Below are positions 1-64,000 of a stretch of 64,000 bases of DNA, piece after piece. The notes under the pieces are model-generated. The model worked only from the letters and a program-made list of their open reading frames with translations. It was not told the origin of the DNA and made no database searches. Each line of letters starts with the position of its first letter. Within the stretch, counting starts at the first letter, position 1. The position numbers were made by a program, and so were the translations under genes. The stretch is from the NCBI RefSeq assembly GCF_024298845.1, contig NZ_CP101156.1, forward strand, positions 1,426,001 to 1,490,000, written 5' to 3'. The stretch comes from Natronosalvus amylolyticus (GTDB lineage Archaea > Halobacteriota > Halobacteria > Halobacteriales > Natrialbaceae).

Positions 1-200
1 CTTTGGCTTGAAATTGACCAGGACTAACCAACATTGCTATATAATTCATCTATTATGCATTCATATCTGCCAGTATCTGTTAGCACTAACCCCATCAGCA
101 GCTCGAAAAGGATAGCGTCTTCAAAAACACAGAAAGTGGTTTCCCAACTCAACGCAGCCGGTTCCAGAAAAGCTTACTCGAGGCAGGCACAGCTAGCGGT

Positions 201-749
201 ATGATCAGAACGTTCGACGGGCACGCGCCGACTATCGCAGACTCCGCGTACGTCGACGAAACTGCCGTCGTCATCGGCGAGGTCACGATCGGCCCCAACG
301 CCAGCGTCTGGCCAGGGGCCGTTCTCCGTGGCGACCACGGCGAAATCGTCCTCGAGGAAGGCACCAACGTACAGGACAATGCGACGATTCACGAGGGTGC
401 ACGGATCGGGCCGCGAGCGACCGTCGGACACAACGCCATCGTCCACAACGCGACCGTCGAAGAACGGGCGCTGGTTGGCATGGGCGCAATCGTCCTCGAC
501 CGGTCGACCATCGGCGAGCGTAGCATCGTTGGAGCCAACAGCGTCGTTACCGAAGGAACCGCCGTCCCGGAGTCGGTGCTCGTCCTGGGCGCTCCCGCGA
601 GGGTGAAAAAGGAACTCGAAACCGACGCCTGGGGGGCCGCTGCTGACACGTACGTCGAACTCGCGACACGACACGCCGAAACCGGCGAGGTGCTCGAGCG
701 CGGGACGGTCGGTTCCCCGCCCGACGACGCGATGGGCGAAGAGGAGTAA
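201..749 (+). CDS. Gamma-class carbonic anhydrase-like hexapeptide repeat protein
   Basis: A 182-residue left-handed beta-helix protein of the gamma carbonic anhydrase/YrdA family, which in active members hydrates CO2 at a trimer-interface metal site. Repeated hexapeptide turns run from about residue 10 to 130. The family Arg-Gly-Asp (43-45), Gln58 and the three metal histidines His64, His77 and His82 are present, so the metal site looks intact. The proton-shuttle loop of Methanosarcina Cam is not obvious, so the substrate is not certain: several family members act on acyl-CoA/carnitine or have no proven activity. It diverges from the terpenoid genes on the other strand. The ATG at 201 gives the expected short N-terminus. 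Confidence 0.9.
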   Translation: MIRTFDGHAPTIADSAYVDETAVVIGEVTIGPNASVWPGAVLRGDHGEIVLEEGTNVQDNATIHEGARIGPRATVGHNAIVHNATVEERALVGMGAIVLDRSTIGERSIVGANSVVTEGTAVPESVLVLGAPARVKKELETDAWGAAADTYVELATRHAETGEVLERGTVGSPPDDAMGEEE

Positions 750-781
750 TCACCTACGCGCCGAAACGCAGGACCCCGAAC

Positions 782-1552
782 TTATTCTCGAGCAATCGTC
801 GTCCCTGGCGATTCGCCCTCCAGAAACGCCGGCAGCGCCTCGAGGCCGAAAATCGATGCTTCGGCCTCGAGCGCGAGAAGTGCCTGCACCTTCGCGGCCA
901 TCCCACCGGTTACGTCCGTCGACTCGCTGGCCCCCAGAACGGCTGCGACGTCCTCGTAAGCGTCGATCCGGTCGACGACCGCTCCGTCGCCATCCAGCAC
1001 GCCCGGCACAGTCGAACACAGACCGACGTGGTCAGCATCCAGGCGCGTCGTCAGTTCGGTCACGAGTTCGTCGCCACTGATGATCGTCACGCCCGCATCG
1101 CGCTGGGCGACTACGTCGCCGTGTAATACCGGAACGAACCCCTCTGTGAGGAGCGTCTCGACCGGTTCACTGGGCAGTGTGAGCGTGCCATCGCCATCGC
1201 GAGCGGCCAGCGAAAACGGGTGGACGGGCACCGCTCGAACCCCCTGCTCGAGCAAGCGGTCGAGGACGAATCGGTTGAGCGTCTTCATCGCGCCGTGAAT
1301 CGCGTGGACGGCACCGATGTCGTGGGAGCCACGCGTCGTACTCACTCCGTGTTCGCTCGCGTTGACGTGCCCGAAACTCCCGCCGCCGTGGACGATGACC
1401 AGCTCTGGAGTCGATTGACCGGGCGAACGGGCCGATCCGTCGAGAGCGGAGCCGACAGCCGTCGCAGCCGCCTCCAGTGCCGCTCCGTCGAGCGTTTCCT
1501 CACGGTCTTTGTCCGTAATGACGCTCCCACCGAGTTTGAGGACGGTCGTCAT
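782..1552 (-). CDS. Isopentenyl phosphate kinase
   Basis: A 256-residue amino acid kinase-fold protein that phosphorylates isopentenyl phosphate to isopentenyl diphosphate, the last step of the archaeal alternative mevalonate pathway feeding lipid synthesis. Visible are the nucleotide-binding KLGGS at residues 6-10, the glycine-rich HGGGSFGH at 55-62 whose final His matches the substrate-phosphate His of characterised IPKs, and the C-terminal GGM motif (about 216-218). Its start overlaps the mevalonate kinase stop by 4 bp (ATGA), so the two are probably translated together. Family and context agree. Confidence 0.95.
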   Translation of the reverse strand: MTTVLKLGGSVITDKDREETLDGAALEAAATAVGSALDGSARSPGQSTPELVIVHGGGSFGHVNASEHGVSTTRGSHDIGAVHAIHGAMKTLNRFVLDRLLEQGVRAVPVHPFSLAARDGDGTLTLPSEPVETLLTEGFVPVLHGDVVAQRDAGVTIISGDELVTELTTRLDADHVGLCSTVPGVLDGDGAVVDRIDAYEDVAAVLGASESTDVTGGMAAKVQALLALEAEASIFGLEALPAFLEGESPGTTIARE

Positions 1553-2535
1553 TCGAGCCGTTTCACCCCCTCTTCGGCGAGTTCGGCCCGAAACGCGTCC
1601 TCACACCCAGGCGTAAACCGAAGCGCTGTCTCAGTTTCCGGCGTCGGATCGAGCGCGACGATACAACCACCACCACCTGCACCCGTCAACTTGGCCCCAA
1701 CCGCACCTGCATCGCGGGCCGCCCAGACCATCGTCTCGAGCGTGCGCGCCGAAACGCCCAGTGCCGAGAGGAGACCGTGGTTGAAGTTCATCAATCGGCC
1801 AATTTCCTCGATATCGCCCGCTTCGAGCGCCGCTTCACCCTCTCGGACGAGGTCGCCGATCGTCTCGACCGTCTGGGCTGCGAAGTCGTACTCCTCGCGC
1901 AGCGACCGCACGCCTGCGACGAGTTCGCCCGTCTCGCCAGCACCACCGTCGAACCCGATTACGAACGGTAGCGACGGGGCCTCGAGCGAGCGACAGTCCT
2001 CACCCTCGACGCGGACCGCACCGCCCGTCGCCGAACAGAACGTATCTGCGCGTGATGCCTGTCCCTCCTGGACGGCGTACTCCGTCTGAAACGCCCTGTC
2101 TGCCAGTTCATCGGTCTCGAGGGTCAAACCCAGCTCGCGCGTCGCGGCGTCGATAGCCGCGACCACGACTGCAGCCGAGGAGCCGAGGCCGGCTCCCAGC
2201 GGAATCTCGCTCTCGATGGTGACGTCGAACCCGACGTCTGTCTCGCCGGTAACGTCGCGCACCTGTTCGATGGCTCCGTCGACGTATCCCATCGCCGCCC
2301 TGATGAGCGGCTGTGGGACGTCGATGTCCGGATGTCCGTCACGGGGACCGCCGTACTCGACGGTAAAGCCATCCAAACTGAGGTCGTCTGCCTGTACGCG
2401 AAGTGCGTCGTCGTCCCGTCGCTCGACCGTCACGGTCGCCCGTCGCTCGATGGCACAGGGCACCGCCGGCTCGCCGTAGACGACTGCGTGCTCCCCAAAG
2501 AGATACACCTTCCCGGGAGCGCTCGAAACTGCCAT
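1549..2535 (-). CDS. mvk: Mevalonate kinase
   Basis: A 328-residue GHMP kinase that phosphorylates mevalonate in archaeal isoprenoid (membrane lipid, carotenoid, quinone) synthesis. The N-terminal PGKVYLFGEH (7-16), the GHMP ATP loop PLGAGLGSSAA (about 112-122) and the C-terminal GAGGGGC loop (about residue 285) are all present. It lies downstream of rpsB in the same direction, separated by about 200 bp that contain a dispersed hairpin (H2), and is followed by the isopentenyl phosphate kinase gene with a 4-bp overlap. The enolase-S2-mevalonate kinase order is a conserved haloarchaeal arrangement. Confidence 0.96.
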   Translation of the reverse strand: MAVSSAPGKVYLFGEHAVVYGEPAVPCAIERRATVTVERRDDDALRVQADDLSLDGFTVEYGGPRDGHPDIDVPQPLIRAAMGYVDGAIEQVRDVTGETDVGFDVTIESEIPLGAGLGSSAAVVVAAIDAATRELGLTLETDELADRAFQTEYAVQEGQASRADTFCSATGGAVRVEGEDCRSLEAPSLPFVIGFDGGAGETGELVAGVRSLREEYDFAAQTVETIGDLVREGEAALEAGDIEEIGRLMNFNHGLLSALGVSARTLETMVWAARDAGAVGAKLTGAGGGGCIVALDPTPETETALRFTPGCEDAFRAELAEEGVKRLE

Positions 2536-2592
2536 GTAGGGGCGTTCGCACGACGACGCTTAATACCTATCTTCTCGCACCCGACGCCAGTT

Positions 2593-2659
2593 ATACGGCT
2601 TCCCGCACCCTTTTTCCGATGATTGCCGAGCCGGTATGGAAAATCGACAGTAAACCGTC
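2593..2659. repeat. H2 dispersed hairpin element, copy a
   Basis: One of four related intergenic elements in the window (others near 13.9, 29.0 and 60.9 kb). The shared core reads GATTGCCGA-CCGGTATGG and the outer arm ends ACAGTAAACCGT. This copy has a degraded left arm. It lies between rpsB and mvk, where it could be a terminator or processing hairpin; that role is only inferred from position. Confidence 0.6.
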
Positions 2660-2738
2660 TCTATCGCCATCGCGGTGACATCACTGGCGCTCTGAGACTA
2701 ACGCATAAAACTCGAGAAACGAACCGACAACTGCCGCG

Positions 2739-3518
2739 TTAGACCAGACTCTCGAAGTCGTCGAGCGCGTAGCTTGGCTCGGCGCCACGGCGGTCGAGAA
2801 CCTCGTTTGCGAGCAACCAGTAGACGACAGAAAGCGCTTTTCGACCTTTGTTGTTCGTCGGGACGACGAGGTCGACGTTGCTCGTCTGGTTGTTCGAGTC
2901 ACACATCGCGATAACCGGAATGCCGACCGTGATCGCCTCTTTGACAGCCTGGGCGTCACCGATCGGGTCCGTGACGACGACGACGTCGGGTTCGATGTAG
3001 CCGTCGTATTTTGGGTTGGTCAGCGTACCGGGGATGAACCGACCCGTGCGGGCACGCGCACCGACCGCTTCCGCGAACTTCTCCGCTGGGAAGCGACCGT
3101 ACTGGCGACTCGAGGTGACCAGAATCTGTTCGGGTGCGTAGTTCGCCAGGAAGTCCGCAGCCGTTCGGATACGGCCGTCGGTCTTCGAAACGTCCAGTAC
3201 GTACAGACCATCGGTTCGGACGCGGTGGATGAACCGCTCCATGTCCTTGGTCTTTTGCTGGGTTCCGATGTGCACACCGGCGCCGAGGTAGTCTTCGACG
3301 GGGATGAGCAAGTCGGCTTCCTCGTCGGACATTACGTCGTCGTCGAGGGTCGGTCCGGCTGGTTCGTCCGCGGCCTCCTCGGCTGCGGCGGGCTGTTCGT
3401 CTACTGGCTCGACGTCCTCGGCGGGTTCGGCGGCGGGTCCAGCCCCTTCGGCTGGCTCCTCGTCGATCGCCTCTTCGGCGGCGTCGAGTCCGTCCTGTTG
3501 TGCGTTTTCCTCAGTCAT
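2739..3518 (-). CDS. rpsB: 30S ribosomal protein S2 (uS2)
   Basis: A 259-residue archaeal S2. The conserved S2 core starts near residue 70 ([10 protein letters not shown]) and runs to the C-terminus, with the typical [11 protein letters not shown] and [12 protein letters not shown] segments. The first 60 or so residues are an Ala/Glu/Asp/Pro-rich acidic extension with no predicted fold, as found in other haloarchaeal S2 proteins. Its ATG overlaps the enolase stop by 4 bp, so it is the last gene of the tightly coupled S9-RpoN-RpoK-Eno-S2 string. Confidence 0.97.
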
Positions 3519-4720
3519 GTCGCATCGTCTGCAATTCGGATAAGCTCGTTGAGCTTGGCGGTTCGCTCGCCGCCGACCGCGCCCGTCTTGATGAACGGCA
3601 CGTCGGTCGCCACAGCGAGGTGTGCGATCGTCGTATCTTCGGTCTCGCCCGAACGATGAGAGACGATCGACTCGTAGCCGTTTTCGCGGGCGAGTTCGAT
3701 CGCGTCGAAGGCATCGGTAAGCGTTCCGATCTGGTTCGGCTTGATCAGGATGCTGTTTGCCGCGCCTCGTTCGATTCCGTCGGCCAGTCGCTCCGTGTTG
3801 GTCACGAACAGGTCGTCGCCACAGACGAGCGTCTGATCACCGACCTCCTCGGTCAGCGTCGCGAAGGCGTCGTAATCGTTCTCGTCGAGTGGGTCCTCGA
3901 CGTAGACGAGTTCGTACTCCTCGACGAGGTCTGCGATGTAGGCGATTTGCTGGTCGGTGTCCCGACTGGTGTCGCTGTACTCGTAGGTTTCCGACTCGTC
4001 GTCGTACATCTCCGCAGCGGCAACGTCGAGTCCGAATCGAATCTCGAAGCCGACCTCGTTTTCGACGGTCGAGACGGCCTCTTCGACGATTTCGAAGGCC
4101 TCCGCATCGTCGATCGATGGGGCCCACGCGCCCTCGTCACCCTTGCCCGCGGGGACGTCGCGCTCGTGGAGCAACTCGGAAACCGTTGCGTGCACCGCCG
4201 CGTTGGCAAACACCGCGTCGGCGACGCTTGGCGCGCCGACGGGTGCGGACAGGAACTCCTGAATGTCCGTCGCGTCGGCAGCGTGTTCGCCACCGCCGAT
4301 GACGTTTCCGAGCGGCACCGGGAAGTTCTGGCCGCGGAACGTCCCACCGAGGTGCTGAAACAGCGGCGCACCGAGGACGTCTGCCCCCGCTTTCGCCGCC
4401 GCCATGGAAATCGCGACCGCGCTGTTGGCCCCAATTTCCGAAAAGTCCTGAGTGCCATCTGCAGCCCGCAAGATTCCGTCGACTTCGCGCTGGTTCCCCG
4501 CAAAGGCCTCACCGACAAGCCGAGGAACCGCGTGTTTACGAGCCGCGGCAATCGCTGCCGACGGCTCACGTTCGATCGCCTCGTACTCACCGGTACTCGC
4601 CCCCGAAGGGGCAGCGGCGCGACCGAATCCGCCGCTTTCGGTCAGTACGTCGGCCTCGACCGTCGGGTTACCCCGGGAATCGAGGACTTCGCGCAGCCGA
4701 ACGTCGGTTATCAGCGTCAT
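3515..4720 (-). CDS. eno: Enolase (phosphopyruvate hydratase)
   Basis: A 401-residue glycolytic/gluconeogenic enzyme interconverting 2-phosphoglycerate and phosphoenolpyruvate. The catalytic and Mg-binding set is visible: [11 protein letters not shown], the CGDDLFVTN aspartates, the family signature [10 protein letters not shown] and the SHRSGETED loop near residue 355. It is slightly shorter than bacterial enolases, as usual in haloarchaea. It overlaps rpoK upstream and rpsB downstream by 4 bp each (ATGA junctions), consistent with translational coupling. Confidence 0.97.
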
Positions 4721-4896
4721 TTTGACCCCCGATACACCGTGAACGGCAGCACACCTGCATCGTACTCCTCGGCGGCGATCAGGATCGGCTCCGTCTGGTC
4801 AGTCGGCGTCAACACCGGCGCACCGTAAGAGATTTGCAGCGCTCGAGCGCCGAGGATGCGTGCTTTTTCGTATCGATTGTGGCGTTGTTCTTGCAT
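4717..4896 (-). CDS. rpoK: DNA-directed RNA polymerase subunit K (Rpo6)
   Basis: A 59-residue archaeal counterpart of bacterial omega and eukaryotic Rpb6, which helps assemble and stabilise RNA polymerase. Translation from the ATG at 4896 gives [20 protein letters not shown], the invariant [11 protein letters not shown] block, followed by PVL and the P-I-L-I-A-x-E-E-Y segment. It sits 2 bp downstream of rpoN and its TGA overlaps the enolase ATG. It is short but full length for the haloarchaeal family. Confidence 0.95.
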
Positions 4897-4898
4897 GC

Positions 4899-5093
4899 TT
4901 ACTGGTAGGGTGAAACGACGTCGACGAGGTCAGTGTGGCTGACGAGCATTCGTCGACAGCAGAACCGATCGACACCGAGCTCGTCGAGGACTTCCTGTGG
5001 GTCCTCCTCGCCCTGGTTTGCTCGTTCGTCGAACTCCTCCCAGTGTTCGCCGACGACGTTACCGCACGTGAAACACCGGACCGGTACCATCAT
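4899..5093 (-). CDS. rpoN: DNA-directed RNA polymerase subunit N (Rpo10)
   Basis: A 64-residue zinc-binding RNA polymerase subunit, the archaeal Rpb10 homologue. The zinc ligands are the N-terminal CFTCG motif (Cys7, Cys10) and the CC pair of FCCRRM near residues 45-46. The start is the first of two adjacent ATGs (MMVPVRC); using the second removes one residue. It lies 12 bp downstream of rpsI and 2 bp upstream of rpoK. Confidence 0.96.
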
Positions 5094-5105
5094 ATCCTGA
5101 TCACC

Positions 5106-5504
5106 TCAACGGTAGGATTTCTGGTAGCGGGCCCGTGCACCGGGTCCGCCCCACTTTTTGGGCTCGGACTGGCGGACGTCGTTGACCAGCAGCGAACGGT
5201 CGAACTCCATATACGCATCGCGGAGTTCGGCGTCGTTCGTATGCTGGACGATCCCGCGAGCGATGGCGGTGCGGACGGCGTTTGCCTGCCCACTGACACC
5301 GCCACCCTCGACGCGAACGTCGACGTCGATCCCGTCTCGGAGGTCGTCGCCTGCGATGCGGAACGGCTCGAGCATCTTCAGACGCGACATCTCGGGTTCG
5401 ACCAGTTCGACCGGTTGGGAGTTGATTCGGACTCGGCCTTCACCCTCGCGAACGGTTGCACGGGCGACGGCCGTCTTCTTCTTTCCACTCGTGTTCGTTA
5501 CCAT
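5106..5504 (-). CDS. rpsI: 30S ribosomal protein S9 (uS9)
   Basis: A 132-residue archaeal S9. The N-terminal [20 protein letters not shown] and the C-terminal [17 protein letters not shown] tail that reaches the P-site tRNA are both present. It overlaps the end of rplM by 7 bp and is followed closely by rpoN, in the conserved L18e-L13-S9-RpoN-RpoK-Eno-S2 order. Confidence 0.97.
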
Positions 5505-5947
5505 GTGACGTTAGCACCTAGCTGTTCGGAAACTTCGTGCAGGTGGACGAAGCGGATGTTCGAGAGTCGGTCCAGTGACGTGCCCTCGAGAACTTCGGCT
5601 TCACGGTCTTCGTCGCCCTCGTACGGATTGCCGACGTAGACGCGAACGTTCTCGAGTGCTTCTCGTCCGCGTGGCTTTTTGTACGGCAACATGCCACGAA
5701 CGGAGCGTTTCAGGATGGCGTCCGGACGCCGTGGGTAGTACGGACCGTTGTCCGAACCCAGCTGAATGCGCGTTCGGAAGGTGTCGAACACGTCGGTTTT
5801 GTCGCCGGTGATGACGGCACCTTCGGCGTTGACGATGGCAACAGCCTCGCCATCGAGTGCGCGCTGAGCGACCTCGCTAGCGACGCGGCCAAGGATACAG
5901 TCACGGGCGTCGACGACGATGTCGGCGTCGTATTCGGCGACGGACAT
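5498..5947 (-). CDS. rplM: 50S ribosomal protein L13 (uL13)
   Basis: A 149-residue archaeal L13. The family features are [12 protein letters not shown] near the N-terminus, the central [20 protein letters not shown] segment (about 85-104) and VYVGNP. The ATG at 5947 touches the last base of the L18e gene, so the two are coupled, and the 3' end overlaps rpsI. Confidence 0.97.
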
Positions 5948-6300
5948 CAGGCGATCACCCGGACGTTCGAACCGTCGGGGTTCTCTTCGAGCAACTGCTC
6001 GAGTCGAACGGATTCGCCGACCTGTTCGATTTTCGTCTCCGCCGAGGACGAAAAGTCGACGGCGGCGACGGTGACGTTCTTTCGTAGTGCGCCGGACCCC
6101 AGCACCTTGCCGGGGACGACGACGGTCTCTTCTTCTCTCGCATAGCGCTCGATACGCCCCAGGTTGACCTCTGCGTGGTTACGCCGGGGTTTCTCGAGAC
6201 GGTCTGCGATATCTCGCCAGACGGCTGCGTCCCGCTCGCGGGACGTAGACTTCAACTCGGCGATGAGATCGGTAAGTCTCGGATTGGTCTTTGTACTCAT
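5947..6300 (-). CDS. rpl18e: 50S ribosomal protein L18e (eL18)
   Basis: A 117-residue eL18 homologue of the archaeal/eukaryotic large ribosomal subunit. It has the expected N-terminal [10 protein letters not shown], the VNLGRIERY segment and the [21 protein letters not shown] core. It is the first protein gene after tRNA-Leu in the leftward operon, with 141 bp between them, and shares one base with rplM. Confidence 0.97.
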
Positions 6301-6441
6301 TGGTTTCCTCCAAATTGGGGAACAAGAATGCGAGACGGAGTCACGAACCTCGAGCGACCAGCGACACGAGACGAGCGCTCGCCTCGGCTGATAGCTGATG
6401 CTCGAGTCGGTGAGGTCCGTCTCGACAGATCGGAGAAGTGA

Positions 6442-6526
6442 TGCAGGGAGCAGGATTTGAACCTGCGGACTCCTACGAGACAGCGCCCTGAACGCTGCGC
6501 CGTTGGCCTGACTTGGCTATCCCTGC
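6442..6526 (-). tRNA. tRNA-Leu (anticodon CAG)
   Basis: On the minus strand the 7-bp acceptor stem GCAGGGA/TCCCTGC closes a cloverleaf with an anticodon stem CAGCG/CGCTG around loop TTCAGGG (anticodon CAG), a long type II variable arm and the T-arm GCAGGTTCAAATCCTGC. The discriminator base is A, as expected for leucine. CCA is not encoded. It lies between rpoD and the L18e gene, a conserved position in haloarchaea, and may be cut out of the operon transcript. Confidence 0.95.
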
Positions 6527-6684
6527 TCGCACTTCCCCGTACCCGTCGCCACGTAAAACCCCTTTCGATTTGAACAGCCGCTCGGACGCCAGTCTCGTCG
6601 GTGTCGGCGCTGGCGGCCGGCGGCATCGAAACGGTGTGTGTCGGGCGATGGGTCATGATTTGATCGTGTGTTGGTATCGTTACG

Positions 6685-7479
6685 TTACAGCTGGACGGCT
6701 TCCTCGAGGTCGGCGGCTCGTGAATCGATGGTGTCGACCGCGCGCGTCACGAGGTCGCTCGCGTCGAACGAGCCGTCGGTCTCGACGTGGAACACGAAGG
6801 CGTTGGGCACGTCTTCGACGTGAACTTCTTTGCCGGGATATCGCTCGGAGAGGTCGTGGTCGAACTCGCTCGTGAGAACGAGGTCGCCGTCTCGCGGCTC
6901 GTCGCCGCTCGACGTTTCTGCGGCTTCCGCCGCACCCTCTTCTATGACGCCACGAATGATCTGCGTCTCCTGCTCTTCGAACTCCGAGATGTCCTCGCCG
7001 ACGGTGACACGCTGGAGGTGTCGGTAGCCGACGGCCACGCCGCCCTGGTGTTTGGCGTGGTCCTTTCCACGGTCGAGGACGGCATCTGCTTCGGCCTCGA
7101 GTCGCTGACCGTCTTTGAGTTTGATGATCGGCACGTTCTCGTCGGCCGGACGGACGAGATCGTCACTCGAGACGAGGTCGCCCGAGTAGGCCGTTCCCGG
7201 CCCTTCGACGTCGATCGAGAGCGTCACGACGTCGTCCTCGGCGAACTCGCCTTCCGGCGGGGTCGTCAGGGGGACGAGTCCGAGCCTGAGCGCGAGTTGC
7301 TCGTCGAACATCACCGACGAGTTCTCGATGAAGCGGACTTCGTCGATCGCCATCGTGGGGACGTCAGCGACCATCGCTCGCCGGATGCCGTTGGCGAACG
7401 CTGGCGTGACGCCACGGACGAGAAACCGGATGTTCCGGTCCCCGCGTTCGACGAACTCGACGTCGTATGCTTCTGTCAT
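6685..7479 (-). CDS. rpoD: DNA-directed RNA polymerase subunit D (Rpo3)
   Basis: A 264-residue archaeal homologue of the alpha/Rpb3 assembly platform subunit. The N-terminal dimerisation domain contains the conserved [17 protein letters not shown] stretch (about residues 26-42) and [10 protein letters not shown]. The protein has no cysteine at all, so the [4Fe-4S] cluster found in the D subunit of some archaea cannot be present. It follows the S11 gene after a few bases and precedes tRNA-Leu. Confidence 0.97.
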
Positions 7480-7482
7480 GAT

Positions 7483-7866
7483 CTAGAAGCCGCCCTTGCC
7501 TTTCGGTGCGCGCGACCCGTCGTGTGGAATCGGGGTCACGTCTTCGATGCGACCGATTTCGATGCCCGAGCGGGCGAGCGCGCGAATCGTCGCCTGTGCG
7601 CCGGGGCCGGGGGATTTCTGCAGGTTTCCGCCGGGGCCACGAACGCGGACGTGCAGGCCGGTGATGCCGGCCGCTTTGACCTCTTCGGCGATCGACTCGG
7701 CCATCTGCATGGCCGCGTACGGCGACGCTTCGTCGCGGTTCTGTTTGACCGCCGTCCCACCGGAGGACTTGGCGATCGTTTCGGCGCCCGTGAGGTCGGT
7801 CACGGTCATGATGGTGTTGTTAAACGATGCGTGTACGTGGGCAACGCCCCATTTGTCGTCTGCCAT
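7483..7866 (-). CDS. rpsK: 30S ribosomal protein S11 (uS11)
   Basis: A 127-residue S11, starting [20 protein letters not shown] at the ATG ending at 7866. The same frame stays open far upstream, but that part overlaps the S4 gene and is not S11-like. The conserved [18 protein letters not shown] region and the basic tail [14 protein letters not shown] are visible. It lies in S13-S4-S11-RpoD order with almost no intergenic space. Confidence 0.97.
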
Positions 7867-7867
7867 G

Positions 7868-8389
7868 TTATTGTCCCTCCGCTCGTTCTGGGTGGAGTTC
7901 GTCCGCAAACGGACTGTTCTCGTCGAACGCGACCAGGTCCTCCTCGTCGACGTCGACGACGTACGACGGGACGCGCTGGCGCTGTCCGTCGAGGACGATG
8001 TGGCCGTGGGTGATGAACTGGCGCGCCTGCTGTGGCGTGTGTGCCAGTCCTTTCCGATAGGCGACCGTCTGGAGACGGCGCTCGAGCACGTCTTCGGGTT
8101 CGAGCGCCAGGACGTCGCCGAGTCCGTCGGCTTCGTCGAGAATGCCGACGCGTTTGAGTCGACCGAGGAACTCCTCGGTCCGGGTGATGACGGCGGGGTC
8201 GTCCTGTTCCTGGGCGAGCAGGTCACGAGCCTCGCGTCGGTACGAACGCAGTTCGGACTGGGCACGCCAGAGTTCTTCTTTGTTTTTGAGACCGTATCGG
8301 TCGAGCAGCGAGTGCTCGCTCGAGATACGTTCACCCTGATAGGGGTGATTCGGCGTCTCGTACTGTTTGGTGTTGGATCCGAGTGGCAT
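7868..8389 (-). CDS. rpsD: 30S ribosomal protein S4 (uS4)
   Basis: A 173-residue archaeal S4. It starts [20 protein letters not shown], the usual archaeal N-terminus, and the S4 RNA-binding domain lies around residues 105-160 ([20 protein letters not shown], then [20 protein letters not shown]). Its ATG overlaps the end of the S13 gene by one base and its stop is 1 bp from the S11 start. Confidence 0.97.
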
Positions 8390-8904
8390 TATTCGTCACC
8401 CTCTGCTGCTTCCTCGGCAGCTTCCTCGCGGAGTTCCTCGACGTTGACGCCGATGGTCCCTTCCGTACGGCCGGTAGATTTGGTTCGCTGACCGCGGACC
8501 TTCTGGCCGCGCTTGTGGCGCACGCCCTTGTAGGAGTCGATCATCTTCATCCGGTTGATGTCGTGCTGGCGGGCCAGCTGAAGGTCGTTTCCGGTCTGGT
8601 GGCTGTTCTCGCCGGTGTAAAAGTCGTTCTGGCGGTTGGTGAGCCAACCAGGGACTGTTTCGGCGTAGTTCTCTACGGCGGCGACGACTTCGTCGATCGT
8701 CTCTTGCTCGAGCGCACCGAACGTCGCTGTTCTGTCGACGCCGGCTTCGTCGGCGATGAGTCGGGCGGTTCGTCGACCGATCCCGTTCATCTCCGAGAGC
8801 GACCGTTCGACGGATTTCGTCCCGTCGAGGTCGGTCTGCCCGATGCGGACGAAGTACTGAAGGTCGTCGTCCTCGGCTTGGTCTTGAGGTGTTTCCTCGC
8901 TCAT
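8389..8904 (-). CDS. rpsM: 30S ribosomal protein S13 (uS13)
   Basis: A 171-residue archaeal S13. The N-terminal [11 protein letters not shown], the central [10 protein letters not shown] helix-turn segment and the C-terminal [20 protein letters not shown] tail contacting tRNA are present. The last 25 residues are acidic and alanine-rich. It is the first protein gene of the leftward operon, 82 bp downstream of tRNA-Ser. Confidence 0.97.
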
Positions 8905-8986
8905 ATATGGTTTCTAGTGTGTGGTCGGTTTGCGATGCAAACGTAACAGCAGTCACCAGTGACTGATAGCTGCGGTCACGCAATCG

Positions 8987-9070
8987 ACGTCGTGGCGGGG
9001 ATTCGAACCCCGGAGGCTTGACGCCACATGGTTAGCAACCATGCGCCTTGGGCCGCTTGGCTACCACGAC
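8987..9070 (-). tRNA. tRNA-Ser (anticodon GCT)
   Basis: On the minus strand the acceptor stem GTCGTGG/CCACGAC closes a type II cloverleaf. The anticodon stem CATGG/CCATG frames loop TTGCTAA (anticodon GCT). A long variable arm follows, then the T-arm CGGGGTTCGAATCCCCG. The discriminator is G, typical for serine, and CCA is not encoded. It stands immediately upstream of the S13 gene and may be its first transcribed element. Confidence 0.95.
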
Positions 9071-9145
9071 ACCGTGGTCAATGTCGCCTATACAGACTCG
9101 GGGACGCATCCCCTGCAGTGTATTGCACGCTCACTTTCCCGGGGA

Positions 9146-9156
9146 CAGTACTTAAG
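9146..9156 (-). promoter_or_regulatory. Candidate TATA box for tRNA-Ser and the ribosomal operon
   Basis: The minus strand reads CCCTTAAGTACTG here, which resembles a haloarchaeal TATA box. Initiation about 25 bp downstream would give a leader of roughly 55 nt before tRNA-Ser. No closer TATA-like sequence is obvious for the S13 operon. This is inferred from sequence and spacing only. Confidence 0.35.
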
Positions 9157-9255
9157 GGCAACGATAGAGACCGCCCGAAAGCGCGCGGAACGAGTCGTGT
9201 TGACAAACAGAATACACGGACTTATTAGTCGGTAGCCAGAAACGACGGTCAATTG

Positions 9256-10203
9256 GTGCCTTCCACGGACACGCTCGTTCGAATTGCGGTTGCCCTCGCA
9301 GTGATCGTCTCGATCGGTTTCATCGCAGCGACCATTGCCGATCCAGCCGACCCCACCGGAAGCCCCGGCACCGGACCTGCTGATGAACCCGGTCCCGGAG
9401 AGCAGGTTCCGGAAACCGAGATGGACGAACCACCGAGCGGCGAACTCCCAACGTTCTTCGAATATCTTCTGTACGCCCTGGTCGCCATCGCCGGCATCGC
9501 ACTGGTCTGGTATCTACTGTATTTCAGGCGGGAAGCCGTCAAAGCCGGGGCCGTGATCTTACTCGCCAGTACGATCATCATCGCCGTCGTCTACCTACTC
9601 CTCCAGTTCGGAAGTGGTCCCGAACTCGGCGGGGCACCCAACGAAACCGTCAACGAAACGCCCGAGGTCGGCGGAGGGGAAGGCGGCGCCGATACCGAAC
9701 GCGAAACGGACAATCAGGTCCCACCAATTCTGGCCGCCGTTGGCTTGCTCGCGTTCATCTTTATCGCGGGCTTGCTCCTGAGTAACCGGTCACCAGGCGG
9801 GAAAGAATCGAACACCGAATCGGCGGTCGACGCCGAACCCACGAGCGATCAACTCGCCGTTGCCAGCGCTGCCGGACGGGCCGCCGACCGAATCGACGAC
9901 GCGAACTCGAGTGCCCTCGATAACGAGGTGTACCGGGCCTGGCGAGAGATGACCGAGGGCCTCGAAGTCGATCGACCCGAAACGACGACGCCCGGTGAAT
10001 TCGCCGACGCAGCCATCGAGGCTGGGCTCGCTCGCGAGCACGTTGACGAACTAACGGAACTGTTCCAGGACGTTCGATACGGCCACGAGGAGACGACCGA
10101 CGAACGGGAACAGCGTGCCGTCTCGATTCTCAGGGAGATCGAAGCGACCTACGGAAACGGTAAAGAGATGGACGAAAGTGACGGACGGAGGTCAGATGGA
10201 TGA
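9256..10203 (+). CDS. DUF4129 domain-containing membrane protein
   Basis: About 315 residues. There is an N-terminal hydrophobic segment (about residues 8-28), a Pro/Gly/Glu-rich external stretch, two adjacent membrane helices (about 65-120), another acidic linker and a fourth helix (about 160-178). The cytoplasmic C-terminus holds the DUF4129 motif: VYRAWREMTEGL, TTPGEFADAAIEAGL and VDELTELFQDVRYG (about residues 225-275). Such proteins are usually encoded with DUF58 and MoxR ATPases, in systems thought to assist protein maturation or envelope functions. The start could be the GTG at 9256 or the TTG one codon earlier. The next gene begins 13 bp downstream. Confidence 0.85.
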   Translation: MPSTDTLVRIAVALAVIVSIGFIAATIADPADPTGSPGTGPADEPGPGEQVPETEMDEPPSGELPTFFEYLLYALVAIAGIALVWYLLYFRREAVKAGAVILLASTIIIAVVYLLLQFGSGPELGGAPNETVNETPEVGGGEGGADTERETDNQVPPILAAVGLLAFIFIAGLLLSNRSPGGKESNTESAVDAEPTSDQLAVASAAGRAADRIDDANSSALDNEVYRAWREMTEGLEVDRPETTTPGEFADAAIEAGLAREHVDELTELFQDVRYGHEETTDEREQRAVSILREIEATYGNGKEMDESDGRRSDG

Positions 10204-10216
10204 GCGTACGTGACGG

Positions 10217-12214
10217 ATGGAGAACGAACGCCGAGACGGGAGGTGGCGGGTGGTGAACGTCAAGCGAATCCCACTGCTCGTGGGCGTCGCGATTCTCCTG
10301 GCTGCGCTCTCGATTCTCGTCGGGGTGACCGACCTCAACGTCACACAAGGCTTCGTGGCCGCAGTCGGCCTCGTCGCCATCGGCGCAGCACTGAACGGTT
10401 TCGCTCGGCGACGCCGAGCGGTTGAAACCGCCGAGACCACAGACCCCGAACACCGAACGACGGTTCCCGTTCCGGGGGCGAACTTCTCCGAGACGATCAA
10501 CCAGTTCCGCACGGACACGTACACCTTCGCTACTGGCTCGAGACAGGTCCTCGAAGGGTTGCAGGGTGCCGCAGTGGCTGTCCTCACTCGGTTCGAAGGA
10601 CTCTCAGAGGAAGCAGCAAAGCACCAGATTGAAACCGGCGAGTGGACGAGCGACGAGCGCGTCGCGGCCTTCCTCTCACCCGAACTCGAGGCCCCCGGCC
10701 GACCGATACGAAGTCGACTTGCGGCGGTACTGGACAGGGAAAGCAGCTTTCGCTCGGACGTCCGGCGAACGACCGCAGCAATCGCCGCCATCGGCTACAC
10801 CGGTCTCGAGGCGGCTGCACCGGAGTCGATTCCACAGTCGGACGCAGAAACCCTCGAGAACGTCGTCCCCCGAACCACGGCGGCATCCACGACCGGGCTC
10901 CACCTCACCGCAGTTCGCGATACGGGCTACTGGACCGGCGTCGGTGGACTCGCACTGCTTGCAGTTGGGCTGGGCGCGGTTGCCGAATCACCGAGCGTCG
11001 TCCTCGCCGGCGTCGTTGCCGCGGGTTACGCCGGCTTCGCCCACATCCAATCGGTTCCCGAACCGACGCTCTCGCTCGAGCGAACCCTCAGCGACGAGCA
11101 ACCGGAGCCGGGTGAGGAGGTCGACGTCACCGTCACCATCACGAACGACTCGGGCCGGTTGTTAGCGGACCTTCGAATCATCGACGGCGTCCCGGCAGGC
11201 CTCGCCATCACCGACGGCTCCGCCCGCATCGGCACCGCGCTTCGCCCCGAGGAGTCTGTCGACCTCGAGTACACGGTCACCGCGAGACGAGGGACACACA
11301 CGTTCGATCCGGCCGTGATCTTGACGAGAGACCTCTCTCGAGCGAGCGAGAAAGAATACTATCTCGGCGTGGAAACGACGATGACGGCAGAACCAACGCT
11401 GAAGCCGCTCGCAACGCAGGTCCCGTTACAGCCCGCAGCCGCCGCTTTCTCCGGGCAGTTGACGACGGCTGACGCCGGCGAAGGTATGCAGTTCCACTCC
11501 ATTCGTGAGTACCAGCGAAACGACCCGCTCAACCGCATCGACTGGAACCGTCACGCCCGCTCCGGCGAACTCGCCACCCTCCAGTTCCACGAGGAACGAG
11601 CGGCCCGCGTCGTCATCCTGATCGACGCTCGCAAATCGTCGTATCTGGCACCGGAGCCGGATGCTCCACACGCCGTCGACCGCTCGGTCGAAGCTGCCGG
11701 ACGCATCGCCGCATCGTTGCTCGACACCGGCGACACGGTCGGGCTGGCGGCGCTCGGCCCAGTCGACCGGACCGGTGACCGAAAACTCGACTTGCGAAAC
11801 ACCTGCTGGCTCGCGCCGTCCTCGGGCCAACACCATCGTGGGCAGCTACGGTCGCTGCTGTCTTCACACCCGCAGTTCTCGACGGTCCCGCCCAACGGTC
11901 GAACCCAGTGGCACCCACAGCTTCGACTCATCCGCCAGCGACTCACCTCCGAGACGCAGGTCGTCCTCTTTACGCCGCTGTGTGACGATGCCAGCGTCCG
12001 TATCGCCCGACGGCTCGGTGCCCGTGGTCACGCTGTGACCGTTATCAGCCCGGACCCGACGGCAGAACGCACGACGAGTCAACAGCTCGCTCGAGTCGGC
12101 CGTCGAATCCGGCGATTCGACCTCCAGCGAGCCGGCATTCCCGTCATCGATTGGACGGCCGAGCAGTCGATAGACGAAGCCGTTGCCCGCGCCAACAGCG
12201 GTGATTCCCGATGA
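10217..12214 (+). CDS. DUF58 domain protein with an N-terminal DUF7269-like region
   Basis: A 665-residue protein. Residues 1-215 contain two membrane helices (about 18-62) and a region like the haloarchaeal DUF7269 family, normally a separate gene just before DUF58 (recalled, not searched). A second helix pair (about 230-270), a CARF/DUF11-like beta domain (about 285-380) and the DUF58 core follow; the DUF58 motif DPLNRIDWNRHARSGELATLQF lies near residue 435, followed by a vWA-like fold (VILIDARKSSY). The unusual length suggests an in-frame fusion. It overlaps the next gene by 4 bp (ATGA). Its precise biochemical role is unknown. Confidence 0.85.
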   Translation: MENERRDGRWRVVNVKRIPLLVGVAILLAALSILVGVTDLNVTQGFVAAVGLVAIGAALNGFARRRRAVETAETTDPEHRTTVPVPGANFSETINQFRTDTYTFATGSRQVLEGLQGAAVAVLTRFEGLSEEAAKHQIETGEWTSDERVAAFLSPELEAPGRPIRSRLAAVLDRESSFRSDVRRTTAAIAAIGYTGLEAAAPESIPQSDAETLENVVPRTTAASTTGLHLTAVRDTGYWTGVGGLALLAVGLGAVAESPSVVLAGVVAAGYAGFAHIQSVPEPTLSLERTLSDEQPEPGEEVDVTVTITNDSGRLLADLRIIDGVPAGLAITDGSARIGTALRPEESVDLEYTVTARRGTHTFDPAVILTRDLSRASEKEYYLGVETTMTAEPTLKPLATQVPLQPAAAAFSGQLTTADAGEGMQFHSIREYQRNDPLNRIDWNRHARSGELATLQFHEERAARVVILIDARKSSYLAPEPDAPHAVDRSVEAAGRIAASLLDTGDTVGLAALGPVDRTGDRKLDLRNTCWLAPSSGQHHRGQLRSLLSSHPQFSTVPPNGRTQWHPQLRLIRQRLTSETQVVLFTPLCDDASVRIARRLGARGHAVTVISPDPTAERTTSQQLARVGRRIRRFDLQRAGIPVIDWTAEQSIDEAVARANSGDSR

Positions 12215-12726
12215 TGGAGCTGACCCGAAAACCCACCCGGCGAAACACGGCCGCATCGATCACCGCGGCGCTCGGCACACTGGTCGTCATCGGCTCCGGT
12301 TCACCGGCCGGCGGGCTGTTCGGCCTGGTCGGGCTCGGCCTGCTCGCGCTGGGACTCCATCGCGGGGTTCGACTCGGCGTCGATCTCGGAGGAGGCATCC
12401 TCTTTATCAGTGTCGTCCTCGGCGGGTTACAGGGTCTCTCCCCCGAAGCGAGCGTCATCGGTGCTGTCGGCACACTGCTAGCCTGGGATCTCGCCAACAG
12501 CGCCGTCGAACTCGGGGAACAACTCGGTCGCGAGACCGTCACCGGGCGGCTCGAGTCCGCCCACATCGTCACGAGTCTCGCCGTCGGTCTCCTCTCGGCG
12601 ACGGTCGGCTACGGCGTGTTCGTCTTCAGCGGAGCCGGCTACTCCCTCGGCGTCGTCGTCCTCCTGATCCTGGCCGTCGTCTTTTTGATCGCCGGGCTTC
12701 GCTCGAGTCGACCGGAAGCCGCCTGA
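12211..12726 (+). CDS. Small haloarchaeal membrane protein of the DUF58 operon (DUF7519-like)
   Basis: A 171-residue protein made almost wholly of membrane helices: about residues 15-50, 52-72, 80-95, 115-140 and 143-163. It has no recognisable catalytic motif. It matches in position and character the small membrane protein that commonly ends haloarchaeal DUF4129-DUF58 clusters; the DUF7519 label is from memory of that synteny. Its ATG overlaps the DUF58 stop, indicating coupled translation. In many relatives a MoxR ATPase is adjacent, but none is here. Confidence 0.7.
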   Translation: MMELTRKPTRRNTAASITAALGTLVVIGSGSPAGGLFGLVGLGLLALGLHRGVRLGVDLGGGILFISVVLGGLQGLSPEASVIGAVGTLLAWDLANSAVELGEQLGRETVTGRLESAHIVTSLAVGLLSATVGYGVFVFSGAGYSLGVVVLLILAVVFLIAGLRSSRPEAA

Positions 12727-13068
12727 AAACGGCCTGCCCCCGCACTGGGATATGCCAGGTCTGTTAGAATCCTTTTGTACACACACAATCCACATGCTGA
12801 ATACACAGTGTGACTACGCCCACGACTGAGAGAGAATCTACGATGGGGAGTAATCGGTCAGTACTGGTGAACAAGGTAGTGAATCTCATTATTTCCCAGT
12901 CAATTTTTCTTTCAGGTGAGTTTTTATTGGATCGAGAATTGTTGTCAATGTGTTTGTCTCTGTCCCAGCTGGCCAATTCTTCTCCCTCTCATTCTAAAAG
13001 GAAGAGGTAGTAAGCTGAAGTCGGGGTTTCGTCAGTTTTTCAGCGCTAGCCCCTCAGTGTATAGAGAG
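12727..13068. other. Intergenic region, AT-richer, no gene recognised
   Basis: About 340 bp between the convergent membrane-protein operon and the CuA-type protein gene. Short open frames exist on both strands (for example 12810-13010) but their composition is unlike haloarchaeal proteins. A pyrimidine-rich stretch and scattered T-tracts could terminate transcription from either side. No repeat from the two hairpin families is seen. Confidence 0.5.
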
Positions 13069-13704
13069 TTATTCGACTTGTAGCATCTCCCGAACCATGT
13101 ACGGATGGCCGTATCCACAGTCATGGGTACAGACGAAATCGAACGTTCCGGTTTCGTCGGTGACGAACGACGTCTGGACAGGTTCGTCTGCGGTGCTCAA
13201 CACCATCATTTCGACGTCGTGTCCAGGTATGATCAGCTCGTGATCCAACATCGTTAACTCGTTCTCATCGTGGCCATCGTCATCGTGGCCATCGTCATCG
13301 TGGCCATTGTGAGCGTGGTCGTGAGCCTCTTCGTATACTTCCTCAATCGTAGCGTCCTCAGGTTCAGGAATAGTCCCATCCTCGACGTGCTGTTTCGTCC
13401 GTTCCAGCGCATCAAAGTCCTCGAGTATCGTTTCAACAGGCTCAGGTAGATCTCCGAACGCGTCGCTTGCATGATCGTTGATCGCGACGATGGTTAGCTC
13501 GGTTCCCTCTGGGACTTCGATTAACTCGTGTTCAGTTCCATCTTCGTCGAACGCAGCAAACCCCCAATGATAGGCGACGATGTAGTAGGTTTCGTCACCG
13601 GGCTCGTCACCGAGACCAACGTCATCTAAGCACCCAGCGATGAGTGCTGTGGCACCGATTCCCCCACTTTGTAAGACTGTCCGTCTGTTGTACAATTCGT
13701 TCAT
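13069..13704 (-). CDS. Stand-alone CuA-type cupredoxin with a His-rich insert, exported
   Basis: A 211-residue protein. The N-terminus has a Tat-like RRTVLQSGG motif, a hydrophobic stretch and a lipobox-like AGC (Cys about 24), so it is probably a membrane-anchored extracellular lipoprotein. The mature part resembles cytochrome oxidase subunit II: YHWGFAAF, LIEVPEGTELTIVAINDHASDAF, then near the C-terminus CTHDCGYGHPYM, which matches the CuA ligand pattern C-x3-C-x3-H-x2-M. The DH of NDHASDAF could supply the remaining histidine. Between these lies a 25-residue insert rich in His and Asp with repeated GHDDD. No oxidase subunit I is nearby. A role in electron transfer or copper handling is inferred. 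Confidence 0.8.
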   Translation of the reverse strand: MNELYNRRTVLQSGGIGATALIAGCLDDVGLGDEPGDETYYIVAYHWGFAAFDEDGTEHELIEVPEGTELTIVAINDHASDAFGDLPEPVETILEDFDALERTKQHVEDGTIPEPEDATIEEVYEEAHDHAHNGHDDDGHDDDGHDENELTMLDHELIIPGHDVEMMVLSTADEPVQTSFVTDETGTFDFVCTHDCGYGHPYMVREMLQVE

Positions 13705-13878
13705 TGTCCCTCACACATATATAAATGATATTTTCTGGGAAAAATGCAGCGTAGTTTCCTGTTATGTGAGAACAAGGAGCACGCATTAAGTATGATGATG
13801 GAAATGGATTTCCGTGATGAGGGTTCCAACAGAGAAGATATGTCCTGATTGGCGTGTGCCCGGTTCGATCACAGACTG

Positions 13879-13959
13879 ATACGGTCTGCTGTAATTTTTT
13901 CCCGGCGATTGCCGACCCGGTATGGGCAATCACCGGGAAGAGACGACAGTAAACCGTAT
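13879..13959. repeat. H2 dispersed hairpin element, copy b
   Basis: The best-preserved H2 copy. The left arm TACGGTCTGCTGTAATTTTT and the right arm AGAGACGACAGTAAACCGTA are largely complementary, and the inner stem CCCGGCGATTGCC/GGCAATCACCGGG is nearly perfect around the loop GACCCGGTAT. It lies between the CuA-type gene (upstream side) and the 3' end of moaA. Function unknown. Confidence 0.75.
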
Positions 13960-14002
13960 GAACACTCGAGCGGGCAAAGAATAGCGAATACTCGATCCAA
14001 AT

Positions 14003-15010
14003 TCAGACGCCGATATACTCCTCGTTGAGTTCCCATTCCCCGTTGCCGTTGCGGACCATGTACTCGCCGTAGTAGGGGACGCGGTTGGCGACGACCTCCC
14101 GGAACGCCTCGCGGATTTCGGGTTTGGTCATCTCACCCATCGGTCGGAGGTCGTCGTTGCGGTTCAGACAGCCCTTGAGATAGCCCTGGTGAGTTACCCG
14201 AACGCGGTGACAGTTCGCGCAGAACGTCGGATTTTCGACGGGGTCGACGATTTCCACCATGCCGCGCCGCTCGTTGCTCGGTTCACTAACGGATTCCCCA
14301 CTCGAGCCGTCGGCACTGATCCAGTAGCGTTTGCGGTCGTGCATCTCCCGGTGTTCGATTTCGTCGGCCTGTTCGGCCAACCAGTCGTGGACGCGCTCGA
14401 TGTCGACGTTCCATTCCGGTTTGCCAGTGAGTTCGGGCATGTATTCGATCAACTGGAGCTGTAATCCCTCGTTTTCGGCGACGTGATCGACCATCTTCGG
14501 GACGTAGCCCGCAGTGTGTTCGAAGACGACCATGTTGAGTTTGACCGGATCGAGACCGGCAGCAAGCGCTGCCTCCACGCCCTCGATAACCTTGTCGTAG
14601 GCACCGCTTTTGGTCACTGCGGCGAACGCTTCCGGGTCGAGGGCGTCCTGAGAAACGTTTACCCGGTCGAGGCCCGCCTCGACCAGATCCTCGGCGCGCC
14701 CGGGGAGGAAGGTGCCGTTCGTCGTCAGCGACACCTCCATCGAGTCGGGCGTCCGCTCGATAATCTCCTCGAGGTCCTGGCGGAGCATCGGTTCACCACC
14801 CGTGAACTTGACCGCGTTGATGTCGAACTCCTCGGCAACCTCGAGAAAACGGACGACGTCGTCGGTTTCCATCTCGTCGTCCTGTGGATCCATCGGCCCA
14901 CGGGTGTCACCCAGCCCCTCGTTGTGACAGTAAATACAATCGAAATTGCACCGATCGGTGAGCGAGATGCGTACCCCGGTGACCTCGCGCCCGAACTCGT
15001 CGGCAAGCAT
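14003..15010 (-). CDS. moaA: GTP 3',8-cyclase MoaA (molybdenum cofactor biosynthesis)
   Basis: A 335-residue radical SAM enzyme that starts molybdopterin synthesis by cyclising GTP with MoaC. The N-terminal [4Fe-4S]-SAM motif is [14 protein letters not shown] (CxxxCxxC, about residues 21-28), followed by [10 protein letters not shown]. The second cluster is carried by the C-terminal [25 protein letters not shown]-like GTTTAAGC on the minus strand at about 15032-15040 lies 26 bp from the ATG, suggesting a leaderless mRNA. No other moa gene is nearby. Confidence 0.95.
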
Positions 15011-15173
15011 ATGATGCAGTATCGTTCGAATCCGCTTAAACTCGAGGGTCGAAGACGGGTTTGTGAAACCATTTTTGGTTTCATCTTTCGGGTTCGAAGA
15101 CAGTCTGGGCCGCTGCTCACTCAGTGGCCACGCTGTGAGTAACCACTACCTCGCTCGAGACACTTCTCTGGAT

Positions 15174-15389
15174 ATGGACCGAGAAATGCTGACTGATCAG
15201 CGCGAACTGGTCGAGTTGATCGAATCCGCCGGCTGGGAGGTCACCGGGCTCGAACTCTCGAGTTACGATAGCCCATGGGTCGACGAGGACGCCCCGGAGG
15301 CCGAAGTGACGATTACGGCCCGAAAGCCCTATCTCGAGGACGAGGACGGATCTGAGGACGATGAGAGTCCGTTCCGAATCAGTGATTGA
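15174..15389 (+). CDS. Small acidic conserved haloarchaeal protein
   Basis: A 71-residue protein from the ATG at 15174. It has a hydrophobic/acidic pattern (ELVELIESAGWEVTGLELSS, then VTITARKPYL) and an Asp/Glu-rich tail. The frame stays open upstream to 15063, but that part overlaps the moaA promoter. No motif or known fold is visible and no function can be given. It diverges from moaA. Confidence 0.6.
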   Translation: MDREMLTDQRELVELIESAGWEVTGLELSSYDSPWVDEDAPEAEVTITARKPYLEDEDGSEDDESPFRISD

Positions 15390-15596
15390 GCACGCTTCCA
15401 GCGCCATCCCAGGGCTCGAAGCGGCCCGAGGGAACCCGCACAGGCTCGAGTCACCTCCCTAAATCTCCAGTCATCACCCTAAATCGACCACGAGAGCTAC
15501 CTCGGCTCGAGTATGGTTGGCACGCCCCGCCGCTGTCTCAAGTGTGAACAGTCCTGTCTCGAGGTCGACGAGGCATTTGAGCGGTGCGAGGACGCG

Positions 15597-17060
15597 TCAC
15601 CCCTTGATGTTGCACACCGGGAACGTCCGGGCGACTTTGTCTCCGATACCGAGCGCGTCGGACACCCGAACGACTTCGTCGACGTCCTTGTAGACGCCAG
15701 GGGCTTCCTCCGCGACCGTGGCTCCCGACTGGGCTTTGACGAACACCTGCTGGGTGTCCTCGAGTTCGGCCTGAACGGTTTCGCCCCAGTACTCCTGTTT
15801 GGCCTGCGTCCGGCTCATGAGTCGGCCAGCGCCGTGGGCCGTCGACCCGAAGCTGACGTCCATCGAATGCTCGCCACCTCGGAGGACGTAGCTGCCAGCA
15901 CCCATGCTGCCCGGGATGATGACGGGCTGGCCGACGTCGCGGTAGCTCCGTGGGACGTCGGGATGGCCGGCCGGGAACGCTCTCGTCGCCCCTTTTCGAT
16001 GGACGAACAGGTCCCGCTCTTCGCCGTCGACGGTGTGTCGCTCTTTTTTCCCGATGTTGTGTGCGACGTCGTACAGGAGCTCCATCTCCATGGACTCCCA
16101 CGAGCGGTCGAACACGTCTGCAAACACCTCTCGAGTTCGGTGCATGATGAGCTGTCGGTTGACCCACGCGAAGTTGATCGTGGCGTTCATCGCCGCGTAA
16201 TACTCCTCGGCCAGTTGCGAGCCCGCGGGTGCTGCCGCGAGTTCCTTGTCGGGCAACTGGTTCAGCAGGCCGCTGTGGTGGCGTTCGATCTTTCGCAAGT
16301 AATCGTTACAGGTCTGGTGACCCAGCCCGCGAGAACCACAGTGGATGAGGACGACGATCTGATCTGCGTCGAGGCCGAAGGCATCCCCGACCTCGGCATC
16401 GAAGATATCGGTCACCCGCTGAACCTCGAGAAAGTGGTTGCCCGAACCCAGTGAACCGATCTGATTTTTCCCGCGGTTTTTGGCCTTCTCGCTCACCTTC
16501 GACGCGTCGGCACCCGCCCGGACGCCTTCGTCTTCACAGTGTAACAGGTCGTCTTCGACGGCATAGCCGTGCTCGAGCGCCCAGTCGACACCGCGCTCGA
16601 GAATCGCCTCCACGGTGTCGACATCGGTCTCGACGACACCCCCACCGCCGAGACCCGACGGAATCGCTTCGAAGAGCGCGTTCACGAGGTCGCGTTCGCG
16701 ACCCTGTAGGTCCTCGTACGTGAGGTTCGTCCGCATCATCCGGACGCCACAGTTGATGTCGTAGCCGATCGATCCGGGTGAGATACACCCGTTCTCCGCA
16801 TCGATTGCCCCCACGCCCCCGACCGGGAAGCCGTACCCCTGGTGACCGTCTGGCATACAGATGGCGTGTTTGGTCATCCCCGGCAGATGCGTCGCGTTTC
16901 GCAACTGCTCGAGTGTCCGGTCCTGGCTGATTTCCTCGAGTAACGCCTCGCTCGCGAGGACGCGCGCCGGCACCCCCATATCACCGGTCTGCGGCATCTC
17001 CCACACGAACTCACGGACTCGCTCGAGAGTGATCCCGTCGGCGTCGAACGTTTCGGTCAT
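15597..17060 (-). CDS. rtcB: tRNA-splicing ligase RtcB
   Basis: A 487-residue RNA ligase that joins 2',3'-cyclic phosphate and 5'-OH ends after tRNA intron excision, using Mn and GTP. Conserved motifs include the MPDGHQGYGFPVGGV loop, GCISPGSIGYDINCGVR with its metal-binding Cys, GSLGSGNHFLEVQ, VLIHCGSRGLGHQ and HGAGRLMSR near the C-terminus, which contains the guanylylated His. The start used here is MTETFDADG; an in-frame ATG nine codons earlier also exists. Archease, its activator, lies upstream in the same direction but is separated by about 425 bp. Confidence 0.96.
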   Translation of the reverse strand: MTETFDADGITLERVREFVWEMPQTGDMGVPARVLASEALLEEISQDRTLEQLRNATHLPGMTKHAICMPDGHQGYGFPVGGVGAIDAENGCISPGSIGYDINCGVRMMRTNLTYEDLQGRERDLVNALFEAIPSGLGGGGVVETDVDTVEAILERGVDWALEHGYAVEDDLLHCEDEGVRAGADASKVSEKAKNRGKNQIGSLGSGNHFLEVQRVTDIFDAEVGDAFGLDADQIVVLIHCGSRGLGHQTCNDYLRKIERHHSGLLNQLPDKELAAAPAGSQLAEEYYAAMNATINFAWVNRQLIMHRTREVFADVFDRSWESMEMELLYDVAHNIGKKERHTVDGEERDLFVHRKGATRAFPAGHPDVPRSYRDVGQPVIIPGSMGAGSYVLRGGEHSMDVSFGSTAHGAGRLMSRTQAKQEYWGETVQAELEDTQQVFVKAQSGATVAEEAPGVYKDVDEVVRVSDALGIGDKVARTFPVCNIKG

Positions 17061-17088
17061 ATGTGAGGCTTCACCCGCGAGACTCATA

Positions 17089-17122
17089 GGGCTTTGTCAG
17101 TCCTGTTCGGTTACGTTGTAAC
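17089..17122 (+). repeat. 34-bp direct repeat, left copy, flanking an H1 hairpin
   Basis: Compared with 17207-17240, 29 of 34 positions match by eye; the shared core is GTCCTGTTCG-TTACGTTGT. The pair brackets the 87-bp H1 hairpin. It begins 29 bp upstream of the rtcB start. Confidence 0.7.
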
Positions 17123-17207
17123 TATAGTAGCTATTGAAAGTCATTGCACACTCTATCGCAAGGCAGCATCGCGGTAGGTGTGTCAATCGTTTCAATTGCT
17201 ACTATAG
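17121..17207. repeat. H1 dispersed hairpin element, copy a
   Basis: The terminal arms ACTATAGTAGCTATTGAAA and TTTCAATTGCTACTATAG are inverted complements with one mismatch. Inner inverted segments continue (ATTGCACAC with GTGTGTCAAT), giving a hairpin over most of 87 bp. Relative to other copies, one arm pair changed G:C to T:A together, which is evidence for a selected structure. Confidence 0.8.
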
Positions 17208-17240
17208 GGTTCTGTCCGTCCTGTTCGATTACGTTGTGAC
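17207..17240 (+). repeat. 34-bp direct repeat, right copy, flanking an H1 hairpin
   Basis: Partner of 17089-17122, offset by 118 bp. Five substitutions separate them. A duplication this long is unusual for a transposition target-site duplication. Confidence 0.7.
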
Positions 17241-17485
17241 CGTTCGTCCGAAGTGGAAGCAGCCTCGACCTCGAGGGGCGTGCTTCTCGCATTGCACCGA
17301 CTGGAGACCGATTCCTCGATACCGATCGCCGGTGACGTGGTGTTGTGAAACACTGGTATTAAAGCCCAACCAATTTAGTATTAGTATTGTATCTTTTGCT
17401 ATCGTAGTCATAGTCCAGATTCTCGAAGTCGACAAAACACCTCGAGGCAGCCAAAATACGACAACACGAACCGAGTCACCCCTCG

Positions 17486-17998
17486 CTACACGTCGAAAAC
17501 GACGTACGCCTCCCACCCCGAATCAGTTTCTTCGAGGCGCATATCCGCGTAGGTGATTGCTTTGATTTCTCTGGCATCGATCGACTCGAGTGAAATCCCG
17601 TGAGCGCTAGCCTCGAGTCGCCAGCGGTCGATGGCCACCGCCGAAGACGACAGCGAAGAGTCCGCAGTCGCTGCCGAATCCTCCGGAACCGCTGTGGAGT
17701 CGTCCGATTCGTCGACGCACTCGAGAGACTCGATTCGGTTGTCGACGGGTAACTCGAGGCGGATATCCCGTTGATAAATGAGTTCGTCGAGATACTCGAA
17801 CAGCAGGGCTTCACGGCTTTCGGCGACGGCGGTGACGTCGAATCGCGCCGACGAATCTTCGGGGCCTTGGAAGGCCTCCAGTCCGTCCCAGGAGGCCGCC
17901 GTCAGCCCTTCCGCCAACGCCGCGAACGTCTCCTCGAGGGTGTCGGCCGACGCTGCGACGCCGACATCGGCAGTGTGCGGCCGCAGTTCGTACTGCAT
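17486..17998 (-). CDS. Archease (RtcB activator)
   Basis: A 170-residue archease, which speeds RtcB guanylylation and turnover in tRNA splicing. The N-terminal YELRPHTADVGV carries the conserved His and Asp of the metal site, and the C-terminal ITYADMRLEETDSGWEAYVVFDV ends in the conserved acidic/valine-rich strand. An insert of about 35 Ser/Ala/Asp-rich residues (about 100-135) makes it longer than the usual 140. The ATG at 17998 is preferred over one five codons upstream, because a TATA-like GATATATAG at 18023-18031 is about 28 bp away. Confidence 0.92.
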   Translation of the reverse strand: MQYELRPHTADVGVAASADTLEETFAALAEGLTAASWDGLEAFQGPEDSSARFDVTAVAESREALLFEYLDELIYQRDIRLELPVDNRIESLECVDESDDSTAVPEDSAATADSSLSSSAVAIDRWRLEASAHGISLESIDAREIKAITYADMRLEETDSGWEAYVVFDV

Positions 17999-18046
17999 AC
18001 CCGACCGTACCACCTCGAGGGTACTATATATCCCGTTGTTGGGACC

Positions 18047-18976
18047 TCACCCTTCCGAGCGAAACCGAACGGCGATGTTATCCGGGTCGCGGACGCCAAA
18101 TCCGGATTCCATCTCGTCGGCCGTAGTCCCAGATTCCACCGCACCGTCGGCCAACCCTGGTTCACCCGCACCGACGGACACTTCGGACTGCACGTCAGTG
18201 ACCGAACTCCCGGCCGCCTCGAGTCGACGACGGACATCCTCGAGCGAGTCCGCATCCGGCAGGACGAACTCGAACCACGCCAGTCCCCGCGTCTTTGCTG
18301 CCGGCTGTGTTCGGCCGTTCCAGGTGTTGAGCCCGATGTGATGGTGGTAGTCGCCAGCCGCGAGAAACGCCGCCTGTGGCAGGTCTGTCTGGAGGGTCTG
18401 GCCCACCATATCGCCGTAAAACCGCCGAGATCGGTCCAGGTCGGTCACCTCGAGGTGGACGTGTCCGACTTTCGTCCCCGACGGCACGCGGTCGCCCCCG
18501 TCTGCGTGGGTTGCAATGACCTCCAGATCGAGCGGTTTCGTCCCGATTTCGACGGTCCCGTCGTCGCGGCACGGCCAGGACTCCCGTGGCGTATCCCGAT
18601 AGATTTCCACACCGTTTCCCTCCGGGTCTCGCAGATACAGCGCTTCGCTCACGAAGTGGTCGGATGCACCAGAGAGGTGCCAGTTCTCGCGAATCCGCTC
18701 GAGTGCCGCCCCGAGCGCCCCCCTGTCCGGGAGCAAAAATGCCGTGTGGAACAATCCGGCGTGCTCGGCGCGCCGGGACGAAAGCGATTCGTCGGCCGTC
18801 AACACGAGTATGGTCGTTCCATCGACGCCGAGACTCGCCGACGTCCCCTTTCGAGAGATGACCTCGAGGCCGACGACAGTCCGGTAGAAGGCGACCATCG
18901 AGTCGAGATTACTACCGGTACGGAGTGCGACCCGACCAATGTACGTCTCATCGGGAAGTGAGTGCGCCTCGTCCAT
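18047..18976 (-). CDS. VOC-family (glyoxalase/extradiol dioxygenase-like) protein
   Basis: A 309-residue protein with two vicinal-oxygen-chelate modules, as in catechol 2,3-dioxygenase-like proteins. Module one (about 15-130) contains IGRVALRTGSNLDSMVAFY, HTAFLLP and YLRDPEGNGVEIY. Module two (about 150-290) has VGHVHLEVTDLDRSRRFY and the HHIGLNTW segment. Paired His and Glu residues could bind a divalent metal. The substrate is unknown. The start MDEAHSLPDETYIGR is chosen over an upstream ATG because that extension is not family-like. It diverges from the GNAT gene. Confidence 0.85.
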   Translation of the reverse strand: MDEAHSLPDETYIGRVALRTGSNLDSMVAFYRTVVGLEVISRKGTSASLGVDGTTILVLTADESLSSRRAEHAGLFHTAFLLPDRGALGAALERIRENWHLSGASDHFVSEALYLRDPEGNGVEIYRDTPRESWPCRDDGTVEIGTKPLDLEVIATHADGGDRVPSGTKVGHVHLEVTDLDRSRRFYGDMVGQTLQTDLPQAAFLAAGDYHHHIGLNTWNGRTQPAAKTRGLAWFEFVLPDADSLEDVRRRLEAAGSSVTDVQSEVSVGAGEPGLADGAVESGTTADEMESGFGVRDPDNIAVRFRSEG

Positions 18977-19102
18977 TGGTGGACCATGGGGACGACGGTA
19001 TTTGTCTCTGTGCGAACATTGGTGGTAGGCGTCCAATTCGAACTGCGCCACAGAGCCTCGCTGCCGGTGGAATTATATTGGTGACAGTGATACTGTGTGG
19101 TA

Positions 19103-19579
19103 GTGAGCGTCAACATCGACAGTCGCGTCGTCGGCCCCGGAAACGACGAGTACGTCGACGCGGCCTGGGCACTCAAAGAAAAGATTAGCCAGGCCGAGGG
19201 AGTCCTCAAGCAGCGGCGTAACTTTTTCGTCGACGCCTATCGTCGGTCGACGGTCTACTGTTATCTGCAGGAAGGAGAACTGATCGGGTTTACCGCTGTC
19301 CGACGCGACGGCTACATTCTCTTTCTGGCCGTCTCACCGAAGTGTCGCGGACAGGGCATCGGCAAGCGACTCGTCGGTCACGTCGCCGAAGACCACAACA
19401 CCATCACCTGCCACGCTCGGACGACCAACGAAAACGCCCTCCAGTTTTACGAACATCTCGGCTTCGAGATCAAACGCCGCATCGACAACTACTACGAAGA
19501 CGGTGGCGACGCCTACTACCTCCGGCTGGGCTCGAGTGCCAGACTCACCGACCGTATTTCGGATCTTATTCGCCGGTAA
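19103..19579 (+). CDS. GNAT family N-acetyltransferase
   Basis: A 158-residue acetyltransferase. The acetyl-CoA site is LAVSPKCRGQGIGKRLVGHV (about residues 76-95), followed by ARTTNENALQFYEHLGFE (about 107-124). A TATA-like AATTATATTGG at about 19072-19081 is 26 bp from the GTG at 19103, supporting that start; a GTG two codons earlier is possible. The substrate is not evident. It diverges from the VOC gene. Confidence 0.88.
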   Translation: MSVNIDSRVVGPGNDEYVDAAWALKEKISQAEGVLKQRRNFFVDAYRRSTVYCYLQEGELIGFTAVRRDGYILFLAVSPKCRGQGIGKRLVGHVAEDHNTITCHARTTNENALQFYEHLGFEIKRRIDNYYEDGGDAYYLRLGSSARLTDRISDLIRR

Positions 19580-19775
19580 TCCGTGTGCTATGGACTGGCA
19601 GTCGACAGATACCATCGAGTAGATAGTGTCACACTCGAGCGCCGACACGGCCCTCAAGCACGGGGGCACCTTCGAACCCGTACGAAATCGTCCCGTCGAG
19701 ACGCTCGGCCAGTGTGTCGCCCGCGCCAGCATTCGGAAACGACTATATGCCCGTACTCCCGACTGTCGTGGACGC

Positions 19776-20951
19776 ATGGAGGAGCGCACGCGAGCCTATC
19801 TTCGGGGGCGGTTTCGAGACCACTATCGGCGTACAGAGATCACGCCACCCCCTTCGGCAAACGAACGCGAGTGGGGCTACATCCCCTGGACGGAAGGCCC
19901 CAAAACCACGATGGTTCGCCACCGGTCGCTCCTCGAGTTAGGTTCGCTCGAGGACTTCCTCGAGCGTAAACGGCCCCAGCACGTCTACTTCTCTGTCGGT
20001 CGCTATCGCGACCCAGGTGCGAACTCGATGAGCGAAAAAGAGTGGCGCACATCCGATCTGGTCTTCGACCTCGACGCCGACCACCTGCCGCGGGTCACCC
20101 TCGGCGAGGACTCCTACGCCGAAATGCTCGCTACCTGTAAGGAGGCCCTCTTTCGCCTGCTCGACTTCCTCGAGGACGATTTCGGATTCGAAGACCTCGA
20201 GATCGTCTTCTCCGGCGGCCGGGGCTATCACGTCCACGTCCGTGACGATGCGGTCCAGCATCTCGAGCGCGAGCATCGACGCGAAATCGTCGATTACGTC
20301 CGCGGTATCGGCCTCGACTACGAGGAACTGATCGAAACCGAAACCGTCGCGGGCCTCGGCCGCAAGACGCCGACCCAGCGACGGCACCTCGCCATCGACG
20401 GCGGCTGGGGTCGTCGAACCCACCGCCACTTCATGGGCTTCATCGACGAAATACTGGCCCTGGAGGAAGCTGACGCCCTCGAGCGCCTCCAGTCGTTCGA
20501 CGGCATCGGGGAAGGCAAAGCCAAAGCGACCCTCAACGCCGCTCGAACCAACCGCGACGAACTCGAGACAGGGAACGTCACGGTCCACACCGCGGTTTCA
20601 CAACTCGCCGAGCGATTCGCTTCGATGGCAGTCGAACGGGACAACGCGCCCATCGACGAACCGGTGACGACTGACACGAACCGGCTGATTCGCCTTCCGG
20701 GAAGTCTCCACGGCGGCAGCGCCCTCGAAACCCGTCGAATCGACCACGACGACCTCGAGTCGTTCGACCCGCTGGTCGACGCCGTCCCCGAAACGTTCAC
20801 CGGGCACGAGATTACCGTCGACGTCACACGGGGCGGCGAGGTGGAACTCGGTGGCGATATCTTTACAGTGCCGGAGGGTGACCAGTCACTCCCAGAGTAC
20901 GTTGCCATGTTCCTCATGGCGCGCGGTCGGGCGGAGAAAGAAAAAGAATGA
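19776..20951 (+). CDS. priS: DNA primase small subunit PriS
   Basis: A 391-residue catalytic subunit of the archaeal-eukaryotic primase, which makes RNA/DNA primers with PriL. The catalytic Asp pair lies in DLVFDLDADH (about residues 90-99) and the SGGRGYHVHV motif (about 147-156) supplies the conserved Ser and His. LIRLPGSLHGGSAL (about 305-318) is the usual primase signature near the C-terminus. The ATG at 19776 follows a TATA-like GACTATATG by about 30 bp. The stop overlaps the GINS gene by 4 bp, a conserved haloarchaeal coupling of primase and helicase cofactor. Confidence 0.96.
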   Translation: MEERTRAYLRGRFRDHYRRTEITPPPSANEREWGYIPWTEGPKTTMVRHRSLLELGSLEDFLERKRPQHVYFSVGRYRDPGANSMSEKEWRTSDLVFDLDADHLPRVTLGEDSYAEMLATCKEALFRLLDFLEDDFGFEDLEIVFSGGRGYHVHVRDDAVQHLEREHRREIVDYVRGIGLDYEELIETETVAGLGRKTPTQRRHLAIDGGWGRRTHRHFMGFIDEILALEEADALERLQSFDGIGEGKAKATLNAARTNRDELETGNVTVHTAVSQLAERFASMAVERDNAPIDEPVTTDTNRLIRLPGSLHGGSALETRRIDHDDLESFDPLVDAVPETFTGHEITVDVTRGGEVELGGDIFTVPEGDQSLPEYVAMFLMARGRAEKEKE

Positions 20952-21883
20952 ATCTCGACGAGTTACGCACGGTGCAGAGCAAAGAACGCCAGAAGGATAG
21001 CCTTCAGCACCTGCGCCCGTCGTTTTACCAGGAAGTCGGCGAGTACATCGCGAACCTCGAGGCCGAGCGCGAGCGCGTCGCGGACGCCGCCGACGACCCG
21101 TTTTCCTCTCCCGAGGTTATCCAGTTGACCGACGAAATCGAGACGGCCAAAGACGTCGTCGAAGCTATCTACGAACGCCGGATGGGCAAGCTCGTCAAGC
21201 AGGCGAGCCTCGCCGCGGCCGGAATGGCAGCCAACGACGAGGGGCTCACTGCCGAGGAAGTCGACCTGTTCGACGACCTCGTCGAGCGTATCCAGGGCAA
21301 CAAAACGCGAGTGCTCGAGGTACTCGACAACGGCGGCGACGTGCCGCCGGTCGAGGAGGAGGTCGGCCAGGATTCGGTCGGCGTGGATGTCACCACCGAG
21401 TCACCGAACGCGGATTCTCACTCCCAGGCCGAGTCACCAACCGATGGCGTAAGCGTTGCCGATGCCATGGGCGGAGATTTCTCGAGCGCTGTAGACGAGG
21501 GGGCCTCTGCTGAAGCCTCGCCAAACGCGTCAACCGAAACGCCCCCACCGCCACCACCAGAGGAGCCACCGGTCGACAACGGGCCGCTCGAGGACACCAC
21601 GGAAGGCAAGACACCCGAGCCGTCAGCCAGTGATGGTCCCCCCGCAAGTGGTATCGACGACACGACGATGAAAGCCGACGACGCCTCAACGCAACCTGAC
21701 GATGCGCCTGCGGGCAATGGTACGGACGTCGAGCGAACGACGGTCAAAATCACCCAGGACGTCGGATCGATTCTCGGAATCGACGACCGGGAGTACACGC
21801 TCGCAAGCGACGACATCGTCACACTTCCCGAACAGAACGCGACGCCGCTACTCGAGCGGGAAGCGGCCGAGCGACTCGAGTGA
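20948..21883 (+). CDS. GINS complex subunit (Gins51-type)
   Basis: A 311-residue GINS protein that works with MCM and RecJ/Cdc45 at the replication fork. The alpha-helical A domain occupies residues 1-125 (MNLDELRTVQSKERQKDSLQ, then SFYQEVGEYIANLEAERERV). A disordered linker of about 130 residues rich in Pro, Glu, Asp and Ser (residues 130-260) follows. The small B domain is at the end: TVKITQDVGSILGIDDREYTL. The A-then-B order is that of Gins51. It is translationally coupled to priS. Confidence 0.93.
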   Translation: MNLDELRTVQSKERQKDSLQHLRPSFYQEVGEYIANLEAERERVADAADDPFSSPEVIQLTDEIETAKDVVEAIYERRMGKLVKQASLAAAGMAANDEGLTAEEVDLFDDLVERIQGNKTRVLEVLDNGGDVPPVEEEVGQDSVGVDVTTESPNADSHSQAESPTDGVSVADAMGGDFSSAVDEGASAEASPNASTETPPPPPPEEPPVDNGPLEDTTEGKTPEPSASDGPPASGIDDTTMKADDASTQPDDAPAGNGTDVERTTVKITQDVGSILGIDDREYTLASDDIVTLPEQNATPLLEREAAERLE

Positions 21884-21931
21884 CGCGAGCGCGACCGACA
21901 TCACTACTACCGTCGAGACGAAGGGTCCCGT

Positions 21932-22387
21932 ATGCTCGAGATCGGCGACGAGGCACCCGACTTTGCACTGCAAAATCAACACGGCGAGACTGTCTGTCTC
22001 GAGGACTTTTCAGGGCAGCACCTGAGCGTCTACTTCTATCCGCGAGCGAACACCGAAGGCTGTACGGTCGAGGCCTGTGCGTTCCGCGATGCCCGCCCAT
22101 CGTTCGAGAGCGAAAACGCGGCCGTCGTCGGTATCAGCGACGATCCCGTCGATGACCTGGCATCGTTCGCCGAGGAGTACGACCTCGAGTTCGACCTGCT
22201 TTCGGACGAAGACGGCGAGGTCTCGGCCGCCTACGATTCCTACGGCGAGAAGAACATGTTCGGTAACACGTTCGATGGCGTCTTCCGGAACACCTACGTC
22301 GTAGGTCCTGACGGCACCATTAGCGCTGTCTTCGAGGCTGTTTCACCCGAGGGGCACGCGGAGGAAGTGCTGGAGACACTCGAGTAA
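21932..22387 (+). CDS. bcp: Thioredoxin-dependent peroxiredoxin (Bcp/PrxQ family)
   Basis: A 151-residue peroxidase that reduces H2O2 and alkyl hydroperoxides. The peroxidatic Cys is in the motif YFYPRANTEGCTVEACAFRD (about residues 35-54); the second Cys five residues later is the usual PrxQ resolving position. The N-terminal GDEAPDFALQNQHGE is canonical. It lies just downstream of GINS with its own ATG and is probably cytoplasmic. Confidence 0.94.
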   Translation: MLEIGDEAPDFALQNQHGETVCLEDFSGQHLSVYFYPRANTEGCTVEACAFRDARPSFESENAAVVGISDDPVDDLASFAEEYDLEFDLLSDEDGEVSAAYDSYGEKNMFGNTFDGVFRNTYVVGPDGTISAVFEAVSPEGHAEEVLETLE

Positions 22388-22476
22388 GGGGAGAAGAGTT
22401 AGCGATTGCAGGGAGAATACAATTGCAGAGAATCATCTATCTCGAAAAAAGCCGAATTGTCAGCGGGGAAGTGTAC

Positions 22477-22524
22477 GCGGCGCGACGCGCCGCGTTTCAC
22501 CGAGCGATTCGCGCTCGGCTTTTT
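22477..22524 (+). terminator. Two stem-loops followed by a T-tract downstream of bcp
   Basis: GCGGCGCG-A-CGCGCCGC is a perfect inverted repeat at about 22477-22493. It is followed by CCGAGCG-ATTCG-CGCTCGG at 22500-22518 and then CTTTTT. The second resembles a T-rich terminator for the plus strand and lies between the convergent bcp and cdc48 genes. Confidence 0.5.
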
Positions 22525-22587
22525 GGTGGAGGTCTTTTCAAGCGGTATGAACGACCAAAGAGAGCGAAAAACCGCAGGGAAAAGGTC

Positions 22588-24852
22588 CTATTGGAAGGTT
22601 CGGCCTAGCTGTTCGTCGCCCGTTTCGGCCTCGGGTTTCTGGAACTGCTCTTCGATCTCTTCGTAGCGCTCGCGGGTGTCGGGCGTCACGCTGGGTGGCA
22701 CCTCATCGAGAGCTTCCTCGAAGTGTTCGCGGCTGATGCGAACGTTGCCGACGGTGTCGTCCATGTCGTCGGGGTCGACGGTCCGGATGAACTCCCGGGT
22801 CGCTGCCATCGAGGCCTCACGGCAGACGGCTTCGATGTCCGCGCCGACGTATCCCTCGGTCTCGCTCGCGAGCCACTCGAGGTCGATCGCGTCGGCCAAC
22901 GGCTTGTTACGCGTGTGGACCTCGAAGATTTTCGCACGGCCCTCCTCGTCTGGCACGGGCACGTGGACGTGTCGGTCCAGTCGACCGGGGCGCAACAACG
23001 CCGAATCGATCAGGTCCGGTCGGTTGGTCGTCGCGATGACGACGACGTCCTCGAGTTCCTCGAGACCGTCGAGTTCGGTCAGGAGTTGTGAAACGACTCG
23101 TTCGCCGACGCCGGAGTCCCCCTGGCGCGTCCCGCGTTCGGTGGCGATGGAGTCGATCTCGTCGAAGAAGATCACGGTCGGAGCGTTCGACCGTGCCTTC
23201 TCGAAGACCTCACGGACACCTTTCTCGGATTCGCCGACGTACTTGTTCAGCAGTTCTGGCCCTTTGATCGAGATGAAGTTCGATTGGGCTTCGTTGGCGA
23301 CGGCTTTTGCGAGCAGGGTCTTCCCGGTCCCCGGCGGTCCGTACATGAGAACCCCTTTTGCAGCCTGCATATCCATCGCCTCGAACACTCCGGGATAGTC
23401 GAGTGGCCACTGGATCGTCTCACGCAGGCGCTCTTTTGTGTCGGACAGCCCACCAACGTCGTTCCAGGTAATGTCGGGTACTTCGACGAACACTTCACGG
23501 AGCGCCGAGGGGTTGATACCCTTGAGCGCCTCCTTGAAGTCCCGTTCGGTGACGCGTAGCTGTTCGAGCACTTCCGCGTCGATCTCTTCCTGCTCGAGGT
23601 CGAGTTCGGGGCGGATCCGCCGAAGGGCGTTCATCGCGGCCTCTTTGGTCAGGCTGGCGAGGTCGGCCCCGACGAAGCCGTGTGTGTTCTCCGCATAGCG
23701 GTCGAGTTCGACGCTGTCCGAGAGGGGCATCCCGCGGGTGTGGACCTGCAGGATTTCCTTGCGGCCGTCCTTGTCCGGGACGCCGATTTCGATTTCGCGG
23801 TCGAAACGGCCGCCACGGCGGAGCGCGGGGTCGATGGCGTCGACGCGGTTCGTGGCCGCGATGACGGTGACGCGGCCTCGTTCCTCGAGGCCATCCATCA
23901 GCGAGAGTAGTTGGGCGACGACCCGGCGTTCGACGTCGCCGCCTGCGTCTTCACGTTTGGCGGCGATCGAGTCGATTTCGTCGATGAAGACGATCGCGGG
24001 AGCGTTCTCTTCGGCTTCCTCGAACACCTCACGGAGCTGTTCCTCGGACTCGCCGTAGTACTTGGACATGATCTCCGGGCCGGAAATCGTGTGGAAGTGG
24101 GCGTCGATTTCGTTGGCGACGGCTTTCGCCATCAGCGTTTTTCCGGTACCCGGTGGGCCGTGGAGCAAGACACCCTTCGGTGGTTCGATACCGAGTTGTT
24201 GGAACAGTTCGGGGTGGCGCATCGGCAACTCGATCATCTCACGGACCTGATCGAGTTCGTCGTCCAGCCCACCGATGTCCTCGTAGGTCACGTTCGGTAC
24301 GCCCTCGGCGCCCGTCTGTTCACCAGCGCTGACCTGTTCGGCGGGCGTCTCCGATATCTGGATCTCGGTCGAGTCGGTGATGACGACCGTTCCAGCCGGC
24401 GTGGTCGAGGCGATTTTTAGCGGAACGGACTGTCCTGACCCTGCCATCGGACCGAACGAGAGCGAGAACGGCACCGTCTGGCCCTCGGTTACGGCCTGTC
24501 CACTCAGTTTGTCACGAACGAGCGGTCCGATGTTGCCGCGAATACGGAGGTTCTGTGGGAGGGCAACCGTGACGCTAGCCGCCTGTTTGACGTCCGCCTT
24601 TTCGACGGTCACACGGTCGTCGATACCGACGCCGGCCTCCTGGCGGAGCCGACCGTCGATACGGATCACGCCACGACCCTCGTCTTCGGGATACCCTGGC
24701 CAGACGCGAGCGACCGCGCGCTCGTCACCGTTTCCTTCGATCAGGATGTAATCGCCGTTCTCGAGTCCCAGTTCCCGCATCGAGACGCGGTCGATCGCAG
24801 CCAGTCCACGACCCGCGTCTTTCTGTTTCAGTGGTCTAACGGTGAGTTTCAT
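22588..24852 (-). CDS. Cdc48/VAT family AAA+ ATPase (paralogue 1)
   Basis: A 754-residue double-ring unfoldase, the archaeal p97/VAT counterpart that feeds substrates to the proteasome. An N-terminal double-psi barrel/4-alpha-beta substrate domain (residues 1-180) precedes D1 with Walker [10 protein letters not shown] (about 234-242) and Walker [12 protein letters not shown], then D2 with [20 protein letters not shown] and [10 protein letters not shown]. Arginine fingers are in both domains ([29 protein letters not shown]). The protein ends in TFQ rather than a clear HbYX proteasome-docking tail. Its ATG overlaps the upstream Hsp20-like gene by 4 bp. A second paralogue is at about 53.7 kb. 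Confidence 0.95.
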
Positions 24853-25097
24853 AATGACGCCTCCAGTTCGACAGTCAGGACGCCGTTTCGCATAAACGCT
24901 TGTGCGTCACTTGCCTGCACAGGCATATCGAGTTCGTATTGCTCGTCTCCGACGACGACGATAACCGTCCCATCGACGACGTCAACCGAGCACTCGGCAC
25001 CGACGCCGCCGAAGTCGACGGCGAGCACCGTTCCATCGTCGTACTGATACTGACGAACGATGCGGTCGTCGTCACGAGCGAATTGGTCGAGTTTCAT
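24849..25097 (-). CDS. Small Hsp20/alpha-crystallin-like protein coupled to Cdc48 (DUF7127-like)
   Basis: An 82-residue protein, mostly beta-strand: [39 protein letters not shown] and [12 protein letters not shown]. The final strand pattern (xNGVLTVxL) is the alpha-crystallin signature, but the protein is shorter than a true Hsp20 and lacks the flanking arms. It overlaps the Cdc48 start by 4 bp, so the two are made together and may act together; a substrate-adaptor or chaperone role is inferred. The DUF7127 name is from recall. Confidence 0.8.
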
Positions 25098-25121
25098 TAT
25101 AACTAACTCGAGGTAAGGTTT

Positions 25122-25135
25122 TCAAATATATAAAT
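25122..25135 (-). promoter_or_regulatory. TATA box for the Hsp20-like/cdc48 operon
   Basis: The minus strand reads GATTTATATATTTGAAAA, a strong archaeal TATA box, about 33 bp upstream of the ATG at 25097. This predicts a very short leader and one transcript for both genes. Confidence 0.7.
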
Positions 25136-25300
25136 CTTTCGTCGGGGAATCGCAGTACGTAGTTGATATAGACGAACAAGACTAGAATTGCAGTTCCAAC
25201 GAACAGTGGTCGACAGTAGCCCGGACCTGGATCGAGCAGTCGCCCTCAGAAGGCGATTTGTAGCCGACAGTATATGGGGCTTGCTCCCGTCAGGACGGGT

Positions 25301-26080
25301 ATGCACACGGTCTCCCACCACGGTCGTGACACTGCCTACGAGTACGCCGACCGGGACGCTCCGGGAGCCCCGATCTGCTTCGTCCACGGCAGTGGGGGCT
25401 CGAGCACCGTCTGGAAATCACAGCATCGAATTGCGGACAAACATCCCGTCGTCGCGGTCGATCTGAGCGGCCACGGAGAGTCGGACGATATCGACGCCGA
25501 ACCCGGGTATACGACGCTTTCAGCCTACGCCGACGACGTCATCGCCGTCTACGAGGCAACCGACAGCCGGGTTCTGGCGGGGAACTCACTCGGTGGCGCC
25601 GTAGTCATGCACATCTTACTCGAACGATCGGAGGAGATACCCGTCGGCGCGGCCATCCTCACCGGAACCGGCGCACGACTCGGCGTCCTCGAGGATATCC
25701 GTCGCTGGCTCGCGGAAAACTTCGAACGCGCTGTTGACTTTCTCCACGATACCGACCGGTTTTTCCACGACCCGGATCCACGCCTGCAAGCACTCTCGAA
25801 AGCTGCCATGAGAGAGTGCGGTCGCGAGGTAACACAGCGAGATTTCCTGACCTGCCACGAGTTCGACGTCCGTGGGCAACTCGGCACAATCGACGTGCCT
25901 GCCCTGGCACTCCACGGCGAGTACGACCAGTTGACGCCGCCGGACTACCACGAGTATCTGGCCGACCAGCTCCCGGCAGGGACCCGTCAGGAGATACCCG
26001 ACGCCGCCCATCTCGCGATGCTCGAACAGCCGGCCGCGTTCAACCAGGCACTTCTCTCGTTCCTCGAAGACATCTCATAA
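25301..26080 (+). CDS. Alpha/beta hydrolase
   Basis: A 259-residue hydrolase with the full catalytic set: oxyanion segment CFVHGSGGSS (about residues 27-36), nucleophile elbow GNSLGGAV (Ser about 95), acid in ALHGEYDQLTP (about 211) and His in IPDAAHLAMLEQP (about 239). The start at 25301 is supported by a TATA-like AGTATATGG about 29 bp upstream; an in-frame ATG 27 bp earlier falls inside that promoter. Substrate unknown; similar proteins include esterases and haloperoxidase-like enzymes. Confidence 0.88.
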   Translation: MHTVSHHGRDTAYEYADRDAPGAPICFVHGSGGSSTVWKSQHRIADKHPVVAVDLSGHGESDDIDAEPGYTTLSAYADDVIAVYEATDSRVLAGNSLGGAVVMHILLERSEEIPVGAAILTGTGARLGVLEDIRRWLAENFERAVDFLHDTDRFFHDPDPRLQALSKAAMRECGREVTQRDFLTCHEFDVRGQLGTIDVPALALHGEYDQLTPPDYHEYLADQLPAGTRQEIPDAAHLAMLEQPAAFNQALLSFLEDIS

Positions 26081-26173
26081 TCGTCTCGCGGGATCTCGAG
26101 CCAACTAACAGCGACCACGGCCGCTACGGTCACGCCACTGAATCGTCCTCGATAGTACGTTGCTGGCTCGCCC

Positions 26174-26986
26174 TCAATAGATTCGATCCAGATCCGACTC
26201 CTCGTAACTGTGTTCCGCCGCCGGGAACGTTTCGGATTCTACGGCGTCCACGTACCCCTCGACGGCAGATTCCATTTCACCCTTGACATCCCCGAACTGC
26301 TTCGAAAACGAGGGGCTCCAGTCACTGAGTCCGATAACGTCGTCGATGACCAGCACCTGTCCGTCACAGTCCGGGCCCGCACCGATACCGATAGTCGGGA
26401 TGTCAATGGCTTCAGTTACCTGGGCGGCCACGTTCGAGGGGACGTGCTCGAGCACGAGCGAAAACGCGCCAGCATCCTCGTGCGCCTGTGCTAACTCGAG
26501 GATGCGCCGTGCCGAATCCTCGTCCGTTCCCTGGCGTGGGAAGCCGCCGTACTGGTTGACGTGTTGGGGTGTCAGCCCGAGATGCGCCATCACGGGAATG
26601 CCGAGTTGCACCATCCGCTCGGTCAACTCGACCGTGTGGGGTCCACACTCGAGTTTGACCGCGTGGGCGTCCTCTTCTTTGAGCATGCGACCCGCGTTCT
26701 CGAGGCTGGCCGCTTCGTCGACGCCGAAGGAGAGAAACGGCATATCGGCCACGACGAGTGCGTCATCGGTCGCTCGAGCAACGGCGCCGACGTGTCGAGC
26801 CATGTCGTCGACGGTAACCGGGAGGGTCGTCTCGTAGCCAAGTGACGTATTTCCCAGACTATCACCGACCAAAATAACGTCGGCGCCGGCCCCGTCGACG
26901 ATAGCCGCCGTCGGCGCATCGTACGCGGTGAGCATCGTAATCGGTTCTTTCCCCGCCTTGGCACGAACGTCCCGAACGGTTGGCAT
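26174..26986 (-). CDS. panB: 3-methyl-2-oxobutanoate hydroxymethyltransferase
   Basis: A 270-residue TIM-barrel enzyme of pantothenate/CoA synthesis that adds a hydroxymethyl group from methylene-tetrahydrofolate (or an archaeal pterin) to alpha-ketoisovalerate. Visible are the N-terminal ITMLTAYDAPTA, VILVGDSLGNTSLGYETTLPVT with its Mg-binding Asp, VKLECG, MAHLGLTPQHVNQYGGFPRQG and the active-site IGIGAGPDCDGQVLVIDD. It stands alone, with no other pan gene nearby. Confidence 0.96.
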   Translation of the reverse strand: MPTVRDVRAKAGKEPITMLTAYDAPTAAIVDGAGADVILVGDSLGNTSLGYETTLPVTVDDMARHVGAVARATDDALVVADMPFLSFGVDEAASLENAGRMLKEEDAHAVKLECGPHTVELTERMVQLGIPVMAHLGLTPQHVNQYGGFPRQGTDEDSARRILELAQAHEDAGAFSLVLEHVPSNVAAQVTEAIDIPTIGIGAGPDCDGQVLVIDDVIGLSDWSPSFSKQFGDVKGEMESAVEGYVDAVESETFPAAEHSYEESDLDRIY

Positions 26987-27016
26987 GCTCGAGGGTTGTC
27001 GTCTAACGGTTAAACA

Positions 27017-28753
27017 TCACTGTTTTTCATCCGAGGGCGGCGGCTGTATCGCCACCTCCGAGGCCTTCACGACGAAACATGCACCATCGTACGCTGAAAG
27101 CGGACTCTCCTCGAGTGCCACCTGCCAGCCGTGAGCGGCCACGATCTGTTCGACAATGGCGAGACCGAATCCGGTTCCTTCTGCTGTGGTCGAATATCCC
27201 GAATCGAAGATGTCTTCGCGTTTCTCCAGTAGAATGCCGGGCCCATCGTCGACGACGAAGAACCCATCCGGCGTGGTCCCGACGGCGACAGCAACCCCGA
27301 GATTCTCATCCGACGCCGTCGTCTCGGCGCAGTCAGTATCCGCCGTGTCGGACCCGTGTTCGACACTGTTGCGAAACAGGTTTTCGAAGACCCGCAGTAA
27401 CCGACCTCGATCACCCTCGAGCTGTCGGTCGTCGATTATCTCGAGCGTCGCGTCGGCCGTCTCGACGTTTGTCCAGGCCGCAGTGGCCAGTTCTGCCAGT
27501 GACAGTGTTGACGTTTCGGTCACACTTGCCCCCTCTCTGGCGAGCGTCAGCGCATCGTCGATAATGTGCTCCATGCGCTCGTGTTGGGTGGCCAGCACCT
27601 CGATTGCCTCGTCGTCGACGCGTTCATCGAGGATATCGAGATACCCCGACGCCACGTTGAGCGGATTTCGCAGGTCGTGACTGACGACGCTCGCAAACTC
27701 GTCGAGACGCTCGTTCGTTCGCTCGAGTTCACGCTCTCGTTGTCGGCGTTCGGTCACGTCCTGTAAGACGATGAGCATCCCACCGGCCGATTCGACGAGT
27801 GGTGTCGTTCGAATCGTCACGTCTCGGCGACCCCCATCATGGCAGATTTCCCGTTCTGTTTCCTCGCTCGAGAGGACTGCCGTCAGCGGTTCCTGTCCGA
27901 TGTGTATCGTGTCTGCGTGACTACCGATGAGGCGATCTTCGGGCGGGTCAAGTAACGTTGCTGCCGCCGGATTGGCGTCGACGATTCGGCGATCAGAATC
28001 CAGAACAATGACTCCATCACGCATCGTTTCGACGACGGATTGGCGCGCAATTGGGATTACATCGAGTAGCTGGTACCGGTAGATAGATCCGGCGATAGCC
28101 GCCCCAGTGACGGCGAACGCCACCGGTGTCCAGTTCAGTTGTGCACTGCCACTTCCCGTATACGCGATGTTCGCTGCCAACGGGACACAGACCGCAATGA
28201 CAATGCCGATAGCCTGCCGGCGGTATAAACTCCTCGAGACGTATGCAAAGTGAGTAATAAGAGCAAGGCCGGCAACGATCACTGCGTACGCATACGTAAG
28301 ATGAGTACCGTACACGATTCCCGGTGTGAAATCGACAATCGAACCGTCCGCCACCACGCTAATGTTCGAAAAAAACAGTCCGTGCCAGCTATTGGTTACG
28401 AGCGCCCCAAGTGAAAACACCGGAACGGCCAGGAGTCCGCCGACTGTCAGTTTCGTCAAATATCGGCCGTAGCCTGCATACTGGAGTGCAAAGGCAAACC
28501 AGACCACTGGTAGTGCAAACGTCGAAACGTTGCTCAGCCCGAACCAGAACAGCGTCATCGACTCGCTAACAGTCAGATGCGCGAACAACGAACTCACCGA
28601 CCAGAGCGCAGTCACTGCCATCATCGCCGCCAGTAGCAAACGGACACGGTCACCCTTACGATGGCTGCTACGAATCGCATAAATCGAGATACCAACAGCC
28701 AACGCAGCGGCAATGGCAAGAGCAACGAGATACAGAAGATTGCGGTCAGTCAT
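27017..28753 (-). CDS. Membrane histidine kinase (7TM sensor, PAS, HisKA, HATPase)
   Basis: A 578-residue sensor kinase. Residues 1-220 form seven membrane helices of the 7TM-kinase sensor type. A PAS domain (about 235-340) contains MRDGVIVLDSDRRIVDANPAA. The H-box is FASVVSHDLRNPLNVASGYLD (His about 362), the N-box LLRVFENLFRNSVEHGSD, and the G boxes FFVVDDGPGI and GTGFGLAIVEQIVAAHGW. The ATG at 28753 is chosen because the open frame upstream of it runs into an H1 hairpin. No response regulator is adjacent, as is common in haloarchaea. Ligand unknown. Confidence 0.9.
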   Translation of the reverse strand: MTDRNLLYLVALAIAAALAVGISIYAIRSSHRKGDRVRLLLAAMMAVTALWSVSSLFAHLTVSESMTLFWFGLSNVSTFALPVVWFAFALQYAGYGRYLTKLTVGGLLAVPVFSLGALVTNSWHGLFFSNISVVADGSIVDFTPGIVYGTHLTYAYAVIVAGLALITHFAYVSRSLYRRQAIGIVIAVCVPLAANIAYTGSGSAQLNWTPVAFAVTGAAIAGSIYRYQLLDVIPIARQSVVETMRDGVIVLDSDRRIVDANPAAATLLDPPEDRLIGSHADTIHIGQEPLTAVLSSEETEREICHDGGRRDVTIRTTPLVESAGGMLIVLQDVTERRQRERELERTNERLDEFASVVSHDLRNPLNVASGYLDILDERVDDEAIEVLATQHERMEHIIDDALTLAREGASVTETSTLSLAELATAAWTNVETADATLEIIDDRQLEGDRGRLLRVFENLFRNSVEHGSDTADTDCAETTASDENLGVAVAVGTTPDGFFVVDDGPGILLEKREDIFDSGYSTTAEGTGFGLAIVEQIVAAHGWQVALEESPLSAYDGACFVVKASEVAIQPPPSDEKQ

Positions 28754-28855
28754 AGCGCTCGTCTCGGGAAGGTCTATCTCTATTTCGCTCGAAACCTTAT
28801 GAATGCGCTGGCCTCGAGTCACAGCATCGAGACGTTCGCGGAGTACACAGTTTGA

Positions 28856-28935
28856 GCAACCAGTGAAAGTCAGTGCACACCCGATCGCGAGCGTGCGTCG
28901 CGGTCGATGTGTCACTCGTTTCACTGGCTACTATA
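28856..28935. repeat. H1 dispersed hairpin element, copy b
   Basis: The left arm GCAACCAGTGAAAGTCAGTG pairs with the right arm GTTTCACTGGCTACTATAT; the centre holds GTGCACACC and GATGTGTCAC inverted segments. The left arm has lost the first AGTAG seen in other copies. Confidence 0.75.
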
Positions 28936-28987
28936 TTCTGTTGCGTGAACGATCGCGGTCACGGCCCGCAGTTTTGACGATTCCCTG

Positions 28988-29065
28988 TACGGTTTACTGT
29001 CGTCTCTTTCCGATGGTTGCCGACCCGGTATGGGTGATCACTGATAAAAGTAACAGCAGATCGTG
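28988..29065. repeat. H2 dispersed hairpin element, copy c
   Basis: It starts TACGGTTTACTGTCGTCTCT, the exact complement of the right arm of copy b, and keeps the core GGTTGCCGACCCGGTATGGG. Its own right arm (AAAAGTAACAGCAGATCGTG) is degraded. Left arms and right arms are thus best preserved in different copies. Confidence 0.75.
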
Positions 29066-29231
29066 TTAGTTGTTAGTCACGTGTCGACTGCTGGATGAAA
29101 CTGGATACCCGCCACCAGTTTCAACCACGGTTGCAGACTGGGGAGTCACGTAGACCAACAGGTCGGGTCACAGGGGAGGTCAGGACGCCAAAAGCGTCGT
29201 GTTTAAGCACGCAGCCTCGAGACTCCCGAAC

Positions 29232-29471
29232 GTGCCTGAACGCGTCGAGACCAGTTCTCCGGAGGGAGTCGATTACGGCTGGGTCATGCAGGTCACCTTC
29301 GTGCTCACGATTCTGGTCGGTGCGCCACTCGTCACCCTCGCTTCGATCCCAGTGGACTTGCCCACGTGGGGTGCTCGAGCCGAATTTGCAGTCCGCCTCG
29401 GCGCACCCATCTGGATCGTTATCGCGCTTTCGGTGCTTGCTTACGCGAAACGAGCGCAGGGCCGCGAGTGA
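29232..29471 (+). CDS. Small two-helix membrane protein (DUF5822-like)
   Basis: A 79-residue protein starting at a GTG 28 bp downstream of a TATA-like GTGTTTAAGC, so probably leaderless. Two membrane helices lie at about residues 18-38 and 55-73, joined by a short PTWG loop, and the C-terminus is basic (AYAKRAQGRE). No catalytic motif is seen. The DUF5822 family label is from memory of similar haloarchaeal proteins. Confidence 0.7.
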   Translation: MPERVETSSPEGVDYGWVMQVTFVLTILVGAPLVTLASIPVDLPTWGARAEFAVRLGAPIWIVIALSVLAYAKRAQGRE

Positions 29472-29699
29472 CGAACGCACGTCAAATTTCGGACTTTCTA
29501 CTGGAAAATCTGTCACAATCCGGTTCGATAATGCGTTGTGGACGACATGCTACACTCACAGCGCGAGACTTGTACAGGCCACTGTTTTGATGGAGACTGA
29601 TAGGGTTTGACCGATTTTACAGTGAACATCGCTTCCAGACGGCCCCCTCCTAATCTGGTTGACCAGTATATTATTCTTGGCACCCAGTCGAGTGAGTGC

Positions 29700-30440
29700 A
29701 TGGGAACAGCCATTATTGCAGATATCCACGGAAACACCGTTGCCCTAGATGCGGTGTTACGCGATCTCGAAGATGAAACTATTGACCGAATCGTTTGCTT
29801 GGGTGATGTCGCGGCTGGCGGTCCTGAACCCTCCGAGGCAGTGAATCGAATACGGCGATTGGATTGCCCGGTCGTTATGGGCAACGCCGATGAGTGGGTA
29901 ATTACTCCGGAAGCGGCTGAAGAACCGGAGGAGTCCCTAGAGTGGTTCAGTGATATCGGGGCATGGGGTGGCGAACAGCTGTCGGACAGTCAACTGGATT
30001 TTGTAAAATCGTTTGATTCGACAATTGAGGTGCAGTTGGATGACGGACTCCAACTTGTTTGCTATCATGGGTCGCCCCAATCGACGACTGACTGGGTAGC
30101 ACCAACGACGCCTCAGAACGAACTCGACGAAATGTTCGATGACTGTGAGGCAGACATCCTTGCTGGAGGTCACACGCATATCCAACTGTTTCAACAGTAT
30201 CGAGATGCGATTCTTCTGAATCCTGGAAGCGTGGGCCTCTCATACGGGATAGAACGTACAACAGGAAGGGTGTACAATCGGCTTGAGGCAGAATACGCAC
30301 TGCTCACGCAGTCTAACGGAACGCTCGATGTATCACTGCGGCGGACCCCATTCGATCTCGATGCAGTGAGAGAGATGGCCCACGAGAGCGAGATGCCGCA
30401 CACAGACCGCTGGCTCGCCGATTGGATCTCTGGGCGGTAA
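29700..30440 (+). CDS. Metallophosphoesterase (YfcE-like calcineurin fold)
   Basis: A 246-residue phosphoesterase with the complete dinuclear metal site: ADIHGN (7-12), CLGDVAAGGPEP (about 38), MGNADEW (about 60), CYHGSP (about 120) and GGHTHIQ (about 158). The start is set by an ATG 31 bp downstream of a TATA-like AGTATATTATT at 29664-29674. Substrates of this family range from phosphodiesters to nucleotides, and the specific one is not evident. Codon use is less GC-rich than in its neighbours. Confidence 0.88.
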   Translation: MGTAIIADIHGNTVALDAVLRDLEDETIDRIVCLGDVAAGGPEPSEAVNRIRRLDCPVVMGNADEWVITPEAAEEPEESLEWFSDIGAWGGEQLSDSQLDFVKSFDSTIEVQLDDGLQLVCYHGSPQSTTDWVAPTTPQNELDEMFDDCEADILAGGHTHIQLFQQYRDAILLNPGSVGLSYGIERTTGRVYNRLEAEYALLTQSNGTLDVSLRRTPFDLDAVREMAHESEMPHTDRWLADWISGR

Positions 30441-30453
30441 CGAAACAGGAAAC

Positions 30454-31008
30454 TTACCGCCCCAACTCGAGCGTTCGCCGTCCGTCAACGTACTCGAAGC
30501 CCGTCCCCGCCCGCTTTGCTGTCGTTTCGTCTCGTGGTGAATCACCGACGAACAGCGTTCGTTCGGGACGTGCGCCCAGCCCAGATATCGTCTCGAGCAA
30601 CGGTTCGGGATGGGGTTTGCTCGTCGTCACGGTATCCCGACCCACCACGGCGTCGACCGGTTCGAACAGGTCGTGCGTCTCGAGTGCGAGGTGGCAGGCC
30701 CGTTCACAGTTGAGCGAACAGACGCCGATGGGCATCGATTCCGGCTGACCGACCAACTCGTCAGCGTGCGGGAGTCGTCTCGAGGCTCGCGCACCATCGT
30801 GTTCGTGGCCCGCAATCGTCGATTCGACCGGCGATTTGAGTCCATACTCCTCGGCGCGCTCGAGTAACTCCCAGAGACTGCTGCTTGGCGGTTCGATACG
30901 TGCCCGTTCGTACACCTCGAGGACGTCAGTGGTGACACGTCCCCAGTCGACCGTGAGGTGGACGAGCGTTCCATCCAGATCGTAGACGATGGCGTCGTAC
31001 TCGGTCAC
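30454..31008 (-). CDS. HAD family hydrolase
   Basis: A 184-residue haloacid dehalogenase-like phosphatase: motif I VYDLDGTL (about residues 7-14), motif II in IGVCSLN, motif III Lys in SKPHPEPLL and motif IV FVGDSPRDETTAKRAG. It has a short alpha-helical cap. The start chosen is the GTG at 31008 (VTEYDAIVYDLDGTL), because a TATA-like AGTATATTTTT lies about 29 bp upstream on the same strand and no ATG fits. It resembles phosphoglycolate phosphatases, but the substrate is unproven. Confidence 0.85.
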   Translation of the reverse strand: MTEYDAIVYDLDGTLVHLTVDWGRVTTDVLEVYERARIEPPSSSLWELLERAEEYGLKSPVESTIAGHEHDGARASRRLPHADELVGQPESMPIGVCSLNCERACHLALETHDLFEPVDAVVGRDTVTTSKPHPEPLLETISGLGARPERTLFVGDSPRDETTAKRAGTGFEYVDGRRTLELGR

Positions 31009-31104
31009 GAGTCGGTGTATGTCTCGAGGAAAAATATACTGTCGGACGGGACTCGAAGATACGCACAGTCCGGCCGTCACTCGAACGGATACACTATCGA
31101 TCAG

Positions 31105-32235
31105 TTACTCGAGGAGGTGTCGACCGATGATTTTCTTCTGGATTTCGGTCGTTCCCTCGTAGATTTCGGTGATCTTCGCGTCACGGTACAGGCGTTCGAC
31201 CTCGCCGTCGGTCACGTAGCCGTAGCCGCCGTGAATCTGGACCGCTTCGTTGGTGACGAACATCGCCGCCTCGCTCGCGTTGTATTTGGCCATGCTCGCA
31301 GCCATCGCCGCGTCGTCGGCCCCGGCAGCGCGTTTGCGGGCCGCATCCCGAGTGAGCAAGCGGCCCGCCTGGGTGCGCGTCGCCATCTCGGCGAACTTGT
31401 GCCGGATCGATTGGAAGTCGCCAATAGGCTGATCGAACTGTTCGCGCTCGCCGGCGTACTCGAGGGCGATGTCGAGCGCCGACTGCGACAGGCCGACCGA
31501 CTGGGCCGCGATAGCGATCCGACCGCCAGTGAGGATATCGAAGGCCGCAGAGAGTCCACGACCCTCCGGAGTGAGTCGGTTTTCGGCGGGAATTCGAACG
31601 TCGTCGAAGTGCAGCCCCGTCGTATCACTCGCCCGGAGACCGAGTTTGTCCTCTTTCTCGCCGACGGTGAGTCCGTCGACGTCACCCGGTACCAGAAACT
31701 GGGTGACCGTCGAGGGGTCGTTCCGGTCTGTTTTCGCAAAGAGGATGATGACGTCGGCGCGCTGGCCGTTGGTAATCCACTGTTTGTCACCGTTGATCAC
31801 GTACTCGTCACCCTCACGCCGGGCTTCGGTCGACATCTCCGCCGGATTCGACCCAGCGTGGGGTTCCGAAAGGGCAAAGGCTCCGACAGGCCGACCGGTC
31901 GCCATCTCGGGTAGCCAGCGTTCTTTCTGATCTTCGTCCCCGAAGGAGGCGATACAGGAGGTTGCCAGACAGTGAACCGATAACGCGGTCGCCACGGCGA
32001 GCATGCCGTAGGCGACTTCCTCGTTGACGATGGCGTACGTGACCGGGTCGGCGTCGTAGCCCCCGTACGCTTCGGGCACGGTGAGTCCCGTGAGGTCGAG
32101 GTCTGCCAGTCCATCCCAGACGTCCTCGGGAAACGTTTCCGTCTCGTCGGCCTCCATCGCCGTCGGTCTGATCTCCTCGAGAGCGAAGTCTCGCACCACC
32201 TCACTGATCGCTTCCTGCTCCGGGGTGAGTTCCAT
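31105..32235 (-). CDS. Acyl-CoA dehydrogenase
   Basis: A 376-residue flavoprotein that introduces a trans-2 double bond in acyl-CoA in fatty acid or branched-chain amino acid breakdown. Signatures: ALSEPHAGSNPAEMST (about residues 120-135), QWITNGQRAD, and the C-terminal QIHGGYGYVTDGEVERLYRDAKITEIYEGTTEIQ, in which the Glu of IYEGT is the catalytic base. Chain-length preference cannot be read from sequence. It is a single gene with no adjacent electron-transfer flavoprotein. Confidence 0.94.
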   Translation of the reverse strand: MELTPEQEAISEVVRDFALEEIRPTAMEADETETFPEDVWDGLADLDLTGLTVPEAYGGYDADPVTYAIVNEEVAYGMLAVATALSVHCLATSCIASFGDEDQKERWLPEMATGRPVGAFALSEPHAGSNPAEMSTEARREGDEYVINGDKQWITNGQRADVIILFAKTDRNDPSTVTQFLVPGDVDGLTVGEKEDKLGLRASDTTGLHFDDVRIPAENRLTPEGRGLSAAFDILTGGRIAIAAQSVGLSQSALDIALEYAGEREQFDQPIGDFQSIRHKFAEMATRTQAGRLLTRDAARKRAAGADDAAMAASMAKYNASEAAMFVTNEAVQIHGGYGYVTDGEVERLYRDAKITEIYEGTTEIQKKIIGRHLLE

Positions 32236-32348
32236 ACCTCGAGTTCCGGGCCGTTGGCAAAAAATGCCACCGTTTTGCAGGTGGCCGGTAAGCGGTTCTC
32301 GAGAGGGGGTAATTCGAACGGACAGTGTCGAAATAGTAAGCTCTGCGG

Positions 32349-33260
32349 TTACAACAAGCCGAGTCCCTCGAGTTCGGCCTCGAGTTCGGCCGTGCTCTCG
32401 TCGTCTTTCAACCGCAGCGGGCTTCGGAGCGGCCCGGCATCGAAGTCACGGAGTTTGAGTGCGGTTTTAACGCCGGACATGTACGCGCCGCCGGTTTTGA
32501 GCGCGTCACGGACATCGTAGACCTCGCTTTGCAGTTCTCGAGCGCGTGCTTCGTCACCCTCGTCGTACGCCTCGTACAACTCGACCACGAGTTCGGGGAA
32601 CACGTTCGCGACGGCGCTCACCATCCCCGAGCATCCGATCTCGAGGCCCGTAAAGAGCAGCGAGTCCGAGCCCGCGAGGAAGGTCAGTTCCGAGTGGGCA
32701 TCGATCGACTGGGCGAGCCACGGCACGTCTTTGCTCGAGTCCTTGAGGCCGACGATGGAGTCGATTTCGGCGAGGGCGGCGAGCGTCGATCGCGGGATAG
32801 CGTTCCCAGTTTTGCTTGGAATGTGGTAAATGTAGATCGGCAGGTCGGTGGCCGCGGCCACGCGCTCGTAGTGCTCGAGGTAGGCCTCGTGGTCCAGCGG
32901 ATAGTAATAGGGCGTGACGACGACGATACCGTCAGCGCCTGCGGCTTCGGCGTGTTCGGCGTGGGCCACCGTTTCGCGGGTGCTCGGTGCGCCAACGCCA
33001 GCGATAACTGGGACGTCGCCGTCGATTTCGTCGACGACGGCTTCGACCACGCCCTGTTTCTCGTCGGGCGTCAACAGCGGGAACTCACCGTTCGTTCCCA
33101 GCGGGAACACACCGTGTGCCCCGCCGTCGACGACGAAGCGGGCGTGGGCCGCCGTCTGTTCGTAATCGACCGACTCGTCCTCGTGAAACGCCGTTACCGT
33201 CGGTGGGACGACACCGTGAATCGAGAGCGGGTCCGCCGCTCCTGGATCGTGGTAGGCCAT
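32349..33260 (-). CDS. DapA-family aldolase (dihydrodipicolinate synthase/KDG aldolase-like)
   Basis: A 303-residue TIM-barrel class I aldolase. GTNGEFPLLTPDEK (about residues 54-67) is the phosphate/carboxylate-binding loop, Tyr of YIYHIPSKTG (about 143) and the Schiff-base Lys of VGLKDSS (about 170) complete the active site. True DapA prefers GTTGE, and the C-terminal region has diverged, so a 2-keto-3-deoxy sugar acid aldolase or another member of the superfamily is equally possible. No lysine genes are nearby. Confidence 0.85.
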   Translation of the reverse strand: MAYHDPGAADPLSIHGVVPPTVTAFHEDESVDYEQTAAHARFVVDGGAHGVFPLGTNGEFPLLTPDEKQGVVEAVVDEIDGDVPVIAGVGAPSTRETVAHAEHAEAAGADGIVVVTPYYYPLDHEAYLEHYERVAAATDLPIYIYHIPSKTGNAIPRSTLAALAEIDSIVGLKDSSKDVPWLAQSIDAHSELTFLAGSDSLLFTGLEIGCSGMVSAVANVFPELVVELYEAYDEGDEARARELQSEVYDVRDALKTGGAYMSGVKTALKLRDFDAGPLRSPLRLKDDESTAELEAELEGLGLL

Positions 33261-33311
33261 ACTCGAGTGTGACAGGGGAACGCGTATAAATGGGTCCGTT
33301 CGCGGCAGGTA

Positions 33312-33845
33312 TCAGGTATTCATCGCTGGCCCCGACCGTTGGTGGACGACATCGGAGAAAAGAGTCCCGAGAAGGGACATCCAAAGGACACAGAGGACGA
33401 GCCCGAGGACCACTGCCCAGTGAAAGCGTATTGCAAGCGGTGCAAGTACCAAGAGAGGGAGCGCTACTGGAATAAGGAGGAACTCCAGGAGCCTCCCGAG
33501 CCACGCTGGCCCAAACCCGGCCATTTCGATGAGCGCCCACACGAAAGCGGTAGCGACGAAACAACCGAAGATTACGAGCGCCGTCGTATCCGGCTGGAAG
33601 ATCCGCTGTGGATACGGTACCGGTTGCGATGGTGTTTTGCTATCTCTGCGCCTGAATTGAGCCACGATCACAGCAAACACGAGAGAGCCGAAAACTGCGA
33701 TTCCGATAGCCGCTACAACCAGTGTGGTGGTGGGTTCAGTATGTGGTGGGAGTCGCGCTGTCGTCAGGTTACGGTTGATATACCAGACTGCCGGAAAGAG
33801 CGCCATAAAAAACGGGATAACCATTGCCCGAACGAACTGTCGCAT
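33312..33845 (-). CDS. Uncharacterised membrane protein
   Basis: A 177-residue protein with four or five predicted membrane helices: about residues 5-25, 42-65, 88-110, 118-140 and 143-163. The loops are short and contain a basic patch (FRRRDSKT) and PYPQRIFQPD. No known motif is recognised. It ends about 50 bp from the aldolase start and is transcribed in the same direction. Confidence 0.6.
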   Translation of the reverse strand: MRQFVRAMVIPFFMALFPAVWYINRNLTTARLPPHTEPTTTLVVAAIGIAVFGSLVFAVIVAQFRRRDSKTPSQPVPYPQRIFQPDTTALVIFGCFVATAFVWALIEMAGFGPAWLGRLLEFLLIPVALPLLVLAPLAIRFHWAVVLGLVLCVLWMSLLGTLFSDVVHQRSGPAMNT

Positions 33846-34147
33846 TACTCCTGTTTCATTCTGCTAACAGATAAACACACGTCTGCTCTGTACCTGGGTA
33901 CAGTAGCCAGTGACAGTCAATGCAGACCCGGTCGCAAGACGGCGTCGCAACAGGTGTGTATCGTTTCACCGGCGTCCACCCACTCCGTGGTCGCCCGCGG
34001 TGCTGCGGTACCCTCCGATACAACGGTATCCAACAGTTTCACGAAGGCAAGCATCGATAGTTCTGGGCCACTCAGCAGGTCGATGAAGAACTCGAGACTC
34101 GAGCGAAAACGCTTGACTCGAGTGTCACGGAGTTCAGACAAACGCTC
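33846..34147. other. Intergenic region with a degraded H1 element
   Basis: About 300 bp. It contains the H1 copy c at 33901-33973. A minus-strand open frame of 74 codons with a TTG start (ending at 33917) runs into the hairpin. It has a plausible amphipathic beginning (KRFRSSLEFFIDLL) but no known match, and its last 15 codons are repeat sequence, so it may be a gene remnant disrupted by the element. Confidence 0.45.
33901..33973. repeat. H1 dispersed hairpin element, copy c (degraded)
   Basis: CAGTAGCCAGTGACAGTCAATGC at the left matches the H1 arm, and GGTGTGTATCGTTTCACCGGCG at the right is a truncated right arm. The outer ends no longer pair. Confidence 0.65.
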
Positions 34148-35035
34148 TCAATCAGCCGAGCCGGTCTCTATCGGCGCGCGAATGCGGTTGCCCCACTCCG
34201 TCCAGGATCCGTCGTAGTTTTCGACGTCGTCGAAGCCGAGCAGTTCGGCGAGGACGTACCACTCGATGGACGACCGCTCGCCGACGCGGCAGTAGGTGAT
34301 TACCGACTGGTCTTCGGTGATGCCGACGTCCTCGTACAGCGCCCGGAGTTCGTCGGCGTCCTTGAACGTCCCGTCGTCGTTCAACACCGAGGTCGTTGGG
34401 ACGTTTTTTGCGCCCGGGATATGGCCGCCTCGCTGGGCCGTCTCCTGGAGCCCTTCAGGGGCGATGACCTCACCGGTGAACTCCTGGGGCGAACGAACGT
34501 CGACCAGCGGCACGCCGGAGCTGATGGCTTGCTCGACGTCGTTCTGGTAGGCTCGAATGCTCTCGAACGGGCCTCGAGCGTTGTACTCCTGGGGTTCGAA
34601 CTCGGGTTCGTCGGTCGTCAGCGGGTACTCGTTTTCGACCCAGTAGGGTTTCCCGCCGTCGATAATCCGCACGTCCTCGTGGCCGTAGTATTTGTACTCC
34701 CAGTAGGCAAACAGCGCGAACCAGTTGGGGACGCGCCCGCCGCCGTACAGGACGATTGTCGAGTCCTCGGTGATGCCCGCCTCGGCGTTCAGTCGCTCGA
34801 AGGCAGCTTTATCGAGCAGGTCACGAGTTGTCGAGTCACTGAGGTCGGCGTCCCAGTCGAAAAACGTCGCGCCGGGGATGTGGCCCTCCTCGTAGGGGGT
34901 GTACTCCGAGTCGGCAGTGACGGTCGGATTGTTGACTTCAAGCAGTCGGTACGCGGGGTCGTCGGCCTGGAACTCCTCGAGGTGAGTTTCCACCCAGTCG
35001 GCCGAAACGAGCGTGTCGGTATCGTGGTTCGTCAT
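34148..35035 (-). CDS. Sulfurtransferase (thiosulfate/3-mercaptopyruvate, rhodanese family)
   Basis: A 295-residue protein with two rhodanese domains. The N-terminal domain (about 1-135) is inactive but structural (GHIPGATFFDWDADLSD). The C-terminal domain (about 150-290) has VPLVDVRSPQEFTGE and the active-site loop YCRVGERSSIEWYVL, whose Cys carries the persulfide. The CRVGERSS loop is closer to thiosulfate than to classical mercaptopyruvate enzymes, though this is not decisive. The ATG at 35035 starts at MTNHDTDTLVSADWV; upstream in-frame sequence is not family-like. Confidence 0.92.
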   Translation of the reverse strand: MTNHDTDTLVSADWVETHLEEFQADDPAYRLLEVNNPTVTADSEYTPYEEGHIPGATFFDWDADLSDSTTRDLLDKAAFERLNAEAGITEDSTIVLYGGGRVPNWFALFAYWEYKYYGHEDVRIIDGGKPYWVENEYPLTTDEPEFEPQEYNARGPFESIRAYQNDVEQAISSGVPLVDVRSPQEFTGEVIAPEGLQETAQRGGHIPGAKNVPTTSVLNDDGTFKDADELRALYEDVGITEDQSVITYCRVGERSSIEWYVLAELLGFDDVENYDGSWTEWGNRIRAPIETGSAD

Positions 35036-35419
35036 GCACTCGTACTCGTGGTCGCTATGGGCATAAGGGTGGCACTGACGGCGAGTGGGGACGCCGTCTA
35101 TGACGGTTCTATGGTGCCTTTGTAGCCGTTTTGTGTTCTGACCAAGCCCCCTCGGTATCGCAACGAGGCCGTTCGTGAATTCGCGCGAGCATCCGCGGCC
35201 ACGGCAAAGGTTGCAGGTGTCCGAGACGCCCTCCTCGAGGCCACCATCGCCCAATCAGGTTCCACATCGGGACTGTTGGGGAGCGCCTGCAACGCGGTTC
35301 GTTTTTTCACTGGAGACTCGGTAACTGAAAACGCAGGACAACTCCAGTTTGAAGGCGTGAGCAGCCCCTCGAGCAGGTCAACAGAGCATACTTATTTCAC
35401 GAGTGAGAAGCCGTCGCCA
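35036..35419. other. Intergenic region, no gene recognised
   Basis: About 380 bp between divergently transcribed genes. Open frames on both strands are short and lack motifs. A TATA-like CATACTTATTTC near 35386-35398 sits 27 bp before the GTG of the next gene. Confidence 0.5.
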
Positions 35420-36103
35420 GTGTCGGCAACACACCCCACATCCTCGACCGCGAAACCCTCGCCGTCACTCCCGTCAACACCCGATGGCTACGCGGAACCC
35501 TACGAGTTTTCGTATCCAACGGTGGCGTTGATCGTTGGCTCGAGTCTCCTGGGCATTGGGACGGCCGTCGCAGTCGTGGCTCTGTTGACGGCCGTCCACG
35601 GTCCGGAAACGTTCACATTCTTCGAGGTGAGCGTCGACGGCGAGACGACCACGTACGCGATGGATTTGACCGCTATCGGCATCCCGTTTCTCATCGCCCT
35701 GATTGCAACAACCGTCGTCCACGAAGGTCTCCACGGCCTGGCCTTTCGGTACTATGGCCACGACGTCACCTTCGGCTTCGTACCGTCGATGGGAGCGTTC
35801 TATGCTGCCGTCTTCGGCGAATTCCAGCGCCGAGACGACATGTTGCGCGTCGGCAGTGCGCCACTCGTCGTCATCAGCGCCGTGTGCGTACCGCTGTTGT
35901 TCGTCCCGATTCCGGGCGTGGCCATCACCGCCGGGTTCGTCCTCGTGTTGAACACGGCGGGCGCTATCGGTGACCTGTATGCACTCTGGCGACTCCGAGG
36001 ACTTCCCGAAGGGACGCTCCTCTACGATATCGATATTCGTCGCTCGTACGTGTACGAGCCAACGGCAACGGGAACGGGAAATGATGATAGAAATCCGAGG
36101 TGA
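35420..36103 (+). CDS. DUF3267-type membrane protein with an HExxH motif
   Basis: A 227-residue membrane protein. Helices lie at about residues 35-58, 83-105, 145-168 and 170-190. TTVVHEGLHGLAF (about 97-109) contains the HExxH zinc-protease motif inside a membrane segment, and the following YGHDVTFGF fits the DUF3267/M50-like arrangement. A zinc-binding, possibly proteolytic function is inferred. The N-terminal 30 residues are Ser/Thr/Pro-rich. The GTG at 35420 is chosen over an upstream ATG because of the promoter spacing. Confidence 0.75.
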   Translation: MSATHPTSSTAKPSPSLPSTPDGYAEPYEFSYPTVALIVGSSLLGIGTAVAVVALLTAVHGPETFTFFEVSVDGETTTYAMDLTAIGIPFLIALIATTVVHEGLHGLAFRYYGHDVTFGFVPSMGAFYAAVFGEFQRRDDMLRVGSAPLVVISAVCVPLLFVPIPGVAITAGFVLVLNTAGAIGDLYALWRLRGLPEGTLLYDIDIRRSYVYEPTATGTGNDDRNPR

Positions 36104-36176
36104 GCGCATCCAGCGAGTGGTAGCGGCTGACCGGGACGCGAATCCGGATGTTTACGACGCACTCGAAAACGAGTAA
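36081..36176 (+). CDS. Possible 31-residue microprotein overlapping the DUF3267 gene
   Basis: Starting at tandem ATGs inside the 3' end of the preceding gene in another frame, it encodes MMIEIRGERIQRVVAADRDA followed by an acidic end. The amino acid mix is haloarchaeal, and overlap could couple it to the upstream gene. There is no motif or known homologue. It ends about 20 bp before the first ychF-end repeat. It may be a chance frame. Confidence 0.25.
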   Translation: MMIEIRGERIQRVVAADRDANPDVYDALENE

Positions 36177-36197
36177 CGCGCTACGACTCCTGTTTTA

Positions 36198-36224
36198 TTA
36201 GTTCGTACTCACGATCTAGATCAC
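36198..36224 (-). repeat. ychF 3'-end repeat, copy A (decayed orphan)
   Basis: Read on the minus strand these 27 bp give codons for V-I-stop-I-V-S-T-N-stop. Compared with the true ychF end, Lys AAG has become TAG, the stop is TAA instead of TGA, and the other changes are synonymous (V, S and T codons). It is the leftmost and most decayed of four copies. Confidence 0.85.
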
Positions 36225-36261
36225 CATTTCTGAGTACACACAGTGTACACAACGTATAAAT
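36225..36261 (+). promoter_or_regulatory. Conserved cassette leader A: palindrome plus TATA box
   Basis: Directly after the ychF-end repeat comes CATTTCTGAG, the perfect inverted repeat GTACAC-ACA-GTGTAC (36234-36248), and AACGTATAAA. The same block recurs at 36631 and 37077. TATAAA suggests a promoter, and the palindrome an operator for a dimeric regulator. A further inverted segment (CTTCG...CGAAG) lies downstream at about 36282-36309. Confidence 0.7.
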
Positions 36262-36359
36262 TTAATTTTGGTCTGCTTTGCTCTTCGTGGTCACTGCAGA
36301 TGCGAAGTGGTTAGTTAGAAGCGAAATATGTATTATAAGCTCAGAAATATGATAGTCTA

Positions 36360-36539
36360 ATGTGCATAAATTCCGAGAGGCAGAGCGATATTCTACTGAT
36401 GCTCTTTGCCGTACAGTTTACGATACTTATTCTACTGGTTCCGTGGTTATGGCCACTTCTTCTCTTTCCGGCACTTCTCACGCTACACATAATGAAATCT
36501 GAGTATCACCGTCGATTGAACGAAGAACAACTCCGATAA
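36360..36539 (+). CDS. Cassette 1: 59-residue membrane protein
   Basis: Reads MCINSERQSDILLMLFAVQF at the start, then one long or two closely packed hydrophobic helices (about residues 10-45) broken by PWLWP, and a charged tail (SEYHRRLNEEQLR). The tail is probably cytoplasmic. No homologue is recognised. It lies about 100 bp after leader A, within the array of genes between ychF-end repeats. Base composition is AT-richer than in the surrounding genes, suggesting transfer. Confidence 0.6.
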   Translation: MCINSERQSDILLMLFAVQFTILILLVPWLWPLLLFPALLTLHIMKSEYHRRLNEEQLR

Positions 36540-36603
36540 TTCCTCCGCCTGTCCCGATTATCACGCCCGCGTAAAACGCAGAGTCTTATTTGTTACAGTA
36601 CAA

Positions 36604-36630
36604 TCAGTTAGTAGATACGATCTTGATCAC
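36604..36630 (-). repeat. ychF 3'-end repeat, copy B (identical to the gene end)
   Basis: These 27 bp are identical to the last eight codons and stop of ychF at 37726-37752. The match continues to the left into the ychF 3' flank (TAAAACGCAGA-TCTTATTTGT), about 60 bp in all with a few differences. Confidence 0.9.
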
Positions 36631-36667
36631 CATATCTGAGTACACACAGTGTGCACAACATATAAAC
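36631..36667 (+). promoter_or_regulatory. Conserved cassette leader B: palindrome plus TATA box
   Basis: CATATCTGAG, GTACAC-ACA-GTGTGC (one mismatch to the perfect palindrome) and AACATATAAA. Nearly identical to leaders A and C, although the genes that follow are unrelated in sequence. Confidence 0.7.
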
Positions 36668-36748
36668 ACCATTTTGACCTTTGCGATCACTTTAGATGCA
36701 AACTGAACGACGAAGAGAATATACATGGCAGAATAGTATTATTAGATA

Positions 36749-36967
36749 ATGGCTGAGATAGATACTGCACTTGCCCTCAAGCAGTCAGTTGCACTTATAT
36801 TGACTTTATCAGCAGCGATAGGACTCGTCAATTATATTTTCAGTGACACCCTCGTATCTGGAATTCTATACGGATTTCTAATGGCGGTTCTTATCTTGCT
36901 CTTTTACTATTGGTCAAACATGCTCGGCAATCCCGAACATGCGGGATGGCCGTTCAATAACAAGTAG
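36749..36967 (+). CDS. Cassette 2: 72-residue membrane protein
   Basis: Two predicted membrane helices (about residues 14-32 and 36-58), then NMLGNPEHAGWPFNNK, an uncharged-to-polar tail. No known family is recognised and it does not resemble the cassette 1 or 3 proteins. It lies about 85 bp after leader B. Codon usage contains many AT-ending codons (ATA, TTA), unlike the host's core genes. Confidence 0.65.
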   Translation: MAEIDTALALKQSVALILTLSAAIGLVNYIFSDTLVSGILYGFLMAVLILLFYYWSNMLGNPEHAGWPFNNK

Positions 36968-37049
36968 TGGATAGTCAGCGCGGCCACTCTTTTCCCTGTA
37001 CTGATCGACACACCCATCTAAAACGTAGAGCCGTCCTATTAGAATATTG

Positions 37050-37076
37050 TCAGTTGGTGCTGACGATCTTGATTAC
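37050..37076 (-). repeat. ychF 3'-end repeat, copy C (synonymous variant)
   Basis: On the minus strand it encodes [11 protein letters not shown], the same peptide as ychF, but with different codons for the first V, second V, S and T (GTA, GTC, AGC, ACC). This is expected of a ychF end that evolved under selection in another lineage. Confidence 0.9.
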
Positions 37077-37113
37077 CATATCTGAGTACACACAGTGTAC
37101 ACAACGTATAAAC
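37077..37113 (+). promoter_or_regulatory. Conserved cassette leader C: palindrome plus TATA box
   Basis: CATATCTGAG, perfect GTACAC-ACA-GTGTAC and AACGTATAAA. A second inverted repeat, CTTCGC...GCGAAG, lies downstream at about 37135-37158. Position and sequence match leaders A and B. Confidence 0.7.
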
Positions 37114-37200
37114 TCGATCTTGATTTGCTTTGACCTTCGCGGTCACTACAGGTGCGAAGTGAACAACGGGTTTATATCAGACAATCTTAAACAAATAGCT

Positions 37201-37653
37201 ATGAGTCGCCTTCAGACTATCTCAGATACACTCTCTGATGAAGTTTGGCGATATGCTATCATTGCTGGTCTCGCGTCCACTCCGTTTACAATCATCCTCT
37301 ATTGGCAATCGTACCCTGACTTCAGCAACTCTTTTTCTCCTGTGTTTTTCGCAGGTTTACTCGTCGGATTCCTTGCCAATAGACGTGGGATAGAGGCGGG
37401 TCAAGTTGGGAAGCGAACTGGGCTTGTCGCTGCACTGCCGGTATTATGGCCGTTCCTTGACCTACTTGTGTTCATCTCAGGATTGAGCCAGCCACTAGGA
37501 TTCGGTGGTTTTCAAATCATGGCTGTTATTTTCATATCTGCCGCCAGTATTGGAATTTCTGTACTGGTAGGGATGGTCGGTGCGATACTCGGAGATTGGC
37601 TTACTGGAAAAATAGGTGATTATCGTCTATTGAACGGACAACTCGCTACTTAG
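37201..37653 (+). CDS. Cassette 3: 150-residue membrane protein (DUF5518-like)
   Basis: Four membrane helices are predicted: about residues 18-36, 46-62, 72-98 and 105-132. Between helices two and three is the short basic loop ANRRGIEAGQVGKRTG, and GAILGDWLTGKIGD follows helix four. The arrangement recalls the haloarchaeal DUF5518 membrane family, recognised from memory with moderate certainty. The ATG at 37201 is about 90 bp after leader C. It is followed by the ychF 3' flank, with ychF convergent. Confidence 0.7.
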   Translation: MSRLQTISDTLSDEVWRYAIIAGLASTPFTIILYWQSYPDFSNSFSPVFFAGLLVGFLANRRGIEAGQVGKRTGLVAALPVLWPFLDLLVFISGLSQPLGFGGFQIMAVIFISAASIGISVLVGMVGAILGDWLTGKIGDYRLLNGQLAT

Positions 37654-37725
37654 CGTGCTATGTGTACTACCTGTACTGATCACCGCGCCCGCCTAAAACG
37701 CAGAATCTTATTTGTCACAATATAA

Positions 37726-37752
37726 TCAGTTAGTAGATACGATCTTGATCAC
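37726..37752 (-). repeat. ychF 3'-end repeat, copy D (functional gene end)
   Basis: The intact copy, inside ych[12 protein letters not shown]. Homology with copies A-C stops exactly at the Val codon; beyond it ychF continues with Asp-Gly-Glu-Glu, while the others enter the cassette leader. Confidence 0.9.
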
Positions 37753-38904
37753 GTCTCCTTCCTCGAGTTCGTAGCTATCGCTGATCTCCCGCGAGGAGCG
37801 AGCGTCGACGGCGTGCAGATAGCCGTCGCCAATGTCGGAGTGGACGGCGTAGGCCAGATCGACCGGCGTCGACCCGTCGGGCATCAACAGCGCGTCCGGA
37901 AGAACGTTCCCGGTACCGTCGGTCCACTTCGAGGCGTCCTGCACCGGATACGCCGTCAAGTGGTCGAGTAAGTCGTACACCGCGTAGTTGAGCGCGGCCT
38001 GCACACCCGTCCCATCCCACTGGCCCATCGTCTCGGCGAGGCCCTCGAGTGCGTTTCGCTGCGCATCGCTCACGTCGCCGGTGATCTCGAGGGTGGTGTC
38101 ACCGGGGTCGTACTCGATCAGGCCGCCCTCGGCAGCCTTTCTGAGCGCGCGTTCTCCCTCGGCAGTGGTCGGAATCACGGGTTTGTCGAGTTCGAGCAGG
38201 CGGTCGACGTTTGCTTCGGGTGCAACGACGATTTTGTTCGCGGCGACGACGATTGGCTTGGTTCGCTGGCGGATCTCCGTGGCCAGCGCCTCCCGGTCCT
38301 CGTCGGTCCACTGAATCGGATCGTCGGGGTACTCGAGTCCACGCAGAATTTTGGCGACGTCGGTGGGGGAAGCACCGAAACCGGACATCATCTCCGCCAG
38401 CACGTCGTCGAGGTCGAAGTCGGGCGATCTGGATTTGCGCTCGACGCCCTCCCAGTTTCCCTCGACGATGCCGGCCAGCCACATGTCCATTTCTGCTTCG
38501 ATAAAGTCGATGTCCTCGAGCGGGTCGTGACTCCCGATATCGACGGGTTCGCCCTTCTCGTTCGTCCCTCCGGAGGCGTCGATGACGTTGATGATGACGT
38601 CGGCGTTGGTCAACTCGTCGAGGAACTGGTTGCCAAGCCCCTTCCCCTCGTGAGCCCCGGGCACGAGACCGGCCACGTCGAGCAGTTCGATAGGGACGTA
38701 GCGCTTGCCGCCGTGGCAGTCGTCGCTGGTACAGCGCTCATCGCGCTCGAGACACGGGCACTCGGTCCGAACGTAGCTGACCCCCCGATTGGCGTCGATG
38801 GTAGTGAACGGATAGTTCGCGACGTCCACGTCGGCCATCGTCGCCGCCGTATAGAAGGTGGACTTCCCGGCGTTTGGTTTGCCGGCAAGTGCAATCGAAA
38901 GCAT
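37726..38904 (-). CDS. ychF: Redox-regulated ATPase YchF (Obg-like, TGS domain)
   Basis: A 392-residue Obg-family nucleotidase associated with ribosomes and stress. G1 AGKPNAGKS (residues 7-15), G3 [20 protein letters not shown] (about 75) and the ANK G4 motif are visible, with a Cys cluster [16 protein letters not shown] (about 53-68) typical of archaeal members. The C-terminal TGS domain ends [12 protein letters not shown]. The last eight codons plus stop are repeated three times downstream, so this gene end appears to be an insertion hot spot. Confidence 0.96.
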
Positions 38905-38964
38905 ACCAACCGATTACCGAGGCGGGAAAACTGTCTTTCGGTTCTCGAGGTTCACACCACCGGG

Positions 38965-38980
38965 GTACTATAGTAGCCAG
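38965..38980 (+). repeat. H1 half-element (left arm only)
   Basis: TACTATAGTAGCCAG matches the H1 outer arm but no right arm follows within 100 bp. It is just beyond the 3' end of the PAC2 gene and near the ychF start. Confidence 0.5.
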
Positions 38981-38987
38981 AGCCGGG

Positions 38988-39728
38988 TTACTGATACATT
39001 CGCAACGGCTGTGCCTGCGTGCTCTCTGCTTCCCCCATCTCGCGCATTCGTCGAGCAAACGCCTCCCGTTGCTGGCGAATCTCCGCCGCACGGTCGATCA
39101 AATCTTCGACGTTGACGTCGATATCAGCGATTGGCGCGATCGTTTCCTCGATCAACACGCTCGCAGCTTTCGGGTCGGGAAACTGTGGGCTGCACTCGAC
39201 GACCAGGCCGAGCGAGTCGACCTCGAGTTCGGCGGCTCGATTGAGCAACGCCCCGGTCGGCCCACTTACAGCACCATCTTCCGGAGGGAAGTCGATACCA
39301 TTGGCCTCGAGTTGCTCGATTCCGTCCCCGGTCGCCACGCCGAAGACATCGGGACGGTCGTCCCAGTCGGTCGGCAACCCACTGAGATACAACGGCGTGG
39401 CGTCGTGCTCGAGAATCCAGCCGGTCAGGCACTCGGCCACGGTTTTGACCGCCTGTGACCCGATAGGGACGTCGCTCTGGAGGGCAAACAGGTTCGCTTC
39501 CTCGCTGACGTACAGTCTGACAGGGGGCCGGATAACACCATCACCACGGCGGTAGATTCCGATTCTCGGCAGTCCCTCACAGTGAACGCTCGCGTAGTAG
39601 TCCATCTCGAGTTGATCAATCAGGTGATCGGTGGCAATCTTTCCGACCAGACCGACGCCCGGAAACCCCTCGACGAGTGCAGGTTTCTCGAAATCGACCG
39701 ACGATTTGTGCGTACAAATACGAGACAT
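38988..39728 (-). CDS. PAC2 family protein (proteasome assembly chaperone 2-like)
   Basis: A 246-residue protein of the PAC2/PbaB group, relatives of which chaperone proteasome alpha-ring assembly or have unknown functions. PALVEGFPGVGLVGKIATDHL (about 16-36) and SGLPTDWDDRPDVFGVAT are typical. The C-terminus is a charged helix (AEIRQQREAFARRMREMGEAE). The start MSRICTHK at 39728 is supported by a TATA-like CTTTTAAGAGG about 27 bp upstream; the ATG seven codons earlier would sit inside the promoter. Confidence 0.85.
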   Translation of the reverse strand: MSRICTHKSSVDFEKPALVEGFPGVGLVGKIATDHLIDQLEMDYYASVHCEGLPRIGIYRRGDGVIRPPVRLYVSEEANLFALQSDVPIGSQAVKTVAECLTGWILEHDATPLYLSGLPTDWDDRPDVFGVATGDGIEQLEANGIDFPPEDGAVSGPTGALLNRAAELEVDSLGLVVECSPQFPDPKAASVLIEETIAPIADIDVNVEDLIDRAAEIRQQREAFARRMREMGEAESTQAQPLRMYQ

Positions 39729-39854
39729 ACGGGGGATGACTCGCGCCATCCTCTTAAAAGGGGGTTGCCTCTGGGAGGTGGCTGCCCAGTGCGGGCAGTG
39801 TTGTGAGCGGACGCTTCGAAACCCACAAACGACCGGCCCGCAAACGAGGGTGCA

Positions 39855-40766
39855 ATGGAGCCTCTCGAGCGGTACCGACCAATTATCGACGATTTCGAGG
39901 CGTTTCGAGCGGCGTGTGATCGACCGCTCGGGATTGCCGCGCGCGTCAACACGATCAAAGCCGACATCGACCGAGCTATGGCTGCCCTGGCTGAAGACGG
40001 GATTCCCGTCGAGCAGGCCGACTGGAATCCACGAGTGTTGCGCCTCGAGACGAACGCACCGGGTTCGACGTGGGCCTCCTTTCACGGGTTCATCCACACG
40101 CAAGAGGAGGTCTCGGCCGTCCCGCCGGTCGTTCTCGACCCCGAACCGGGCGACCGCGTCTTCGACGCGTGTGCGGCCCCCGGCGGAAAAGCCACGCAAC
40201 TGGCGGCACTTCTCGACGACCGTGGCACCGTCGTCGCCAACGATAACAATCTCGGACGGCTTTCGGCACTCAGATTCAACGCCGAACGTCTCGGCGCGAC
40301 CTCACTCGCAGTGACCAACCAGGACGCCAGAAACTTCTCGTTCAATCCCCTCGCGTTCGACGCCTTCGATCACGCCCTCGTGGACGCACCCTGTTCCTGT
40401 GAAGGAACGATTCGGAAGAATCCGACGACGCTCGAGCAGTGGACCGAAGACCACGTCCACTCCGTCGCCGGTATCCAGAAAGGGATCCTCAAGCGCGCAG
40501 TACAGGCGACAAAGCCGGGGGGTACCGTCGTCTACTCGACGTGTACCTTCGCGCCCGAGGAGAACGAAGCCGTCGTCCAGCACGCCCTCGACACGACGGA
40601 CTGTCGCCTTCTGGACATCGATATCGGCCTCGAGTCGGTACCCGGCATCACCGAATGGCAAGACGACACGTACGACGAAAGCCTCGAGAAGGCGATCAGA
40701 ATCTACCCACACCACAACGACACCGGTGGGTTCTTCGTCGCGAAACTGGAGGTGGGGTCGGCATGA
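39855..40766 (+). CDS. RsmB/NOP-family RNA (cytosine-C5) methyltransferase
   Basis: A 303-residue SAM-dependent enzyme methylating cytosine C5 in tRNA or rRNA (NOL1/NOP2/Sun family). SAM motif I is VFDACAAPGGKATQLAALLDD (about residues 100-120). The two family cysteines are in VDAPCSCEG and YSTCTFAPEENE. The protein lacks the PUA domain found in some relatives; the small gene overlapping its 3' end by 4 bp may supply that function. Confidence 0.93.
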   Translation: MEPLERYRPIIDDFEAFRAACDRPLGIAARVNTIKADIDRAMAALAEDGIPVEQADWNPRVLRLETNAPGSTWASFHGFIHTQEEVSAVPPVVLDPEPGDRVFDACAAPGGKATQLAALLDDRGTVVANDNNLGRLSALRFNAERLGATSLAVTNQDARNFSFNPLAFDAFDHALVDAPCSCEGTIRKNPTTLEQWTEDHVHSVAGIQKGILKRAVQATKPGGTVVYSTCTFAPEENEAVVQHALDTTDCRLLDIDIGLESVPGITEWQDDTYDESLEKAIRIYPHHNDTGGFFVAKLEVGSA

Positions 40767-41290
40767 GTGGCGGTGACTCGAGCGACGGCGAATCGAACGT
40801 CGGCCAGCGATTCGACAGGCTTCCGGCGACGGCGAGCGAGCGCGTCGTGGCGGGGCGGGCAACCAGAGCCGAAGTCCTCGAGTACTTCGAAGACCGATTT
40901 GCGATTCCAGCCGAGACGTTCGACTGCTTCACCTTCTGGGAGAAAGGCGCGGGCAAAATCTGGATTTTCAGCGGAGAGAGTCCGTCGCCCGCACCGATCG
41001 AAGCTATCGGTATGACCTGCCTGCGAACGCGACAGGAACACTGGAAGCCGACGACCGATTTCGTCCAGCGCTTTGGCAGGCACGCAGACGCCTGCGTTAT
41101 CGACCTCGAGCGTGAGGCCGCCCGACGGTTCGCAGGTGGCGAGGACCAGTCCCTCGAGTGGGACGGGGACTGGGGATACCTGATCGTCGCCCACGAAATC
41201 GCCGGCGAGCGTGAACCGATTGGCGTCGGCCTCTACCTCCACGGCGAGTTGCGATCGACGGTGCCGAAAGGACGACAACGGGAACTGTAG
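40763..41290 (+). CDS. Small partner protein of the RNA methyltransferase (DUF7122-like)
   Basis: A 175-residue protein that overlaps the methyltransferase stop by 4 bp (ATGA). It contains EDRFAIPAETFDCFTFWEKGAGKIWIF (about 36-62), GMTCLRTRQEHWKPTTDFVQRF and GYLIVAHEIAGEREPIGVGLYL. This resembles the C-terminal pre-PUA/PUA-like segment of NOL1/NOP2/Sun proteins, as if the methyltransferase had been split into two coupled genes. The DUF7122 name is from recall. Confidence 0.75.
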   Translation: MSGGDSSDGESNVGQRFDRLPATASERVVAGRATRAEVLEYFEDRFAIPAETFDCFTFWEKGAGKIWIFSGESPSPAPIEAIGMTCLRTRQEHWKPTTDFVQRFGRHADACVIDLEREAARRFAGGEDQSLEWDGDWGYLIVAHEIAGEREPIGVGLYLHGELRSTVPKGRQREL

Positions 41291-41635
41291 GCGTCACTTG
41301 AGAAAGCGGTTGAACGAATACCGAGGCTCGGGTACAAATTAAATAGTGAATGGCTTAAACAACCATACCAATGGAAATCACCACAGTCATGTACAATATC
41401 TCTGTGTCAGTGCGTATCCATCCGGTAGAGAAGGCAGAAGGTTACACGGACACTGCGTAAATCAATTCGTTGCACTCACACCCACAGTAGCCAGTGAAGG
41501 TCATTTCACACCACCTGGCAAGCAGGCGTCGCAGTCGGTGTGTCAATCGTTTCACTGGCTACTATAGTGATCTCCCAGGCCACTGGAGACCTCATCCGCC
41601 ACAACACGTAAGCAACTCGCCTCGCATCCTCGAGT
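41291..41635. other. Intergenic region with an H1 hairpin
   Basis: About 345 bp. The only clear content is the H1 copy d (41484-41568). The part before it (41340-41480) is AT-richer and holds a plus-strand open frame (41346-41567) that runs into the hairpin and has no protein-like features. Confidence 0.5.
41484..41568. repeat. H1 dispersed hairpin element, copy d
   Basis: ACAGTAGCCAGTGAAGGTCA at the left and GTTTCACTGGCTACTATAGT at the right form the outer stem. The inner GTGTGTCAAT and TTTCACACC segments partly pair, and the centre holds GGCAAGCAGGCGTCGC. Confidence 0.75.
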
Positions 41636-42472
41636 ATGGAGCGGATGCCACTCGGCGTGTCGCGATTCGACGAGATGATCGGTGGCGGCGCACCGGCCGG
41701 AAGCGTCGTCGTTGCCGCGAGCGAAGCAGGTGCGGGTGGCCGCGAATTCTGTTACACGGCCACGGCGATGAACGGACTCGCCGAGGCCGACAGCGATCTA
41801 TTCGAGTTCTACTACGGAGAGACGAGATCGAACGTCACCCTCCCCCACGAAGTCCACTACGTGACCTTTACCAGCGAACCGGCTGCCATCGTCGACGAGA
41901 TGCGATTCGTCCTCGAGGACGACCTCGTGGATTCAGGCACCAACCCCGTCGCGTTTGCCGACCTCTCGAGGGAGTTCTTCCAGATGACCCCCGTCCCGAC
42001 CGAGTGGTACAACGAACAGAAAACGAACATCACCTCCCTCGGCACCGATACGACCCGACAGAGTGTCCTCGAGGCGCTCGGAGACTACTTGAGTGCCAAC
42101 GCGGCTGGAAATCTGGTTGTCATCGACTCGGTAAGCGACTTGCTCGTCGCCGCAGAAGCCGAGTTCGGTCGAGCAAACCTCGCCATGTTACTCAAGGGAC
42201 TCAAACGGGCGACCTATCGCTGGGGCGGGCTCATGCTCTTGCTCGTCAACGTCGATGTTCTCGACCGCCGGCAACTCGGTCGCATCAAAGAGGCCGCCGA
42301 CGGCACCCTGCTTTTCGAGTGGGAAAGCGGCGGCTCCGAGCGCGACCGCACCCTCGTCGTCGAGGAGTTCAGAGGCGTGCTCTCGCGTCTCGAGAAAGAG
42401 AACATCGTTCGCTTCGAGACGGAAATCCGGGACAGCGGATTCGACATCAGCAACGTCCGAAAGATCCGGTGA
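41636..42472 (+). CDS. RecA/KaiC-like protein with a degenerate Walker A motif
   Basis: A 278-residue protein with a RecA-fold pattern: PLGVSRFDEMIGGGAPAGSVVVAAS at the N-terminus, GNLVVIDSVSDLL at Walker B (about 160-172) and the C-terminal VEEFRGVLSRLEKENIVRFE. The P-loop reads ASEAGAGGREF in place of GxxGxGKT/S, so the lysine and Ser/Thr are missing and ATP hydrolysis is unlikely. Haloarchaeal relatives are annotated as HTR-like or RAD55 family proteins with regulatory roles; the function here is unknown. It is monocistronic. Confidence 0.8.
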   Translation: MERMPLGVSRFDEMIGGGAPAGSVVVAASEAGAGGREFCYTATAMNGLAEADSDLFEFYYGETRSNVTLPHEVHYVTFTSEPAAIVDEMRFVLEDDLVDSGTNPVAFADLSREFFQMTPVPTEWYNEQKTNITSLGTDTTRQSVLEALGDYLSANAAGNLVVIDSVSDLLVAAEAEFGRANLAMLLKGLKRATYRWGGLMLLLVNVDVLDRRQLGRIKEAADGTLLFEWESGGSERDRTLVVEEFRGVLSRLEKENIVRFETEIRDSGFDISNVRKIR

Positions 42473-42653
42473 CTCCCGTACTCGAAATGGGGGACTGAGC
42501 CGCACTCGAGACAACTGACAGCCGAGTGTCGCCAACGGACCCTGACTCGAACTACGGTATCACCGACGGTCAGGCCACTGGTCGTTCAGTGGGTTCGAGA
42601 ACCGCCGGAAACCGCCACAATCACTAAGAGTACATCGTCCTAATACCGATTCG

Positions 42654-43574
42654 ATGGCAAGTGAGGAGCAAGAGCAACACCAGGTTTCGGTTAGCCTCCC
42701 ACCCGAAGTGGGGACGTGGCTCGAGGACGAAGCCGACCGGCACGACCTGAGCGACGGGCAGTTATGTCGACAGCTCCTCACCACAGTCAAAACCGCCGCC
42801 ACCAACGGCGACTTCGAACCCGCCGATGTGGCACGTGTTGAAGCGCTCCGGGCCGACCTCGAGGCACAACGCCAAGAGTTCATCGACCACGTCGAGGACG
42901 TTCGCGAGCGCACTATCGAAATCAAACGTGAGACGGACGAAAAAGCCCCGAAAGACCACTCGCACGAGGAGTTCGCACAGACTGCGGAGATCACCGCGCT
43001 CGAGGAACGGATCGTCGCGCTCGAGGCTGCCCGCGAGGACTTCGAAGCTGGGCTCGAGGCACTCGAAACAACGGTCGATTCGGGATTCGAGAACTTCGAG
43101 TCGATTCTCGAGCACCTCTTCGAGACCACAGACGACCTCGAGGACAAGTCGACGCTGCTTGCCACTGCGGTGCTCGACCTCCGAGAGAAACGCGACACCC
43201 TTGCCGTACAGGAGCGCCGACGGTCGGAGGTCGACCAGCTCAAACTCGCCGCCAACCAGCTCGGCGTTCGAACCGCAACGTGCGAGGCATGCTCGGCAGC
43301 AGTCGACATCGCACTGTTGACCGAACCGGCGTGTCCGCACTGCCAGAGTTCCATCGCCGACGTCTCCAAGAAAACCTCATTTTTCGGCACCCATACCCTC
43401 GAGGTTGGCGACCCACCGGCGCTTCCCGATCACGCAGCCGACGCGGTTTCGACGACGGGCGGTGAGGAACTGTTCGACTCCGTCGCCGCCGTTTCGACCG
43501 AAGGAACCGGCCAGTCAGACCACGACGACGACGCCTTCTCCAAAGGGCAAACAGAGACGGATTCCGATGAGTAA
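42654..43574 (+). CDS. Coiled-coil protein with N-terminal CopG-like segment and zinc ribbon
   Basis: A 306-residue protein. Residues 10-45 (QVSVSLPPEVGTWLEDEADR) resemble a ribbon-helix-helix DNA-binding segment. A long coiled coil spans about 60-200 (Glu/Leu heptads). CEACSAAVDIALLTEPACPHC (about 208-228) is a four-Cys zinc ribbon with an unusually long spacer. The last 80 residues are acidic and disordered. No family is recognised with confidence. It overlaps the next gene by 8 bp, so the two work as a unit; a DNA-linked structural or regulatory role is speculation. Confidence 0.7.
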   Translation: MASEEQEQHQVSVSLPPEVGTWLEDEADRHDLSDGQLCRQLLTTVKTAATNGDFEPADVARVEALRADLEAQRQEFIDHVEDVRERTIEIKRETDEKAPKDHSHEEFAQTAEITALEERIVALEAAREDFEAGLEALETTVDSGFENFESILEHLFETTDDLEDKSTLLATAVLDLREKRDTLAVQERRRSEVDQLKLAANQLGVRTATCEACSAAVDIALLTEPACPHCQSSIADVSKKTSFFGTHTLEVGDPPALPDHAADAVSTTGGEELFDSVAAVSTEGTGQSDHDDDAFSKGQTETDSDE

Positions 43575-44136
43575 CGACGAGAAACCAACCGAGCCACACG
43601 AATCGACCCCTCGAGAGACGGCGTTAAGCTACGACGAATCCGAAGATGATGCACCGTCAGCCGACGAGGAAGAGCCGTCGGCACTCGAGGGGAAAGCGGA
43701 TTACGACGACCAGGAAGCGATTCCCGCTCTCGAAGCAACAACGAGTCTCTCGCGGGCTGAAGCTGATCCCGAGACGACACACGAAAGCCCTCTCGAGGAA
43801 CTGACCGGACGAATCGACGACCGACGCACCGACGACACGCCATTTGACGAACTGTTCGACGAGGAATCCGTCGACGAAATCGATCCCGACCAACTCTGGG
43901 ACGAACTCCAGGGTCCTTCGGAGGAACCGACGGAACCAGCCGTCGATGAACCCGAGATTCGAACCATCCCCAAGCGCAAGTACTGCCACCAGTGTGAATA
44001 TTTCACCGAGCCACCGGTCGTTGGCTGTACGAACGAGGAAACGGAGATACTCGAGATGCCGTCGATGGACTCTTTCCGGGTCGCAGACTGCCCGAAAATC
44101 CTCGAAGACGAATCGCTCGAGCGCGATCATCGGTGA
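43567..44136 (+). CDS. Acidic protein with a C-terminal Cys-rich zinc-ribbon domain
   Basis: A 189-residue protein. Residues 1-130 are highly acidic and low in complexity. The C-terminal 55 residues hold RKYCHQCEYFTEPPVVGCTNE and FRVADCPKI, that is C-x2-C-x11-C and a later C, a likely zinc-binding module. It is translationally coupled to the coiled-coil gene. The frame is open upstream, but that part overlaps the previous gene. Function unknown. Confidence 0.7.
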   Translation: MSNDEKPTEPHESTPRETALSYDESEDDAPSADEEEPSALEGKADYDDQEAIPALEATTSLSRAEADPETTHESPLEELTGRIDDRRTDDTPFDELFDEESVDEIDPDQLWDELQGPSEEPTEPAVDEPEIRTIPKRKYCHQCEYFTEPPVVGCTNEETEILEMPSMDSFRVADCPKILEDESLERDHR

Positions 44137-44208
44137 ACCGCTCGGGGTCAAACTCCGGGCTTTCTCCTACACCGCAGAAATTCCGCCATGCGATTGCAGC
44201 GACCCTGT

Positions 44209-44559
44209 TCACGCTGACTGGGCAACGTCGTTGATGCCGGTCTGGACGAGATACCAGACGATGGGCGGGAACACGAGTTCAGCCAGGAAGATGAGGAGGC
44301 CGTCCTGTTCGACCACAGCCTCAGCATCCTGTGCGAACCACCACATGATGACGAGATTCACGAACGGAATGAAAAATCCAATGAACCGAAGCACAGGACT
44401 GTACTCCGCATCAGTGCCCTCGCTGAACTGTACGAGAGTGATATAGTACCAGTAGACAGGATAAAGCCCGAGCGTAATAACCGTGAACAGTACCTGCTTG
44501 CCGAGTGATCGGTGGCTGAACGCACCGGGGTTGGTCACCTGTCGGTTGGAACTGGGCAT
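44209..44559 (-). CDS. DUF4234-type small membrane protein
   Basis: A 116-residue protein with a polar N-terminus (RSLGKQVLFTVITLGLYPVYWYY) that leads into three membrane helices (about residues 20-42, 55-75 and 85-105). The pattern of a short cytosolic start, then GLYPVYWYY, is typical of the DUF4234 family. No enzymatic motif is present. It is convergent with the zinc-ribbon gene and diverges from the PAS kinase. Confidence 0.75.
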   Translation of the reverse strand: MPSSNRQVTNPGAFSHRSLGKQVLFTVITLGLYPVYWYYITLVQFSEGTDAEYSPVLRFIGFFIPFVNLVIMWWFAQDAEAVVEQDGLLIFLAELVFPPIVWYLVQTGINDVAQSA

Positions 44560-44704
44560 GGGACCATAATATCAGTCGAACATGAAATACGTTACTGGTA
44601 TCGAGGTTTACCCAATTTTGCCCAGATCCACAGCAGTGAAATAACCAGCAGTAACAATTGGCCATATCGTTTATATCCGGTGTGGGAGTTACGTCATACG
44701 TATA

Positions 44705-46210
44705 ATGGAAGCGGGGGCTGCTGGAAACCGAGTTGTGGGTGCCATTACGTCTCAGGCTGTTACGCTGGTCGGTTTCGGGCTTTTAGGGGCGGCGACGGTG
44801 TACGCACTCTTTGCAAGCGGGTCAACGACGACACTCGTGCTCGAACTCGTGGTACCCGTCAGTGTTGGGATTTTATTACTCTGGTACGGACAGCGTGACA
44901 AGTTATCAGCTGGTAAACAGCGGCTCATCGTAGCGACAGCCTTCCTGAGTGCGGTCGCGTCAATCGCCATCAGTCTCTGGGTCACGTATCTGTACACGCT
45001 ACGGTTCGGGCAGACCGGCGGTCCAACCCAGATCCTGTTGACAGCCACGAGCATTGGCCTCGGTGTGGGAACACTGCTGGGACACGTCTACGTCGACTTT
45101 TCCAGGCATTACCGAGCTCACGAACGGCTCTCACAGGCGGTCGATGCTTCCAACGACGGGATTGCCATTTTCGACGAGAATCGTCACCGCTACGTCAACG
45201 ATGCCTACACCGACCTGTACGACATAGACCGCTCACTCGAGTACACACCCTGGGACGCCCTGTATACGAACGCTGCCTGTGTTCAGATCGAGCGCGAAGT
45301 GTTCCCAGCACTCGAAGAACGCTCGTCCTGGCGTGGAACGCTCACCGGGGTTCGTCGAGACGGCACCACGTTTCCACAGGACGTTACCGTGAGTACACTC
45401 CAAGACGGCTACGTCGCCATCGTCCGTGATATCTCCGAACAACGGGATAGAGAACAGCGAATTCAGGTCCTCAACCGCGTTCTCAGGCACAACCTTCGAA
45501 ACGCTTTTACGGTGATTCAGGGGCACGCAAATCTGATCGCCGATCAGGACCCTGCCCTCGAGCGCACCCACGTCGAGCCCATTCGCCGCGAAATTAGCGA
45601 TTTACTTGCCACCGCCGACAAGGCTCGTGGCGTCGAACGAACGCTCGAGCGACGTTCCAATCACTCCCTGATAGAGCCCTCGAAGGCGGTTCGATCTGCC
45701 GCCGACCGAGCCACGGCGGCGTATCCGGGCGCACAGATCCTCACGTACGTCGAGGAATCTGACTGTCCGACCATCGACGGAAGTATTGTCGACGCATTAC
45801 ACGAACTCGTTGACAACGCGGTCGAACACCATCACGAAACGAGCACTGGCGGAGAAGACGGACTCCCGGAGATACCCGACGACGCAACCCCGACCGTCGA
45901 AATTGGCGTCAAACGCGTCGACTACGACGGTAACTCCCGCCTCGAGTTCACCGTCAGCGACGACGGGCCGGGCATCCCGGAAGCGGAACGGCGGGCCGTT
46001 TTGGATGGGAAAGAGACCCAACTCGATCACGGTTCGGGTCTCGGGCTCTGGCTCGTCACCTGGATCGTGACGAACGCTGGCGGTGACCTCCGATTCTCAG
46101 ACCGGCCCGAGGGTGGTTCGATCGTAACGCTCTCGTTCCCGCTCGAGCGATCGACCTCGCGCGAGGGAGAATCCGAGGCTTCCCGGACAGAAACAGCGGT
46201 CATTCGATAA
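44705..46210 (+). CDS. Membrane histidine kinase with PAS domain
   Basis: A 501-residue kinase. Four membrane helices occupy residues 12-130. A PAS domain (about 140-250) contains DASNDGIAIFDENRHRYVND. The HisKA H-box is VLRHNLRNAFTVIQGHANLI (His about 261), the HATPase N-box DALHELVDNAVEHHHE and the G-boxes VSDDGPGIPEAERRA and GSGLGLWLVTWIVTNAGG. The HNLRN form is characteristic of haloarchaeal kinases. No response regulator is adjacent. The ligand is unknown. Confidence 0.9.
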   Translation: MEAGAAGNRVVGAITSQAVTLVGFGLLGAATVYALFASGSTTTLVLELVVPVSVGILLLWYGQRDKLSAGKQRLIVATAFLSAVASIAISLWVTYLYTLRFGQTGGPTQILLTATSIGLGVGTLLGHVYVDFSRHYRAHERLSQAVDASNDGIAIFDENRHRYVNDAYTDLYDIDRSLEYTPWDALYTNAACVQIEREVFPALEERSSWRGTLTGVRRDGTTFPQDVTVSTLQDGYVAIVRDISEQRDREQRIQVLNRVLRHNLRNAFTVIQGHANLIADQDPALERTHVEPIRREISDLLATADKARGVERTLERRSNHSLIEPSKAVRSAADRATAAYPGAQILTYVEESDCPTIDGSIVDALHELVDNAVEHHHETSTGGEDGLPEIPDDATPTVEIGVKRVDYDGNSRLEFTVSDDGPGIPEAERRAVLDGKETQLDHGSGLGLWLVTWIVTNAGGDLRFSDRPEGGSIVTLSFPLERSTSREGESEASRTETAVIR

Positions 46211-46306
46211 AAGCCGACGGCGCTGGCACCGGCAAAAACCTTGGTCGGACGACACATATATATTCAACTGCCTTGGTACGTGTAGTCATGGTGGACAGAC
46301 ACAAAT

Positions 46307-49258
46307 CTAATCGTCGTCCATCGCCATCGTCATCGGTTCGACACGCTCACCGCGTGGGCCCTCGAGGTCGACGGCTGGCAAGAGGTCACGGAGGTACAGC
46401 CCCGTGTACGACTCCTCGACGCGAGCGACTTCCTCGGGTGTCCCAGTCGCGACGACGTCGCCACCGTTTTCGCCGCCTTCCGGTCCAAGATCGACGATGT
46501 GGTCGGCGTTTTTAACCAGATCCAGTTCGTGTTCGATGACGACGATGGTGTTGTCGTTGTCGGTGAGTCGATGAAGCACGTCGATGAGCTTTCGCTCGTC
46601 CGCCGAGTGTAGCCCCGTGGTGGGTTCGTCCAGCAGATACAGGGTGTTGCCGGAGTCGCGTTTGCCCAGTTCCTCGGCGAGTTTGACTCGCTGGGCCTCC
46701 CCACCCGAAAGCGTCGTCGAGGGTTGACCGAGTTTCATGTACTCGAGGCCGACGTCTTTGAGCAGTTGGAGACGGTCGCGGAGGCGACTCGAGGCCTCGA
46801 AGAAGTCGTACGCCTCCTCGACGGACATCTCGAGGATGTCGGCGATGGTTTTCCCCTTGTACTCGACGTCCAGGGTCGCGTCGTTGTACCGGTCGCCGCC
46901 ACAGGCCTCACAGGGAACGTACACGTCCGAGAGGAAGTTCATCTCGATTTTGACCGTCCCCTGCCCGCCACACTCCCCACAGCGCCCTTCTTTGACGTTG
47001 AACGAGAAGCGCCCTTTCTTGTAGCCGCGCTGTTTGGCGAGTTTGGTCTCGGCGAACAGCTCCCGGATGTAATCGAAGACACCCGTGTACGTCGCCGGGT
47101 TCGAGCGCGGCGTCCGGCCGATCGGCGACTGGTCGATCAGGCGCACAGTTTCGATCTCCTCGATGCCCTCGATATCGTCGTGGTCGCCCGGGATGACGGA
47201 CGTGTTGTCGTTCATCCGTCGCGCCAGCGCCTTGTACAGCACTTTGTGCATGAGCGTCGACTTTCCGGAACCCGAAACGCCGGTGATAGCCGTGAAACAC
47301 CCGAGCGGAATGTCCACGTCCACGTCTTTGAGGTTGTGCTGGCGGGCACCTCGAATCGTGAGCGCACCCGCTGGCTCTCGACGCGTTTCGGGGACGGGAA
47401 TCCCGTTGCGTCCGGAGAGATAGTCACCCGTCACCGACGCTTCACAGGCCTTGACTTCCTCAAGCGGCCCGTTGACGACGACCTCGCCGCCGCGTTTGCC
47501 CGGACCCGGACCCATGTCGATGATGGTGTCCGCCCGGCGCATCGTCTCCTCGTCGTGTTCGACCACGAGCAGCGTGTTGCCGATGTCCCGAAGTTCACAC
47601 AGCGTGTCCAGCAGTTTGTCGTTGTCTCGCTGATGCAGTCCGATCGACGGTTCGTCCAGTACGTAGAGCACGCCCACGAGGCCGGACCCGACTTGCGTTG
47701 CCAGACGAATCCGTTGGCTTTCGCCACCCGAAAGGGTCGAGGCCTCTCGGTCGAGGGTAAGGTACTCGAGCCCAACCTCACACATGAAGCCAAGCCGCGC
47801 CCGAATCTCTTTGAGAATCTCCTCGGCGATGGTCAGGTCACGCCCCGACAGGTCGGCCTCGAGGCCTTCGAAGTGCTCGAGGGCGTCCCCAATAGACATG
47901 CGGTTGATTTCGTCCAGAGAGGTTCCAGCGACCCGGACGTGTCGAGACTGCGTTTTGAGCCGGGAGCCATCACAGGCTGGACACTCGGTGACCGCCATGT
48001 ACTTCTCGATGTGTTCGCGAGTCCCCTCCGATTCGGTCTCGAGGTAGCGTCGGTCGAGGTTCGGAATGACGCCCTCGAAGCGCTTGGTCTTGCGCCGAAT
48101 CCCGTTTTTCGTCCGACGTTTGAACACGACCTGGTCGTCGGTGCCATAGAGGAACTGTCGCTTTACGTCGTCCTCGAGCTCCGCCCAGGGGGTGTCGATG
48201 CTCACGTCGAAGTGGGCTGCGACCGCGTCGATTCGGGTCTGGTAGTACGACCGGTTGTAACTCCAGGCTTCGAACACGTTTTTCAGCGGTTTTTCGGGGT
48301 CCTGGATGACGAGGTCTTCGTCGACTTCCTTGGTTTTGCCAAGCCCTTCACACTCCGGACATGCCCCGTGTGGGCTGTTGAACGAGAAACTGCGCGTCTC
48401 GATTTCGCTGAACTGGAAGTCGCTGTTCGGATTCCCGAGCGCCGTCGAGAACTCGAGGGTGAGTCGGTCGTCACCGTCGCCAGCCAGGTCGCCGGTCGAG
48501 CGAGTGTTCGACCCCAGTTCGATGTCCGCACTCGGCTCCGGGATGATCAGTTTGAGGACGCCATCGGCTTCCTCGAGGGCCGTCTCCACGCTGTCGGTAA
48601 TGCGCGGACGCGCTTCTTCACTGATTTTCACGCGGTCGACGATGACGTCGATGGTGTGGTCGTAGTTTTTGTCCAGATCGGGTGCCTCGAGGCTGAGGTC
48701 GTGTTCCTCGCCGTCGACTTCGACGCGAGCGTACCCTTTGGTCAGCAACTCTTCGAACAGGTCCTCGAACGCGCCTTTCTGGTCGCGAACGACCGGTGCC
48801 GCGATTTTCGCACGGGTTCCTTCGGGCAAGTCCATCACCTGCTGGATCATGTCCTGGGCCGTCTGGGTCCCGACTTCCTCGCCGGTGATCGGGTCGTACT
48901 GGGTGCCGACTCGAGCGTACAGCAGGCGAAGGTAGTCGTGTAGTTCCGTCACCGTGCCGACGGTCGATCGGGGGTTGTTGGCGGCGTTTTTCTGGTCGAT
49001 GGAGATGGCCGGTGAGAGGCCTTCGACGTTTTCGACCTGTGGCTTATCCATCTGCCCCAGGAAGTTTCGGGCGTAGGCTGAGAGGCTCTCGATGTACCGC
49101 CGCTGGCCTTCGGCGTAGACGGTGTCGAACGCCAGCGAGGATTTCCCCGACCCGGAGAGCCCCGTGACGACGGTGAACGACTCTCGCGGAATCGAGACGT
49201 CGATATCTTTGAGGTTGTGCTCCTGTGCGCCCCGAACTTCGATGTACTCTTTGCTCAT
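46307..49258 (-). CDS. uvrA: Excinuclease ABC subunit UvrA
   Basis: A 983-residue damage-recognition ATPase of nucleotide excision repair, bacterial in origin but common in haloarchaea. Two ABC modules: Walker [13 protein letters not shown] (about residues 33-44) and [12 protein letters not shown] (about 660), signature [14 protein letters not shown] with [12 protein letters not shown], and [12 protein letters not shown] with [12 protein letters not shown]. Zinc modules are [10 protein letters not shown] and [13 protein letters not shown] with CEACGG. The last 15 residues are acidic. UvrB and UvrC are not in the window. Confidence 0.97.
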
Positions 49259-49381
49259 CGGTAGATCGCTCGTCTCGAGATACGGTCTCCTCGCTCGGCG
49301 GGTCGATTCATTGTGGGTAGCCAGTGGTCGAAGCGACTTAACCCGTCTGATACGGGGTCGGTATGCCGGTTCCCAACACCA

Positions 49382-50713
49382 TCACTCGTCGGCAACCAGA
49401 CAGTAGGCGTGGCCGGGTGCCTCGAGTACCGCTTCCACGTTTTCGTCCCAGTGGCCAGTAATGTCGGCGCGTTCGGCGTAGTAAATTCGTCCGTCGTACG
49501 GAATCGGTTCGCTGGTGACGTGGCCGCGATTCTCTACCCGCCAGCGGACCTCGCCCGTCTCCTTGTGGAGAGCGTACAGGTGGCTATCGTACGACCCGAC
49601 CAGGACCGTGTCCGCGGTGACAGTGAGCGAGCCGATCACGCTGCCGCCGACGTTGGTCGACCAGTAGCGCTCCCCCGTGTCAGTATCGAGTGCGTGAACG
49701 TGTCTGTCGTTACCGGCGATGTAGACGATGCCGGCGTCGGGGTCGATCCCCGGGTTCGACATGATGATCGGGCCCGATTCGAACGACCACTCCTCGGTGC
49801 CGTCCTCGAGGTCAACCCGGTAGAACGATCCATCCCACGAACCGACAAATGCGCCACCGTCGTAAGTCGGAATCGTCCCCTTGATCTCGCCGCCCGTCTG
49901 GAACGCCCACTCGAACTCGAGAGAGGGGAACTCCCAGGCGTACAACACACCGTCGTTCGAGCCGGTGAGCATGCGTTCGGCGACCGGGTCGATAGCCGTG
50001 GACGGGTGGGGCATTCCCCACAATCGGTCGTCTTTCCACAGCGGCTCACCGGTGCCGGCATCGAGCGCCCACATCGTGCCCGCGTTGGGATTGGAATACT
50101 CGGTCACAACGTAGATGACACCCTCCCAGTAGGCCGGACTCGAGCCGATAGCAATGGAACCGTCGAGTTGAGCACCCGTCGTCCGCCAGATCGTGTCACC
50201 CGTCTCGACGTCGAAGGCGTACATATCACCGTCGTAGCCGCCGAGATAGGCCGTGTCTCCGACGATAGTCGGTGTGCCGTGAAATCCCAGCGACCGACCA
50301 GCGCCGGTCATGTGTGCCCAGCGATGTTCGCCGTCGGGCGTGACGGCGTGTAGCCGCCCGGTGTCGGAGGGAATCAGAATCGTCTCTCCATCGGGCGTCG
50401 GCATCGGCGTCGATTTCGCGGCCGTATGACCGATGTAGTTCACCGGCAGGGACCAGTTGACCGACACCGAGTCGGGGACCGTCTGATCGGGATAATAGCC
50501 CAGTCTTCGTAGCCCTCGGCGAAACATCGTCACGTCGTTCCGGTCCGGATACGTTTCGTCGTACGGCAGGTGAACGGGGTCGAACGACTCCTGGTCCCGG
50601 TCGTAGGTTCCATAGCCGGGCAGTGCACAGCCGGCAAGTCCGCTGATTGAAATCGTCGCACCGGCGAGGAACTGCCGTCTCGAGACCGGACCGGGTTGGG
50701 AAGGGTCCACCAT
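49382..50713 (-). CDS. PQQ-type beta-propeller lipoprotein, Tat-exported
   Basis: A 443-residue protein. [19 protein letters not shown] (about residues 11-29) is a Tat signal with a lipobox, so the mature protein is likely anchored outside the membrane. The rest is a beta-propeller of PQQ-like repeats: [59 protein letters not shown] and [18 protein letters not shown]. No PQQ-dehydrogenase active site is seen, so it is more like a BamB-type scaffold or ligand-binding propeller. It stands alone. Confidence 0.88.
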
Positions 50714-50936
50714 ATCCTATCATCCAGTTTGTGATGGCGTGTTCATAGCTTCCACGGTCGGGGATCGAACGTGCCAGTCACACAATCTGTGGCAACTGCT
50801 CAAACAGGATTACCGATCACCGATAAAACGGGACAACGATCCGTGTCAAAAAGAGATAGCGCGAAGCGTCCGCTATCCAAATCATATTAGTGAAATATAA
50901 TGCCAATGGATGAATATGATACGTATAGTGGGTAAC

Positions 50937-50947
50937 CTTATATACGA
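50937..50947 (+). promoter_or_regulatory. TATA box for the small zinc-finger gene
   Basis: CCTTATATACG is centred about 25 bp before the ATG at 50967, the spacing expected for a leaderless archaeal transcript. Confidence 0.65.
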
Positions 50948-50966
50948 AATGGATGACTGTTGATCC

Positions 50967-51146
50967 ATGTCAGTACACACGACCCACTGGAACGATACCG
51001 CAACCTGCCCGTTCTGTGGCGGTGAACTCGCCGATCCCGGTGAAGGGTTCATGACGCACATCGGCCACAACTCCGAGTGTCGCTCCGAGTTCGAAACCTG
51101 GCGTGAAAACGTCTCGAGCGACCTCGGCGGCACCTGGAGCGGGTAA
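50967..51146 (+). CDS. Small zinc-finger protein (DUF7501-like)
   Basis: A 59-residue protein beginning MSVHTTHWNDTATCPFCGGE. One CPFCGG knuckle near residues 14-19 is followed by MTHIGHNSEC (about 30-39), so Cys and His residues could complete a zinc site. Small proteins of this type are widespread in haloarchaea and poorly characterised; the family number is recalled, not searched. A TATA box with leaderless spacing supports expression. Confidence 0.75.
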   Translation: MSVHTTHWNDTATCPFCGGELADPGEGFMTHIGHNSECRSEFETWRENVSSDLGGTWSG

Positions 51147-51402
51147 ACCACTCTTGCCTACTCAGCCGCTGACACGATTTCGTTGAGACAGGAGAGTAGT
51201 ACCCGTTTTTTACCGAAACCAAGACGGGTCGGCACCGTCTGTTGTCCGCGAACAAAGATCGGATCCTGAGGAGTCGTCTTTTCGAGGAACGGCCGCGCTT
51301 TTCAGAGGGATTATCGTCGGAGTTCATCGTCACCGACGAAGAACCGAGGCACAGCGTCGACAGCCGTCCTTCGAAACCTCTGGTTGGCTACGCTAATCCC
51401 TC

Positions 51403-51891
51403 TCAGTCCGAGAAACCGTCCACTCGTGGGGCATCAATCGCGCTCGAGTGAGCGCCACCCGCTGGGAGCAAGTACAAATAGTCGTCGAGGTCGAGCGCAA
51501 ACTGCCGACTCGAGGCCGTCTCATGGTCGATCCACTGATATTCGAACTCGAGCCCAACCTCCTCGCCGGTTCCCGTCACAGTGTGGGTGAAGGTGTCCCG
51601 CGAGTCATAAACCTCGGCGTGATAGAAGTGGCGGACGTAGTGTTTCAGCGGCGATCGACGCCGGCACCAGACGTCACTCGTAAGATGCGTCGTCGGACCA
51701 ATCGAACCGATGCCACTCTCCTCGACAATTTCCCGAAACACTGCTTCTCGAGGGCTCTCTGCCCCTTCGATAGTTCCTTTCGGGACCTGCAGACCGTTGT
51801 GTTCCGGGCTCTCGAACGCGAGAAAATCGCCGTTGGGTCTGGTCAGGTACGCACAGGCTTTCTGCACATAGGTACCTCGAGTCTGCTCCAT
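51403..51891 (-). CDS. Nudix hydrolase
   Basis: A 162-residue pyrophosphohydrolase. The Nudix box GTIEGAESPREAVFREIVEESGI (about residues 39-61) has the full G-x5-E-x7-R-E-x2-E-E-x-G-I pattern for Mg binding. The N-terminus KACAYLTRPNGDFLAFESPE is the usual first strand pair. Substrate class cannot be predicted; candidates are nucleoside diphosphate derivatives and other nucleotide sugars. Confidence 0.88.
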   Translation of the reverse strand: MEQTRGTYVQKACAYLTRPNGDFLAFESPEHNGLQVPKGTIEGAESPREAVFREIVEESGIGSIGPTTHLTSDVWCRRRSPLKHYVRHFYHAEVYDSRDTFTHTVTGTGEEVGLEFEYQWIDHETASSRQFALDLDDYLYLLPAGGAHSSAIDAPRVDGFSD

Positions 51892-51978
51892 TGGTGATTA
51901 ATGAACATACTAAGGCATATAAACCTTTCAGCGCCACCAGGATATGCTACATACCAAAACAAATCGTGTCTCCCGTCA

Positions 51979-52263
51979 CTATTGATTGTATGTATGTCCA
52001 ACGTACAACGTCAAAACGTGTAAACAGACCAGCCCAGTAAAGACAAGCGTGACCACTGCACTCGAGAGACCAACGATCAAAAGTGGGAGATACAATACCG
52101 GCAAGCAAATGGCCGCCCAGAAGCTCGCCACACGCATTTGATTCGCAAAGGACGGTGCGTACTGTTCGAGTCGACCACTCGTTTCGAACTCCCGGGAGAA
52201 CGCACCCTGCTCGTTCGACCGTTTTCCATCATCGCCATCCTGTGTCGACCGTGGTCCTGACAT
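51979..52263 (-). CDS. Small two-helix membrane protein, uncharacterised
   Basis: A 94-residue protein starting MSGPRSTQDGDDGKRSNEQG, a hydrophilic N-terminal half, then two membrane helices (about residues 46-66 and 70-88) with a short luminal turn, and HTYNQ at the end. The frame is open 87 bp further upstream with another ATG, but that part is not haloarchaea-like. No function can be suggested. Confidence 0.5.
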   Translation of the reverse strand: MSGPRSTQDGDDGKRSNEQGAFSREFETSGRLEQYAPSFANQMRVASFWAAICLPVLYLPLLIVGLSSAVVTLVFTGLVCLHVLTLYVGHTYNQ

Positions 52264-52553
52264 CGCCTCGTCGGAGAGAGGACAGTGGGTGATATATACT
52301 ACCGTCGTCGTTTCGGCGGGCCATCGACCGTTCACCTGAGTATCCATCAACCAACCGTCCGTTTTGTATCGTTACCAGCGAGTAATCCCGAGTTACTGTC
52401 GACACGAGTCAATGTTCAGCCATCGAGGTGAGCGACTGTCCCGACCATGCACAACCCGTTTTAACGGACGACTCGAGCGGAGACTCGATGAACCACGAAA
52501 AACAGAGTAACGGTCGGATCAACGGCAAAGAATCGAAAACCGACGTATAGAGA

Positions 52554-54785
52554 CTACTGGAAGCCGATACGGCTGCCGCGACGCCCGGTACCGGGTTCGA
52601 CGGCTTTGGTCCCGCCTTTGAAGTCGCGCTCGATCTGTTCGTAGTACTCGAGGATATCGTCCGTGATCGTCGGACGGACGTTCTCCATAGCCTGTCGGAA
52701 GTGACGCATTTCGACGATATCGGCGTCGTCGTCTTCCCGTAGTGCTTCGATAGCCGCTTCGCGGGCGATGGACTCGAGGTCGCTGCCGACGTAGCCCTCG
52801 GTGATCTCAGCGATTTCTCGGAGGCTGACATCTGCAGCCAGCGGGGTGTCCTCAGTGTGGATCTCGAGGATGCGTTCACGTCCTTCCGTGTCCGGTTCGC
52901 CGATCATCACGAGGCGGTCGAACCGACCGGACCGCAAGAGTGCGGGGTCGATCATGTCCGGACGGTTGGTCGCGCCGATGACCAGCACGTCACCCATTTC
53001 CTCGAGGCCGTCGAGTTCGGTCAGGAGTTGATTGACGACGCGTTCGGAGACGTTGCTGCCGACCTCGCCGCCCCGGCCGGGTGCGAGCGAGTCCAGTTCG
53101 TCGAAGAAGATCACTGTCGGCGAGACCTGACGCGCCTTGCGGAAGGTCTGTCGGATCGCCTTCTCCGATTCACCGACCCACTTCGAGAGCAGTTGTGGAC
53201 CGCGCACTGAGATGAAGTTCGCGTTGGTCTCGTTGGCGACGGCTTTCGCCATCAACGTCTTCCCGGTGCCCGGCGGCCCGTACAACAGGACGCCCGCCGG
53301 CGGATCGATGCCCATTCGTTCGAACTTCTCGGGAGTACGAAGCGGCCACTCGACTGACTCCTGGACCTTCGATTTGGCGTCCTCGAGACCGCCGACGTCG
53401 TCCCAGCTCATCTTGGGCAGTTCGACGAGGACTTCGCGCATCGCGGACGGTTCGACTTCGGCGAGTGCGCCACGGAAGTCCTCGCGTTTGACGATCATCC
53501 GATCGATGAGACTTGGCGGGATATCCTCTTCGTCGAGGTCGATTTCGGGGAGGTACCGACGGAGCGCTTTCATCGCGGCCTCTTTGGTCAGGCTCTCGAT
53601 GTCAGCACCCACGAAGCCGTGTGTTTCGTCCGCCAGATGCGAGAGGTTGACATCGTCCGAAAGCGGCATCCCGCGGGTGTGAATCTGCAGGATTTCCTCA
53701 CGGCCGATCTCGTCCGGGACGCCGATCTCGATCTCGCGGTCGAAACGGCCCGGTCGTCGAAGGGCCGGGTCGACGCTGTCGACGCGGTTCGTCGCCGCGA
53801 TGACGATGACCTGGCCTCTGGCCTCGAGACCGTCCATCATGGTCAACAGCTGGGCGACGACACGCCGTTCGACCTCGCCGGTGACGTCCTCGCGTTTGGG
53901 GGCGATAGAGTCGAGTTCGTCGATGAAGATGATCGCGGGCGACTCCTCGCTCGCGTCCTCGAAGATTTCCCGGAGTTGCTGTTCTGACTCACCGTAGTAT
54001 TTGGAGATGATTTCGGGGCCGGCAATAGAGAAGAAACTGGCGGAGGTTTCGTTGGCGACCGCTTTGGCGAGCAGCGTTTTCCCGGTACCAGGCGGGCCGT
54101 GCAAGAGGACACCCTGTGGCGGCTCGATCCCCAGCTTCTTGAAGATCTGTGGGTGTTTCATCGGCAACTCGACCATCTCGCGAACGCGCTGGATCTCGCC
54201 CTGGAGGCCACCGATATCCTCGTAGGTGATGCCACCACCGGTTTTCTCGAAGCCGGAAATCGGCTCTTCTCGTAGCTCGACATCCGTGTCTTCGGTAATG
54301 AGGACCACGCCCTCGGGATCGGTTTCGACCGCGATGAGCGGAATCGCCTGTCCCGGTGAGCGCATGAACGGATGGTTCGTCGAACTCATGACGGGGACGA
54401 TATCGCGGCCCACCACCGGCCGCTTGAGGATCTGCCGTTTAACCATGCCAGCGGCGTCCGAGCCGAACTGGACCGATGCCTCTTCCGGCGGGGCAAGCAC
54501 CAGTTTGTTCGCCTTCGTCGCCTCCGCTTTGCGAATCGTTACCCGTTCGCCGATGCCGACGTCCGCGTTCTGCCGGGTGAAGCCGTCGATTCTGACGGTG
54601 TCCGTGTTCCAGTCCTGCCGGTCTGCACGCCACACTTTCGCGGCGGTCGTCTCTGCGCCTTCGATTTCGATGATGTCGCCCGGACTGAGCTTGAGATGTA
54701 ATAGCGTGTCCGGGTCGAGACGGGCAATACCACGACCCGAGTCGTTGGGGTATGCTTTCGCGACCTCCAGTTGCACTTCGTTCAT
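52554..54785 (-). CDS. Cdc48/VAT family AAA+ ATPase (paralogue 2)
   Basis: A 743-residue double-AAA+ unfoldase with the same layout as the 22.6-24.9 kb paralogue: N-terminal substrate domain, D1 with Walker [21 protein letters not shown] and [12 protein letters not shown]2 with [20 protein letters not shown] and [10 protein letters not shown]. It has a shorter N-D1 linker, and its Walker B reads DELD where the other has DEID. It also ends in FQ (SRIGFQ). No Hsp20-like gene precedes this copy. A palindrome 31 bp upstream of its start may regulate it. Confidence 0.95.
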
Positions 54786-54815
54786 GATTGTGGGTAGACG
54801 GGGATACTCCTGACT

Positions 54816-54830
54816 CCGACACCGTGTCGG
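54816..54830. promoter_or_regulatory. 15-bp palindrome upstream of cdc48 paralogue 2
   Basis: CCGACAC-C-GTGTCGG is a perfect inverted repeat, 31 bp upstream of the cdc48 ATG and followed on the plus strand by GGTTTTTTG. It could be an operator overlapping the promoter on the minus strand, or a terminator-like hairpin on the plus strand; nothing on the plus strand ends here, so the operator reading is preferred. Confidence 0.4.
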
Positions 54831-55055
54831 ATAGGTTTTTTGCTAGCGACGGTCTGCACCTGTGCTAGACGATACCATATCAAACTCAGACAGCGAAGTA
54901 CATAGATGTACCGGCATCGGTCGATTTGGGAGACGTGGCCGATACAAAAAATGGAGCTTCGGTCGCCAGCGAGAGAGCCGAGGGGAAAGGCCCTCGATCG
55001 CCGGAACCCCCAGACGATGGATGGGTTTTTGACCCACACCCTCGCCTGTGTTAGT

Positions 55056-56519
55056 ATGACGACGACGCTCGTCTTCGACGGCCGGATGGGGGCCAGTGGC
55101 GATATGCTCCTCGCCGCTCTCATCGATGCCGGTGCATCAGTGACGGCCCTCGAGCCAATCGAAGACGCACTCGAGGTGGAGTATCGGATCGGTTCAACGA
55201 CGAAGTGTGGGATTGCAGCAACGACGGTCGACGTGTTGTTGACCGGTGAGGAAACGGCATCTCACGGCCACGAACACGATCATCAACACGAACGCGATCA
55301 CAGCCACGGAGACAGTCACTCCCACAATCATCATGAGGATACCCATGACCACGGGCACGGCCACCACGGTGAAGACGATCATGACCACGGGCACGGCCAC
55401 CACGGTGAAGACGATCATGACCACGGGCACGGCCATCACGGTGAAGACGATCATGACCACGGGCACGGCCACCACGGTGAAGACGATCATGACCACGGGC
55501 ACGTCCACGCGGAAGGCCACGGCCCCCACCGGAGCTATCTCGAGGTCCGGGAAATCGTCGAGGGAATGGATCTCGAGTCCGACATCGAGTCCACGGCGAT
55601 CGCCATCTTCGAGCGTCTCGGGAAGGCCGAAGCCAGCGTCCACGGGACAGACCTCGAGTCGATTCACTTCCACGAGGTCGGGGCCGATGACGCCATCGCA
55701 GACATCGTCGGTGCCGTCGCCTTGCTCGCAGACCTCGCGGTCGAGCAGGTCGTGACGACACCGCTGTCGGTGGGCGGCGGTACCCGGTCGATGAGCCACG
55801 GCGAGTACCCCATTCCGGCACCGGCCGTTCTCGAGATCGTCGAACGGGCAGATTGGGCGATAGCAGGCGGCCCCGTCGAGACCGAACTGCTCACTCCGAC
55901 TGGAGCCGCGATTCTCGCCGAGGTGGCAGACGGGGTCGATACCCTCCCATCCATGCAGGTCGATAAAACGGGCTACGGTGCCGGCGGCTACGACCTCGAC
56001 CCGCACCCGAACGTGTTACGCGCGCTACTCGCATCCAGAGGGGGCGACCGCTCGCTCGAGCGAGACGATATCGCCGTCCTCGAGACGAACCTCGACGACG
56101 TGGCCCCCGAGGTGCTGGGTGGTCTCCACCAGAGGCTGGGTGAGGTTGGCGCTCGAGACGTCTCTATCGTCCCGCTGACGATGAAAAAGTCGCGACCGGG
56201 CCACCTGGTCAAAGTCATCTGTAAACCTGAAGACCGAGACGCGGTTGCCCGCCGACTCGCCGAAGAGACGGGGACGCTCGGTATCCGAGAAACCGGGGCC
56301 TCCCACCGCTGGATCGCGAACAGAGCGTTCGAGACGGTGAGCCTCGAGGTAGCTGGCGACACCTACGACGTGACAGTGAAAATCGGCAGCGACAACGATG
56401 GCGAGGTGTACGACGTGAGCGCCGAGTACGACGATGTCGCCGCCGTCGCAGCCGAGACGGGGGAACCTATTCGCTCGATTGCGCGACGGGCAGAAGCAGC
56501 TTACGACGACGAGTACTGA
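55056..56519 (+). CDS. larC: LarC-like nickel-pincer cofactor protein with tandem His-rich repeats
   Basis: A 487-residue LarC homologue; LarC inserts nickel into the pyridinium pincer cofactor of lactate racemase-type enzymes. The N-terminus LVFDGRMGASGDMLLAALID and IHFHEVGADDAIADIVGAVA, TPTGAAILAE, LETNLDDVAPEVLGG and MKKSRPGHLVKVI are typical. Residues 70-150 are an expanded His-rich segment with four 12-residue repeats H-D-H-G-H-G-H-H-G-E-D-D, encoded by near-perfect 36-bp DNA repeats. No larA, larB or larE is in the window. Ni storage or delivery by the repeat is inferred. Confidence 0.9.
   Translation: MTTTLVFDGRMGASGDMLLAALIDAGASVTALEPIEDALEVEYRIGSTTKCGIAATTVDVLLTGEETASHGHEHDHQHERDHSHGDSHSHNHHEDTHDHGHGHHGEDDHDHGHGHHGEDDHDHGHGHHGEDDHDHGHGHHGEDDHDHGHVHAEGHGPHRSYLEVREIVEGMDLESDIESTAIAIFERLGKAEASVHGTDLESIHFHEVGADDAIADIVGAVALLADLAVEQVVTTPLSVGGGTRSMSHGEYPIPAPAVLEIVERADWAIAGGPVETELLTPTGAAILAEVADGVDTLPSMQVDKTGYGAGGYDLDPHPNVLRALLASRGGDRSLERDDIAVLETNLDDVAPEVLGGLHQRLGEVGARDVSIVPLTMKKSRPGHLVKVICKPEDRDAVARRLAEETGTLGIRETGASHRWIANRAFETVSLEVAGDTYDVTVKIGSDNDGEVYDVSAEYDDVAAVAAETGEPIRSIARRAEAAYDDEY
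55344..55502 (+). repeat. 36-bp tandem repeats encoding the His-rich LarC segment
   Basis: Units at 55344, 55380, 55416 and 55452 plus a partial unit at 55488. They are nearly identical (one transition, CAC to CAT, in unit 3), so the expansion is recent or maintained by recombination. Each unit adds six to seven histidines. Confidence 0.9.
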
Positions 56520-56529
56520 CGGAGCCGGG

Positions 56530-57060
56530 TCAGGCGTCCCGGTCTGCCAGCAGTTCGTCGGCAGTCACCAGCGCCTCCATCTCGAGGCCTGCCGCTTCCA
56601 CCTTCTCGCGACCGCCTTCCTGCCGGTCGACGACGACGAGCGCGCGTTCGACGGTCGCACCCGCCTCGCGCAGCGCTTCCACCGCGTCGACCAGACTCGT
56701 CCCCGTCGTGACGATGTCCTCGACGACGACGACCTCCTCGCCCGGCTCGAGTCGTCCTTCAATGAGGTTCGCCGTTCCGTACTCCTTACGCTGTTTCCGA
56801 GCGATAACGTAGGGGACGCCCGCAGCGACGCTCGTTGCGGCCGCGAGTGGGACGCCACCGAGGGCGACGCCGCCGAGTTTCGCGTCGCCCTCGAGTCGGT
56901 CGGCAAAGGCCTCGGCGATCAACTCGAGACAGCGCGGATCGGTCTCGAAGAGGTACTTGTCGACGTAGTATTCGCTGGTCCCGCCGTGTGAGAGTTCGAA
57001 CTCGCCAAACTGGACGGCATCGGCCGCACGAAGTGCATCGATGAGTGCCTGGTTCGTCAT
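56530..57060 (-). CDS. pyrE: Orotate phosphoribosyltransferase
   Basis: A 176-residue enzyme that makes OMP from orotate and PRPP in pyrimidine synthesis. The PRPP-binding motif [21 protein letters not shown] (about residues 110-130) and the [17 protein letters not shown] loop (about 26-42) are present, with the flexible-loop Arg-Lys in [11 protein letters not shown]. It ends 11 bp from larC, convergent with it, and diverges from no close gene. Confidence 0.95.
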
Positions 57061-57144
57061 TGGCGAGAGTGGCGCACCGAGTTCAAATAAGGGATGTGAT
57101 GTGTGTCCGAGGAGAAGCTATCGAACGGTGTGTGGCGGCCCGCC

Positions 57145-57690
57145 TTACCAGGGTTCGTTTTTGAGCCCCAGTTTGTACGCGATCACGTTCGTCGTGACGT
57201 GCAAAATCGGCGTCAGGATAACGATGACGAGGATAACCTCGAGCGTAAACCAGGTTCGAAACCAGTCGGTGGCGAGCAAGGCGGTCAACGGCAGGGAGAC
57301 CACGACGAAATCGAGCTGGTCAACGCCAGGGAACATCGCGCCGCGCTCACGACCAGTACGGCGTTTGGCGAACGATGCCAGAATATCGCCGAGCATCGCT
57401 CCGCCGGCGAGGCCGACGGCTGCCAACGGCGTGAAGTCGGGGACCTCGAATCCGACGACGTCGCCCACCGATGGCGCGAGGAGCGTCAACAGTCCTGCCA
57501 CTGCGAGCCCCGAAACGATACCGCCAGCGGTCCCGCGCCAGGTTTTCCCATCCCCCAGAACGCGTTTTCCACCCCACTCTCGGCCGCCGTCGATCGGTGG
57601 ACCACCGCCGAACAGGACGGCCGCATTGTTCGGAATATACGCCGGTAACATCACCCAGAACGCGACGGCGATCGTCTCGAGTACTGCCAT
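57145..57690 (-). CDS. carS: CDP-archaeol synthase
   Basis: A 181-residue integral membrane enzyme that activates unsaturated archaetidic acid with CTP, giving CDP-archaeol for polar lipid synthesis. Five membrane helices are predicted (about residues 8-22, 55-75, 83-103, 125-142 and 150-172). The PAYIPNNAAVLFGGG, DGGREWGGKRVLGDGKTWRG cytosolic loop and SFAKRRTGRERGAMFPGVDQLDF are the family signatures. It diverges from the proline dehydrogenase gene. Confidence 0.94.
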   Translation of the reverse strand: MAVLETIAVAFWVMLPAYIPNNAAVLFGGGPPIDGGREWGGKRVLGDGKTWRGTAGGIVSGLAVAGLLTLLAPSVGDVVGFEVPDFTPLAAVGLAGGAMLGDILASFAKRRTGRERGAMFPGVDQLDFVVVSLPLTALLATDWFRTWFTLEVILVIVILTPILHVTTNVIAYKLGLKNEPW

Positions 57691-57790
57691 ATCCGCGCCA
57701 ACGAACCCCTCGTTCTTAATCGGGGTGGTTCAGGTCGCTCCGGACGAACGAACCACAAATTGGAAAGTACTCGGCTCCCGACTGTTGGGT

Positions 57791-58627
57791 ATGATTCCGC
57801 CTATCGCGAGTCGGTTCGTCGCCGGGGAGAGCCCTGCAACCGCTCTCGAGCACGTCAGGTCGCTCAACGAGCGCGACATCAAGGCCATCGTCAACCTCCT
57901 CGGCGAGCACTACGACTCCCGTTCGCCGGCCGAAGCCGACGCGGCCGAGTACCGCTCACTCGTCCGTGACATCGCGAACTCGCGACTCGACGCCTGCATC
58001 TCGGTCAAACCCTCACAGATCGGCCTCGACCTCGGCGATGACGTGTTCCGCGCGTTACTCGAGGAAATCGTCGAGGAGGCGGCCGAACACGACGTCTTCG
58101 TCTGGATCGACATGGAAGATCACACGACCACTGACGTTACCCTCGACGCCTACGAATCGCTCGCCAGGGAGTACGACGGTGGCGTCGGCGTCTGTGTGCA
58201 GGCGAATCTCAAACGGACCGAAGCAGACGTCGAACGCCTCGCAGACGTGCCCGGGAAGGTACGATTCGTCAAAGGCGCCTACGACGAACCCGCTGAAGTC
58301 GCCTACAAGGACAAAGCCGAGGTCAATCGCGTCTATCGGGAACTGCTCGAGTACGCGTTCGAACACTTCGACGGCGGCATCGCGATCGGTAGCCACGACC
58401 CGGAGTTTATCGAGTACGGAATCGAACTCCACGAGGAGTACGGAACGGATTTCGAGTTACAGATGTTGATGGGGGTGCGCGAGGACGCACAGGACGAACT
58501 CGCGGCGGAGTACGAAATGTGGCAGTACGTCCCCTACGGCGGTCGCTGGAAATCGTACTTCTACCGCCGCATGATGGAGCGAAAGGAGAACGTGCTGTTT
58601 GCTGCACGAGCCATTCTCGGTCGCTGA
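57791..58627 (+). CDS. Proline dehydrogenase
   Basis: A 278-residue flavoprotein oxidising proline to pyrroline-5-carboxylate, of the short single-domain PutA/PRODH type. A TIM-barrel pattern with SVKPSQIGLDLGD, GGVGVCVQANLKRTEADVERL and FVKGAYDEPAEVAYKDK is seen, and the FAD/substrate motif GGRWKSYFYRRMMERKEN ends the protein. The start at 57791 is chosen because the large open frame upstream overlaps carS on the other strand. No P5C dehydrogenase is adjacent. Confidence 0.92.
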   Translation: MIPPIASRFVAGESPATALEHVRSLNERDIKAIVNLLGEHYDSRSPAEADAAEYRSLVRDIANSRLDACISVKPSQIGLDLGDDVFRALLEEIVEEAAEHDVFVWIDMEDHTTTDVTLDAYESLAREYDGGVGVCVQANLKRTEADVERLADVPGKVRFVKGAYDEPAEVAYKDKAEVNRVYRELLEYAFEHFDGGIAIGSHDPEFIEYGIELHEEYGTDFELQMLMGVREDAQDELAAEYEMWQYVPYGGRWKSYFYRRMMERKENVLFAARAILGR

Positions 58628-58689
58628 GATGCGGGCAACTCGCCGGAAAAAGGGAAGGGCTGATAACCCCATAGTGTGACTCCCATCAC

Positions 58690-59403
58690 ATGACCTCGTG
58701 GAAGCGGGACTTTGCGAGCGGATTGATCGTCCTCGGTCCCATCCTCGTCTCTCTGTACATCCTTTTCTGGCTCTACGGAATCATCGCCGGGATGACTCCT
58801 GGCGTGATTCTGGATGCCGACGTACTCACACCGTTGATCCCCGACGGGGCGTTCGAGGGGGCCGACCAGACCCGCGAGCAACTCGCACAGTTCCTTCGTG
58901 TCGTCGTCGTCCTGACCGTTTTCATCATCCTCACGCTGTCGATGGGGTATCTTATGCGGACGACCGTCGGTGGCCTACTCGAGCGAATCCTCGACAATCT
59001 GGCCAACCGAGTACCTGGCTTGCGCGTCGTCTACAACGCCTCGAAGATGGCCGCTGAAACCGCCTTCGGTGAACAGGATTCGCTGCAGACCCCGGTCAAA
59101 CTCGAGACCTGGGACGGGTTGCGGATGACGGCGTTCAAAACGGGGAGAACGACCGATGACGACCGCGAAGTGCTGTTCTTGCCGACCTCACCGAACATTA
59201 CGACCGGATTCGTCATCGAGGTCGAATCGGACCGAATCACCGAACTCGACGAAGACGTCGAGGACGCCCTCACCCGCGTGCTGAGCGCCGGATTCGGAGA
59301 TGCCGATCGCGGTCGGGGGCTCGAGGGTGGGATCTCGATCGACGTGATCGACGAACGAGCGGCCACCGGCGACGAGAAAAAGCGTGAAGCCGGTGACGAT
59401 TAG
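58690..59403 (+). CDS. DUF502 family membrane protein
   Basis: A 237-residue protein with a membrane helix at about residues 10-33, a short external segment and a second at about 68-90 (VVVVLTVFIILTLSMGYLM), followed by the conserved VPGLRVVYNASKMAAETAF and a cytoplasmic beta-rich domain (FLPTSPNITTGFVIEV). The C-terminus is charged. DUF502 proteins are widespread and without proven function. It precedes a SHOCT protein gene by 14 bp, probably in one operon. Confidence 0.85.
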   Translation: MTSWKRDFASGLIVLGPILVSLYILFWLYGIIAGMTPGVILDADVLTPLIPDGAFEGADQTREQLAQFLRVVVVLTVFIILTLSMGYLMRTTVGGLLERILDNLANRVPGLRVVYNASKMAAETAFGEQDSLQTPVKLETWDGLRMTAFKTGRTTDDDREVLFLPTSPNITTGFVIEVESDRITELDEDVEDALTRVLSAGFGDADRGRGLEGGISIDVIDERAATGDEKKREAGDD

Positions 59404-59417
59404 TCCGAGTTCGACGA

Positions 59418-59972
59418 ATGGCTAAAGCCAGAAAGAACCCACGACAGCCTCTTCGACGGCAACGCCACTGGATCGCCCTGAGCGGTGTGTTCGGTGCGCT
59501 CGTCGGATTCCTGACCCTCTACCTGGTCTCGACGCTCGAGGCCGGATTCCCTGGCGTCTTCCTCGCTGGCCTCGCTGCCGTCGCCCTGGCCTGTCTGTTG
59601 CCGTTGTATCTCACGGCACCGGTGTGGCTCGAGGGCCAGCAGTCGTCTGATCGTATTGAAGGAACTCGAGACCGAGACTCTACGCCAACAGCGATGGATG
59701 GACGTTCGAATCACTCTGGAACGGAATCAGCATCTCCGCAAGGCAAGAAGGAGCCGTCGAGCCAGCAGACCGGTCCGACACCGCACACCGATACGAACCC
59801 GGTAACCGGTAGCCAACAATCCACCACGAACGCCCACGAAATCCTTCGGGAGCGCTATGCACGCGGGGAACTCGGTGACGAACAGTTCGAGAAGAAACTC
59901 GAGTGCTTGCTCGAGACTGCAACACTCGAGACGACCAGAGAGAGTCTCTCTCGCGAAACCGAGACGGAGTAG
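59418..59972 (+). CDS. SHOCT-domain membrane protein
   Basis: A 184-residue protein. A basic start precedes two membrane helices (about residues 20-40 and 45-66). A long Ser/Thr/Gly/Pro-rich linker follows and a C-terminal SHOCT module, ILRERYARGELGDEQFEKKLECLLE (about 143-167), the short helix pair found at the end of many membrane proteins. It is close to the DUF502 gene. Function unknown. Confidence 0.8.
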   Translation: MAKARKNPRQPLRRQRHWIALSGVFGALVGFLTLYLVSTLEAGFPGVFLAGLAAVALACLLPLYLTAPVWLEGQQSSDRIEGTRDRDSTPTAMDGRSNHSGTESASPQGKKEPSSQQTGPTPHTDTNPVTGSQQSTTNAHEILRERYARGELGDEQFEKKLECLLETATLETTRESLSRETETE

Positions 59973-60043
59973 CGTCACCGATTCAAATTTGGATACCGAA
60001 CCCAGTCACTATTACGCAATCTGAACGAGTATATTGACAGACG

Positions 60044-60868
60044 ATGGTCTCGCTGCTCGAGGTCGTGTTGATCGCCACTGCCGCAGGTTGTGCCACCGGT
60101 ATTGGGGCATTGCCCACGTTTTATACCGACAGCGTGAGCCATCGCCTCTACGACGGCGCTGTTGGCTTTGCCGCCGGGGTCATGGTCGGTGCTGCCGTCT
60201 TCGCGCTGGTCGTTCCCGGACTCGAGATCGGGACTCCACTCGAGGTGGTCATCGGGGTCCTCGCCGGCGGCGGCTTCTTGCTCGTGGCGAACGCCACACT
60301 CCCGCACCTGCATCTGCGTTTTACAGACCGAGGAGAACAACTCGAGGGGACGGCAATTATGGCTGAAAACGGCGCTGACGAAACTCGATCGGCGCTCGAG
60401 ACCACAGCGATTCAAGATAACAAACGCCGAGCGCTACTGGTCGGCGGAGCCGTGACGATTCACAACGTCCCCGAGGGATTGGCTGTCGGCATCGCCTTTG
60501 CCAGCGGAGAGCCGGCCCTGGGATTCGCCATCGCCATCGCGATCACCGTCCAGAACATCCCCGATGGGTTCGCGATGGCCGTGCCGGCCGCTCGAGCGGG
60601 GGTTTCACCGCCCCGAACGGTCCTGTATACGACGCTCTCCGGTGGCGTTCCCGAACCGATTGCTGCTGCGGCCGGGTTCGCACTGGTCGCGGTGGTAACC
60701 GGTCTCTTTCCCGTCGCGGCCGGATTCGCCGCCGGGGCGATGATCGCCGTCGTCTTCCGAGAGATGATTCCCTCGAGTCACGGTCACGGCTACGTCGACA
60801 CGGCGACGGTGGCGTTCCTGCTCGGCTTTGCACTGATGCTCGTCGTCGACACTGTACTGGCCGTCTGA
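60044..60868 (+). CDS. ZIP family metal transporter
   Basis: A 274-residue transporter with about eight membrane helices, in the GufA-like subfamily of ZIP proteins that move Zn2+ or similar divalent ions. The metal-site motif VTIHNVPEGLAVGIAF is in helix 4 and TVQNIPDGFAMAVP in helix 5; the latter has Gln-Asn and Asp in place of the HNIPEG of many ZIPs, as in GufA members. It ends at the H2 copy d, which overlaps its stop codon region. Ion specificity is inferred. Confidence 0.9.
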   Translation: MVSLLEVVLIATAAGCATGIGALPTFYTDSVSHRLYDGAVGFAAGVMVGAAVFALVVPGLEIGTPLEVVIGVLAGGGFLLVANATLPHLHLRFTDRGEQLEGTAIMAENGADETRSALETTAIQDNKRRALLVGGAVTIHNVPEGLAVGIAFASGEPALGFAIAIAITVQNIPDGFAMAVPAARAGVSPPRTVLYTTLSGGVPEPIAAAAGFALVAVVTGLFPVAAGFAAGAMIAVVFREMIPSSHGHGYVDTATVAFLLGFALMLVVDTVLAV

Positions 60869-60934
60869 TGCAATTTACGGTGATTGGCGACCCGATAGGA
60901 GAATCATCAGTAAGAGACGCCAGCAAACCGTATG
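60866..60934. repeat. H2 dispersed hairpin element, copy d
   Basis: TTGGCGACCCGATAGGAGAATC keeps the H2 core and AAGAGACGCCAGCAAACCGTATG the right arm, both diverged. The left arm is missing. It directly follows the ZIP stop codon. Confidence 0.6.
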
Positions 60935-61063
60935 AGTGACGAGATGACTGCGCAACTACGAGAATCGAAGCCGTCGACCGATCGGGCGTTGTGGGGACAG
61001 GGTGCCCGGACCGGCGACGGAACCGAATGGGAGATGCGGCCAGTCCATCTGTGGGGGAAATGA
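60932..61063 (+). CDS. Possible 43-residue small protein
   Basis: Encodes MSDEMTAQLRESKPSTDRAL followed by WGQGARTGDGTEWEMRPVHLWGK. It starts at the end of an H2 element. The Trp/Gly-rich end looks more protein-like than random sequence, but there is no known match and no clear promoter, so it is a weak candidate. Confidence 0.25.
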   Translation: MSDEMTAQLRESKPSTDRALWGQGARTGDGTEWEMRPVHLWGK

Positions 61064-61292
61064 ACCTGGCTGCCGACGTGGTCGGCGTTTACCCGTTCAC
61101 AACAACACACTATAAAATTAACTAATTCTTGGTAAAATTATCAATCTTGGACGAGACTCGAGCCCCCGTCGAGTCCATCACGAGTGAGTGGCCAGTTCCC
61201 CTCACGGTCCCGAACCCCATCAGGAGCCATTGAGCGTAACCGAAAGTACAGTTGTCCAACCTATCCGAAAACAATCCGCAACCGGCTCTCGT

Positions 61293-62942
61293 TTATAGAC
61301 GCTTGCTCACGTACGGACCGTCCTGATGGTATCCCAATTTGTCGCGATAGTACGCTCGAGCGCCGATACCCGAGATGACGCTGACCTTGTCGTAGCCGGC
61401 GTCGGCCGCGATGGTTTCCGCCCGTTCCATGAGCTGTCGGCCATATCCCTGATGCTGGTGTTGCCCGCCTTCGCTCTCGTCGCCGACTGACACCTCGCTG
61501 CCGTAGACGTGGAGTTCGCGAACCAGGGCGGCGTTCTCGAGTTCGGCACGCACCGGGTCTTTGGGGAATCGAAGCCGACAGAAGCCGATCAACAGGTCCT
61601 TTTCGAAGTCCTCGATGGAGATGAAGTGTTCGGTGCCGCCACAGGCCTCGTAAGTCAGCACCTCGAGATCGAGTTCTTCGGGCTCCTCGTCGTTCATCCC
61701 GACCTCGCGACAGCGGATGCAGTCACAGGTCCAGCCGTGTTCGTCCATGCGCTTGCGGGCGAGTTGTCGCAGGTTCGACTTCCAGACGCCAGCATCGATG
61801 AAATCAGCAGGGATGTCGCGTTGGACCCGCTGAAGCCGCGTGTACCGGGGAATCATGTCCTTGATTTCAGCGACCAGTTCGGCAGCCTCATCGTTGTCGA
61901 GCGGGTCGTACTCGTCGTTGTACCACCAGTCGTAGGTCGCAGTCCCTCGCACCACGAGCGTTGGGTATATTTTGAGGTAATCCGGCCGCCACTGGGTCGA
62001 TTCGAACAGTTCCCGGAAATCCTCGAGGCACATCTCCTTGCTCATGCCTGGCTGGCCGGGCATCATGTGGAAACCGACTTTGAACGCCGAATCCCGGAGC
62101 CGGCGGTTGGCATCGATGGAGTCTTTCGTCCCGTGGCCGCGGTGCATCTCCCGGTTGATGCGCTCGTAGGTCGTCTGTACACCCACCTCGACTTTCGTCC
62201 CGCCGAGTTCGAGCATGCGGTCGATCTGTTCGGGGTCACACCAGTCGGGCTTGGTCTCGAACGTCGTCCCGATGTTTCGGACGTCGTTCGTCTCGTTTTC
62301 GGCGATAACGTCTTCGATGTATTTGAACTCGTACTCGTCGAAGTCCTGGGCGAAGCTGACACCTTCTGCCGGTTCAGGTTCTTTCTCGACGTCGTAGTCG
62401 TTCATCGCCTCGAGGGCGCGTTTGACGAACCACTCCTGATAGTCGTGGCTTCGGGCGGTCATCGTTCCGCCCATCAGGATCAGTTCGACTTTGTCGACAG
62501 GATGTCCGATTTCGCGTAGCTGCTCGAGTCGTAAGGTGACCTGTCCGTAGGGGTCGTAATCGTTCTGAACGCCACGGGCGGCGGCGGGTTCCTGCCCGGT
62601 GTAGCTCTGAGAACTCGAGAACTCCGAATCGGGGCCACCGGGACAGTACAGGCACTTCCCGTGTGGGCAGCGCTCTGGACTGGTCATAATCGCCACCGGC
62701 GAGACCCCAGAGGCCGTTCTGACGGGTTTGCGCTGCAACACTGCCTCGAGCGTCTCGCGGTGTTCCTGTGGCGCGTAATCGAGCAGTTCGGAGTTTTTCG
62801 GCACCTTCGGTGCTGAGTGTTCCGAACACGCCGCTAGCTTGGCCTTCTCGACCTCGTCTCGCTCGATTTCACCGTCGAGGATTCGCTCGACGAGTGTTTC
62901 ACACACTGCCTCGAGGGCCTCGGTTTCACTGGCACCGCTCAT
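61293..62942 (-). CDS. elp3: tRNA uridine(34) modification enzyme Elp3
   Basis: A 549-residue radical SAM/acetyltransferase fusion that makes the cm5 side chain on wobble uridine in tRNA. The cluster motif is CPHGKCLYCPGG (about residues 93-104). The radical SAM barrel continues through KVELILMGGTMTARS and VGVQTTYERINREMHRGH. The C-terminal GNAT domain has GGQHQHQGYGRQLMERAE (acetyl-CoA site) and AYYRDKLGYHQDGPYV. The N-terminal ~80 residues are the tRNA-binding extension of archaeal Elp3. Confidence 0.96.
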   Translation of the reverse strand: MSGASETEALEAVCETLVERILDGEIERDEVEKAKLAACSEHSAPKVPKNSELLDYAPQEHRETLEAVLQRKPVRTASGVSPVAIMTSPERCPHGKCLYCPGGPDSEFSSSQSYTGQEPAAARGVQNDYDPYGQVTLRLEQLREIGHPVDKVELILMGGTMTARSHDYQEWFVKRALEAMNDYDVEKEPEPAEGVSFAQDFDEYEFKYIEDVIAENETNDVRNIGTTFETKPDWCDPEQIDRMLELGGTKVEVGVQTTYERINREMHRGHGTKDSIDANRRLRDSAFKVGFHMMPGQPGMSKEMCLEDFRELFESTQWRPDYLKIYPTLVVRGTATYDWWYNDEYDPLDNDEAAELVAEIKDMIPRYTRLQRVQRDIPADFIDAGVWKSNLRQLARKRMDEHGWTCDCIRCREVGMNDEEPEELDLEVLTYEACGGTEHFISIEDFEKDLLIGFCRLRFPKDPVRAELENAALVRELHVYGSEVSVGDESEGGQHQHQGYGRQLMERAETIAADAGYDKVSVISGIGARAYYRDKLGYHQDGPYVSKRL

Positions 62943-63091
62943 CTGGGAATGTATGGCCGTGGAACCCGGTTAAGGGTATCGTCTCGACTGTCGAACCTGT
63001 AGACTGATACTTACAGGAGAGCAGCCAGCCGCTGAGAAGAAACGAGAGGAGACCACTACACAGCGATGGGGCCAACGTTTTCTACCTACAG

Positions 63092-63119
63092 TAACCTGTG
63101 TGGCCACGCTAACCTGTGT
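63092..63119 (+). promoter_or_regulatory. Direct repeats upstream of the DJ-1/PfpI gene
   Basis: TAACCTGTGT occurs at 63092-63101 and 63110-63119, an 18-bp offset (about two helical turns), ending a few bases before the TATA box. This spacing suits a regulator binding at or near the BRE. It is a candidate operator only. Confidence 0.4.
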
Positions 63120-63121
63120 CA

Positions 63122-63131
63122 ATATTATATG
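63122..63131 (+). promoter_or_regulatory. TATA box for the DJ-1/PfpI gene
   Basis: ATTATATGC, centred about 37 bp upstream of the ATG at 63164, gives a predicted leader of about 10 nt. Confidence 0.6.
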
Positions 63132-63163
63132 CGAGTTCGATGTAGGACTTTCCGGGTGAGACT

Positions 63164-63754
63164 ATGGGAAAACACATCCTCATGATCGTCGGCGATTTCG
63201 GTGAAGATTACGAGATAATGGTTCCGTTCCAGACCCTCGAGGCCGTCGGTCACAGCGTCGATACGGTCTGTCCGGAGAAAGAAAGCGGCGACACGGTCAA
63301 GACGGCCATCCACGACTTCCGTGGCGACCAGACGTACCTCGAGGAGCGCGGCCACGATTTCGTCCTGAACGCCACGATGGCCGAGGTCGACCCAACCGAG
63401 TACGACGCGCTGGTCGTCCCGGGCGGGCGCGCACCGGAGTACCTCCGCACCTACGACGAGGTGCTCGAGACGGTTCGGCACTTCTTCGAGGCGGACAAAC
63501 CGGTCGCCTCGTTGTGTCACGGGCCGCAGATTCTGGCTGCCGCCGGCGTGCTCGAGGGGTACGAGATGACGGCCTACCCGGCCGTTCGCGCCGAAGTCGA
63601 AGCAGCCGGCTGTTCCTGGGTCGACGGCGTCGTACGCGACGGCAACCTCGTTACCGGACAGGCCTGGCCGGACCACCCCGAGTGGCTCGCCGAATTCATG
63701 GCCCTGCTCGGTGACGAAATCTCACACGGAGAGCCGATCGCTGCAGACGACTGA
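63164..63754 (+). CDS. DJ-1/PfpI family protein
   Basis: A 196-residue protein of the class I glutamine amidotransferase-like fold. The N-terminal motif [20 protein letters not shown], the nucleophile elbow [14 protein letters not shown] (Cys about 110, followed by His) and [25 protein letters not shown] match PfpI/YhbO-type proteins. Such proteins have been reported as proteases, deglycases or stress chaperones, and the activity here is not certain. Paired direct repeats lie just upstream of its TATA box. Confidence 0.9.
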
Positions 63755-63792
63755 TCAGACGAACACAGTACAGACGACGTCGAGAACGGGGC

Positions 63793-63999
63793 TTACTCGA
63801 GCTCCAATCTCCGGTCGCGTGATCGGCTTCTGGAGTCCTGTTCGGACAGTCGGTCCTCGAGATCTTCGAGCGATTCGGTCTCGAGCAGGTGCTCGAGTTT
63901 CCGTTCGAACTGTTCGTCGGTCAGTTCCCCGCGAGCGTACCGGTCCCGAAGCGTCTCGAGGGCGTCGGTCGCATCCATATCTCCGTTTGCGTCCGCTGC
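63793..63999 (-). CDS. SHOCT-domain protein, 5' end beyond the window
   Basis: The C-terminal part of a SHOCT protein: TLRDRYARGELTDEQFERKLEHLLETE, almost the same as in the gene at 59418-59972, with a basic-acidic tail. An ATG at 63978 would give a 61-residue protein. The frame remains open to the window edge in haloarchaeal-like codons, so a longer protein, probably with N-terminal membrane helices as in the paralogue, is likely. Confidence 0.75.
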   Translation of the reverse strand, partial: AADANGDMDATDALETLRDRYARGELTDEQFERKLEHLLETESLEDLEDRLSEQDSRSRSRDRRLELE

Positions 64000-64000
64000 T

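Follow-up and report, generated by a model that had tools for sequence, protein, structure and literature searches.

The locus at the 3' end of ychF

The window analysed here is a stretch of 64,000 nt of the Natronosalvus amylolyticus genome (contig NZ_CP101156.1, positions 1,426,001 to 1,490,000). Within it, three small ORFs encoding membrane proteins lie in tandem next to the 3' end of ychF, a convergent gene that encodes an Obg-like GTPase (Table 1). The preliminary description reported that each ORF is preceded by the same block, made of a palindrome and a TATA-like box, and that the ORFs themselves are dissimilar. Our comparison confirmed both points. The proteins of 59, 72 and 150 amino acids show no mutual similarity, and the block belongs to a 115-nt repeat present at 36195-36309, 36601-36715 and 37047-37161, the second and third copies sharing 61% and 83% identity with the first. 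The sequence GTACACACAGTGTAC matches perfectly at 36234 and 37086 and with one mismatch at 36640. Allowing up to two mismatches, GTACACNNNGTGTAC has 9 matches in the window against 1.4 expected, a number that none of 100 shuffled sequences got to. The long spacing between TATA-like box and start codon was likewise borne out, with TATA-to-ATG distances, read from the sequence, of 99, 82 and 88 nt.

The repeat had been taken for a leader only, and its extension upstream had been overlooked. A stretch of 83 nt that leads up to and enters leader B (36548-36630) matches 37670-37752, the ychF end together with the adjoining downstream sequence, at 88% identity. Since the repeat reaches upstream to a copy of the ychF end, the unit runs from one ychF-end copy to the next. 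We denote these units cassettes A, B and C, and the short sequence at their borders, a copy of the last ychF codons (GTTNGTNCTCACGATCTTGAT; IKIVSTN* on the other strand), the core.

At the left border of cassette A lies the displaced ychF end, core 1, which in the ychF reading now has an internal stop codon (I*IVSTN*), preceded by what is left of a fourth cassette. The frame of a gene for a DUF3267 (M50-like zincin) membrane protein (35276-36103, + strand) enters this remnant of a Doc cassette, so that the C-terminus of the DUF3267 protein is probably a fusion created by deletion.

Table 1. Features of the cassette array in the window (positions within the window)
Feature	Position	Strand	Evidence or remark
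Remnant of an older, fourth cassette, truncated to its right end: last part of the small ORF behind Doc (..YDALENE*) and flank; left part gone	36078-36200	+	85% identity over 147 nt (with the following core) to the intact Doc cassette found in relative G046
Core 1, displaced ychF 3' end (TTA GTTCGTACTCACGATCTAGAT), attL-like left junction of the array	36198-36221	+	Core comparison
Cassette A, 406 bp, core to core	36201-36606	+	96% identical to lone cassettes at ychF in G050 and G069
Left arm of cassette A, CTGAGTACACACAGTGTACACAAC..TATAAA	36222-36260	+	
Cargo A, 59-aa membrane protein, no family	36360-36539	+	95-97% identical in L009, L010
Right arm of cassette A, CCTGTCCCGATTATCACGCCCGCGTAAAACGCAGA	36548-36582	+	
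Core 2, TCAGTTAGTAGATACGATCTTGAT	36604-36627	+	
Cassette B, 446 bp	36607-37052	+	
Left arm of cassette B	36628-36666	+	
Cargo B, 72-aa membrane protein, no family	36749-36967	+	
Right arm of cassette B	36995-37029	+	
Core 3, TCAGTTGGTGCTGACGATCTTGAT	37050-37073	+	
Cassette C, 676 bp	37053-37728	+	
Left arm of cassette C	37074-37112	+	
Cargo C, 150-aa membrane protein, DUF5518 (PF17647)	37201-37653	+	Pfam E 1.7e-21, 76.9 bits vs cut-off 27
Right arm of cassette C	37670-37704	+	
Core 4, attR-like right junction: present ychF stop and last codons, derived from cassette C	37726-37749	+	
ychF, Obg-like GTPase, convergent; 3' end is the insertion site	37726-38904	-	Pfam YGR210-like_G4, MMR_HSR1, TGS

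Cassettes at ychF in other haloarchaea

With the leader as query, copies were found in 22 of 149 genomes, the host counted. A 60-nt sequence model comprising core and left arm detected it in 36 of the 125 family genomes, representing 15 of 29 genera, and in three genomes from other haloarchaeal families. Carriers among the named records include Natrialba, Natronorubrum, Haloterrigena, Natronococcus and Halostagnicola. We counted 57 cassettes across 39 haloarchaeal genomes, 191-1487 bp in length (median 673) and frequently in tandem; the count includes a few weak matches and misses other cassettes, since G089 and perhaps G021 have a right arm without a recognised leader. All recognised cassettes point the same way with respect to the core.

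In the genomes examined the cassette lies directly at the 3' end of ychF, with two apparent exceptions. In G035 (L113, L090) the array coincides exactly with an assembly break, with ychF ending one contig and the cassettes beginning another. In G163 (L163, G163:C1) the left end of a cassette and ychF are 181 kb apart and their relative orientation is reversed; because of this distance and reversal we read the off-site copy as a cassette probably broken by a large inversion with its breakpoint inside the cassette.

Comparison of the cassettes defined their ends. The left arm, CTGAGTNNACACANNGTACACAAC..ATAAA, is conserved, and its distance to the core is fixed. The right arm, CTGTACTGATC..CTAAAACGCA, is found 51-70 nt (mostly 57-58) before the core in 29 cassettes, and significant matches of a right-arm model fall at cassette ends. 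Cassettes encoding Doc are without the typical right arm, and some cores or left arms are degenerate (G007, G174 and G190). By inspection, the inverted repeat of the core is weak, consisting only of a GATC-TT-GATC symmetry, and no terminal inverted repeats were found in the region. Past the TATA-like box and ahead of the start codon, leaders generally carry a second conserved stretch, similar to GGTCACTACAGATGCG, at ~85-95 nt from the core.

The cargo includes Doc toxin, HIT, GNAT, SnoaL, cupin, esterase, DUF5518 and lipoprotein-like proteins as well as many small membrane proteins that belong to no family, a mix that resembles the cargo of integron cassettes. Doc in the cassettes of relatives scored above the curated cut-offs of both Pfam Fic (PF02661; 31.9 vs 24 bits) and NCBIfam TIGR01550 (57 vs 38.65 bits), and its partner ORF of 46 amino acids has no family. 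The cupin gene of G077 and the esterase gene of G011 read toward the leader, as probably does the cargo gene of one cassette each in G165 and G182. Several cassettes (191, 303, 308 and 353 bp) have no evident gene, and their left arm is still recognisable.

Exchange of the ychF end and borders of the cassettes

Genome comparison showed that the present ychF end, unlike the usual host type, arrives with the cassette, and that the old end is left at the far left of the array. The cassette-type end GTTAGTAGATACGATCTTGAT, together with ~30 nt of nearly identical flank, is attached to divergent ychF genes in several genera. In G066, G070 and G170 the displaced end encodes ..IVSTAS* and the present gene ends in ..IVSTN*; in these three genomes the insertion of a cassette has replaced the C-terminal STAS of YchF with STN. 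The loci concerned, in these genomes and relatives, are L066, L070, L051 and L169. G007 presents a degenerate case of a displaced end. The left and right junctions have a common core and the end of the target gene is rebuilt by the element, as known from integrative elements.

The borders are sharp. Cassette A occurs in two genera (G050 and G069), where 402 of 403 nt are identical and the ychF ends are 84% identical; the borders of both copies fall inside ACGATCTTGAT, and the left flanks past the core are unrelated. Against these two, the window cassette A retains 96% identity and ychF only 75-77%. Similarly, a Doc cassette from another family has 90% identity, compared with 67% for ychF. Taken together, the replaced and displaced ends, the sharp borders, the conserved arms and the single orientation place the predicted crossover in or next to GATCTTGAT.

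These borders bear on whether homologous recombination could account for the arrays, tandem duplication building them and exchange through ychF and the repeats spreading them while the cargo in between is replaced. Haloarchaea do recombine across species, the ~115-nt and 83-nt repeats could recombine, and cassettes with equal ends and unequal cargo exist. Breakpoints arising in this way would be spread through ychF, however, whereas the observed borders on both sides lie in the same ~11-nt core across genera, with diverged ychF directly beyond, and displaced ends of another type remain at the far side. We consider such an origin very unlikely.

The palindrome and TATA block as a possible regulatory element

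The preliminary description proposed that the cassettes share a promoter/operator while their cargo differs. Shared ends and varied cargo were indeed found, but a common operator serving one regulator was not supported. In the 4.2-Mb host genome the whole leader matches only the three window sites (E 5e-54, 5e-26 and 5e-19; next match E 1.5). We rejected a genome-wide operator or regulon, the site not being repeated at other promoters of the genome. The palindrome as a conserved dyad was rejected as well: in 25 sequences we saw no paired change, the right half being almost invariant and the left half variable. We infer that a TACACA repeat at 11-bp spacing, resembling the arm sites of recombinases, fits this pattern better than a dyad operator. 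The second inverted segment described for leaders A and C is present there, but a weaker form also occurs in B; across relatives it is conserved as sequence, not as a common fold. An RNA element was rejected, with no Rfam match at this locus and no common structure on folding the leaders.

Control of the three unrelated membrane protein genes by a single DNA-binding regulator acting through the palindrome is thus extremely unlikely. It would explain why a TATA-like box with an upstream block is conserved ahead of most cargo ORFs and why the start codons follow at similar distances, but not why the block is absent elsewhere in the genome, loses its palindrome in relatives, is retained in cassettes whose cargo is reversed or that have no evident gene, and is strictly linked to the ychF end and core. 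The tie to one site and the conserved core are needless for a regulatory element. The TATA-like box may serve as promoter of forward-reading cargo; the block is not only a promoter, because some cargo faces the leader and some cassettes have no evident gene.

Free forms, recombinase and proposed mode of insertion

Ten integrases of the host genome used as queries found no integrase-domain relative at the ychF loci, the few matches corresponding to the C-terminal, non-integrase part of L130. With the same queries, no recombinase gene was found in the cassettes. No free attP was found in phage and plasmid collections or in pattern scans of IMG/VR viral contigs. A Xer-like recombinase is present in 123 of the 125 family genomes and would be the simplest candidate for action in trans. 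The patchily distributed integrase L123, present in 20 of 36 cassette genomes and 34 of 89 others, was rejected as a cassette-linked integrase, its association being unconvincing and not significant (Fisher p = 0.11).

The cassettes might instead be remnants of a larger family of integrative elements or viruses targeting ychF, that is, deletion derivatives that kept both att ends. Some archaeal viruses do integrate into protein-coding genes (PMC8371274), and the cassette ends resemble an att site with arms. Random deletion would hardly produce units of 190-1490 bp with both ends intact and different single cargo genes, however, and the near-identical small cassettes in two genera indicate movement at that size. 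With neither an integrase at the ychF loci examined nor a matching attP in the phage, plasmid and viral-contig collections, we regard a remnant origin as unlikely.

We conclude that, very probably, each of the three blocks forms the left end of a mobile cassette without an integrase, the three cassettes having been inserted in tandem by site-specific recombination at the 3' end of ychF. The cassette would probably move as a circle, with an attachment site made of the right arm ~58 nt before the core, the core itself, and the left arm CTGAGTACACACAGTGTACACAAC..ATAAA. Crossover with ychF, or with a core already in an array, would lead to insertion, leaving the old ychF end on the far side and supplying ychF with a cassette-borne new end, in line with the genome comparison; repeated insertion would build arrays. 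Strand exchange would most likely be carried out by a tyrosine recombinase acting in trans, either the Xer-like enzyme of the host or one from a passing element. The palindrome and TATA block would then be mainly an arm of the attachment site, and perhaps also a promoter for forward-reading cargo.

Relation to known systems of mobile gene cassettes

Integron arrays, including CALINs and archaeal integrons (PMC9668308), are likewise tandem arrays of small cassettes, mostly with one gene and mostly in one orientation; their cargo is diverse, including a toxin gene and many genes of unknown function, and the integrase can be supplied in trans. The ychF arrays have in common with them the tandem layout, the short mobile cassettes and the diverse cargo. 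They differ in that they are without IntI, that the core copies the end of a host gene instead of being an attC site, and that each cassette has two conserved arms and its own promoter-like leader at the fixed site ychF. No IntI gene was found beside the array in the integrase searches of the ychF loci, which alone is not decisive because CALINs also have none. Neither the GTTRRRY crossover nor the conserved fold of attC was found, the leaders having no common fold and the predicted crossover falling at GATCTTGAT. The terms 'Halobact' and 'halophil' are not mentioned in the archaeal integron paper (PMC9668308).

The dif modules of Acinetobacter plasmids, flanked by 28-bp dif-like sites and thought to be moved by the Xer recombinase of the host, are also short, integrase-less units carrying adaptive genes or toxin-antitoxin pairs (PMC6449649). 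In contrast, the ychF units sit at the end of a chromosomal gene, have extra arms and all face the same way, and by inspection the core does not contain an 11-6-11 inverted-repeat Xer site such as would be seen at both ends. Archaeal integrative elements such as SSV, SNJ2 and pT26-2 encode their own tyrosine integrase and mostly target tRNA genes, protein-coding genes being possible; they follow the same attL/attR logic, an intact gene being rebuilt from the element's copy of the gene end, and their att sites may require flanking nucleotides (PMC8371274). The ychF cassettes differ from them in their size (~0.2-1.5 kb), in having no integrase of their own and in stacking up as arrays at a protein-coding gene. 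MITEs and casposons are also small mobile DNA, and casposons too can occupy gene 3' ends; the ychF cassettes differ in that no terminal inverted repeats were seen and in that the gene end is replaced, not duplicated. The new ychF end is unlike the host's own sequence and is hence borne by the element, not a target-site duplication.

By the features tested, the ychF cassettes work like an integron array or dif modules and are a member of neither. The chances are about even that they represent a separate archaeal platform for gene capture, without IntI or attC, in which a host tyrosine recombinase acting in trans stacks single-gene cassettes at the near-universal ychF and rewrites its C-terminal codons each time. 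We found no earlier description of these cassettes in the open literature searched, a scope outside which most subscription journals lie. Such a platform would give haloarchaea an integron-like collection and exchange of small genes at one fixed site, across genera and families. The exchanged pool would comprise a toxin, acetyltransferases, hydrolases and many unknown membrane proteins and lipoproteins, all findable by the 60-nt signature. The cassettes also show that mobile DNA can swap the C-terminus of a core cellular GTPase. Which recombinase moves the ychF cassettes is a directly testable question.

Two cassettes deserve separate mention. In G087 (L095) the 191-bp cassette, which has both ends and no gene, lies to the left of the ychF end, at a distance of ~1566 to 1375 bp; the cassette that follows has a left end almost identical to its own. 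In G050 (L112), a 281-bp cassette has the same right arm as the window cassette B and different content, which suggests that cargo has been swapped between conserved ends.

Follow-up and report, generated by a model that had tools for sequence, protein, structure and literature searches.

The window, the 64,000-nucleotide stretch of Natronosalvus amylolyticus DNA analyzed here, carries an intact larC gene whose product has a long His-rich loop. Our reading, which we consider probable, is that this loop concentrates nickel at the enzyme, that its composition is under selection, and that the 36-bp tandem array within it is a recent duplication. Across haloarchaea, such a loop appears to be a general and fast-changing feature of LarC and probably holds nickel. 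More interesting than the repeat array, to our mind, is the orphan pathway to which the gene belongs, of a kind already reported for cyanobacteria. About one quarter of the sampled haloarchaea with a complete pathway have no detected cofactor user.

The window encodes a normal, intact LarC

Profile searches identify the open reading frame at 55056-56519 (+ strand, 487 residues) as larC, encoding the nickel pincer cofactor cyclometallase (nickel insertion protein), which bears out the identification made in a first-pass annotation of this DNA. The Pfam Ni_insertion family matches residues 5-475 (4.7e-128), and both constituent domains exceed their NCBIfam cut-offs: LarC1 (TIGR00299; residues 159-325, 55530-56030, +) with 198 bits for a cut-off of 90, and LarC2 (NF052512; residues 339-462, 56070-56441, +) with 119 bits for a cut-off of 50. 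By sequence, the protein matches the solved LarC 12bi and the LarC2 structure 6bwo, and the sequence and predicted fold of its LarC2 domain resemble 6bwo/6bwq. The AlphaFold model has a mean pLDDT of 81 and a pTM of 0.57. When used as the query in a fold search, it retrieved LarC2 structures and MK0293, with E values from 1e-10 or better to 3e-10 and TM-scores to the target of 0.59-0.66; full-length LarC was absent among these matches.

The core of the protein is conserved. We aligned 28 LarC proteins, including that of the window, from haloarchaea, other archaea, and bacteria (31 were tried, of which three were not extracted). Alignment A1 has 61 invariant columns, and the window LarC keeps all 69 near-invariant ones, defined as invariant or all-but-one. 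The first-pass annotation held that a different role must be assumed if larA-type genes are absent from the genome and LarC residues essential for nickel insertion are missing; as for the residues, every one of the near-invariant positions is present. Among LarC from named organisms, that of Natronosalvus hydrolyticus (L051) is the closest; it starts with the same N-terminus, MTTTLVFDGRMGASGDM, and agrees with the window protein at 82% over the best segment and 92.5% after the loop. Between the two, LarC is under purifying selection, with a dN/dS of 0.10 before the loop and 0.11 after it, although this is the highest of six window genes compared (0.015-0.096 for the other five). The window LarC shows no acceleration, with seven changes assigned to its lineage and 10 to that of N. 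hydrolyticus. Together, these findings show that the window gene is a normal, intact LarC with a conserved core and no decay.

A recent tandem array lies in a predicted disordered loop

A His/Asp/Glu-rich loop (residues 68-151; 55257-55508, +) leads from the N-terminal α/β part of the protein to the LarC1 core. It is predicted to be disordered, the AlphaFold model giving pLDDT values under 50 for residues 66-100 and 102-148. Much of it is encoded by a tandem array at 55344-55508 (+), in which TRF finds 4.6 copies of a 36-bp unit (period 36, 97% match) with a score of 316, the runner-up array in the 64 kb scoring 87. There are four full units, each encoding HDHGHGHHGEDD; unit 3 departs by one silent base from units 1, 2, and 4, which are identical. 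The four near-identical 12-residue repeats originally described are thus real, with zero to one base differences between units. The count of more than 25 His attributed to them was too high, since the four full units contribute 20 and the 55-residue array 24, the loop as a whole having 35-36 depending on the borders chosen. A degenerate 18-bp repeat at the start of the loop (55262-55308, +; 2.6 copies, 74% match by TRF) is presumably older. Elsewhere in the window, TRF also reports a 15-bp tandem repeat at 13265-13318 (3.6 copies, 92% match).

The LarC loop of N. hydrolyticus has no such array, its best TRF score being 55. Because this loop measures 55 residues versus 96 in the window LarC, a difference of 41 residues or about 3.4 units, the array is lineage-specific. 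Near-identical units and absence from N. hydrolyticus, which is a comparison between species, support the recent tandem expansion that had been proposed. The array is, as far as the sequences tell, one recent in-frame duplication event that followed the split from N. hydrolyticus, presumably through slippage or unequal exchange.

Haloarchaeal LarC loops appear to keep their composition while their sequence turns over

We then compared the loops of LarC proteins from 130 of the 168 haloarchaeal genomes with LarC. Most of these came from the upper end of a list ranked by similarity to the window LarC, and diverged and fragmented proteins are therefore under-represented. The first loop set was also partly biased, two of the six scan patterns used to collect LarC being His-rich themselves. 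Four of the 130 proteins failed the anchors (three fragments that are visibly His-rich and one that ends before the loop), and two of the 126 that passed were misparsed (L279 and L257), leaving 124. All 124 cleanly parsed loops are His-rich, with 28-121 residues and 6-42 His (median 17.5), and only one of them exceeds the window LarC in His number. Among haloarchaeal LarC, a long His-rich loop is consequently not unusual in kind, contrary to the first-pass annotation, and its statement that this loop is usually short does not apply to them. The statement does describe three other archaeal LarC (L083, L084, and L090), whose loops are five residues long and contain no His, as well as the solved LarC 12bi, which aligns without such an insert. 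Since these three archaeal proteins do without it, the LarC family as a whole does not require the loop. Two Bacillota LarC (L086 and L089) have denser loops, with 50-55% His versus 38% in the window.

Near-identical arrays (at least 2.5 copies with at least 90% match) are present in 15 of the 124 haloarchaeal loops. Their periods range from 18 to 60 bp, all multiples of 3, and both period and unit sequence vary from one loop to another. The top array score among the 15 belongs to the LarC of genome G188 (L211), with about 12 copies of a 24-bp unit (DNHDSQHV). On this comparison of sequences, the loop apparently changes its sequence yet retains its composition, and in-frame duplication has occurred in many lineages; the window array is a recent case of that general pattern. 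In the literature searched, a partial set with the main LarC papers outside its coverage, we found no description of repeat expansions in the LarC loop.

Could the array simply be neutral, a CAC/GAC-rich low-complexity stretch that slips within a tolerated loop, with a copy number of no consequence for metal or fitness? The diversity of units and periods in the 15 arrays fits this explanation, as does the spread of haloarchaeal loop lengths from 28 to 121 residues; three identical full copies in the window LarC likewise speak of recency rather than of selection. Pure drift would nevertheless let some loops lose their His, and none of the 124 has fewer than six, which argues for selection on composition and not on unit number. 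Neutrality may thus hold for the array but not for the loop, and as an account of the array we consider it possible, though distinctly less probable than not.

A plausible nickel-binding role for the loop

As for function, evidence comes from Haloferax volcanii. In the excerpted text of PMC12853182, its LarC, HVO_2381, is a native protein rich in His, termed a "putative nickel insertion protein," and it co-purifies on Ni-NTA. Strain KM03 was made without larC against this co-purification, and a KM03-derived strain shows robust growth on glucose plates (PMC12853182, same excerpt). As excerpted, that work shows affinity for immobilised nickel and the dispensability of larC in those conditions, rather than a physiological storage role. 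A built-in metal reservoir, as first suggested for the window protein, is nonetheless plausible because the loop is predicted to be disordered, its His are kept across haloarchaea, and the H. volcanii orthologue is reported to co-purify on Ni-NTA.

In the mechanism that we favor, the disordered, acidic, His-rich loop would be suspended where the N-terminal part meets the LarC1 core, serving as a flexible tether that most likely binds Ni(II) loosely. It could thereby concentrate nickel at the nickel-inserting enzyme, much as His-rich tracts may do in other nickel chaperones. Such a loop would lengthen, and presumably shrink, through in-frame tandem duplication, with selection probably maintaining its composition but neither its sequence nor a precise length.

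Tracts rich in His, Asp, and Glu bind a number of divalent metals, and the loop might instead serve another one (Zn, Co, or Cu), or it might buffer metals or pH in general or be a solubility tail of a halophilic protein. A gene for a ZIP-family transporter 3.5 kb downstream of larC would suit the former possibility, although it is more likely a chance neighbor. The host protein, moreover, is a nickel-inserting enzyme, and its orthologue is retained on Ni-NTA (PMC12853182, as excerpted), which makes these alternatives to a nickel-concentrating loop rather unlikely. The ZIP-family gene itself lies at 60044-60868 (+) of the window (Pfam Zip, 2.3e-18).

The source genome encodes LarB and LarE and has no detected client

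The source genome (G000; 4.2 Mb, 99.94% complete, five contigs) contains LarE (287 bits, cut-off 150) and LarB (230 bits, cut-off 175), both encoded elsewhere than in the window. From these genes, we infer that the organism synthesizes NPN. Family searches that read through stop codons and found matches in control genomes returned no match in the source genome for Lar_N, the group-22 isomerase, or DUF362. A single group-22 protein used as the query, in a search without a positive control, returned none either. DUF362, considered as an alternative clan member and client, was rejected on account of this absence. A LarA-superfamily client, in the form of Lar_N, group 22, or DUF362, is thus not detected in the source genome. 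The first-pass annotation called the client enzyme unknown, having seen no lar partners in the window. This turns out to be stronger than was claimed, as it extends to a whole genome without a Lar_N, group-22, or DUF362 match. Of the three genes for which it proposed a genome search, larB and larE are present; larA is absent, with no Lar_N match, so that the part of its reservation concerning larA-type genes does apply.

This absence sets the genome apart within its genus, since the seven other sampled genomes (of eight) all have a Lar_N match. Three of these matches are strong (LarA-like) and four weak. Two of the weak ones, in G214 and G216, were checked and are group 22; the rest are in G215 and G217, the latter below the cut-off. 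Genome G216, in which the weak Lar_N match is thus a group-22 protein, is the nearest to the source genome in LarC.

Next to larE in the source genome, and divergent from it, is a gene for a 261-residue protein that by eye is a His-rich membrane protein, with a long His-rich loop of its own (G000:C1:2204230-2205012; L049:6231-7013, +). It has no Pfam match, a longer frame of it scores 27.6 bits against NCBIfam RcnA (nickel/cobalt efflux; cut-off 195), and none of the other loci compared (1.5-kb flanks for most larE loci) has it. Such a protein would suit a supply of nickel, but with a weak RcnA score, an empty Pfam scan, and no recurrence, it was rejected as a nickel transporter.

Intact pathways without a detected client are common among haloarchaea

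How general this situation is was determined in a sample of 214 genomes of the order. LarC is present in 168, LarB in 162 (as kept; 161 above the curated cut-off), and LarE in 165, after exclusion of eight genomes with weak LarC (including G096, with partial matches at 4.6e-23), three with weak LarB, and all LarE matches above 1e-50. At these survey thresholds, 170 genomes have LarB or LarC, and 160 of them have both. Strong LarA is found in 57 genomes and group 22 in 86 (85 above the cut-off). The weak Lar_N matches of the survey are all in genomes with group 22 and therefore point to no further client class. In two genomes, a group-22 gene lies close to pathway genes, adjoining larB and larE in G135 (L183) and, in G155 (L182), lying 2.6 kb away from larE, which supports group 22 as a haloarchaeal NPN user.

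The complete set of larB, larC, and larE is found in 158 of the 214 genomes, and 39 of these 158, spread over nine families, have neither LarA nor group 22, whereas the other 119 have a client. Seen from the other side, 87 genomes are client-less, 39 with all three genes, 40 with none, and eight with a partial set; intact orphan pathways are therefore common. One genome, G179, appears to have a decaying NPN pathway: its larC (G179:C1:622598-623704) has an internal TGA, its LarB match is weak and partial, and neither LarE (at 1e-50) nor a client is matched. The number of His in the loop does not differ between orphan and other genomes (Mann-Whitney p = 0.83, on 126 rows including the two misparsed ones) and was rejected as a marker of orphan status. 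Within the partial literature searched, to which the main LarC papers are external, no count of haloarchaeal orphan larBCE was found.

Leftover pathway or client outside the LarA superfamily

The NPN pathway of the source genome may be a leftover, its group-22 or LarA client having been lost recently or residing on a replicon that the assembly lacks, an explanation to which we give an even chance. Decay of the NPN pathway can be seen elsewhere, in G179, and the Lar_N match in each of the seven other genus genomes makes a recent loss (or a missing replicon) the likelier explanation for the source genome. The low dN/dS of its LarC and the lack of acceleration argue against long decay, but not against recent loss, which would leave both unchanged. 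The survey as a whole fits a leftover less well, because so many client-less genomes keep all three genes and so few a partial set. Most client-less genomes retain either all of larBCE or none of it, and this allows for a client from outside the LarA superfamily. It is conceivable, if only as a tentative reading of genome content, that a sizeable group of haloarchaea, the source organism included, makes NPN for such an enzyme.

The neighborhoods of larB and larE offered no candidate for it. We surveyed 19 stretches in which the two genes are close, from 11 of the 39 orphan genomes and eight genomes with a client, together with the source genome's own larB and larE stretches, and found no client candidate near either gene. 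The recurring neighbors, named by eye, are housekeeping-like (phosphoglucomutase, Orc1/Cdc6, RpiA, TatC, MutS-like, and GIY-YIG) and were rejected as clients. Gene calling in this survey was crude; in the larE stretch of the source genome, an antisense frame was called instead of the His-rich membrane protein.

Comparison with known systems

HypB, UreE, and Hpn-like proteins are nickel chaperones in which an unstructured His-rich tract is carried by a nickel-handling protein. The window LarC resembles them in this respect. Its fold is unrelated to theirs, and its tract is an internal loop of an enzyme that inserts nickel into a nucleotide.

LarC itself is known as a CTP-dependent nickel-inserting cyclometallase from Lactiplantibacillus plantarum, Moorella thermoacetica, and Synechocystis (PMC11796402, in excerpt). 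The window protein shares with known LarC the LarC1 and LarC2 domains, the near-invariant residues, and a genome that also encodes LarB and LarE; it differs in carrying a long His-rich loop that contains a recent 36-bp array and in a genome without a LarA match. Among known LarC, H. volcanii HVO_2381 is likewise His-rich and reported to co-purify on Ni-NTA (PMC12853182, as excerpted). In that species, larBCE are listed as an NPN pathway with the qualifier "possibly" in the excerpted PMC8305020. The H. volcanii genome, a control in the group-22 search, has a match there, in contrast to the source genome.

LarC function, NPN synthesis, and the occurrence of larBCE without larA are already in print, as the excerpted PMC11796402 attests. 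According to that text, larBCE is found without larA in approximately 15% of genomes, many of them cyanobacterial, and its authors anticipate, for cyanobacteria, a client unlike LarA (PMC11796402). The same work gives a mass shift of about 450 Da for LarA carrying NPN and includes a Duet-based lar system in E. coli (PMC11796402). The genomes described here share with the cyanobacterial ones (same excerpt) a full set of NPN synthesis genes without LarA. They differ in being haloarchaeal, where the orphans lack both LarA and group 22 and make up 39 of 158 genomes with complete larBCE. These haloarchaeal orphans thus bear on the question already in print for cyanobacteria, namely which enzyme uses NPN when LarA is missing, and provide organisms in which to search for it.
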